Source: Ferruginibacter sp. (GTDB lineage Bacteria; Bacteroidota; Bacteroidia; Chitinophagales; Chitinophagaceae). Taken from it: 33,922 bases of DNA. A program made the translations under genes and the position numbers. The stretch covers positions 1-33,922 of the forward strand of contig NZ_JACMOO010000105.1 of assembly GCF_014377975.1 (NCBI RefSeq), written 5' to 3'. Positions 1-33,922 of this stretch are shown piece after piece. The stretch's first letter is position 1, and every line of letters begins with the position of its first letter. Under the pieces are notes generated by a model. It was not told where the DNA came from, did no database searches, and worked only from the letters and a program-made list of their open reading frames with translations.

Positions 1-1
1 A

Positions 2-79
2 GAATGGTGGCATTACAGTTTGCCCGATCCCAAAAAATATGCTTTGCTAAATCTTGATTTCAGCGATTTTGACAAATAA
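2..79 (+). CDS. D-alanyl-D-alanine dipeptidase (VanX-type, M15D), C-terminal end only
   Basis: Only the last 25 codons lie in the window; the gene enters from the left edge and stops at the TAA at 77-79. The reading starts with EWWHY and continues SLPDPKKYALLNLDF. The E-W-W-H block is the C-terminal catalytic Glu and zinc-ligand His of the VanX/DdpX family of zinc dipeptidases that cut D-Ala-D-Ala. In Gram-negative bacteria these usually work in cell-wall peptide recycling rather than vancomycin resistance. The call rests on this short motif and the typical tail length; the rest of the protein cannot be checked here. Confidence 0.72.
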   Translation, partial: EWWHYSLPDPKKYALLNLDFSDFDK

Positions 80-230
80 GAAATTACTCGTTTAAATTTT
101 ACCGTCTTTATATCTTAAGCAGTATCTCCATTGTCCCTTAGCTGAACCTGCACATTCAAATTTATCCAGCACAACCTTTTTGATGCAGGTATACATTTCC
201 GCTATTATCACCCTAAATACTTCGGCATAA

Positions 231-494
231 ATGCCCTCTGCAACAGTTTGCAAAAGGCCCCATCCTCTATTTTATTTAGGATTGCCCAATAACCGAATTC
301 GGTTAATATGCATTGATGATGTATTGGCAGGTGAATATTATTTTATAACACCCATATTGATCCGCTCTCACCATCTTGCTGTTTACAATAAACACCGTAG
401 CAAATTTAAAGAGAACCACATAGCTGAAATAGTAAAAGAGGGCGATGCAACGATGCACCACGAAGTTGTTCTAGCCTGGACAAAAAACGTTTAA
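231..494 (+). CDS. Small hypothetical ORF (87 aa), doubtful
   Basis: This ORF opens directly after an in-frame TAA (228-230), has no visible ribosome binding site, and its last four bases overlap the 3' end of aroC on the other strand. The C-terminal half, with HHLAVYNKHRSKF and a stretch rich in Glu, Lys and His, has protein-like composition, but I recognise no family. There is no signal peptide or membrane segment. It may be a real small gene, the decayed 3' part of a larger gene, or chance. Positions 80-230 hold nothing else I can name. Confidence 0.25.
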   Translation: MPSATVCKRPHPLFYLGLPNNRIRLICIDDVLAGEYYFITPILIRSHHLAVYNKHRSKFKENHIAEIVKEGDATMHHEVVLAWTKNV

Positions 495-1480
495 ACTACC
501 CTGCCCATCCTTTGTTCCAGCAGCATCAGATCGGCCAAAACAAAGGCTGTTACGGCTTCCAGCACAACGGGTACCCTTAACGCGATGCAAAGATCGTGTC
601 TTCCTTTTACAGAAAAGTCTTCTGTTTCGCCGGTTTCTACATTGAGTGTGTGCTGAATTTTTGGTGTGGAGGAAGTTGGCTTAATGGCAATGCGAAACAC
701 CAGTTCGTTGCTGTTGGTAATGCCACCAACAATGCCACCTGCGTGATTGGTAACTGTTTTACCCGTGCTGTTTTCTATGGCATCATTGTGTTGGCTGCCA
801 TACATACGGGCCGCTGCAAAACCGGTTCCAAATTCAATACCTCTTACAGCCGGTATGGCAAATACCGCATGGCCAATCATTGATTCAGCAGAATCAAAGA
901 ACGGCTCGCCCAAACCGATGGGCAGGCCATTTACTTTACACTCCACAATGCCGCCGATGGTGTCTTTGGCATCAATGGCTTTTTGCAAACCCACTTCTGT
1001 ATCGGCTTCACCACCTATTTCTAAAATGGTTGCTGCAATACTTATTTCTTTTAATAATTTTTTCGCTACTACTCCTGCTGCAACCAGGCAAACAGTCAGC
1101 CTTCCGCTGAAATGCCCGCCACCCCTGTAATCTTCAAAGCCGCCAAATTTTTTGGTGGCAACAAAATCCGCATGGCCGGGCCTTGGTACGGCTCGTTGCT
1201 TTTCATAATCGCCGCTGCGGGTATTGGTATTATCGAATAAAACAGTGATGGGTGCACCGGTTGTTTTACCATTGTAAACACCATTCATTATTTTGGGAAG
1301 ATCGGCTTCCTTACGGGGCGTTGTACCTTTGGCGCCAGCTTTTCTTCTATCAATATCAGTGGTAAAATCATCTACACCTAATGATAAGCCTGCCGGGCAA
1401 CCATCAATATTTATACCCACACATTCGCCATGCGACTCACCAAAAATTGATACCCGGAAAATACGTCCAATACTATTCAT
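491..1480 (-). CDS. aroC: Chorismate synthase
   Basis: AroC makes chorismate from 5-enolpyruvylshikimate-3-phosphate by anti-1,4-elimination of phosphate, with reduced FMN as cofactor, in the cytoplasm. It is the last step of the shikimate pathway. The family signatures are clear: GESHG at residues 14-18, RPGHAD at 100-105, RGGGHFSGR at 119-127, and a C-terminal RHDLCIALRVP block that matches the third signature. At 329 aa it is slightly shorter than the usual 350-390 aa, but all core blocks are present. It is the last gene of the aromatic operon and starts 15 nt after the stop of the zeta-like kinase gene, so the two are very probably co-transcribed. No strong terminator is visible just downstream. 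Confidence 0.97.
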   Translation of the reverse strand: MNSIGRIFRVSIFGESHGECVGINIDGCPAGLSLGVDDFTTDIDRRKAGAKGTTPRKEADLPKIMNGVYNGKTTGAPITVLFDNTNTRSGDYEKQRAVPRPGHADFVATKKFGGFEDYRGGGHFSGRLTVCLVAAGVVAKKLLKEISIAATILEIGGEADTEVGLQKAIDAKDTIGGIVECKVNGLPIGLGEPFFDSAESMIGHAVFAIPAVRGIEFGTGFAAARMYGSQHNDAIENSTGKTVTNHAGGIVGGITNSNELVFRIAIKPTSSTPKIQHTLNVETGETEDFSVKGRHDLCIALRVPVVLEAVTAFVLADLMLLEQRMGRVV

Positions 1481-1495
1481 ATCCTGTTATTTATT

Positions 1496-2230
1496 TTACT
1501 TTAATAAAAAATTTAACCAATCAGGAATTACGTCAGCATAAACTTTTTCCAATTGGCTGTTCTCATAAGATGCAATTAACTGTATTTCCTTATCCGAATT
1601 ATCAAAAATATATACCCTGTCAAAAACTGCACTGCTTTTTTGAAGTAATAAAATACTTTTAGAATATCTTGATTTTACTTTTTCTTCAGGCACATTGTGA
1701 CCACCTTTATATGCCCTTGAATGTATTCGCAAAATATTAATATCAGTTGAACTGGTTGCTATAAAATATAGATACGTGCGCAAATTTTTCTTACGTGCCT
1801 GCTTAACAAAAGTCAATTTGGATTCGTGCGAAAAGACAGTTTCCGTAGTAATCGATTGCCGTTTTTGTATGAGATAATATCGAAAAAAACCGGTTAAAAA
1901 TGCGGCCAGTTCATTTGAAAATGATTTACTGGAATTGGTAACTGCAAAATCTCCAAAATGTATATTGGAAAGATCATCCGTTAAGCCAAACGCTTTTATG
2001 AATTGTTGAGAGGATTTTTTTCTGCAGAAAATTTTGAAAGATTGAACCGTTGATACAAAACCTAAAAGCAAATATTCAATAAATCCCTTTTTTTTAAATA
2101 GTTCCAGTATTTCATCCGCATTAAGCCATATTCCTGTTGAAAGATTTTCTTTTAAAAAAAAGTATAGTGTAGTTTTACCAGAACCATTTGGACCGGCTAT
2201 AATTCTTAATCTGTTAACTGGCATTGTCAA
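1496..2230 (-). CDS. Zeta-toxin-like P-loop kinase (COG4185-type)
   Basis: This is a predicted cytoplasmic P-loop NTPase of the zeta toxin/COG4185 group. Zeta and PezT toxins phosphorylate UDP-N-acetylglucosamine, but the substrate of COG4185 members is generally not known. Visible features are a Walker A motif at residues 13-20 (GPNGSGKT), NADE at 37-40, TETVFSHESK at 129-138 in the place of the zeta substrate loop, GGHNVPE at 176-182 followed by an Arg-rich RYSKS segment, and a DNS near 210-212. At 244 aa it is longer than a minimal zeta domain, with the extra length around residues 55-110. The start overlaps the preceding 66-codon ORF by 17 nt, and the stop lies 15 nt before aroC, so the gene sits inside the aromatic operon. 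Toxic activity is inference only. Confidence 0.78.
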   Translation of the reverse strand: MTMPVNRLRIIAGPNGSGKTTLYFFLKENLSTGIWLNADEILELFKKKGFIEYLLLGFVSTVQSFKIFCRKKSSQQFIKAFGLTDDLSNIHFGDFAVTNSSKSFSNELAAFLTGFFRYYLIQKRQSITTETVFSHESKLTFVKQARKKNLRTYLYFIATSSTDINILRIHSRAYKGGHNVPEEKVKSRYSKSILLLQKSSAVFDRVYIFDNSDKEIQLIASYENSQLEKVYADVIPDWLNFLLK

Positions 2231-2414
2231 AAACGAAAGGTTTTATTTTTTTAAGTTTCTTTTTGTTGCCCTTCTTATCCTCTTCTACAATATAACCATC
2301 CTCTTCGTATACAATGGGAAGGCCAAGAGCAAAATTTTCTTCGGCAGCTTTTTTACCAGCGAGCTTTCCTATTTCAATCAGCATTTTTACTTCTGATTTT
2401 TCTTTCCTTTTCAT
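2214..2414 (-). CDS. Small charged protein, possible antitoxin partner of the zeta-like kinase
   Basis: This is a 66-aa, highly charged soluble protein. It has an N-terminal helix-like segment (KSEVKMLIEIGKLAGKKAAE) and a C-terminal Lys-rich tail. It begins 2 nt after the aroA stop and its last 17 nt overlap the kinase start, which suggests translational coupling. The position directly upstream of, and overlapping, a zeta-like kinase is the usual place for an antitoxin or chaperone, but I see no known antitoxin fold such as epsilon, PezA or a ribbon-helix-helix protein. Function is unknown; only the pairing is supported. Confidence 0.7.
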   Translation of the reverse strand: MKRKEKSEVKMLIEIGKLAGKKAAEENFALGLPIVYEEDGYIVEEDKKGNKKKLKKIKPFVFDNAS

Positions 2415-2416
2415 GG

Positions 2417-3706
2417 TTAACCTTTTGCAGTTAAAGTTACCTGTAATTTATTTAAGTGTTTATAAAACTCGGGATAAGATTTATTGATGGCTTCAGCTTC
2501 TTCAATAATGGTTGGCCCACTTGCTTTTAAACCCGCCACCGCACAAGCCATGGCAATGCGATGATCGTGATGTGAATGAACTTGAGCGCCTATTACGCCA
2601 GTACCACCTTCCACCAGCATCAGGTCGTCCTGTAATTTTATTGTGATTCCCATTTTACCAAACTCTTGCTGCAACGTTAAACCTCGGTTGCTCTCTTTAT
2701 GTGCCAAACGATTGACACCTTCAATTACCGTAGTACCATTGCAGTAAGCTGCCAAAGCAACCAGTGGTGGAAAAAGATCAGGGCAATCGGTTGCATCAAA
2801 ATGAAAAGCTCTTAATGCACTGTTGCCAACAGCGGGAGATCCAATTTCAACTTGTTTTTCCTGTATAGAGATGGTGCTGCCACAATCAATCAACGCCTGT
2901 AAAATAGCCTTGTCTGCCTGGGTTGACAATGTGTTCAGACCTGTCACCGTAATCTTTCCTGCTATTGCTGCCGCCACCAATAAAAATGCACCGCCACTCC
3001 AATCTCCTTCCACCGTGTATTCAATGGTATTGTTGACCGTTTTCGCAACAGGATTAATTAAAAAAGATTGGTAGTTATTGTTGGTAACATCGTAGCCAAA
3101 ATGTTTCATCACCTGCAAGGTGAGATCTATGTAAGGTTTACTTTTTAAATTGATAACGGTAATGGTTACAGGCCTGGTAGCTGCCTTACCATAAGCCATT
3201 AATAAACCAGTTAAAAATTGCGAACTCAATGATCCATCGATGGTGATGTCTTTTGGTTGCAAAGGGCCATGTATTTGAATGGGTAATTTGCCGTTGTTGG
3301 ATTGAATACTAATATCCAGTTGCGGAAAAATTTCATCAAAAAAATTCATTGGCCTTGATGACAGGCTACCAGTTCCATTTATAACAATCGGGCTTTTACT
3401 CAAAGCAGCAATGGGTGCAAACATCCTGATACCCAAGCCACTTTCGCCGCAATTCATTTCGGTACCGGCTGGCTGTATGCCTTTACTGGAAATGGTTACA
3501 TAATTATTAGCTGAAGCAACAATGGTGGCGCCCAATATTTTAATTACTTCCAAGGCAGCAAGATCGTCATTACTTTTCCCGGGATTCTCAATAGTAGTTT
3601 GCCCATTATTTAGTAATGCCGCGGCACAAGCCCGTTGCATAGAACTTTTGGAAGTTGGTGCATTTATATTACCCGAAATAGCAGAAGGCTGTATGGTTAC
3701 GATCAT
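2417..3706 (-). CDS. aroA: 3-phosphoshikimate 1-carboxyvinyltransferase (EPSP synthase)
   Basis: AroA transfers the enolpyruvyl group of phosphoenolpyruvate to shikimate-3-phosphate, the step before AroC. Family blocks are visible in order: PTSKSSMQRA near residues 17-26 (the PGSKS-type shikimate-3-phosphate site), GESGLGIRMF at 87-96 (equivalent to the PEP-site loop), LSSQFLTGLL, DATDCPDLFPP with the catalytic-site Asp, NRLAHKESNR and HHDHRIAMA near the C-terminus. The length of 429 aa is normal. The PEP-site loop differs from the NAGTAMRP of the E. coli enzyme at several positions (see findings). The gene lies between aroB, 71 nt upstream, and the small ORF 2 nt downstream. Confidence 0.96.
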   Translation of the reverse strand: MIVTIQPSAISGNINAPTSKSSMQRACAAALLNNGQTTIENPGKSNDDLAALEVIKILGATIVASANNYVTISSKGIQPAGTEMNCGESGLGIRMFAPIAALSKSPIVINGTGSLSSRPMNFFDEIFPQLDISIQSNNGKLPIQIHGPLQPKDITIDGSLSSQFLTGLLMAYGKAATRPVTITVINLKSKPYIDLTLQVMKHFGYDVTNNNYQSFLINPVAKTVNNTIEYTVEGDWSGGAFLLVAAAIAGKITVTGLNTLSTQADKAILQALIDCGSTISIQEKQVEIGSPAVGNSALRAFHFDATDCPDLFPPLVALAAYCNGTTVIEGVNRLAHKESNRGLTLQQEFGKMGITIKLQDDLMLVEGGTGVIGAQVHSHHDHRIAMACAVAGLKASGPTIIEEAEAINKSYPEFYKHLNKLQVTLTAKG

Positions 3707-3777
3707 GATTTTTCTGTTTGTCTTTTCAAAACCGGGTTACTATCAACTGTAGAAAATAGCCATCCGGAGTATTCATT

Positions 3778-4830
3778 TTAATGGATCAAATTTTCCAGTT
3801 CGTTCATAGCAATTGGCTGAATCATTGCCTGGCCGATTTTATTCAGAAGGATAAAATTCATTGAGTTACCGGCTCGTTTTTTATCCATTTTTAATACGTC
3901 CCAGATTTTTTCTTTATCAAAATCAAATTGCGTAGGCAGGTGATATTTTTCCAATAAGTCTCTTATTTTTTGAGTTTCCCCGGCAGGAAAATCATTGATA
4001 GATTCTGAAATTACAGCCGCTGCTACCATGCCAATACTAACGGCATGGCCGTGTGGAAGAAGATACATATTTTCAATAGCATGACCCAGGGTATGACCAA
4101 AGTTTAACAGCTTTCTGTCGCCCTGTTCAAATTCATCATTTACCACTACTGTTGTTTTTATCTGCACATTTTTTTCAATCAAGGCAGCCAGCTTAATTTT
4201 ATCGGCTTTAAAATTTTCGATAGATTCTTTTTGCAGTAATGCAAACAAATCTGCATCTTTAATGCAGGCATGTTTAACCACTTCAGCAAAACCATTGATC
4301 CATTGATCAGCGGGTAATGTTTGTAACAACGAATAATCAAACAATAAAAATTCCGGTTGTTTGATGAGCCCTGCTAAATTTTTATAGATGCCTACATCCA
4401 CTCCATTTTTGCCGCCGATAGACGCGTCTACCATGGCAAGGATAGTAGTAGGAATAAAACCAAATTTTAAACCCCGCATGTAAATCCCGGCAGCATAACC
4501 ACTGATATCCGTAACTACGCCACCGCCAACTCCAACAATAAAAGTACTCCGGTCGGCACCTTTAGCTATCAGTTCCCCAATAATATAATCCACAGTAGCC
4601 TGCTGCTTATGTTCTTCGCCGGCAGGCAATACGATGGTTTGCCAGCCATCAAACAATTGCGGATGATTTTGAAATATATTGGCATCTGTTATTAAAATGG
4701 TTTTTAACCTGGAAACAATTTGTTCCAGGTAAGAAAATGCTGCATCAAAATAATATACACCGTCAAAATTTCCACCGGCTGGAAGCGCTTCTGCGGAACC
4801 TGATAAAGAAGAAACTTTTATAGTTTTCAT
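3778..4830 (-). CDS. aroB: 3-dehydroquinate synthase
   Basis: AroB converts DAHP to 3-dehydroquinate, using NAD+ and a divalent metal (Zn or Co), in the second step of the shikimate pathway. The protein shows the NAD-binding GGGVVTD at residues 102-108, PTT at 127-129, DASIGGKNGVD at 135-145, the metal-binding region GFAEVVKH at 180-187, NFGHTLGHAIE with two metal-site His residues, and LPHGHAVSIGM. Its length of 350 aa is typical. It is preceded by a 107-nt spacer from the DAHP synthase gene, which has AT-rich inverted repeats but no clear terminator, so read-through within the operon is likely. Confidence 0.96.
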   Translation of the reverse strand: MKTIKVSSLSGSAEALPAGGNFDGVYYFDAAFSYLEQIVSRLKTILITDANIFQNHPQLFDGWQTIVLPAGEEHKQQATVDYIIGELIAKGADRSTFIVGVGGGVVTDISGYAAGIYMRGLKFGFIPTTILAMVDASIGGKNGVDVGIYKNLAGLIKQPEFLLFDYSLLQTLPADQWINGFAEVVKHACIKDADLFALLQKESIENFKADKIKLAALIEKNVQIKTTVVVNDEFEQGDRKLLNFGHTLGHAIENMYLLPHGHAVSIGMVAAAVISESINDFPAGETQKIRDLLEKYHLPTQFDFDKEKIWDVLKMDKKRAGNSMNFILLNKIGQAMIQPIAMNELENLIH

Positions 4831-4937
4831 AACATACTTAGCTATTTGACAAAAGCTTTTTATTTAAAAGTTTAAGCTTTTAATACACGAGGGGGGCTTA
4901 ATAATATAAAGCAATAAAGCCTCCGGTGGCAAAAAAT

Positions 4938-6053
4938 CTAACTATTCATCACCTTGTTTTGATGGTTGATACTTTCCAGATGTACCGCATCAAAATATTT
5001 TGTAATAAAATCCTGGCTCAGGCCAAGCTTATCTCCTTTGTTAATTGCTTTTTGCAAAATATCATTCCAGCGGTTGGTTTGTAAAATGGTAATATTATTT
5101 TCTCTTTTGTACGCTCCTATTTTGTCCGCAATTTTCATACGCTGTGCAATCAACGCAAGCAATTCGTCATCTACATGATTGATCTGTTCTCTTAAAGTAG
5201 CCAGCGCCGTTATAAACTCCTGCTTGTCGGTACCTTCCGAACGCCAGATCAATGCATCCAGCATTTCTGCCAAACGTTCCGGAGTTATTTGTTGTTTGGC
5301 ATCACTCCACGCATTATCCGGATCAATATGGCTTTCAATCATTACGCCGTCAAAATCAAGATCAATACTTTTTTGTGAGATGGATTGCAGATTGGTTCTG
5401 TTACCACAAATATGCGAAGGATCGCAAATTAAAATCATTTCAGGAAAACGACGTTTCATTTCAATGGGCAAATGCCACATTGGAGCATTTCGGTATTCTG
5501 TATTTCCATAATTGGAAAAGCCACGATGTATCATTCCTACCTGTTTAATTCCGGCTTTCTGAATACGTTCAATGGCGCCCGTCCATAATTCAAGGTCAGG
5601 ATTAATTGGATTTTTTATCAGTACAGGAACATCCACACCACGCAATGCATCTGCCACTTCCTGAACACTAAATGGGTTAACAGTCGTTCTGGCACCAATC
5701 CAAAGCATGTCGGTATCAAAATGCAATGCATCTTCTACATGTTTTGCTGTGGCTACTTCTACAGTAGTTGGCAACCCGGTTATTTTTTTTGCCTGGGCCA
5801 ACCATGACAAACCTTTGGCGCCAATCCCTTCAAACAAACCGGGTTTTGTACGGGGCTTCCAGATACCTGCACGCAATACATCTACCTTACCGGTTTTGGC
5901 AAGCCGCGTAGCTGTTTCAATCACCTGCTCTTCTGTCTCGGCACTGCATGGGCCACTGATAATTAATGGACGTTTGTTCCATTTTTCCTGCATTAACTGT
6001 TTCATTGTTTTAATTTCTGTTTGCATTGTAAAATTAGTTTTTGTTACCAACAT
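4938..6053 (-). CDS. aroF: Bifunctional DAHP synthase / chorismate mutase (type II)
   Basis: The N-terminal domain (about residues 25-265) condenses PEP and erythrose-4-phosphate to DAHP, the committed step of aromatic synthesis. It shows GPCSAET at 34-40, KPRTKP at 66-71, IKNP at 146-149, and DPSH at 211-214 with metal and PEP ligands. The C-terminal domain (about 280-365, starting LATLREQINHVDDELLALIA) is an AroQ-type chorismate mutase with Arg288, Arg305 and Lys316-Arg317 in the expected places. This fusion order is common in Bacteroidota; the fused mutase may give feedback control by prephenate. Three in-frame ATGs exist (6053, 6026, 6005). Homology starts only near residue 25, so the true start is uncertain. 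The gene symbol is by function only. A 265-nt spacer separates it from tyrA. Confidence 0.93.
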   Translation of the reverse strand: MLVTKTNFTMQTEIKTMKQLMQEKWNKRPLIISGPCSAETEEQVIETATRLAKTGKVDVLRAGIWKPRTKPGLFEGIGAKGLSWLAQAKKITGLPTTVEVATAKHVEDALHFDTDMLWIGARTTVNPFSVQEVADALRGVDVPVLIKNPINPDLELWTGAIERIQKAGIKQVGMIHRGFSNYGNTEYRNAPMWHLPIEMKRRFPEMILICDPSHICGNRTNLQSISQKSIDLDFDGVMIESHIDPDNAWSDAKQQITPERLAEMLDALIWRSEGTDKQEFITALATLREQINHVDDELLALIAQRMKIADKIGAYKRENNITILQTNRWNDILQKAINKGDKLGLSQDFITKYFDAVHLESINHQNKVMNS

Positions 6054-6171
6054 TTATTCATCCTGTTTGTGCAGTTACTATATTGTGTAACCGGTTTTTT
6101 TTAATTAATAAATAATAATGCTTTCTATTCCTTAAAAGCTGTCTAAAAATAGAATTTTCATTTCCCATTTT

Positions 6172-6251
6172 GCGGTTAATGAAGAGACAAACCGCGGCCA
6201 AAGAAATTTCATTTGCCATCTGGAGATCGGAGGGGACTCCAACCTGGCAAA
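6172..6251. repeat. Two adjacent inverted repeats in the tyrA-aroF spacer
   Basis: The 265-nt spacer between tyrA and the DAHP synthase gene contains two hairpins in tandem. The first pairs GCGGTT (6172-6177) with AACCGC (6190-6195). The second pairs TTTGCCA (6212-6218) with TGGCAAA (6245-6251), with an inner GGAG/CTCC pairing. The segment is clearly more GC-rich than the surrounding spacer. Neither hairpin is followed by a T-tract, so they do not look like simple terminators. The arrangement resembles an interspersed REP-like element, but no second copy exists in this window. Confidence 0.5.
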
Positions 6252-6318
6252 AATTATAACTTCCTTATTTGACCAATCTCCGCTTCTTACACTTCCCTAA
6301 AAATTATTACACAAAAAA

Positions 6319-7248
6319 TTACTGAAAAATCCTTTTTATCTTATTCGCATTTTCCATCAGCTCTGTTAAATATTCCAGGTTTTCCTTTTCAAGACTTGCC
6401 TTAAATTTTCTTAACTGGGTAATGTGTTCATTTAATACATCCAGCACATTTTCCCTGTTCTGCATAAAAATGGGCGCCCACATGGCAGAGTTACTTTTTG
6501 CCAACCGCACCGTACTTTCAAAACCACCACCTGCCAAAGCAAAAATAGCTTCATCTTCTTTTTCCTTTTCCAGCACTGTATTGGCAAGCGCAAACGAAGT
6601 GATATGCGATATATGACTGATATAGGCGGCATGAATATCATGACTATGGGCATCCATATAAACGATGTTCATACCAAATGATCTGTAAATATTTTCAACA
6701 GAAATTACTACATCAGCATCCGTTTTTTCTTTTTCGCATATTACACATACCCGTCCTTCAAAAGCCCCTCTCACAGCGGCTTCGGGGCCACTGTATTCTG
6801 TTCCCCACATAGGATGGGTAGCAATAAACCGGTTCCGCATCGGATGGTCTTTCAGTGCATCGCACAAAACAAATTTGGTGGAACCTGCATCTGCCACCAT
6901 TTGTTGATCGGTTATCAAATCCATTATTTGTTGCATCACCACTACGGTTGCATCTACTGGTATGGCAACATAAATAAAATCACTTTGCTTTACCGCTTCT
7001 TCCAGTGGCAGGGCTTCATCTATAATTCCAAGCGCCTTTGCCTTTTGCAGACTTGCTTCGGTTCTGCTTACGCCAATTATTTTTTTTGCAAAGCCTTTAT
7101 CCTTCAGAGCCAATGCAAATGAACCGCTTATTAAACCTACGCCCACAATGGTAACAACCATTCCTTTTTTATTCAGATCCGCCAGCGGCGAAGCTTGCAT
7201 GAATGCTGATGAAATATTTGTTTTGCTGATCTGTTCCTTATCTTCCAT
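6319..7248 (-). CDS. tyrA: Prephenate dehydrogenase
   Basis: TyrA oxidatively decarboxylates prephenate to 4-hydroxyphenylpyruvate, the precursor of tyrosine, with NAD(P)+. The Rossmann signature GVGLISGS is at residues 36-43. ATHPMWGTEYSGPEAA follows with the catalytic His at about 145, and SHISHITSFALANTV is the conserved helical block of the dimerisation domain. The protein has a 28-residue N-terminal extension before the Rossmann fold, so an internal start at Met30 is possible. There is no ACT domain, so direct allosteric control by tyrosine is not evident. It lies 52 nt after the aminotransferase gene in the aromatic operon. Confidence 0.95.
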   Translation of the reverse strand: MEDKEQISKTNISSAFMQASPLADLNKKGMVVTIVGVGLISGSFALALKDKGFAKKIIGVSRTEASLQKAKALGIIDEALPLEEAVKQSDFIYVAIPVDATVVVMQQIMDLITDQQMVADAGSTKFVLCDALKDHPMRNRFIATHPMWGTEYSGPEAAVRGAFEGRVCVICEKEKTDADVVISVENIYRSFGMNIVYMDAHSHDIHAAYISHISHITSFALANTVLEKEKEDEAIFALAGGGFESTVRLAKSNSAMWAPIFMQNRENVLDVLNEHITQLRKFKASLEKENLEYLTELMENANKIKRIFQ

Positions 7249-7300
7249 TTTTTATAAAAAATCTTTGCTAAATTTTATGCACCCTGCTGTTGTTACCTGT

Positions 7301-8530
7301 TTAAAGTGTTTTTTTAATCCGCTCAATTGCTTCAGCTATTTTTTCTTCGTTGCTGCATAAACTTACTCTTACATACGCATCACCTGCGCTGCCAAAAATA
7401 CCACCGGGTGTAATAAACACACCTGATTCATACAATACTTTATCACTGAGTGCATAGCCATCTTTATACCCTTGCGGAATGGCAGCCCACATAAATAAAC
7501 CTGCCTGGTTTTCATCAAAATTACAGTGCAATAATTGCAGCAATTCAACTACTTTTTTTCTTCTTGTACGGTATAAATTATTTACTTCATCATGAAAGCT
7601 TACCGGCAATTGCAAGGCCTTTGCTGCTGCCAATTGCAATGGTAAAAACATTCCACTATCCATGTTGCTTTTAAAACGCAGCACTTCATCAATTCTTTGT
7701 TTGGCACCTGCCAGTACACCAATTCTCCATCCAGCCATATTGTGGCTCTTGCTCAAACTATTTAATTCAATTGCTACGTCCATTGCACCATCCGTGCTCA
7801 GTAAACTCATTGGCGCATCGTTTAAAATAAAGCTGTATGGATTATCATGTACCAATAAAATATGATGCTTTTTTGCAAAGGCAACCAATTGAATAAACAG
7901 CTCTTTCGTTGGCAGTTGCCCTGTTGGCATTTGAGGATAATTTACAAACATCAGCTTTACATTTTGCAGGTCTGTCGTTTCCAATGTTGCAAAATCGGGA
8001 TACCAGTTATTTTCCTTTGTCAATGTATATTCTACTGCGGTAGCACCTGCAATTTTTAATGCACTTTTATAAGTTGGATAACCGGGGTTTGGAATTAATA
8101 CAAGATCGCCAGGGTTTAAATAAGTCATGCAAATATGCATGATGCCTTCTTTGCTGCCGATTAACGGCAATATTTCAGTTTCAGCATTTAAGGTTACATT
8201 ATACCAATTTTTATACCACACGGCTACTGCATTACGTAAAACGGGGCTGCCTTTATAATTCTGATATCCATGCTGATTGGGCTTCATGGCTTCTTCATGT
8301 AATGTTTGTATCACGTCTGGATGAGGGGGTAAATCAGGACTTCCTATTCCCAAATTAATTATCTGCTTACCTGCCCTGTTCAATTCATCTATTTCTCTTA
8401 ATTTTTGAGAAAAATAGTATTCGCCAATTCCTTCCAGCCGGTTGGCAACAGGCATGTCAATCACTTCACTGGTAAAAGATGCAGTAGTTTTTAATATTGC
8501 TGTTTGGTTTAAAATCGTTTCGTTATTCAT
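7301..8530 (-). CDS. PLP-dependent class I/II aminotransferase, likely aromatic or aspartate type
   Basis: This is a fold-type I aminotransferase. It has NLGIGSPDLPP near residue 59, a GSKEGI cofactor-phosphate region at 125-130, NPGYPTY at 148-154, HDNPYSF with the PLP-ring Asp, and the Schiff-base lysine in SLSKSHNMAGWR at Lys261. The family includes aspartate, aromatic and LL-diaminopimelate aminotransferases, and sequence alone does not fix the substrate. Its place between pheA and tyrA suggests it transaminates phenylpyruvate and 4-hydroxyphenylpyruvate to Phe and Tyr. Homology starts near MPVANRLEGIG, so Met26 (8455) is a possible alternative start. Confidence 0.92.
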   Translation of the reverse strand: MNNETILNQTAILKTTASFTSEVIDMPVANRLEGIGEYYFSQKLREIDELNRAGKQIINLGIGSPDLPPHPDVIQTLHEEAMKPNQHGYQNYKGSPVLRNAVAVWYKNWYNVTLNAETEILPLIGSKEGIMHICMTYLNPGDLVLIPNPGYPTYKSALKIAGATAVEYTLTKENNWYPDFATLETTDLQNVKLMFVNYPQMPTGQLPTKELFIQLVAFAKKHHILLVHDNPYSFILNDAPMSLLSTDGAMDVAIELNSLSKSHNMAGWRIGVLAGAKQRIDEVLRFKSNMDSGMFLPLQLAAAKALQLPVSFHDEVNNLYRTRRKKVVELLQLLHCNFDENQAGLFMWAAIPQGYKDGYALSDKVLYESGVFITPGGIFGSAGDAYVRVSLCSNEEKIAEAIERIKKTL

Positions 8531-8568
8531 TCAGGAATCTATATAACTTATTAAAATTTGTTGCTATT

Positions 8569-9495
8569 TTATTTCTTTGCTTTTATCATTTGTTGAACTT
8601 TTGCAACAGGCGACGGTAAAACTTTACCATTTTTATAGATGCCATATATTTTTATTTCTTCTGTTATGGATTCTACTTTTTTTATCACACTATAAAATTG
8701 TTCAACAGCGTCAAATTCAACATCTGCATGAAAAGAATATTTAAAATCGCTGCCTGGAATAGGAAAAGATTGAAGCTTGCTCAAATTAATACCGGCATCA
8801 GCAATTTTTGCCAATACCTTTACCAAACTTCCTTTTGAATGGTCTGTATGAAAATTAATGGAAGCCTTATTTGCATTCATTATTTCCTTTGTATTCCCAG
8901 ATTTTTGCAATACTAAAAACCGGGTGTAGTTATTCTTTAGCGTATGGATATTAGGAGCAATTATATGTAGATCATAAATTTCTGCCGCCAGTTTGCTTGC
9001 TATGGCTGCCACATGTTTGCTTCTATGTTGATGCACCTGTTTGGCACTTAATGCAGTGTCTTCTTTTTCTACCAACTTCCAGTTGTATTTATCTAAAAAG
9101 CCAAAACATTGCTGAATAGCCATAGGATGAGAATGCACTTCCTTTATATCTGCCAGTTCAACACCTGGGCTTACCATCAGGTGCTGGTTGATCTGTAAAT
9201 AAACTTCTCCAACAATAGTAAGGTTACTTTTTTGCAATAAATTATAATTGGGCAAAATACTGCCGGCAATAGAATTTTCAATAGCCATTACCCCGCCATT
9301 ACTTTTCTTATCATCTCCTGCAATATCTACTACTTCTTTAAAAGTTGAACAACAAATTACTTCAACTGATTTACCATAAAAGTTCCTCGCAGCCTCCTGA
9401 TGAAAACATCCCTCAAACCCTTGTATGGACACTTTATGGTTGATTCCATTTTTAGCATTTTCTTTTACATTCACAGAATTGTACTGATAACTCAT
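8569..9495 (-). CDS. pheA: Prephenate dehydratase with C-terminal ACT domain
   Basis: PheA dehydrates and decarboxylates prephenate to phenylpyruvate, the committed step to phenylalanine. The catalytic domain (about residues 21-197) shows AIENSIAGSI at 71-80 and NNYTRFLVL with the catalytic TRF at 191-193. An ACT domain follows at about 211-288. Its first ligand motif is close to the canonical GALV (GSLV at 222-225), but the second, normally ESRP, reads QSFP at 242-245, so phenylalanine feedback may be altered. It is the first structural gene of the operon, starting about 50 nt after the attenuator terminator. Confidence 0.95.
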   Translation of the reverse strand: MSYQYNSVNVKENAKNGINHKVSIQGFEGCFHQEAARNFYGKSVEVICCSTFKEVVDIAGDDKKSNGGVMAIENSIAGSILPNYNLLQKSNLTIVGEVYLQINQHLMVSPGVELADIKEVHSHPMAIQQCFGFLDKYNWKLVEKEDTALSAKQVHQHRSKHVAAIASKLAAEIYDLHIIAPNIHTLKNNYTRFLVLQKSGNTKEIMNANKASINFHTDHSKGSLVKVLAKIADAGINLSKLQSFPIPGSDFKYSFHADVEFDAVEQFYSVIKKVESITEEIKIYGIYKNGKVLPSPVAKVQQMIKAKK

Positions 9496-9540
9496 TTCAA
9501 ACTTATTTTTTTAATTGCTCTTATTTAGAAAGGTTTATAA

Positions 9541-9570
9541 ACAAAAATCCCGACCTATTTAGCCGGGATT
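9541..9570 (-). terminator. Attenuator terminator of the aromatic operon
   Basis: Read on the minus strand, 9570-9546 forms a 9-bp stem (arms AATCCCGGC and GTCGGGATT, one G-U pair) with a seven-base loop. It is followed at once by a TTTGT run that makes GGGATTTTTG. It lies between the leader peptide and pheA, so it can only act on transcripts that have passed the leader. Its upstream arm (9564-9570) is also the right arm of the antiterminator, so the two structures exclude each other. The plus strand also carries a T-run after the hairpin, but no plus-strand gene enters it. Confidence 0.88.
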
Positions 9571-9658
9571 CTTTTTATGTTAATCTGTTTTTATTTTTTC
9601 AGTACTTAACAAAAGACTCCCGTTCTATTTTTAAAATAGAAACTAAAATAAAATCGGG
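9564..9658 (-). promoter_or_regulatory. Antiterminator and pause hairpin of a Phe/Tyr attenuator
   Basis: In RNA sense (minus strand), CGGGAGTCTTTT (9622-9611) pairs with AAAAGAATCCCG (9575-9564) at 11 of 12 positions. This antiterminator would destroy the terminator at 9546-9570. The competing upstream structure pairs TTCTATTTT (9641-9633) with AAAATAGAA (9631-9623), and CCCG near 9658 with CGGG, which hides the antiterminator arm. The Phe/Tyr codon run of the leader lies over the upstream arm of this pause hairpin. A ribosome stalled there would free the antiterminator arm, so read-through is expected when charged Phe- or Tyr-tRNA is scarce. The pairing is seen; the regulation is inferred from classical attenuators. 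Confidence 0.85.
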
Positions 9659-9680
9659 CGTTAATTGTTGCTGTTATCAT
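9606..9680 (-). CDS. Phe/Tyr-rich leader peptide of the aromatic operon (24 aa)
   Basis: This is a short ORF with an ATG at 9680 and a TAA at 9608-9606. It encodes 24 residues starting MITATINAR, followed by the run FYFSFYF and ending TGVFC. Seven of 24 residues are Phe or Tyr (five Phe, two Tyr), and six of them fall within seven consecutive codons; there is no Trp. It sits exactly where a leader peptide is needed, over the upstream arm of the pause hairpin and ahead of the antiterminator and terminator. The closest functional analogue is the pheL leader of enterobacteria, with no sequence similarity implied. It senses charging of tRNA-Phe and tRNA-Tyr rather than having a function as a peptide. 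Confidence 0.85.
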   Translation of the reverse strand: MITATINARFYFSFYFKNRTGVFC

Positions 9681-9688
9681 TTGAAAGT

Positions 9689-9718
9689 CGAAAATAGGCC
9701 AATAATTTGAATAACCAA
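9689..9718 (-). promoter_or_regulatory. Probable promoter of the aromatic operon
   Basis: On the minus strand TTG (9718-9716) is followed after 19 nt by TATTTTCG (9696-9689), which matches the Bacteroidota -7 element TAnnTTTG at five of its six fixed bases. Spacing agrees with the clearer promoter in front of mutS in this window (20 nt). The leader ATG is only 8 nt downstream, so the leader mRNA would be almost leaderless. Confidence 0.45.
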
Positions 9719-9804
9719 TAATTTTTCAATAAATATTGCGATAGTTTGAAAAATAATCATGAAACTATGCTATTGCTTTAATTTTTTTTACAGGAAAAAT
9801 AGTT

Positions 9805-9834
9805 AAAAAGTAGACGCCCCTAAGAATAGGGGCG
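9805..9834 (-). terminator. Terminator of the small lipoprotein gene
   Basis: A perfect 8-bp GC-rich stem (CGCCCCTA/TAGGGGCG, 9815-9834) with a 4-nt loop is followed on the minus strand by GTCTACTTTTTAAC. It lies about 100 nt downstream of the small lipoprotein gene and upstream of the aromatic promoter, so it separates the two minus-strand transcription units. Confidence 0.75.
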
Positions 9835-9934
9835 ACTTTAACGATTGCTTGCCATATGAAAATCTTTATATAGAACCGGTATTTAAAGGCTAACAATCAA
9901 GTATCCGGTTATAGAATTTCTTAGTTGAATTAAT

Positions 9935-10141
9935 TTATTTGTTCATTTTCTTCGCAGCAGTATCCATTTTAGCTGCAGCACTATCCATTTTCTTAGCAGC
10001 AGTATCCATAGCAGGAGTCGCAGCTTTGATTGAATCAGCAGTTTTTGCAGAATCAATAGAGTTTGTTGCAGGTGTTTGAGTTGCGTTGTTGCAAGCTGTA
10101 AAAGAAGCTGCGATAGCGAATACGAAAAGTACTTTTTTCAT
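9935..10141 (-). CDS. Small heptad-repeat lipoprotein
   Basis: This is a 68-aa predicted lipoprotein. It has a Lys-Lys start, a hydrophobic segment, and a lipobox SFTAC with the lipidated Cys at residue 17. The mature part of about 52 residues is Ala-, Thr-, Lys- and Asp-rich. It ends in three heptads (MDTAAKK, MDSAAAK, MDTAAKK) followed by MNK, so the last residue is Lys. A repeating Met/Ala pattern of this kind suggests an amphipathic helix or coiled coil at the outer or inner membrane face. I recognise no named family. The gene is divergent from the ECF sigma factor gene across 134 nt and has its own terminator. Confidence 0.85.
   Translation of the reverse strand: MKKVLFVFAIAASFTACNNATQTPATNSIDSAKTADSIKAATPAMDTAAKKMDSAAAKMDTAAKKMNK
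9947..10009 (-). repeat. Three tandem 21-bp units coding MD(T/S)AA(K/A)K
   Basis: Three head-to-tail 21-bp units (10009-9989, 9988-9968, 9967-9947) encode the three heptads at the C-terminus of the small lipoprotein. They differ by only a few bases, which indicates recent duplication or gene conversion. Slippage could change the repeat number without breaking the reading frame. Confidence 0.8.
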
Positions 10142-10275
10142 TTTTTGAGTTTTAATTTGTTTATTTATACTTCATAATACCTGCAGACAAAAAAGGTAAC
10201 CCAACTTTTTTTAAAATATTTTTTTTCGTTGCTTTGGGTTACTATTGCAGCCAATAACGTATTAAAACACGACTG

Positions 10276-10839
10276 GTGAGTACAATAGAACAAGATCAAT
10301 CATTATTAAAGGGATTAGCAGAAAACGATAAAAAGTCTATTGAAACTATCTATCGTCAAAATTATTCCATGATCCAGGCTTTTGTAATAAATAACAGTGG
10401 TTCTGCAGATGATGCCCGTGATATTTTTCAGGAAGCAATGGTAGTGTTGTTTGAAAAGTCGAAGTTGGCAGAATTTTTATTGAGTTGCCAGCTTAAAACA
10501 TATATCTACTCTATTTGCAGAAGGTTGTGGCTTAAAAGGCTTCAGCAATTGAGCAAGTTTAGTTCCCAACTTGAAAGTTTGGAGGAAACTGTACCGGTAG
10601 AAGAAGAAATTGAAGAGCATGAAAAGATAAATGACGATTTTATTTTGATGGAATACGCCATGGGTAAAATTGGAGAGCCTTGTAAAAGTTTACTGGACGC
10701 TTACTATGTAAAAAAAAGGAATATGCTTGAAATTGCCGGAGAATTTGGATATACCAACGCTGATAACGCCAAAACACAGAAGTACAAGTGTTTAGTTAGA
10801 TTGAAAAAAATATTTTTTGCACAATATAAAAACGCATAA
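10276..10839 (+). CDS. ECF-type RNA polymerase sigma factor
   Basis: This is a 187-aa sigma-70 family protein of the extracytoplasmic function type. Region 2 spans about residues 18-90, with IYRQNYSMIQAF and SADDARDIFQEAMVVLFEKS, the typical core-binding block. Region 4 is near the C-terminus with LLDAYYVKKRNMLEIAGEF and a helix-turn-helix ending in KTQKYKCLVRLKK. An acidic linker (ETVPVEEEIEEHEK) joins the two. The start is a GTG at 10276; no ATG lies in the right place. Its stop is 5 nt before the gene for the anti-sigma/protease fusion, so the two form an operon. It would direct transcription of an envelope-stress or similar regulon. Confidence 0.93.
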   Translation: MSTIEQDQSLLKGLAENDKKSIETIYRQNYSMIQAFVINNSGSADDARDIFQEAMVVLFEKSKLAEFLLSCQLKTYIYSICRRLWLKRLQQLSKFSSQLESLEETVPVEEEIEEHEKINDDFILMEYAMGKIGEPCKSLLDAYYVKKRNMLEIAGEFGYTNADNAKTQKYKCLVRLKKIFFAQYKNA

Positions 10840-10844
10840 TTAAA

Positions 10845-11945
10845 ATGGAAGATATTTTAGTTTTAGAAGATGTTGAGCGTTATCTGAATGGCGAAATGAG
10901 CCAGGAGGAAATAGCAATTTTTGACGATCGTCGTAAAAAAAATACGGATCTCGATCAACTGGTAGTAGAACATGCCTATTTTTTACAGGGGTTGGATACA
11001 TACAGTACTTTTAAGTCTTTTAAACATTCATTACAGGAAGTAGAATCTACACTTTCCGGTGAAGGTTTATTTGCAGCACCTGCCCTTACTGGTAAAGCCA
11101 AAGTAATAAATTTATGGAACAAGTATAAACGTAGCATGGCGGTTGCTGCTTCCATGGCAGGTTTTATTTCTTTACTTACTCTTGGGCTAATGATAACTTA
11201 TACCAAAAAATATGGCAATGAAAATTACGTTGCACTTGTAAAAGAAATAACAAAAACTAACAGAGAAGTAATATTTTTAAAAAGTAAAAACAGCTTGCCT
11301 GCAATAACACAGAAACCTGAACCTAAAGTAGATTTTCGGGGAACCGGGTTTTTAATTGATGGCAAGGGGTACCTGGTTACCAACGCCCATGTTATTAATA
11401 AAATGAAAAATATTTATATTGAAAATACCAAGGGTCAGTATTACAATGCGGTGTCTGTGTTAACCGATAACACAGTTGATCTGGCAATTTTAAAAATCAA
11501 TGATACTTCTTTTAAAGCGGTAACCAACTTGCCTTACAGCATTAAAAAAAATAATTCCGATTTGGGTGAACAATTTTTTACATTGGGTTTTCCACGAAAT
11601 GAAATTGTTTATGGCGAAGGATATGTGAGTGCTAAGTCAGGCAATGACGGAGATACTACTTCTTACCAGTTAACAGTATCGGCCAATCCTGGTAACAGTG
11701 GTGGCCCGGTTATAAATCGTAACGGAGAAATTATTGGTATTATTACTGCCAAAGATTCAAAAGCTGATGGTGTGGTATATGCAGTGAAATCGAAAAATAT
11801 TTTTAAACTGCTGGATAAAGTAAAAGAAAAAAACGAAAAATATTCACTTATAAAGACGCCTGCAAATGCAAATTTAAAAGGATTGGAAAGAGTACAACAG
11901 GTTAAAAAAATGGAAGATTTTGTGTACATGGTTGTTGGTAACTAA
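10845..11945 (+). CDS. Anti-sigma-like domain fused through one TM helix to a trypsin-like protease
   Basis: This 366-aa protein has three parts. Residues 1-90, with VERYLNGEMSQEEIAIFDDRR near the start, resemble the cytoplasmic region of Bacteroidota anti-sigma factors. Residues about 97-119 form a single membrane helix. Residues about 160-325 are a trypsin/HtrA-fold protease with TNAHVI (His182), VDLAIL (Asp212) and GNSGGPV (Ser285), so the catalytic triad looks complete. No PDZ domain follows; the tail of about 40 residues is unassigned. Topology would put the N-terminus in the cytoplasm and the protease in the periplasm. It follows the ECF sigma gene by 5 nt, and a terminator follows it. 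Control of the sigma factor is inferred from context. Confidence 0.88.
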   Translation: MEDILVLEDVERYLNGEMSQEEIAIFDDRRKKNTDLDQLVVEHAYFLQGLDTYSTFKSFKHSLQEVESTLSGEGLFAAPALTGKAKVINLWNKYKRSMAVAASMAGFISLLTLGLMITYTKKYGNENYVALVKEITKTNREVIFLKSKNSLPAITQKPEPKVDFRGTGFLIDGKGYLVTNAHVINKMKNIYIENTKGQYYNAVSVLTDNTVDLAILKINDTSFKAVTNLPYSIKKNNSDLGEQFFTLGFPRNEIVYGEGYVSAKSGNDGDTTSYQLTVSANPGNSGGPVINRNGEIIGIITAKDSKADGVVYAVKSKNIFKLLDKVKEKNEKYSLIKTPANANLKGLERVQQVKKMEDFVYMVVGN

Positions 11946-11969
11946 AAAATTAAATCCCTAAAATAAAAA

Positions 11970-11998
11970 GGCGTCCTTGTTGCAAAGGGCGCTTTTTT
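11970..11998 (+). terminator. Rho-independent terminator after the sigma/protease operon
   Basis: A 9-bp stem with two G-U pairs (arms GGCGTCCTT and AAGGGCGCT, loop GTTGCA) is followed by TTTTTT. It starts 25 nt after the stop of the protease gene, so the two-gene operon ends here. The remaining spacer to 12184 is AT-rich and holds nothing I recognise. Confidence 0.85.
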
Positions 11999-12184
11999 AT
12001 TTTAGCAGGTAAATGCTTTTCCGAATAAAAAAATAATGGTTATTACTCAGGTAAACTATCAATCATTGGCCATTTTTAAATAATACCAATCTGCATTTTA
12101 ACCTGGCTCAAAACCTTCAAATAAAATACTTTACACTTTGTTTATAAAATATTTTATTTAAAAATAAGGCACCCTATAAAAAAA

Positions 12185-13087
12185 TTAAGCCCATAAATTG
12201 GATGGATATTCTCCATCAGTTACCAGCTTGTCGACGCTGGCCTTCACTTCGGGAGCATCTTCTTTGTACGTTACCCCAAACCATTGCGCAGAAGTAGGTA
12301 TTACTTTTACATTGCCTTCTTTATTTTTCACCACTTTATCTACCACCAGCGGGATAAAAAATTCGCCTTTTGGATTATGTAATTCCCTGTCTAAAAATTC
12401 CCCGAAATAATTTTCGCTTTGTGTGATAAAATTAGGAGAAAATGCGAAAAAATTCATACTCACACTAGAATCTTCACTTACTTCATGCAACCCCTTTTCA
12501 TCTTCATAAGTAATGATACCCTGCTCATTCCGGTAAATATTTGTACGCTCATTTATATCAACCAGGTTACCCTCTTCATCCACATTGCAAACACCGCGGC
12601 TTACACTACCATTGTCGCTTAAGGTTTTCTTTAACTCATATCCAATGATAGCATAATTATCTTTCGACACTTTTGCAGTTAAAAAACTTACAGCTTTTTC
12701 AAATCCATCCCGGCCATAAAAATCATCCGCATTTATAACAGCGAAGGGTTCCTTCACTATATCTTTACAACAAAGCACAGCGTGTGCAGTGCCCCATGGC
12801 TTTTTCCTTTCCGCTGGTATCTGCCGGTTACCAACAAATTTTGACAGTTCCTGAAACGCAAATTCAACTTCAATTTTACCATTTAGTTTAGCAGCAAAAT
12901 TGTCTTTAAACATATCCAGAAACTCTTCGCGGATAATAAACACAACTTTGCCAAATCCTGCACGGATTGCATCATAAATAGAATACTCCATGATGGTTTC
13001 CCCGCTTGGGCCAAAACCCTGAACCTGTTTCATACTGCCGTAACGGCTGGCCATTCCTGCCGCTAATATTACCAAAGTTGGTTTCAT
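12185..13087 (-). CDS. Sugar-1-phosphate nucleotidyltransferase
   Basis: This is a cytoplasmic GT-A-fold nucleotidyltransferase that joins a sugar-1-phosphate to an NTP. The N-terminal nucleotide-binding signature LAAGMASRYGSMKQ is at residues 8-21. VINADDFYGRDGF near residue 115 carries the metal-binding Asp residues. A central GSVSRGVCNVD segment and the C-terminal KGEFFIPLVVDK block complete the family pattern. Length is 300 aa. Relatives are annotated as glucose-1-phosphate thymidylyl- or uridylyltransferases, or partners of a sugar kinase; the exact sugar and base cannot be read here, and no kinase gene is next to it. It is divergent from the ACC deaminase-like gene. Confidence 0.9.
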   Translation of the reverse strand: MKPTLVILAAGMASRYGSMKQVQGFGPSGETIMEYSIYDAIRAGFGKVVFIIREEFLDMFKDNFAAKLNGKIEVEFAFQELSKFVGNRQIPAERKKPWGTAHAVLCCKDIVKEPFAVINADDFYGRDGFEKAVSFLTAKVSKDNYAIIGYELKKTLSDNGSVSRGVCNVDEEGNLVDINERTNIYRNEQGIITYEDEKGLHEVSEDSSVSMNFFAFSPNFITQSENYFGEFLDRELHNPKGEFFIPLVVDKVVKNKEGNVKVIPTSAQWFGVTYKEDAPEVKASVDKLVTDGEYPSNLWA

Positions 13088-13180
13088 CTTTTATTAAATT
13101 TGTTCCTGCTTATAACAGGAGGTGTAGGAATTGTAATTTAATGTTATCTAAAACATCCCAGTAACTAACATTGAATTATA

Positions 13181-13211
13181 TTGTTATGGCGAAAATAATC
13201 TAATAGCTTTA
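13181..13211 (+). promoter_or_regulatory. Promoter of the ACC deaminase-like gene
   Basis: TTG (13181-13183), a 20-nt spacer and TAGCTTTA (13204-13211) match the Bacteroidota pattern TTG - TAnnTTTG with one mismatch. The ATG follows 4 nt later at 13216, so the transcript would have a very short leader. Confidence 0.5.
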
Positions 13212-13215
13212 TAAA

Positions 13216-14112
13216 ATGCTTTTTGACATTGCAAATATTTCACGTGACGTTATTGCAAACGATTGCCTCACTAAAAAAAAAGTAAGCCTGCACATTTTAA
13301 GACTTGATAAAGTTCATCCGGTTGTTTCGGGTAATAAACTGTTTAAGCTGCATTATTTTTTACAGGATGCGTTGACATACTCACTGCCCGGTATAATTAC
13401 ATTTGGCGGAGCGTATTCCAATCACCTGGTGGCAACGGCATACGCCTGTAAAAGCGCCGGGCTAAAATGCATTGGTTTGGTGAGAGGAGAAAAGCCGGCA
13501 ATCCTGTCTTCTACTCTAAAGGCTTGTATGGAGTATGACATGCAACTACATTTTTTACCAAGAGCAATTTATGCTAAAAAGGATACCGCAGATTTTGTTG
13601 AAAGTTTTACCGATAAATGGAAAAAATATGGTTGGGTGCCTGAAGGAGGCTACCATCCAAAAGGAGCGGCAGGCGCAGCTTTGATAACTGAATTGATTGA
13701 TGATAGTACTACTCATATTTGTAGCGCATTGGGTACGGTTACCACACTGGCTGGGTTAATTACCGGTGCTAAAAAACACCAGCAGGTAATTGGAATACCC
13801 GTATTAAAAGGCATGACCGATATTGATGAAAGAGTTGAATACTTAACAAACAAAACCGGCACTTATCAATTAATGAATGAATATCATTTTGGTGGCTATG
13901 CAAAAAAAACACCGGCATTAATACAGTTCATGAACAACCTGTATAAACAAAATAACATCCCCACAGATTTTGTATATACAGCAAAAATGATGTTTGCAGT
14001 GATGGACAATATTGAAAAAGATTTTTTTCCTCCTGGCAGTATAATCACCTGCCTTCACACAGGTGGTTTACAGGGCAATTCGTCTTTACCAGCCGGAACT
14101 TTAATTTTCTAA
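13216..14112 (+). CDS. ACC deaminase / D-cysteine desulfhydrase family PLP enzyme
   Basis: This is a fold-type II PLP enzyme of the ACC deaminase/D-cysteine desulfhydrase family, which breaks 1-aminocyclopropane-1-carboxylate or D-cysteine to a keto acid and ammonia. The lysine that holds PLP is in SGNKLFKL (Lys41). FGGAYSNHLVATAYA at about 63-77 is the following conserved block, and LGTVTTLAGL is the glycine- and threonine-rich phosphate cup. At 298 aa it is a little shorter than classical ACC deaminases (about 340 aa), which favours the desulfhydrase-like branch. Physiological substrate is undecided. It has its own promoter and no obvious operon partner. Confidence 0.87.
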   Translation: MLFDIANISRDVIANDCLTKKKVSLHILRLDKVHPVVSGNKLFKLHYFLQDALTYSLPGIITFGGAYSNHLVATAYACKSAGLKCIGLVRGEKPAILSSTLKACMEYDMQLHFLPRAIYAKKDTADFVESFTDKWKKYGWVPEGGYHPKGAAGAALITELIDDSTTHICSALGTVTTLAGLITGAKKHQQVIGIPVLKGMTDIDERVEYLTNKTGTYQLMNEYHFGGYAKKTPALIQFMNNLYKQNNIPTDFVYTAKMMFAVMDNIEKDFFPPGSIITCLHTGGLQGNSSLPAGTLIF

Positions 14113-14179
14113 TTTCATTTAACAGCTTGTTATCTTTACCAATCATACATTTGATCTCCTCCTGCTTCCAAAAAAAGTT

Positions 14180-14980
14180 ATGCGCATATTTTTATTATCC
14201 TTTATTATCATTACTGGTGCCTTTACCGGCAGGTGTTTTGGACAGGATACATTGCCACGCATTTCTGTAAAAAATATCAGCAACCAGATCATCGTCAGCT
14301 GGAAAAATAATTATGGTGCTAACATCAGTAATATTAATATTCAGCGATCCTTTGATAGTGTTAAAAATTTTATTACCATCGGAACAGTACTTAATCCAAT
14401 GAGCAAAGAAAATGGTTATGTAGACAGTAAGGCAATCAACCCAAATATGTTTTACCGTGTATTTGTTGCATTCGAAGGGGGCACCTATATCTTTTCACGT
14501 TCGCACAAACCCGTGATTGATACTTTTAAACAACAGGCAAAAGATGTACAGGGTATAAGGGATGCATTGGGTGACTTTACAACTTCTGGTACTGTTCCAT
14601 TAACTACGGTAGAAGAAAATTTGTTACCCGCATCAAAAAAGCCCGTAAAACCTAGAGTTCCGCAGGGTTTTGTACCCAGTAAATTTATTTATTCCAATAA
14701 AGAAAACAACCTGATTGTTAGTTTACCAGATGCAGGTACACAGCATTTTTCACTGTATTTTTTTGATGATAAAGACAGGCCGGTATTTGAAATTAAAAAA
14801 ATAAAAGAACCTTTCCTAATTGTGGAAAAAGTAAATTTTTTACATACCGGCTGGTTTTATTATCACTTGTACGATGACGGTATTTTGCTGGAGAAATATA
14901 AATTTTATATTGCTAAAGATGGCTGGGCGGGGCCTCCACCTTCTGAAACAAAAAAGCCGGTTGCCGGTGAACAGCGATGA
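14180..14980 (+). CDS. Secreted protein with fibronectin type III-like domain
   Basis: This is a 266-aa exported protein with a signal peptide (residues 1-21, ending CFG before QDTLPR). Residues about 27-115 look like one FN3-type beta-sandwich: an IIVSWKNNYGANISNINIQRS strand pair, a SFDSVKNFITIGTV strand, and an NPNMFYRVFVAFEGG strand with the usual Tyr-Arg. A Pro- and Lys-rich linker (SKKPVKPRVPQGF) leads to a second beta-rich part (about 165-250), which ends in a Pro/Gly/Lys tail. No sorting domain or lipobox is present. Probably periplasmic or surface-associated; function is unknown. It follows the ACC deaminase-like gene by 67 nt on the same strand. Confidence 0.8.
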   Translation: MRIFLLSFIIITGAFTGRCFGQDTLPRISVKNISNQIIVSWKNNYGANISNINIQRSFDSVKNFITIGTVLNPMSKENGYVDSKAINPNMFYRVFVAFEGGTYIFSRSHKPVIDTFKQQAKDVQGIRDALGDFTTSGTVPLTTVEENLLPASKKPVKPRVPQGFVPSKFIYSNKENNLIVSLPDAGTQHFSLYFFDDKDRPVFEIKKIKEPFLIVEKVNFLHTGWFYYHLYDDGILLEKYKFYIAKDGWAGPPPSETKKPVAGEQR

Positions 14981-15085
14981 TTTCTAAATAATTTGCTACT
15001 GTGCTACTTCCATTATTTGCTGATGACAAAACCGTATGATCTTCATTTTACAAATCGTTGCTTTCATAAGCACATCAGCTAATTA

Positions 15086-15880
15086 TTAATATTGTTTTAA
15101 CTGAACACCAAATACTTTTTCAAAATTTACTTTTACTTTATATTTTACTTCCTCAAAATTCATTGCCATATTAAATTCTTTTTGCAGGGAAGTAACTTTC
15201 TTGTTTTGTATGCCACAGGGTATAATGGTATTAAAATACGAAAGGTCTGTGTTAACATTAAAAGCAAAACCATGCATGGTAATCCAGCGGCTGCAACGTA
15301 CACCCATAGCGCAGATTTTCCTTTCTTTGCCGGGTACACCTGCATCAAGCCAAACACCTGTTTCACCTTTGCTACGTTCTCCTTTTAAACCATATTCGTG
15401 CATGGTAAGAATAATAACTTCCTCCAGTGCACGAAGATATTTACCGATATCTGTGTAAAATTTATCAAGATCAAGAATGGGATATCCAACAATTTGCTGT
15501 GGGCCGTGAAAAGTGATGTCCCCTCCCCGGTTGGTTTTAAAATATTGAATTCCTCTATTGGACATTTCTTCTTCACTAATTAAAATATTTTCTACAGCAC
15601 CGCTTTTACCCAAAGTCAATACCGGCGGATGTTCGCAGATGATAAAATAGTGTTTTGTTGAAGGAATATTAACAGCTTGCAGCAAGGCACCAGGAAATTT
15701 ATTTACATTCGCAGTTGGTAGAGTACTATCTCCCGTTTCTATACTTCGCAAAACAGATTTAATACTCACATTTTGCTGAAACAGTTTTTCCTGGTAATCC
15801 CAGGCCAATTTGTAATCAATCAAACCCAAATCTTTAAACAATACTATCTGCTTATCCAATGTAATTAGTTTATTTTGCAA
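15086..15880 (-). CDS. lipB: Octanoyl-[acyl carrier protein]:protein octanoyltransferase
   Basis: LipB moves an octanoyl group from acyl carrier protein to the lipoyl domains of 2-oxoacid dehydrogenases and GcvH, as the first step of lipoate synthesis. It shows CEHPPVLTLGKSG near residue 82, RGGDITFHGPQQIVGYPI at 118-135, KICAMGVR with catalytic Lys188, and IIPCGI with catalytic Cys222. It is 264 aa, longer than the usual 210-240 aa. The extra length is an insertion at about residues 41-75, between the first helix and the CEHPP strand. It is divergent from the pseudouridine synthase gene. Confidence 0.94.
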   Translation of the reverse strand: MQNKLITLDKQIVLFKDLGLIDYKLAWDYQEKLFQQNVSIKSVLRSIETGDSTLPTANVNKFPGALLQAVNIPSTKHYFIICEHPPVLTLGKSGAVENILISEEEMSNRGIQYFKTNRGGDITFHGPQQIVGYPILDLDKFYTDIGKYLRALEEVIILTMHEYGLKGERSKGETGVWLDAGVPGKERKICAMGVRCSRWITMHGFAFNVNTDLSYFNTIIPCGIQNKKVTSLQKEFNMAMNFEEVKYKVKVNFEKVFGVQLKQY

Positions 15881-16071
15881 AGTTAATTGAATGCAGGATT
15901 AGTACCGAACAGTCTGTACCAGGTGTTAGATATTTATTAAAACCGTTGATAAAAACCTAACCATCCGCTATCAACTGTAATAATTAAAATTTAACTCAGG
16001 GTGTAAAGAATATTTTTCATTTAAATAACTATTAATTATCATTTAATAAAAAGGGGTTTAACAAAATAACA

Positions 16072-17127
16072 ATGACGAACGAATTAACGACCGAAGAAGA
16101 CTTGCAGGAAAGCGAAGAGTTGTATGAAAGATTAACAATTGAAATTGCCAAAGGGCAGGAGGCGCTGCGTATTGATAAATTTTTAATGCTCCGGATTGAA
16201 GGTGCTACCCGAAACAAAATTCAGCAGGGTATTGATAATGAAATGGTGCTGGTAAATGATAAACCTGTAAAGGCCAACTACAAAGTAAAGCCCTACGACA
16301 AAATTGTCGTTTTCGATAACCGCCATCCCGAAAGTAATGATATCATTCCTGAAGATATTCCGCTGAATATTGTGTTTGAGGATGAAGATATTTTACTGAT
16401 CAACAAACCAGCTGGTCTGGTGGTACATCCCGGCAGCGGTAATCCCAGCGGCACTTTGATAAATGGTGTTGCGTATTATTTAAAACAACAAAATCCGCAG
16501 CTCGAAGAAAATGGGTTACCCCGTTTTGGCATGGTACACCGCATAGATAAAAATACAACGGGTTTACTGGTGTTAGCAAAAACCCCCAGGGCTATGACGG
16601 ACCTGGCCAAACAATTTTTTAATCATACAGTACACCGTCGCTACATAGCACTGGTATGGGGCGATTTTGAAGAAAACGAAGGCACCATCCGTGGCCATGT
16701 TGGCCGTCACCAGCGTTTTAGAAAATTATTTACTACCTACCCCGACGGGGAATATGGCAAAGAAGCCATCACCCATTACAAAGTACTGGAACGTTTTAAT
16801 TATGTAACCCTGGTAGAGTGCCGCCTTGAAACCGGCCGTACGCACCAGATACGGGTACACATGCAATTCATTGGTCACCCTTTGTTCAACGATGACTTTT
16901 ATGGTGGAGATAAAATTGTAAAGGGCACCATCTTCAGCAAGTATAAGCAATTTGTAGATAATTGTTTTGCACTTTGCCAACGGCAGGCTTTACACGCTAA
17001 AGAACTGGGCTTTATACATCCTGCTACCAAACAACCCATATTGTTTGAAAGTTTTTTACCCGATGATATGCTGGCAGTTATTGAAAAATGGAGAAAGTAC
17101 AGCGAAAATAAAAATGATATTGGCTAA
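16072..17127 (+). CDS. RluA-family 23S rRNA pseudouridine synthase
   Basis: The enzyme isomerises specific uridines in rRNA (or tRNA) to pseudouridine. Residues about 34-80 form an S4 RNA-binding domain (RIDKFLMLRIEGATRNKIQQ and VNDKPVKANYKV). The catalytic domain starts near residue 98 with INKPAGLVVHPG, has the catalytic Asp159 in HRIDKNTTGLLVLAKT, and ends with the TGRTHQIRVHMQFIGHPLF block. Domain order and length (351 aa) fit RluD and its relatives, but the target uridines cannot be read from sequence. It is convergent with the S10 peptidase gene. Confidence 0.93.
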   Translation: MTNELTTEEDLQESEELYERLTIEIAKGQEALRIDKFLMLRIEGATRNKIQQGIDNEMVLVNDKPVKANYKVKPYDKIVVFDNRHPESNDIIPEDIPLNIVFEDEDILLINKPAGLVVHPGSGNPSGTLINGVAYYLKQQNPQLEENGLPRFGMVHRIDKNTTGLLVLAKTPRAMTDLAKQFFNHTVHRRYIALVWGDFEENEGTIRGHVGRHQRFRKLFTTYPDGEYGKEAITHYKVLERFNYVTLVECRLETGRTHQIRVHMQFIGHPLFNDDFYGGDKIVKGTIFSKYKQFVDNCFALCQRQALHAKELGFIHPATKQPILFESFLPDDMLAVIEKWRKYSENKNDIG

Positions 17128-17164
17128 CGATTTTGTGTGGTATTATTTCCATTAAAGATTTTAT

Positions 17165-17184
17165 AATAAAAAAGCTGTTTTATT
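17165..17184. terminator. Possible bidirectional AT-rich terminator
   Basis: AATAAAA (17165-17171) and TTTTATT (17178-17184) form a 7-bp AT-only stem around a six-base loop between two convergent genes. It overlaps the stop codon of the S10 peptidase gene. The stem is weak and has no GC pairs, so the call is tentative. Confidence 0.28.
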
Positions 17185-18700
17185 TTGATGAAGTTGTAAT
17201 AAACTCGGCCACATCTTTTTTAAATGCAGCTGCTGCCGTATTTAGGATGTACATCATGTGCCCGGCTTCATAGTATTTCATAGTAATATTGTTTCGTATT
17301 TTTTTATTCAATCCTAAATGATCGAATGTATATTCGGTACCTGCAAATGGAGTTGCCAAATCATACAGCCCATTTAATACCATTATCTTCATCCGCGGAT
17401 TTGTTGACATGGCATTTTTTAAATCAGGGGCAGTATTAGGTGTAGATGCATCACCAAAAAAACCATTGCTGCGGGTATGCTTCCAGTCCCATTTAAAATC
17501 AGGAAAAACATAGGCCCCGGTATTATAGTTTTTATCTTTGCTAACCTTTAATTCAGTGGTATAATAATTCATAAAGGCCGAAATAAATGCCGGGCTGATG
17601 TCAGACGATTGGGGATCATTAAAAGCATATTCGCTTAGCTGATCCTGCGAAATGCCTTTGTAACGTGAATCCAAACGACCTGCAATTTCCTCTGTCCCAC
17701 GCAATAATTCCTGTGAAAACTGTGGTTGTACTACCCTCAAATTAGCCTTCTCCCAATAATCTTTACCAAGACCGGTATAACTCACCAGCTTGTCTGCAAT
17801 TTTATTTTTTTCCTCTTCACTTAACTCGTCACCTTTAAGTAATGCGGAGGCATACTCACCAAATGCAAAAGTCCTTACTTCTTTTAAAAACGCATCCAGA
17901 CTGGCAGGCTTATTTGCCAGTTTATTATGGTACCAGGAAGTGGCGGCATAGGTAGGAAGATTTACAATAAAAGACAAGTCATCAGTAGGTTGAAATGAAA
18001 GAGTACGGATGTCTAGAACACTTGATACCAGTACCACACCATTTACAGAAATACCAAAATGTTCCTGAAGGTAATCTGCTACCCCGGCAGAGCGGAAAGT
18101 ACCATAACTTTCGCCCAGTAAATATTTAGGTGAGTTCCATCTTTCATTTTCATGTACATAGTTTTTAATGAATTGACTGATTGATTTTATATCCGGGTCA
18201 ACACCCCAAAAATCAATATTTTTTGCCTTGCCAATGGCCCGGCTAAAACCGGTTCCCACAGGATCAATCATTACAATATCTGACACATCTAAAATAGAAT
18301 AATTATTATCTTCTACTTTATACGGAGCAGGTCCGTTGGGCAACGGATCATTTACCACCACCCTTCTTGGCCCCATAATACCCATGTGCAGCCACATGGA
18401 AGAAGAGCCAGGTCCCCCGTTATAAGAAAAGGTTACAGGTCTTTTGCTATTATCTGTTTCGCCGTCTTTGGTATAAGCTGTATATCCGATGGAAGCAATG
18501 AGTTCATCTTTTTCATTCTTCAAAATAAGAGTTCCCACAGTAGCGGTATAACTTACCAGCTTATTGTCTATTTTAATGCTGTGCTTTGTAGCCAACTTTT
18601 GTGCAATAGTAGCAGCAATACTATCTGATTGTGCCCATGCTGCAAATGAAAGGGTAATAAACAATAACATTAATCCCGCAGCAGTAATACTTTTTCTCAT
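17180..18700 (-). CDS. Secreted S10 family serine carboxypeptidase
   Basis: This 506-aa exported protein is an alpha/beta hydrolase of peptidase family S10, which removes C-terminal residues from peptides, usually at acidic pH. The signal peptide is residues 1-23 (cleavage after AWA). TFSYNGGPGSSSMWLH at 90-105 is the oxyanion-hole region. The nucleophile is Ser198 in GESYGT, the acid is Asp447 in GLYDLATPF and the base is His481 in YEAGHMMY. All three are in the S10 order. Probably periplasmic, feeding amino acids from peptides. It is monocistronic: the spacer upstream holds only a pseudogene. Confidence 0.93.
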   Translation of the reverse strand: MRKSITAAGLMLLFITLSFAAWAQSDSIAATIAQKLATKHSIKIDNKLVSYTATVGTLILKNEKDELIASIGYTAYTKDGETDNSKRPVTFSYNGGPGSSSMWLHMGIMGPRRVVVNDPLPNGPAPYKVEDNNYSILDVSDIVMIDPVGTGFSRAIGKAKNIDFWGVDPDIKSISQFIKNYVHENERWNSPKYLLGESYGTFRSAGVADYLQEHFGISVNGVVLVSSVLDIRTLSFQPTDDLSFIVNLPTYAATSWYHNKLANKPASLDAFLKEVRTFAFGEYASALLKGDELSEEEKNKIADKLVSYTGLGKDYWEKANLRVVQPQFSQELLRGTEEIAGRLDSRYKGISQDQLSEYAFNDPQSSDISPAFISAFMNYYTTELKVSKDKNYNTGAYVFPDFKWDWKHTRSNGFFGDASTPNTAPDLKNAMSTNPRMKIMVLNGLYDLATPFAGTEYTFDHLGLNKKIRNNITMKYYEAGHMMYILNTAAAAFKKDVAEFITTSSK

Positions 18701-18782
18701 ACAAATATTTTAATGACTTTTTTATAGGTAAAATTGAAGATACGTTATTATTAAATTCATTGATGACTTGCACTCAGTCCGG

Positions 18783-19189
18783 TTAATTTTTATTATTGCA
18801 TAATTCCTGCTTTCCATCATTATCAATTGTAAGCAACCGGTAATGTAATACTCTCTTGCCACTGTTAAGAATATCCTTATCTGTAAATGCATATCCATGG
18901 CTGTTAGCTGTGTTACCTTTAGCCGCTACAGGTCCTTATTCAAAATGCAGGACATCGTTGTTACACTGAATAGTAAAATCGCGGCTATACATTTCTTGTG
19001 AGGTAGTACATTGCACCAATGCCGCATTGGTTGCTGCGGTAACTTTAAAATTTGTGCGCTCAACCGGCAAGGAGTAATAACTCCATCCACTATTTGCAAA
19101 TCTTTTACATTCGCAACATCTCCACCGATAGCCCCAAAAAATATTTTACCGTAGTTGATCAAAACAAAATTTTTATTCCACCAGGCTAA
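18783..19189 (-). pseudogene. Decayed C-terminal part of a type IX secretion-type surface protein
   Basis: No intact gene lies in the 695-nt gap, but the minus strand keeps a recognisable protein trace. From 19189 one frame reads AWWNKNFVLINYGKIFF and continues to DLQIVDGVITP. Near 19070 the reading moves to another frame with LPVERTNFKVTAATNAALVQ, followed by CTTSQEMYSRDFTIQ, an in-frame TAA (18934-18936), then VAAKGNTANSHGYAFTDKDI, YRLLTIDNDGK and a stop at 18783-18785. These blocks match the usual segment before the sorting domain in Bacteroidota secreted proteins (LPVELTNFKA, WTTSQE, FTIQRS, AAKG, YRL, DNDG). The frameshift, the internal stop and the missing sorting domain show decay. The rest of the gap (19190-19395) is AT-rich and empty. 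Confidence 0.7.
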
Positions 19190-19395
19190 TTAAAAAATAG
19201 AGGAATCAAAAAAGTATTAAACCATTGTTGAATAATTTACTAAATGATTTTTTAGAAAGATAATTATTAAATTGAAAAATTTTAAAGCCACTGAAAGAAT
19301 ATTCCTGTTCCAATAATTACTTTTGAAAAAATATTCCAATTTCAAAATAATAAAAAAACAAACGGGTTTGATTTTTTAATTAACTTCAAATTATT

Positions 19396-20436
19396 ATGAA
19401 TTTAAAATTGCTTATCCCCATTGCTTTTAACAACCCCAGTACTGTAAACAACGCAGAAACTATCATTTTAGCGGGTGATGTTGGTGGTACAAAAGCCAAT
19501 ATGTTACTGAGCCGGTACTCAGTAAACGGGCTCGAGACAATTAAAGAAGAGCGGTATACCACCAATGACTTCGATTCATTTACCGCTATTCTTACGCACT
19601 TTTTGGAGGGCCAGCAACATCCAGATAAAATTTGTTTTTCTGTGGCCGGGCCTGTAATAGATGGTAAAGTAAAGTTTACAAATCTAAGCTGGAATATTGA
19701 TAGCGAAGAAGTGAGCCGCCATGTCGGTGGCAGCCCTGTTACAATTTTAAACGACCTTGAATCTACTGCGTTTGGATTAGCCGGCCTTAAGGAGCAAGAG
19801 CTGAACGTATTATATAAAGGCGCCAGTGAAACACCTGGAAATATTGCCATACTCGCTGCAGGAACGGGTTTGGGGGAAGCTGGTTTATTTTTTGATGGCA
19901 AACATTACCACCCTTTTGCAACAGAAGGTGGCCATAGCGACTTTGCTCCACGCTCTGCAAGAGACATTGAGGTATTAACTTTTTTACTAAACAGGCATGA
20001 ACGTGTAAGCTGGGAAAGACTGCTGAGCGGCAACGGCATTTACACCATTTGGCAATACCTTACCCAGGTTGAAAAAAAGGAAATACCCGGCTGGTTATTA
20101 CAACAAATGGAAAATACTGATCCTGCACCAGTTATCAGTAAAGCCGCATTGGAAGGCAAATGCCCCGTTTGTATGGAAACCATAGAAATGTTTAACCGCT
20201 ATCTCGCAACCGAGGCTGTAAACCTTATTTTAAAATTAAAAGCTACGGGTGGACTTTACCTTGCAGGTGGTATTGCTCCTAAACTATTGTCGCTACTTAA
20301 CCCCGGCACATGGAAAGATGTATTTAACAAAAGTGGCCGGATGAGCCTATTGCTGAAAGAAGTTACAGTTTATGTAATATTGAATGAAAAAGCTCCGTTG
20401 CTGGGTGCTACTTATTTTGCATGTTTAAATATGTAA
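19396..20436 (+). CDS. glk: Glucokinase
   Basis: Glk phosphorylates glucose to glucose-6-phosphate with ATP in the cytoplasm. The ATP phosphate-binding motif GDVGGTK is at residues 27-33. FSVAGPV, ILNDLESTAFGL (with the sugar-binding Asn-Asp), AAGTGLGEAG and EGGHSDFAPR follow in the order of bacterial glucokinases of the proteobacterial (GlkA) type. GGLYLAGGIAPK near the C-terminus is the second phosphate loop. At 346 aa it is slightly longer than the E. coli enzyme, with about 20 extra residues at the N-terminus; a later start is possible but no closer Met is visible. It stands alone on its strand, convergent with the DUF6089 gene. Confidence 0.93.
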   Translation: MNLKLLIPIAFNNPSTVNNAETIILAGDVGGTKANMLLSRYSVNGLETIKEERYTTNDFDSFTAILTHFLEGQQHPDKICFSVAGPVIDGKVKFTNLSWNIDSEEVSRHVGGSPVTILNDLESTAFGLAGLKEQELNVLYKGASETPGNIAILAAGTGLGEAGLFFDGKHYHPFATEGGHSDFAPRSARDIEVLTFLLNRHERVSWERLLSGNGIYTIWQYLTQVEKKEIPGWLLQQMENTDPAPVISKAALEGKCPVCMETIEMFNRYLATEAVNLILKLKATGGLYLAGGIAPKLLSLLNPGTWKDVFNKSGRMSLLLKEVTVYVILNEKAPLLGATYFACLNM

Positions 20437-20524
20437 CGACGAGCGTAATTTTTTAAATAAATTCCAAGACGACGTCTATAAAAATATTTTGGTGGGATGC
20501 TCTTTTTTATGAATGATTAAAAGT

Positions 20525-20569
20525 ATAAAAAACTCTAACAGCTAAAATATATATATTTAAAATTTAGAG
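20525..20569 (-). terminator. Terminator of the DUF6089 barrel gene
   Basis: On the minus strand CTCTAA (20569-20564) pairs with TTAGAG (20538-20533) around an AT-rich stem, and is followed by TTTTTTAT. It lies 9 nt after the barrel gene stop, between two convergent genes. Confidence 0.5.
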
Positions 20570-20577
20570 AAACAGAT

Positions 20578-21378
20578 TTACTGATTGTAAGAAAATATTT
20601 CTCCAAATTTAAAACAAACTTTTATACCTGTCATGTAATACCAATCTTTCGAATCCGGGTTTCCTCTGATATGTCCTGCAATACCGGCAGAAGACCCACT
20701 TCCGCGGAAAGCCAGTTCTGCAGCTTCTGCGCCTCTTTTAGCAAGTAGTACCTGTGGGTCTGCATAAAAGCTGCTAACATCATCCAGGTAATCTGTATTA
20801 GTATAGCGAAAACCGAGTTCGTAAATAAATTCAACCTTATCGTTCACCTGAAATTTCCACCCTAAGCCGAAAGGAATACAAACTTTTACACGCGAATACA
20901 TTAATCGGTTGGGATATTCAGATAGTCCCTGGCCTTCGGTACCCAATCGTTGTAATAATATTTTAGTGTTATTATGATCGTATGTATAAGGATTAAAATG
21001 AAAGACACCCACCCCGGCAAACAGGTAAGGCAATCCGTCGTATACTGTTGGGTCTACCAGGTTCACTTCCATAATCAAACTCCCTTCCAGTATATTACTT
21101 TTAAAATTCAGGTTTCTTGATACCAGATTGGGATCCTTATTATCCTTATCATTACCCTGTATTTTTCCATAACTTATACCCCCTCTTAGTACAAGAAAAT
21201 TGTTAGGCAGCATATATTTTAAATTGGCACAAAAAGAAGGTCCTAAGGTTTTAAAGTTTACCGCTGCCCTGGATAAATCACCATTATAACCTGATACGCC
21301 TCCTCCCACTTCAACCTGCCATTGCTGTGCAAAACAGCAATTTGTAAAAAGTATAAAACAAATTGTAAATAATCTCAT
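20578..21378 (-). CDS. DUF6089-like outer-membrane beta-barrel protein
   Basis: This 266-aa protein has a signal peptide (residues 1-18, before QQWQVEVG) followed by alternating amphipathic strands typical of an eight-stranded barrel: GGGVSGYNGDL, FLVLRGGISYGKIQG, PYLFAGVGVFHFNP, KVCIPFGLGWKFQV, FIYELGFRYTNTDYLDDVS and WYYMTGIKVCFKFG. The YNGDL opening, the LGTEGQGL loop and the TDYLDDVS block match the DUF6089 group common in Bacteroidota. Its location is predicted to be the outer membrane; its role is not known. It has its own terminator and stands apart from the unknown secreted protein gene upstream by 293 nt, in which I see no gene. Confidence 0.87.
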   Translation of the reverse strand: MRLFTICFILFTNCCFAQQWQVEVGGGVSGYNGDLSRAAVNFKTLGPSFCANLKYMLPNNFLVLRGGISYGKIQGNDKDNKDPNLVSRNLNFKSNILEGSLIMEVNLVDPTVYDGLPYLFAGVGVFHFNPYTYDHNNTKILLQRLGTEGQGLSEYPNRLMYSRVKVCIPFGLGWKFQVNDKVEFIYELGFRYTNTDYLDDVSSFYADPQVLLAKRGAEAAELAFRGSGSSAGIAGHIRGNPDSKDWYYMTGIKVCFKFGEIFSYNQ

Positions 21379-21665
21379 AGTGCTAATCAGTTTATTTTGT
21401 AAAAATACAATATATAAACATCAATCAGAATTCATTTTTAAAAAAATTACTACCGTTAATTTTTTTAAAGTGCTACAAATGCGTCATTTAATTGCACTGT
21501 ACTGCCTGGTACAACCTGCTGTTCATACTATTAATTTAAACGGGATTTGTATCTTTACCTGCATGCTTTACCTTAACAACCATCAAGGTATTATTTTCAA
21601 TAAGCTGCCTGTGGCATTTTTTATAATTTATGGTTAAGGATGCAATCATGAAGAAAGAAGCTTTA

Positions 21666-21694
21666 CCACACTCATCTAAAATCAAACAGTGTGG
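21666..21694 (-). terminator. Possible terminator overlapping the stop of the unknown secreted protein
   Basis: CCACACT (21666-21672) and AGTGTGG (21688-21694) form a perfect 7-bp stem around a 15-nt loop that contains the stop codon of the unknown secreted protein gene. On the minus strand it is followed by TAAAGCTTCTTTCTT, a broken T-rich run. The loop is long and the T-run interrupted, so the assignment is weak. Confidence 0.3.
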
Positions 21695-22592
21695 CAGTAA
21701 ATACACCTCTTTCCCTTTTTTTAAAAATGGCTTTCCAATTACCGGTATACCGTATTAATGCAGGCACCAGGTAAATTCCCGCATGTGTCATCTGCACTTC
21801 CATTTGCACTTTAAAATCATATACCCCGGCATCATAACTCAGGCTATAATTACGGGCAACTACTTCAAAGGTTTTATCGTCAAACCAGGTTGTCATTTCA
21901 TCAACCACCACTTTGTTTTCTTTCCCCTTTTTAACTTTTTGTTTAAAAATATAACAATTCGTTTTATTGTACTCATCCATATCCACACTCATGTCGTATA
22001 CTTCAGCCATATCATCATCATAAATAGAAGTTTTATTTGAAATAAACGGAATGCCGCTTATTTTTTTTCCGGGATTAAAAAACAATATTTTCAACTGTTC
22101 TTTATGCTTTTCTAAACCGCTTTTACCCGCTATATTAAAAGTTTCTCCGGCTACAATATTATCTTCTCCGCATACGGATCCTTTGGTAAAAAATAGTGAA
22201 GCGTACATTTGGGCAGTGTAATAGTTGTATTGATTATCTGCGGTATAAAAATCGCCTGTACTCTGCTGCTCCAGTACTTCCATGCGCCTGCAGCCACTGT
22301 CTCTTATTTGTTTGATTTTACTGTAAAGCGATGCCTGACTATTACCATCTTTATTAAGCATCCTTATATCATTTATAGAAACATAATTCAGTATGCGCAG
22401 GTTGCGAAATGCTTTATAAAATGTAGTATCGTTTTTTATACGGTCTATAAAAGCAGGTACATTCAGTTTATTATTTACGACTACTTCAGAAAGAGTAATA
22501 ATTTTTTTGCCAACCAACAATGCACTATCCTGCGCCAGGCTGCTGCTGGCTGATAACAAACAAAAAAAAACAGGTAGTATCTTTTTAATCAT
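21672..22592 (-). CDS. Secreted protein of unknown function
   Basis: This is a 306-aa exported protein with a signal peptide (residues 1-20, ending SSLA before QDSA). The segment ITLSEVVVNNKLNVPAFIDR resembles the part following the carboxypeptidase-like domain in some Bacteroidota surface proteins. The C-terminal half is beta-rich and alternates charged and aromatic residues (SLSYDAGVYDFKVQMEVQM). I recognise no catalytic motif and no TonB or sorting domain. It lies 143 nt downstream of the deformylase gene on the same strand; co-transcription is possible but not shown. Function not assigned. Confidence 0.75.
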   Translation of the reverse strand: MIKKILPVFFCLLSASSSLAQDSALLVGKKIITLSEVVVNNKLNVPAFIDRIKNDTTFYKAFRNLRILNYVSINDIRMLNKDGNSQASLYSKIKQIRDSGCRRMEVLEQQSTGDFYTADNQYNYYTAQMYASLFFTKGSVCGEDNIVAGETFNIAGKSGLEKHKEQLKILFFNPGKKISGIPFISNKTSIYDDDMAEVYDMSVDMDEYNKTNCYIFKQKVKKGKENKVVVDEMTTWFDDKTFEVVARNYSLSYDAGVYDFKVQMEVQMTHAGIYLVPALIRYTGNWKAIFKKRERGVFTATLFDFR

Positions 22593-22735
22593 ACCTGCAA
22601 ATTATTACAATTGCAGTAAATACTTACTTGTTACTGTCCGTTGTTTAGATAGCCACCCAAATCTTACCATCCAATGACTTCAAATAAGCAACTTGCTGCT
22701 TAAACTCTTGTAAACGATTTTTTTTAAGGATGATT

Positions 22736-23314
22736 TTATTTAGGAAAAACCATGCGGTAATCCACCTGAACTTTTCCTCTGGAAATATCATCCAGCTTTC
22801 TTTTTAATAAAGTTCTTTTAAGTGGTTTGATATAGTCAATAAAAAGTTTGCCTTCAATATGGTCGTATTCATGTAATATCACTCTTGCCGTAATTCCATT
22901 GAAAGTAGCAGTATGTTCGGCAAAATTTTCATCCACAAAATTAAGGGTAACAGATTCTTTACGATTTACATCTTCCCTTATTTTTGGTATGCTAAGGCAA
23001 CCTTCCGTATAAGCCCATTCTTCACCATTTAATGCGGTGATATGGGCGTTAATAAACACGCCTTTAAAGCCAGGTTCATCGGGGTAATCTTCATTATCCT
23101 CCTCATCCATATTTTTAAAAATCTGTTCGCTGTCAATTACAAATAAACGAATACCTTTATTCACCTGAGGGGCAGCAATACCCACGCCATTGCTGGCAGA
23201 CATGGTTTCCCACATATCTGCAATTAGTTTTTCAAGGTCGGGATAATCCTCCTTGATGTCAACGCAAACTTTTCTTAAAACCGGTGAACCGTAAGCCACG
23301 ATTGGTAAAATCAT
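22736..23314 (-). CDS. def: Peptide deformylase
   Basis: Def removes the formyl group from the N-terminal Met of new proteins in the cytoplasm; it needs Fe2+ or another divalent metal. The three family motifs are present: GVGIAAPQ at residues 43-50, EGCLS at 104-108 (metal ligand Cys106), and HEYDH at 148-152 (two metal His and the catalytic Glu149). An acidic insertion around residues 68-80 (NMDEEDNEDYPDE) is usual in Bacteroidota enzymes. The length is 192 aa. It lies 142 nt downstream of ruvX on the same strand. Confidence 0.96.
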   Translation of the reverse strand: MILPIVAYGSPVLRKVCVDIKEDYPDLEKLIADMWETMSASNGVGIAAPQVNKGIRLFVIDSEQIFKNMDEEDNEDYPDEPGFKGVFINAHITALNGEEWAYTEGCLSIPKIREDVNRKESVTLNFVDENFAEHTATFNGITARVILHEYDHIEGKLFIDYIKPLKRTLLKRKLDDISRGKVQVDYRMVFPK

Positions 23315-23456
23315 ATATTATTTTGTAAGGAGTATTAATTCTGTTCCATTTTCTAACATCATCAAAAATTATTAAAGTAACAGCCGGATAATCCAACTTT
23401 CCTTAAAAGTACGCTTGCTGCGCTTCTTCAATCTTGTAAAATTACAATTATTTATT

Positions 23457-23870
23457 TTATTGAATACTTTGCAAATACTCCTGTAGTATAATGGTGGCGG
23501 CTATTATATCCACATTACCTTTTATTTGCCGGTCTTTTTTTTTCATACCCATCTGCAGCATGGCATCTTTTGCCATTTTGGAAGTGTAGCGTTCATCTAC
23601 GGTTTTAAGGGGTATTTGCGGAAAAGATTTTTGCAATTTTTTGATGGCCGCTTCTGCCAGCGGTGTTCCATGGGTATCACTATCATCCCAGTTTTTAGGA
23701 AGGCCAATGATGATGAGTTCTACAGCTTCCGTTAAAAAATATTTTTTCAGGTAAGGAATAAGTTCTTTGGACTCAATGGTACTGAGACCGGTTGCAATGA
23801 TCTGTAGTGGATCAGTTACTGCAAGTCCGGTTCTTTTTCCACCATAGTCTATTGCCAGTATTCTAGCCAT
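23457..23870 (-). CDS. ruvX: RuvX/YqgF family nuclease (putative pre-16S rRNA nuclease)
   Basis: This is a 137-aa RNase H-fold protein. ILAIDYGGKRTGLAVTDPL at residues 4-22 carries the first catalytic Asp. IIIGLPKNWD and TVDERYTS carry the second acidic site, and NVDIIAATIILQEYL holds the last Asp. YqgF proteins were called Holliday junction resolvases and in E. coli are implicated in maturation of the 5' end of 16S rRNA. The gene start overlaps the stop of the prenyltransferase gene by one base (TAATG), which suggests translational coupling. Confidence 0.94.
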   Translation of the reverse strand: MARILAIDYGGKRTGLAVTDPLQIIATGLSTIESKELIPYLKKYFLTEAVELIIIGLPKNWDDSDTHGTPLAEAAIKKLQKSFPQIPLKTVDERYTSKMAKDAMLQMGMKKKDRQIKGNVDIIAATIILQEYLQSIQ

Positions 23871-24793
23871 TAAAAAATATTATACGGGTGGTTATGCAAA
23901 AAAATATCCAGCAAAACAAAAACAGAAAACACTACCGATGCAATACCATTGGCCGTCATAAAAGCAATGTTAACCTTGCTAAGATCGTTTGCCTTCACAA
24001 TGGAATGCTGGTAAATGAGCATACCGGTAAATACAGCAATACCAATCCAGTACCACCAGCCAAAATGCCCGTAAACTCCGGCAAACACCACGCAGGACGC
24101 AGATAAAACATGTAATATTTCGGATACCTTTAATGCTTTGGCTTTACCCAACCACGCTGGCATGGAATATAATTTTTGCGATTGGTCAAACTCAACATCC
24201 TGCAGAGCATAAATAATATCAAAACCACTTACCCAAAAAATAACCGCAAAAGAAAACAGAATGGGTAAAAAAGCAAACGCACCGGTAACAGCAAGGTAAG
24301 CGCCTATTGGGGCAAGGCTTAAACCAATCCCCAATACTAAATGACAAAGTGGTGTAAAGCGTTTGGTATAACTGTAAAACAGGATGACAAACAAAGCTAC
24401 CGGAGCCAATAAAAAGCATATCCGGTTAATAAAATACGTAGCGGCAATAAATAGTAAACAATTAATGATCACAAAACGCAATGCACTTTCTTTTGAGATG
24501 ATACCCGTAGGAATTTCACGAATGGCAGTGCGTGGATTTTTTGCATCAAAATTTCTATCCAAAAAACGGTTAAAGGCCATGGCAGCGCTTCTTGCGAAGA
24601 TCATACAAAGAACTACGAGCATAAATAATTTAAAATAATTCAATATAGCAGAACCTACAAAGGTATGCCAGCCTGTACTTCCCGGAAATTCATATCTGTA
24701 AACTCCCAAAAAAAATCCAATAATCGCAAAGGGCATTGCAAATATGGTATGACTAAATTTAACCAGGCTCAAATATTTTTTTACACTACTCAT
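23870..24793 (-). CDS. UbiA-family polyprenyltransferase, probably menaquinone pathway
   Basis: This is a membrane enzyme with about eight or nine hydrophobic helices over 307 aa. The first Asp-rich motif is NRFLDRNFD (Asn75 to Asp83), followed by AKNPRTAIREIP. The second is in ALQDVEFDQ, with SGFDIIYA before it. These bind the prenyl diphosphate through Mg2+. The family attaches a polyprenyl chain to an aromatic ring. The NPRTAxRE(I/L)P form is seen in 4-hydroxybenzoate and futalosine-route (MqnP-type) enzymes. Since Bacteroidota normally use menaquinone, MqnP is the more likely role, but this is inference. The stop overlaps the ruvX start by one base. Confidence 0.88.
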   Translation of the reverse strand: MSSVKKYLSLVKFSHTIFAMPFAIIGFFLGVYRYEFPGSTGWHTFVGSAILNYFKLFMLVVLCMIFARSAAMAFNRFLDRNFDAKNPRTAIREIPTGIISKESALRFVIINCLLFIAATYFINRICFLLAPVALFVILFYSYTKRFTPLCHLVLGIGLSLAPIGAYLAVTGAFAFLPILFSFAVIFWVSGFDIIYALQDVEFDQSQKLYSMPAWLGKAKALKVSEILHVLSASCVVFAGVYGHFGWWYWIGIAVFTGMLIYQHSIVKANDLSKVNIAFMTANGIASVVFSVFVLLDIFLHNHPYNIF

Positions 24794-24855
24794 TCAATAA
24801 TTTATTGATATTAGATTTATTATTTTCCTTACTTTTCTACTTCACGTCCGTTGGG

Positions 24856-25377
24856 TTAGCCTCGTACTAATTCCCACAGTACAACACCTGCTGCGGTAGC
24901 AATATTCAGCGAATGTTTCATACCAGCCTGGGGTATTTCAATACAACCTGCGCACTGCTTAATAGTGCTTTGTTCAACACCAGTTACTTCGTTGCCAAAA
25001 ATTACAGCCACTTTATCGCCTGTTTTATAATCTACTTTATTCAATAAGGTACTTCCTTCTGCCTGCTCCACTGCATATACCGTATATCCCAATTCGTGCA
25101 ATTCGTGTATTGCCAAATTCGTGTTTTTAAAATGTTTCCATGCAACAGTATCTTCGGCTCCCAGAGCTGTTTTTTTAATTTCCTTGTGTGGAGGAGTGCA
25201 GGTATAGCCACAAATATAAATGGCTTCCAGTAAAAATGCATCGGCCGTTCTAAAAACACTTCCCACATTATAAGCACTGCGTATATTTTCAAGCACCACA
25301 ATTACCGGAATTTTTTTCGATTGTTTAAACTCCGCTACCGTCAACCGGTTTAGTTCGTCCATACTCAGTTTTCTCAT
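24856..25377 (-). CDS. SpoU/TrmH-family RNA 2'-O-methyltransferase
   Basis: This SPOUT-fold methyltransferase uses S-adenosylmethionine to methylate ribose 2'-OH in tRNA or rRNA. The three motifs are visible: NIRSAYNVGSVFRTAD (about residues 31-46), VAVIFGNEVTGVEQ (motif II) and IEIPQAGMKHSLNIATAAGV (motif III, forming the trefoil knot). At 173 aa it is a minimal catalytic domain without the N-terminal substrate-binding part of RlmB, so the target RNA cannot be named. It is divergent from mutS across 107 nt that holds promoters for both. Confidence 0.92.
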   Translation of the reverse strand: MRKLSMDELNRLTVAEFKQSKKIPVIVVLENIRSAYNVGSVFRTADAFLLEAIYICGYTCTPPHKEIKKTALGAEDTVAWKHFKNTNLAIHELHELGYTVYAVEQAEGSTLLNKVDYKTGDKVAVIFGNEVTGVEQSTIKQCAGCIEIPQAGMKHSLNIATAAGVVLWELVRG

Positions 25378-25393
25378 TCAAAAAAATTATCTG

Positions 25394-25401
25394 CAAAAGT
25401 A
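25394..25401 (-). promoter_or_regulatory. -7 element for the SpoU-family methyltransferase gene
   Basis: The minus strand reads TACTTTTG at 25401-25394, a perfect match to the Bacteroidota -7 element TAnnTTTG, 16 nt before the ATG. No good TTG lies at the usual distance upstream, so the element is only half supported. Confidence 0.4.
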
Positions 25402-25421
25402 ATTCACATTCAGCATAAACA

Positions 25422-25452
25422 TTGTCACAAACTAAGTAAAACCCTATTTTTG
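25422..25452 (+). promoter_or_regulatory. Promoter of mutS
   Basis: TTG (25422-25424), a 20-nt spacer and TATTTTTG (25445-25452) give a full match to the Bacteroidota consensus TTG - TAnnTTTG. The start codon of mutS is 33 nt further downstream. This is the best promoter in the window and the reference for spacing of the others. Confidence 0.7.
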
Positions 25453-25484
25453 CCCCGTCCACAAAACTTAAACTGTAAGCAAAT

Positions 25485-28097
25485 ATGGCCAAGGCCACCG
25501 CGGAAACGCCACTTATGCAGCAACACAATGCCATCAAGGCCCGATACCCTGATGCGATTCTGTTGTTTAGAGTGGGTGATTTTTATGAAACCTTTGGCCA
25601 GGATGCCGTAACAGCTTCTGCCGTATTGGGTATTACTTTAACCAAGCGAAATAATGGCGATGCCAATTCATCCCAACTGGCTGGTTTTCCGCATCATGCG
25701 CTGGATACTTATTTACATAAACTGGTAAAGGCGGGCTACCGGGTAGCTATCTGCGATCAACTGGAAGATCCAAAACTGGCAAAAGGCATTGTAAAACGTG
25801 GCGTTACAGAGCTGGTAACACCCGGTGTAGCCACCAGCGATAAATTACTGGAGCACAACAGCAACAATTTTTTAGCCGCCTTACATTTTGAAGAAAATAA
25901 AACAGGCATTGCCTTTTTAGATATCAGCACTGGTGAATTTTTTATTGCAGAAGGTGATAAAGAATATGCCGACAAATTATTGCAGAGCCTTAAACCGGCC
26001 GAAGTAATCTTTCAGCGCAACCGGCAAAAATATTTTAAGGAATATTTTGGCACTAAATTTTTTACCTACGCCCTGGATGAATGGGTATTTGCCGAAGCCT
26101 ACTGCCAGGAAAGTTTATTAAAACATTTTGGCACCCACAGCCTGAAAGGTTTTGGTATTGAAGGCATGCAGGAAGGTATTATTGCCGCCGGAGCCATCCT
26201 GCATTATTTAAAAGATACGGAACATCCTAACCTTGGCCACATAACTTCTGTACAACGCATTGACCGGGAAGAGCATTTGTGGATGGACCGTTTTACCATC
26301 CGTAATTTAGAGTTATTTGGCGGTGCCGATGGCAGCAATACCTTATTAAAAGTGCTTGACAATACCGTTTCGCCCATGGGTGCACGAATGCTGAAAAGAT
26401 GGATGGTACTACCTTTGAATGATCTATCTAGAATTAAGGAGCGGCTGAATACGGTGGAATTTTTTATTAAAGAAACCGACATACGAAATAAAATTACCCA
26501 ACATATAAAGCAGGCCGGCGATGTAGAAAGACTCGTAAGCAAAGTACCTTTAAAAAAAGTAAACCCCAGGGAAGTGCTGCAGATTGCCAAAGGCCTGCAA
26601 CAGGTTGCTGCTATTAAAACTATTTGTACCACACTTACCAATACTTACCTGCAACGTTTAGGCGATTCGTTAAACCCGTGCAAATATATTGTTGACAAAA
26701 TTCTGCAGCAGATCAGTGAAAACCCTCCTGCACTGGCTTCCAAGGGAGGCATGATTGCAAAAGGCATTGATGAAGAACTGGATGCATTAAGAAAAATCAG
26801 CAGTGGTGGTAAAGAATATCTGGTAGAACTGCAGCAGAAAGAAGCGCTCGCCACCGGCATCTCTTCTTTAAAAATAAGTTTCAATAATGTTTTCGGTTAT
26901 TACCTGGAAGTAACCAACCTGCACAAGACCAAAGTGCCTGAAACCTGGATACGCAAGCAAACACTGGCCAATGCAGAGCGGTACATAACACCCGAATTGA
27001 AAGAGTACGAGGAAAAAATAGTTGGTGCAGAAGATAAAATTTTATTGATAGAAATGCAGCTCTTCGAAAAACTACTGAATGATTTACAGGATTATATTGC
27101 ACCTATGCAGGTGAATGGGAAGGTTATGGCCACCATGGATTGCTTAACCTGTTTTGCCGGCAATGCCCTGCAGTTTAACTATACCAAACCCCTGCTAAAC
27201 GATGGTTTTGTATTAGATATTAAAGGTAGCAGGCATCCGGTTATAGAAAGACACTTACCAGTTGGCGATAGTTACATTGACAATGATATTTTATTGGATC
27301 CGGCAACCCAACAAATCATCATTTTAACAGGGCCAAATATGAGTGGTAAAAGTGCTATCCTGCGGCAAACAGCGCTCATCACACTGATGGCACATATGGG
27401 CAGTTTTGTACCCGCAAGAGATGCGCATATTCCTTTGACAGATAAAATATTTACCCGGGTGGGTGCCAGTGACAACCTGAGTGGTGGCGAAAGTACCTTC
27501 ATGGTTGAGATGAATGAAACAGCCAGCATTATCAACAACATCACGAGCCGCAGCCTTATTTTATTAGATGAAATTGGAAGAGGCACTTCTACCTACGATG
27601 GCATTTCTATTGCCTGGAGCATTGTAGAATACCTGCATAAAAGCATTCACCAACCTAAAACATTATTTGCCACCCATTACCATGAACTGAATGAGCTGGA
27701 AAACAAATTACCGGGCGTAAAAAATTATCATGTTACTAATAAAGAAGTGGGTAACAAAATTATTTTTCTTCGCAAACTGGCACCAGGCGGCAGCATACAT
27801 AGTTTTGGCATACATGTGGCACGCATGGCTGGCATGCCGCCGCAATTGATAGACAGGGCCAACGAAATTTTATTACAACTGGAAAAAAGCAGGAATAGCG
27901 GTGAAGAAAATCAAGATTCCAATCTTCAGCAAACCGTTAAAAATTTAAACAACCCGAAAGTGCAACTCAGTATTTTTGATGTACACTCCGTTACTTTTGA
28001 AGAGATCCGTTTACTGCTAAATGCAGTAGACATTAACCGGTTAACTCCTGTAGAAGCCTTGCTGAAATTACAGGAAATAAAAGCCCGCATAAAATAA
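25485..28097 (+). CDS. mutS: DNA mismatch repair protein MutS
   Basis: MutS binds base mismatches and small loops and starts methyl- or nick-directed repair with MutL. The N-terminal mismatch-recognition domain has RVGDFYETFGQDA, with the wedge Phe33 and Glu35 of the F-x-E motif. The C-terminal ATPase has Walker A GPNMSGKSAILRQ near residue 620, STFMVEMNETASI, Walker B and signature LILLDEIGRGTSTYDGISIA, and FATHYHEL. The C-terminus ends with a helical dimerisation region (LTPVEALLKLQEIKARIK). Length of 870 aa is normal for MutS1. It is monocistronic with its own promoter. The 274-nt spacer downstream (28098-28371) holds nothing I recognise apart from a few short codon-like stretches. Confidence 0.98.
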   Translation: MAKATAETPLMQQHNAIKARYPDAILLFRVGDFYETFGQDAVTASAVLGITLTKRNNGDANSSQLAGFPHHALDTYLHKLVKAGYRVAICDQLEDPKLAKGIVKRGVTELVTPGVATSDKLLEHNSNNFLAALHFEENKTGIAFLDISTGEFFIAEGDKEYADKLLQSLKPAEVIFQRNRQKYFKEYFGTKFFTYALDEWVFAEAYCQESLLKHFGTHSLKGFGIEGMQEGIIAAGAILHYLKDTEHPNLGHITSVQRIDREEHLWMDRFTIRNLELFGGADGSNTLLKVLDNTVSPMGARMLKRWMVLPLNDLSRIKERLNTVEFFIKETDIRNKITQHIKQAGDVERLVSKVPLKKVNPREVLQIAKGLQQVAAIKTICTTLTNTYLQRLGDSLNPCKYIVDKILQQISENPPALASKGGMIAKGIDEELDALRKISSGGKEYLVELQQKEALATGISSLKISFNNVFGYYLEVTNLHKTKVPETWIRKQTLANAERYITPELKEYEEKIVGAEDKILLIEMQLFEKLLNDLQDYIAPMQVNGKVMATMDCLTCFAGNALQFNYTKPLLNDGFVLDIKGSRHPVIERHLPVGDSYIDNDILLDPATQQIIILTGPNMSGKSAILRQTALITLMAHMGSFVPARDAHIPLTDKIFTRVGASDNLSGGESTFMVEMNETASIINNITSRSLILLDEIGRGTSTYDGISIAWSIVEYLHKSIHQPKTLFATHYHELNELENKLPGVKNYHVTNKEVGNKIIFLRKLAPGGSIHSFGIHVARMAGMPPQLIDRANEILLQLEKSRNSGEENQDSNLQQTVKNLNNPKVQLSIFDVHSVTFEEIRLLLNAVDINRLTPVEALLKLQEIKARIK

Positions 28098-28371
28098 AGG
28101 TATTCTATGCGATAGCTTCTTCTAAACAAATTTTATTGTGCTGTAATTTTATGGCATTTTTACAATCAGGTATTACGCAATGCTGCAGTTAGTAGAGATT
28201 ATAAAACGAGCCAGGGAAAAATAATGCTAAAATTTATTGATGGCCAGTATATTATTTGATACCACAAAAGATATTGCCCCCGCAAAGAAGATTTTAACCA
28301 GATGGTTATTGAATTTAGCAAGCAGCATAACAGCTATTTAAAACATCCTTTGTTTAACTTTAACGGAATTT

Positions 28372-30375
28372 ATGATGAGATATATTTTAGTGTTAATTAT
28401 TGCAGCTTGTTTGCTTTCAATAAATGTAAATGCACAAACATGTAATAACCTGGGACAAAATCCGGGTACAGCATTTCCTGTTTGCGGTACCGATATTTTT
28501 ACACAGGGATCTGTTCCGGTATGTGGTGGCAAAACTGTTCCGGGTCCATGCCCCAATGATGTTTTAACTGATATTAATCCCTATTGGTATAAGTTTACCT
28601 GTTTTTCTGCTGGCACTTTAAGTTTTCTAATTTCACCTAAAAACGGAGGGGATGATTATGACTGGCAATTGTTTGATGTTACCAATAAAAATCCGGCAGA
28701 TCTTTACACGGATGTAAGCATGTTTGTTGCCTGCGACTGGAGCGGAGAGCCGGGTAATACCGGTGCCGATGCAACTGGAACTTCTCTTCAACGATGCGGA
28801 GGACTCGGAGTACCCCTCTTTAGCAGCATGCCAACATTGATTCAAGGCCATCATTATATTTTGCTAATAAGTCATTTTGCAGGAGATTCCCAGAGCGGAT
28901 ATACGCTAACCTTTGGTGGCGGCACCACCAGCATTACCGATCCGCTTGATCCCCATTTACTGGCGGCCAGGGCTGCGTGTGACGGTACAGCAATTTCTAT
29001 AAAGCTGAATAAAAAAATGAAATGCAGCAGCCTAAATGCAGATGGCAGTGATTTTATTCTTCTTCCTGCCATTGCAAACATTGTTACTGCTGCCGGGGTG
29101 GGCTGTTCTACCAGCTTTGACATGGATTCTGTTGTGTTAAAATTAAGCAGCCCGCTGCCACCAGGCAATTATAATATCACCGTAAAAACAACCGAAAATT
29201 TGCTGGACAACTGTGATAAGATGTTGCCCTCCAGCGACACTTTACATTTTACAGTTTATCCATTGATCCCAACTCCTTTTGACAGTATCGCAAGAGTTGG
29301 CTGTGCGCCCAAGGTATTGCGCCTTGTTTTCAGAGACCCAATGAAATGCAGTTCCATCGCAGCGGATGGAAGCGATTTTGCTATTACAGGAACAAGTGTT
29401 GTTAAGATTGATAGTGCTGCCGGAATTTGTGATGCCAACGGATTGACAAATATTATTGAAGTAAAATTAACTGCACCAATACAACAGGCTGGGAGCTATA
29501 AAATACAACTGATAACGGGCTCTGACCGAAACACCATTATTAATGAATGTGGCAAAGAAACTGCACCAGGAGCTTCCTTATCTTTTACCACAAAAGATAC
29601 AGTGTCTGCCCTATTTAGTACCCACATTAAATATGGATGCGATACAGATACTATTTTGTACTCCCATGATGGAAGAAACGGCGTGAACAACTGGACGTGG
29701 ATTTTTGACAGCTCTACCAACAGTACTGAACAACACAATACCCTTACCTATAGTATATTTGGACAAAAGAATGCAGCATTAATTGTAAGCAACGGAACCT
29801 GCAGCAACACTGCCACTATTACCCTGTTTTTGAACAATGCCCTGCAGGCAATGTTTGAGTCTACACCTGTGGTTTGCCCGGGTGATCCCGGCATTTTTAT
29901 TGATAAAAGCAGTGGCACATTAAACAATGGATGGACATGGAATTTTGGCAATGGAAATATAAGCACATTACAGTCGCCACCCCATCAATTTTATCCGTCT
30001 TCTAATTCTATTCATGATGTTGCAGTGCAATTGATTGTAAGCAACAGCATTGGTTGTAAAGATACTGTCACTCACACCATTACCGTAGCGGGCAACTGCT
30101 ATATTGCAGTACCAAAAGCATTTTCACCCAATGGCGATGGATTGAATGATTACCTGTATCCAACCAATGCGTACAAAGCAACAAACCTTATTTTCAGGGT
30201 GTACAACCGGGTAGGGCAACAACTGTTTGAAACTAAAGACTGGACGAATAAATGGGATGGAACATTTAAGGGAAATCCTCAGGACCCTGGCACTTATGTT
30301 TGGGTATTAAACTATACAAATATTGATACAGGGAAAAGGATAGAGTTAAAAGGCGCTACTGTGTTGATCAGATAA
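28372..30375 (+). CDS. Secreted PKD-domain protein with gliding-motility C-terminal (CHU_C) sorting domain
   Basis: This 667-aa protein is exported by Sec (signal peptide about 1-22, ending NVNAQ) and then probably by the type IX system. The N-terminal Cys-rich domain (about 23-190, with WYKFTCFSAGTLSF) is followed by two Ig-like repeats sharing the motif MKCSS followed by ADGSDF (about residues 217-315 and 316-410). Two PKD-like domains follow (NNWTWIFDSSTNSTEQ and NGWTWNFGNGNISTLQSP). The last 93 residues, with KAFSPNGDGLNDYLYP, FRVYNRVGQQLFE, WDGTFKGNPQDPGTYVW and a KGATVLIR end, are a CHU_C (type B) domain. It is probably a surface adhesin or secreted binding protein; the ligand is unknown. 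Confidence 0.92.
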   Translation: MMRYILVLIIAACLLSINVNAQTCNNLGQNPGTAFPVCGTDIFTQGSVPVCGGKTVPGPCPNDVLTDINPYWYKFTCFSAGTLSFLISPKNGGDDYDWQLFDVTNKNPADLYTDVSMFVACDWSGEPGNTGADATGTSLQRCGGLGVPLFSSMPTLIQGHHYILLISHFAGDSQSGYTLTFGGGTTSITDPLDPHLLAARAACDGTAISIKLNKKMKCSSLNADGSDFILLPAIANIVTAAGVGCSTSFDMDSVVLKLSSPLPPGNYNITVKTTENLLDNCDKMLPSSDTLHFTVYPLIPTPFDSIARVGCAPKVLRLVFRDPMKCSSIAADGSDFAITGTSVVKIDSAAGICDANGLTNIIEVKLTAPIQQAGSYKIQLITGSDRNTIINECGKETAPGASLSFTTKDTVSALFSTHIKYGCDTDTILYSHDGRNGVNNWTWIFDSSTNSTEQHNTLTYSIFGQKNAALIVSNGTCSNTATITLFLNNALQAMFESTPVVCPGDPGIFIDKSSGTLNNGWTWNFGNGNISTLQSPPHQFYPSSNSIHDVAVQLIVSNSIGCKDTVTHTITVAGNCYIAVPKAFSPNGDGLNDYLYPTNAYKATNLIFRVYNRVGQQLFETKDWTNKWDGTFKGNPQDPGTYVWVLNYTNIDTGKRIELKGATVLIR

Positions 30376-30471
30376 TTAATAATTAGTGATTAATAATTAA
30401 TAATTGACAGTTGTCAGCAAGCTTCTGATAGTTACTTTTAGTGCTGAGTGCTTGCCTGGTTTGTTTATTTT

Positions 30472-30560
30472 AATTCGAATAATTAGTGCACGTATTTCGC
30501 GTAATTAGTGTTTAAAATTCGTATAATTAATTCTTTATAATTCCTGTAATCAGCGTTTTA
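30472..30560 (+). repeat. Four degenerate 22-bp tandem units upstream of tryptophan 2,3-dioxygenase
   Basis: Four units of 22 bp lie head to tail at 30472-30493, 30494-30515, 30516-30537 and, after one extra T, 30539-30560. The shared pattern is AATTCG, two variable bases, TAATTAGTG, then a T-rich end. The third and fourth units are more diverged. A further AATTAGTG occurs earlier at 30381-30388. The repeat lies in the 206-nt spacer before the dioxygenase gene. Confidence 0.6.
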
Positions 30561-30581
30561 AATTAAAGTAATTCCATCTAA

Positions 30582-31628
30582 ATGCAACCACCAACCATTC
30601 ATTATGCAGACTATCTGCAATTAGATAAAATATTAAACGCACAGCAACCGGAAAGCAGCAAGCCCGGCCACCAACCTGCACATGATGAAATGCTGTTTAT
30701 CATTATACACCAAACATATGAATTGTGGTTTAAGCAAATGCTGTTTGAAACGGATGCTGTGCTTGATACGATGCGTAAACCTGCACTCAATGATAATTCT
30801 GCCGAATTGCAAACGGCGGTACACCGGCTGAAAAGAATAGCGGCCATTTTAAAAGTGCTGGTACAGCAGATAGATATTATTGAAACAATGACGCCGATGG
30901 ATTTTCTTGATTTCAGAGATATGCTACGGCCTGCATCGGGCTTTCAAAGCTGGCAGTTTAAAATACTGGAAGCAAAGCTGGGCCTGCGTTTTGAGCAAAG
31001 GCATGGAAAAGAATATTACACTTCCCAATTAAGGCCTGCCGAAATTGTTCTTATTAAAGAAGCAGAAAATACAACGTCGGTAATTACCTTGCTAAATACC
31101 TGGCTGGAGCGCATGCCTTTTATAACAGACCCTTATTTGTGGATCAATTACCAACCGGTTGCAGCAGGCAATCAACCACCTGAATTTTTTAAAGACTATG
31201 CCTATATTTATAAAAATAGTCTTGCAGAAGGAGAAAAAAATAACAGTGTGTTTTTTGACCAGGTATTTTTTGACGAGCCAATAAATACCCATCGGCAGCT
31301 AACGGCAAAAGCTTGCCGCAACGCTTTATTTATTATGCTTTACCGTGGTTATCCTATGTTGGAGTTACCCTTTCAATTACTGGAAACTTTACTGGAAATT
31401 GATAACCAGCTCGGCAACTGGCGGCATCGGCATATCAACATGGTGCAAAGGATGATTGGTACCCGTATTGGCACAGGCGGCAGTACCGGCGCAGGTTACC
31501 TGAAAGGTGCCCTGGATACGCATTCTATTTTTAAAGAAATTGCCCAGTTAAACAGCTTTTTAACAGACAGAAAAAAATTGCCGCTGTTACCCGGCGAACT
31601 GACTGCAAAGCTGGGCTATAGTTTTTAA
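30582..31628 (+). CDS. Tryptophan 2,3-dioxygenase
   Basis: This is a cytoplasmic heme enzyme that opens the indole ring of L-Trp to N-formylkynurenine, the first step of the kynurenine pathway. HDEMLFIIIHQTYELWFKQ at residues 34-52 is the substrate-binding helix. DFRDMLRPASGFQSWQFK (about 109-126) has the carboxylate-binding Arg. WRHRHINMVQRMIGTRIGTGGSTGAGYL contains the proximal heme His and the glycine-rich loop. Its length of 348 aa is somewhat longer than typical bacterial TDOs (about 280-310 aa). No other kynurenine gene is next to it, so the pathway is completed elsewhere or absent. It is convergent with the HTTM protein gene. Confidence 0.95.
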   Translation: MQPPTIHYADYLQLDKILNAQQPESSKPGHQPAHDEMLFIIIHQTYELWFKQMLFETDAVLDTMRKPALNDNSAELQTAVHRLKRIAAILKVLVQQIDIIETMTPMDFLDFRDMLRPASGFQSWQFKILEAKLGLRFEQRHGKEYYTSQLRPAEIVLIKEAENTTSVITLLNTWLERMPFITDPYLWINYQPVAAGNQPPEFFKDYAYIYKNSLAEGEKNNSVFFDQVFFDEPINTHRQLTAKACRNALFIMLYRGYPMLELPFQLLETLLEIDNQLGNWRHRHINMVQRMIGTRIGTGGSTGAGYLKGALDTHSIFKEIAQLNSFLTDRKKLPLLPGELTAKLGYSF

Positions 31629-31659
31629 CCACTGCCAACATTGTTGACAAAACACAAAA

Positions 31660-32595
31660 TTAAGAGGAAGAAATTTGTATATTTTCTTCTAGGCCGTTTT
31701 TATTACCTTTTAAAAAAGCATTTACTTTTCTTTCGATATTTATCCATTGATGGTTTGGTAAAAAAAGCCCGTAAGTGAGAATAAACACTACTTCAAAACC
31801 ATATATCATCAAAAAGATATAAATGAAGGCATGAAACAGTATTCCCGCTATCAGTAAAGATTTTCTACACTTTTTCTTCCAGATCAATATTGGAAAAACC
31901 AACTCAAAAAGAATGGTTGCATAGTTGAAAAAATAATCTATCCATTTGTACTGAACAAGATATTTATTAAAAGGGGTGCCCGTAAATCTTTCTATTGACA
32001 TTGCATAATAAGTGCCTTCGCCCTGCAGCCATACCGGATCAATTAGTTTTGCAATGCCTGCAGAAAAATAAGCCATACAAAGGTGTAACATGATAGACAA
32101 TGCTGCCAGGTTACTAATTAAATTAAGTATTTTTTGCAGAACATGGTCTTTCTTTTTTTCTTTAAATAAAATAAGAAACTGGTAAGAATCAGCAAAAATA
32201 AGATAGAATAGAATTATTCTTGCGAAGGCATCTCCCCCATTTACAATTGACATGTTCATTTTCTGCAGCAGGTAAAGAATTATAAAAAGTAACAATGCGC
32301 TAAAATTTCGCCCAATACCAAGCAGGTTCGCAAACAGAACAATTATATACGCTGTTATGAACAAGGTATAATGACTTTTTACAAACGCAAAATCGTCACC
32401 AGGCAAACGGTTGATGAAATTATTTTTAGCCACTACAAAACCCGATTGGCCGTATAAAACATCCAGACTACTCCAGTTAATAGCCAGTTCTTTCAGCAAC
32501 CAGCAGCAAATAGCCACTCTTAAAAAGGCAAGATAAAAAGATTTATAATTTTCTTTTTGCAACAATACTGTGTAATAGGTTATTTGCTGTTGCAT
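31660..32595 (-). CDS. HTTM-domain membrane protein, SdpB-like
   Basis: This is a 311-aa polytopic inner-membrane protein with about seven hydrophobic segments. MNMSIVNGGDAFARIILFYLIF, with the NGGD motif, and YFSAGIAKLIDPVWLQGEGTYYA match the HTTM domain, which is related to vitamin K-dependent gamma-carboxylase and to SdpB of the Bacillus sporulation-delaying peptide system. No carboxylase activity can be claimed. It starts one base inside the stop of the upstream gene (TGATG), so it is translationally coupled to the SdpA-like protein. No small toxin precursor gene lies next to the pair. Confidence 0.82.
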   Translation of the reverse strand: MQQQITYYTVLLQKENYKSFYLAFLRVAICCWLLKELAINWSSLDVLYGQSGFVVAKNNFINRLPGDDFAFVKSHYTLFITAYIIVLFANLLGIGRNFSALLLFIILYLLQKMNMSIVNGGDAFARIILFYLIFADSYQFLILFKEKKKDHVLQKILNLISNLAALSIMLHLCMAYFSAGIAKLIDPVWLQGEGTYYAMSIERFTGTPFNKYLVQYKWIDYFFNYATILFELVFPILIWKKKCRKSLLIAGILFHAFIYIFLMIYGFEVVFILTYGLFLPNHQWINIERKVNAFLKGNKNGLEENIQISSS

Positions 32596-33293
32596 CAGGT
32601 ATTTAAAGGTGTGTAAGGTGTTTCAAAAACAAGGGTTTCCTTTTGCAAAAAATTGCTATCTGTCATCTTTTTAAAGGGCCTGATTTGTTTTTCAGTAATC
32701 ATTATTTTTACTTCTTTATCAGCGGCATCTAATTTTTTTTGCTGCAATATTATCCTGCAGTAATTAATTAAAGTATTCCGGTAAGCACTATACGCTTGTC
32801 TTCCTTCAACCGCTGCAATTGCGTTAACTATGTATAAAGAATCTGACATACCGGGCACGTCAACAACCGGCTTTTTTTTATTGGACCATACGATTAACTT
32901 GATATTCCACACGGTATTGTTAACCAGGTGATCAATGATATTTTCTTTTTGATTAAATGGAGCATGTGCTTGTTTTTGAAGGGCAATATTTTCGAGCACT
33001 TCGATGGTGTCTGGTTTTTCATGACCGTTAATTATTCGTACAATAAAATATAACCGGTCATTACAAGTATTTGGTGGTGTAAATAATGTCCACCCAATAC
33101 CAAAAGTATTTTTAAAACGAGGGCTGTGCTGGCTTATTATTTGCTTAACACTGTTAGAAGGCATTATCAGAATAAAAATAATTAACCAGTATACTAAAAA
33201 AGCAGCGATACACAGGTAGGATAGTATTTTGTAAACTGGTTTTTTCATGCCGGATGAATAAATTTTTTTACTTCTTACTTTAATTATAAGCAT
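32595..33293 (-). CDS. Single-TM protein, SdpA-like partner of the HTTM protein
   Basis: This 232-aa protein has one N-terminal membrane helix (about residues 23-45, YLCIAAFLVYWLIIFILIMP). A soluble part follows with FGIGWTLFTPPNTCNDRLYF, a position and composition like the WxxFTxxP segment of SdpA-family proteins. A start at Met16 (33248) would place the helix nearer the N-terminus and is at least as likely as 33293. It overlaps the HTTM gene by one base, so the pair is co-expressed. The family match is by motif and neighbourhood only, so function remains open. Confidence 0.62.
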   Translation of the reverse strand: MLIIKVRSKKIYSSGMKKPVYKILSYLCIAAFLVYWLIIFILIMPSNSVKQIISQHSPRFKNTFGIGWTLFTPPNTCNDRLYFIVRIINGHEKPDTIEVLENIALQKQAHAPFNQKENIIDHLVNNTVWNIKLIVWSNKKKPVVDVPGMSDSLYIVNAIAAVEGRQAYSAYRNTLINYCRIILQQKKLDAADKEVKIMITEKQIRPFKKMTDSNFLQKETLVFETPYTPLNT

Positions 33294-33351
33294 TCAAACA
33301 TTAACAGAAACCTATTTATACAAAACATGCTTGCTAAACAAACGTAGATAG

Positions 33352-33922
33352 TTACAACATTTCCAGTAGCCCAGCCACTACAGTATCCACTTCTGCCCTA
33401 GTGTTATTTTTACAAAAACTGAATCGCACTGTAACCTGGTTGGGATTATTATTAACAGCCCTGATTACATGACTGCCCTGTTCAACCCCACTGGCACAGG
33501 CGCTGCCACCGCTGGCACAAATATTATGAATGTCCATATTAAAGAGCAACATTTCTGATTTTTCCGTTTTAGGAAGATTTACACTCAGCAGGGTATACAA
33601 ACTTTTTCCAAAAAAATCGCCGTTAAATCCAACACCCGGGATATTTTTTTTCAATACATCGTGCATGTATTTTTTGATGCTTCCGATATAAGTACTGTCT
33701 TCATTAAAGGATGCCGTTGCCAGTTCCAGCGCTTTTGCAAACCCAACAATACCATAAATATTTTCGGTACCGGCACGCATATTACGTTCCTGACCTCCGC
33801 CAAGCAACAAGGGCTTTATCCGTACATTTTCGTTGATGTATAAAATACCCACACCTTTGGGACCATGAAATTTATGTGCAGCGCCCGTAATAAAATGTAC
33901 CGGAGTATTTCGAAGATCAAAG
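33352..33922 (-). CDS. Cysteine desulfurase (IscS/NifS type), N-terminus outside the window
   Basis: The enzyme removes sulfur from cysteine through a persulfide for Fe-S clusters and thio-cofactors. The reading is open to the right edge (frame from 33921), so at least half of the protein lies beyond the window. The visible part starts FDLRNTPVHFITGAAHKFHG, in which the Lys of AHKFHGPKG holds PLP. It continues with GGGQERNMRAGTENI, a substrate-binding block, and SGGSACASG with the catalytic Cys. It ends QVTVRFSFCKNNTRAEVDTVV. Any start inside the window would be false. It lies 58 nt upstream of the SdpA-like gene on the same strand, with no clear terminator between. Confidence 0.95.
   Translation of the reverse strand, partial: FDLRNTPVHFITGAAHKFHGPKGVGILYINENVRIKPLLLGGGQERNMRAGTENIYGIVGFAKALELATASFNEDSTYIGSIKKYMHDVLKKNIPGVGFNGDFFGKSLYTLLSVNLPKTEKSEMLLFNMDIHNICASGGSACASGVEQGSHVIRAVNNNPNQVTVRFSFCKNNTRAEVDTVVAGLLEML

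Follow-up and report, generated by a model that had tools for sequence, protein, structure and literature searches.

A ribosome-mediated transcription attenuator that senses Phe/Tyr charging very probably gates a cluster of aromatic amino acid genes in Ferruginibacter sp., i.e., pheA, an aminotransferase gene, tyrA, a DAHP synthase/chorismate mutase gene, aroB, aroA and aroC. Judged from its sequence, the switch probably raises these enzymes when phenylalanine or tyrosine is short. We studied a stretch of 33,922 nt (in the following, the window) from an assembly of 437 contigs that is 94% complete and 7% contaminated. The closest named pheA relatives are from Ferruginibacter sp. and F. paludis, with 79-87% identity for the best eight. 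All features discussed here are located on the minus strand. The cluster starts with pheA (prephenate dehydratase, 8569..9495), which is followed by a class I/II aminotransferase gene (7301..8530), tyrA (prephenate dehydrogenase, 6319..7248), a gene for DAHP synthase fused to chorismate mutase (4938..6053), aroB (3778..4830), aroA (2417..3706) and aroC (491..1480).

The region in front of pheA was taken apart into its elements. A preliminary description of this DNA had reported a short ORF with the motif FYFSFYF, and this ORF is indeed found at 9606..9680; it encodes the 24-aa leader peptide MITATINARFYFSFYFKNRTGVFC, which was read from the sequence and is conserved in relatives. Its Phe/Tyr sensor codons span 9633..9653, as given by sequence and family conservation. 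They are covered by a local pause hairpin (9623..9641, UUCUAUUU...AAAUAGAA), also present where it had been described, and similar sequence occurs in several Ferruginibacter relatives. Strand 2 (CGGGAGUCUUUUGUUAA, 9606..9622) carries the stop codon at its end, and strand 3 (UUAACAUAAAAAGAAUCCCG) covers 9564..9583. For the antiterminator of 9611-9622 (CGGGAGUCUUUU) with 9564-9575, we confirm the 11 of 12 pairs described earlier. The actual pairing is longer, i.e., GUUAA (9606-9610, including the stop codon) pairs with UUAAC (9579-9583), which results in 16 pairs in total. The intrinsic terminator (strands 3:4) was likewise correctly located by its core 9546-9570; based on sequence and folding, the full stem spans 9543..9573 and shows 13 bp, a loop of 5, an energy of −16.6 kcal/mol and a U-rich end. 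A simple terminator scan missed it, probably since the U-run is taken up into the stem, and it was found by folding. Immediately ahead of the Phe/Tyr run, the strand 1 core CCCG (9655..9658) is able to pair with CGGG in strand 2, so that all four strands (1-2-3-4) of a classical attenuator are found here. Folding of the 156-nt leader, an analysis already proposed in the preliminary description, yields −34.8 kcal/mol (z −3.9, 0/200 shuffles as good), and the minimum-energy fold is the antiterminator form.

From this arrangement we infer how stalling, termination and the direction of the response would be connected. RNA polymerase would transcribe the leader, and a ribosome would initiate on the mini-ORF near the 5' end. 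Given plentiful charged Phe-tRNA and Tyr-tRNA, the ribosome would arrive at the stop codon, i.e., in or near strand 2, and would block the pairing of this strand, such that 3:4 pairing could form and transcription would terminate ahead of pheA. A shortage of either charged tRNA would instead stall the ribosome within FYFSFYF; the 1:2 pairing would be disrupted and strand 2 would be left free downstream. The free strand 2 would then form 2:3 before strand 4 is synthesized, and transcription would continue into the cluster.

Conservation of the mini-ORF and its pairings in relatives had been set beforehand as a condition for this reading, and both are conserved within the Chitinophagaceae. Here, we used a sample of 195 genomes of the family, among which 133 provided a pheA match and 62 did not. 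One partial match (G151) was dropped and one genome holds two copies, so that 133 loci including the window were analysed. At least six Phe/Tyr codons within an 8-codon stop-free window upstream of pheA are found in 126/133 family loci, and at least five in 129/133. The mini-ORF score averages 7.23 in the family compared to 3.18 in dinucleotide shuffles. Phe codons (751 in total) and Tyr codons (446) occur together in each of the 127 ATG-started family leaders, as would suit a joint sensor placed before a cluster with both branches. F and Y swap freely among these leaders, and beyond the F/Y runs no fixed peptide sequence is observed. The leader had also been described as free of Trp codons. 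This is true for the window, while 20/127 family leaders do contain a Trp codon, often immediately 5' of the Phe/Tyr run (L057, L084, L095, L102, L110, L144, L151 and others); judged by their codons, these leaders are perhaps three-way aromatic sensors.

Only four of the 133 loci (L137, L138, L143 and L159) fall below five Phe/Tyr codons. The leader is absent from L137, L138 and L143, which are pheA copies that show no aminotransferase gene in the fetched stretch. Loci L159 and L160 have both the aminotransferase gene and tyrA downstream and yet show no clear leader or terminator. Beyond the family, 37 of 149 genomes of the class matched pheA, and the 27 of these that had loci were examined. 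A leader is present in 17/27 loci, with a terminator in 14 of the 17, and 10/27 loci show no leader by the same criteria.

We assessed terminator and competing pairings for the 129 family leaders with at least five Phe/Tyr codons. A terminator is detectable by sequence and folding in 124/129, the window included. Four loci (L073, L076, L078, L126) score as terminator-free because the automatically annotated pheA start was placed before or at the terminator end, and L160 is the locus among the 129 where no terminator was found. The 2:3 duplex shows a mean energy of −20.5 kcal/mol compared to −9.0 kcal/mol when shuffled and beats all 20 shuffles in 117/124 leaders; for the 1:2 duplex the mean is −14.7 kcal/mol (shuffled −9.0 kcal/mol). 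Strand 3 and the terminator arm overlap by at least 6 nt in 124/124 leaders, which is partly by design, i.e., the search for strand 3 was restricted to the terminator arm and 14 nt upstream of it. In 113/124, the 1:2 duplex reaches −8 kcal/mol or lower and the end of its strand 1 is placed between −12 and +14 nt relative to the point where the best F/Y window begins. We also replaced the pairing partners of each leader by those of other leaders, using the 80 of 124 leaders that are left after an 85% redundancy filter. The own partner beats the mean of the swapped partners in 74/80 leaders for 2:3, in 80/80 for 3:4 and in 70/80 for 1:2. That is, the pairings are matched within the leaders.

Covariation was evaluated on an alignment of 41 sequences, i.e., the window and 40 named loci that were chosen by eye. 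It omits the most divergent loci (e.g., L178, L205, L209, L222, L227, L230, L232, L233 and L237), such that the resulting counts lean to closer relatives. Two-sided changes are observed in 22 cells for the antiterminator and in 16 for the terminator. For both helices, the cell counts, the percentage paired and the covariation score are above all 500 shuffles and above every slid version. Of the 22 antiterminator cells, 17 belong to one column pair (A-U vs G-C) and perhaps go back to one ancient event. The shuffles are not exceeded by the count of antiterminator pairs that show a two-sided change (4, reached by 135/500 shuffles) or by the count of antiterminator pair types (14, reached by 225/500). 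For the terminator, 6 pairs show a two-sided change, which is reached by 8/500 shuffles. With regard to the number of such pairs, one slid version exceeds the antiterminator and one the terminator.

The relation of strand 2 to the reading frame provides a further view on what is conserved. The GGG core of strand 2 is located in leader frame 1, 0 and 2 for 64, 25 and 17 loci, respectively; it is past the stop in 5 loci and the motif is absent in 12. In 104/106 loci, this core follows the last Phe/Tyr codon at a distance of 9-13 nt. Since the core occurs in all three frames, the peptide's 3' half (PGMLLL, RVVFAKA, RECFC) seems to be a by-product of the RNA sequence. Judged from these sequences, it is the RNA rather than the peptide that is kept in the strand 2 region.

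The proposed course of events was then followed by folding snapshots, for which we assumed a ribosome footprint of 12 nt downstream of the A site and a strand 4 that is not yet made. A provision to keep strand 2 free was never needed (0/124). For a ribosome stalled in the Phe/Tyr run, 2:3 forms in 124/124 leaders as long as strand 4 is unmade. For a ribosome at the stop codon, 2:3 is absent in 123/124, and the terminator then forms in 124/124. When strand 4 is included in the stalled state, the equilibrium prefers the terminator in 102/124 leaders, among them the window, and 2:3 is retained in 22/124. The model thus needs kinetic trapping. Timing is thought to matter in other attenuators too. 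If no ribosome is present, 1:2 is the first pairing in 124/124, and 2:3 wins over 1:2 in 108/124 once the leader is folded up to strand 3. The complete ribosome-free leader prefers the terminator in 117/124 cases; in the other 7, which include the window, the antiterminator is favoured.

For the start of the leader RNA, the preliminary description had named a likely promoter just upstream. A sigma-70 promoter scan of this region is no better than shuffles, sigma-70 being the wrong model for this phylum. What can be kept is a reading as a Bacteroidota promoter, i.e., TTG-N19-TATTTTCG, which is weak by itself. Here, a possible −33 TTG (9716..9718) is separated by an N19 spacer from a possible −7 box TATTTTCG (9689..9696), which agrees with TAnnTTTG in 5 of 6 fixed positions and lies 8 nt before the leader ATG. 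Calibrated on the box position in Flavobacterium psychrophilum, the predicted start of transcription in the window is near 9684, which leaves about 4 nt ahead of the leader ATG. A 5-of-6 box is found anywhere in 70% of shuffled upstream regions and at 4-10 nt before the ATG in 15%. Given this imperfect box and a chance of 15%, the promoter case of the window rests on its relatives.

Among these relatives, 106/127 family leaders have a perfect TAnnTTTG no more than 60 nt away from their ATG, compared to 5.9% of shuffles, and in 90/127 its last G is found 4-10 nt before the ATG (0.9% of shuffles). The named loci, which partly come from the same genomes as the family set, show the box at 4-10 nt in 51/74 cases. 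As a control, we took ORFs from the same stretches that are 150 aa or longer and have 100 nt of free upstream sequence (n = 423), with the first ATG as start. The box is present for 48/423 of these ORFs with a peak at 17-20 nt, and only 4/423 have it at 4-10 nt. In F. psychrophilum, the −7 box spans positions −12 to −5 relative to the start site (PMC9723704), such that a box at 4-10 nt before the ATG translates to a predicted 5' UTR of 0-6 nt. Leaders from outside the family show a perfect box in 8/17 cases, at 15-35 nt, and none of the 17 has such a box at 3-10 nt. In this small sample, the nearly leaderless form thus appears particular to the family. Leaderless mRNAs make up 5.5% in F. psychrophilum (PMC9723704), and about 3.7% of the 5' UTRs in B. 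thetaiotaomicron are shorter than 10 nt (PMC7366714). A perfect TAAGTTTG box is also found at 9498-9505 of the window, 2 nt before the pheA ATG. As a by-pass promoter it was set aside, since such a box occurs in 1/124 post-terminator segments and is probably due to chance.

Leaders of the same kind precede further amino acid genes of the same genome. Here, trpE is preceded by MKIKNLYSKIWWWQSLI with a terminator (L270), and hisG by MKKTSHIHDHHSLPLGKLC, also with a terminator (L271). The presence of an own WWW leader at trpE supports the earlier view that Trp is sensed elsewhere. We scanned 30 loci for each of the two genes (of 45 and 46 matching genomes, respectively, out of 60) in addition to the own genome. 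At least three Trp in 8 codons (WWW-rich, often WWWH) are found for 28/31 trpE loci, 27 of them with a terminator (no shuffle control; L278 is doubtful), and a leader with at least three His (often HIHHHH) for 30/31 hisG loci, 30 with a terminator (no shuffle control). Again without shuffle control, a box with at least 5 of 6 positions lies at 3-10 nt in 18/28 trpE and 24/30 hisG leaders, and a perfect one in 6/28 and 20/30, respectively. By their box positions, a short 5' UTR is likely for hisG leaders and uncertain for trpE leaders. In the mini-ORFs upstream of one homoserine dehydrogenase gene (L272), no Thr leader was seen by eye.

We lean towards the view that classical attenuation in Chitinophagaceae is (nearly) leaderless, i.e., that the −7 box abuts the leader ATG and leaves a predicted 5' UTR of 0-6 nt, compared to mostly about 13-16 nt for ordinary box-bearing genes of the same stretches. 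The form is seemingly common to Phe/Tyr and His attenuators, less clearly to those for Trp, in a phylum where Shine-Dalgarno sequences are little used. It may serve to bring the first ribosome onto the RNA directly behind RNA polymerase.

Other explanations of the conserved mini-ORF have to be weighed against tRNA-charging attenuation. The ORF is kept in nearly all loci, as would be expected if it encoded a small functional hydrophobic peptide with the hairpins being an ordinary terminator. We consider this highly improbable given the free F/Y interchange, a 3' half that is read in three frames while the RNA motif persists, strands 2 and 3 that are matched within each leader, and the missing ORF at the three pheA copies that show no aminotransferase gene in the fetched stretch. 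Stalling in the leader ORF is equally part of the idea that a TnaC-like arrest peptide responds, from within the ribosome tunnel, to free Phe or Tyr instead of tRNA charging. Such a peptide would have to act without a fixed sequence, since only the F/Y codon runs are constant, and the trpE and hisG leaders of the same family, with WWW(H) and HIHHHH, point by analogy to codon sensing, which leaves this idea just as small a chance.

Terminator and antiterminator as such would look the same in an RNA switch bound by a protein or ligand (riboswitch, T-box or TRAP-like) with an incidental ORF. Against it stand the strong codon constraint, the fixed spacing from codons to strand 2 and a window without any Rfam match at gathering threshold, so that we regard such a switch as extremely improbable. 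The best Rfam match of the leader is RF01859 (Phe_leader) with 25.2 bits compared to the 55-bit gathering cut-off, i.e., it is not a member of this family.

The attenuator favoured here is of a known mechanistic kind. Apparently new are the joint Phe/Tyr sensor, the cluster for the whole pathway and the nearly leaderless leader mRNA that is predicted for the family. With regard to pheL-pheA of E. coli and other gammaproteobacteria, as generally known, it shares the Phe-rich leader peptide, the 1:2/2:3/3:4 stems and the terminator before pheA. PheL, in turn, is a Phe-only leader with a longer 5' UTR. The leader described here differs from it by mixed Phe and Tyr codons, by its phylum and by a short predicted 5' UTR, and it precedes seven genes that include the shared shikimate steps and tyrA. 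The ilvBNC attenuator of Corynebacterium glutamicum reportedly has a leader peptide that is formed without a ribosome binding site; it is similar in this respect, although it concerns branched-chain amino acids and another phylum.

Within the same phylum, strong clues for leader-peptide attenuation ahead of amino acid biosynthesis operons have been given for F. psychrophilum, where the conserved structured 5' elements that lack an Rfam match include those of pheA and hisG (PMC9723704). The pheA element concerns the same gene as studied here; the passages on it that we consulted give no peptide, strands or family-wide analysis (PMC9723704). To this precedent we add the Trp and His leaders at trpE and hisG and the −7 box adjoining the leader ATG. 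The uORFC-13-1 upstream of aroF in Acholeplasma is similar in that a Phe-coding uORF lies beside a terminator at a shikimate gene, while it belongs to another phylum and is described with at least one phenylalanine residue (PMC8632094). In the accessible parts of the literature, we found neither a joint Phe/Tyr attenuator over a shikimate cluster nor leaderless attenuators in Bacteroidota described; the attenuator surveys Vitreschak 2004 and Lopatovskaya 2010 may hold predictions for the phylum, which would lower the novelty. If the model is true, the common aromatic pathway and its Phe and Tyr branches would be controlled as one unit by ribosome stalling, with Trp and His leaders in parallel. 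It would also provide a system for transcription-translation coupling in a phylum with little Shine-Dalgarno use, in which one can ask whether leaderless initiation permits coupling at these leaders.

Finally, we considered how far the gated cluster extends. What had been called a nine-gene aromatic operon is an aromatic cluster with seven aromatic genes, the other two being a 66-aa ORF and a zeta-toxin-like gene. The idea that the shared shikimate steps and both the Phe and Tyr branches are placed behind one leader fits this gene content, and beyond tyrA, we infer a single transcription unit down to aroC from the sequence. That is, the gap between tyrA and the DAHP synthase gene is 265 nt long in the window and holds no TAnnTTTG box, which makes read-through from the attenuated promoter likely. 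The order of the seven aromatic genes is the same in 95 of the 112 family loci with at least 9 kb downstream. In many relatives (L031-L160), about 1.5-2.5 kb of additional sequence separates tyrA from the DAHP synthase gene. Between aroA and aroC of the window, the 66-aa ORF overlaps the zeta-toxin/AAA-like gene (1496-2414). Neither has a match in the fetched stretches of 132 relatives (tblastn, E 1e-5), some of which end earlier at a contig edge. The two inserted genes may represent a toxin-antitoxin-like pair that rides in the aromatic cluster.
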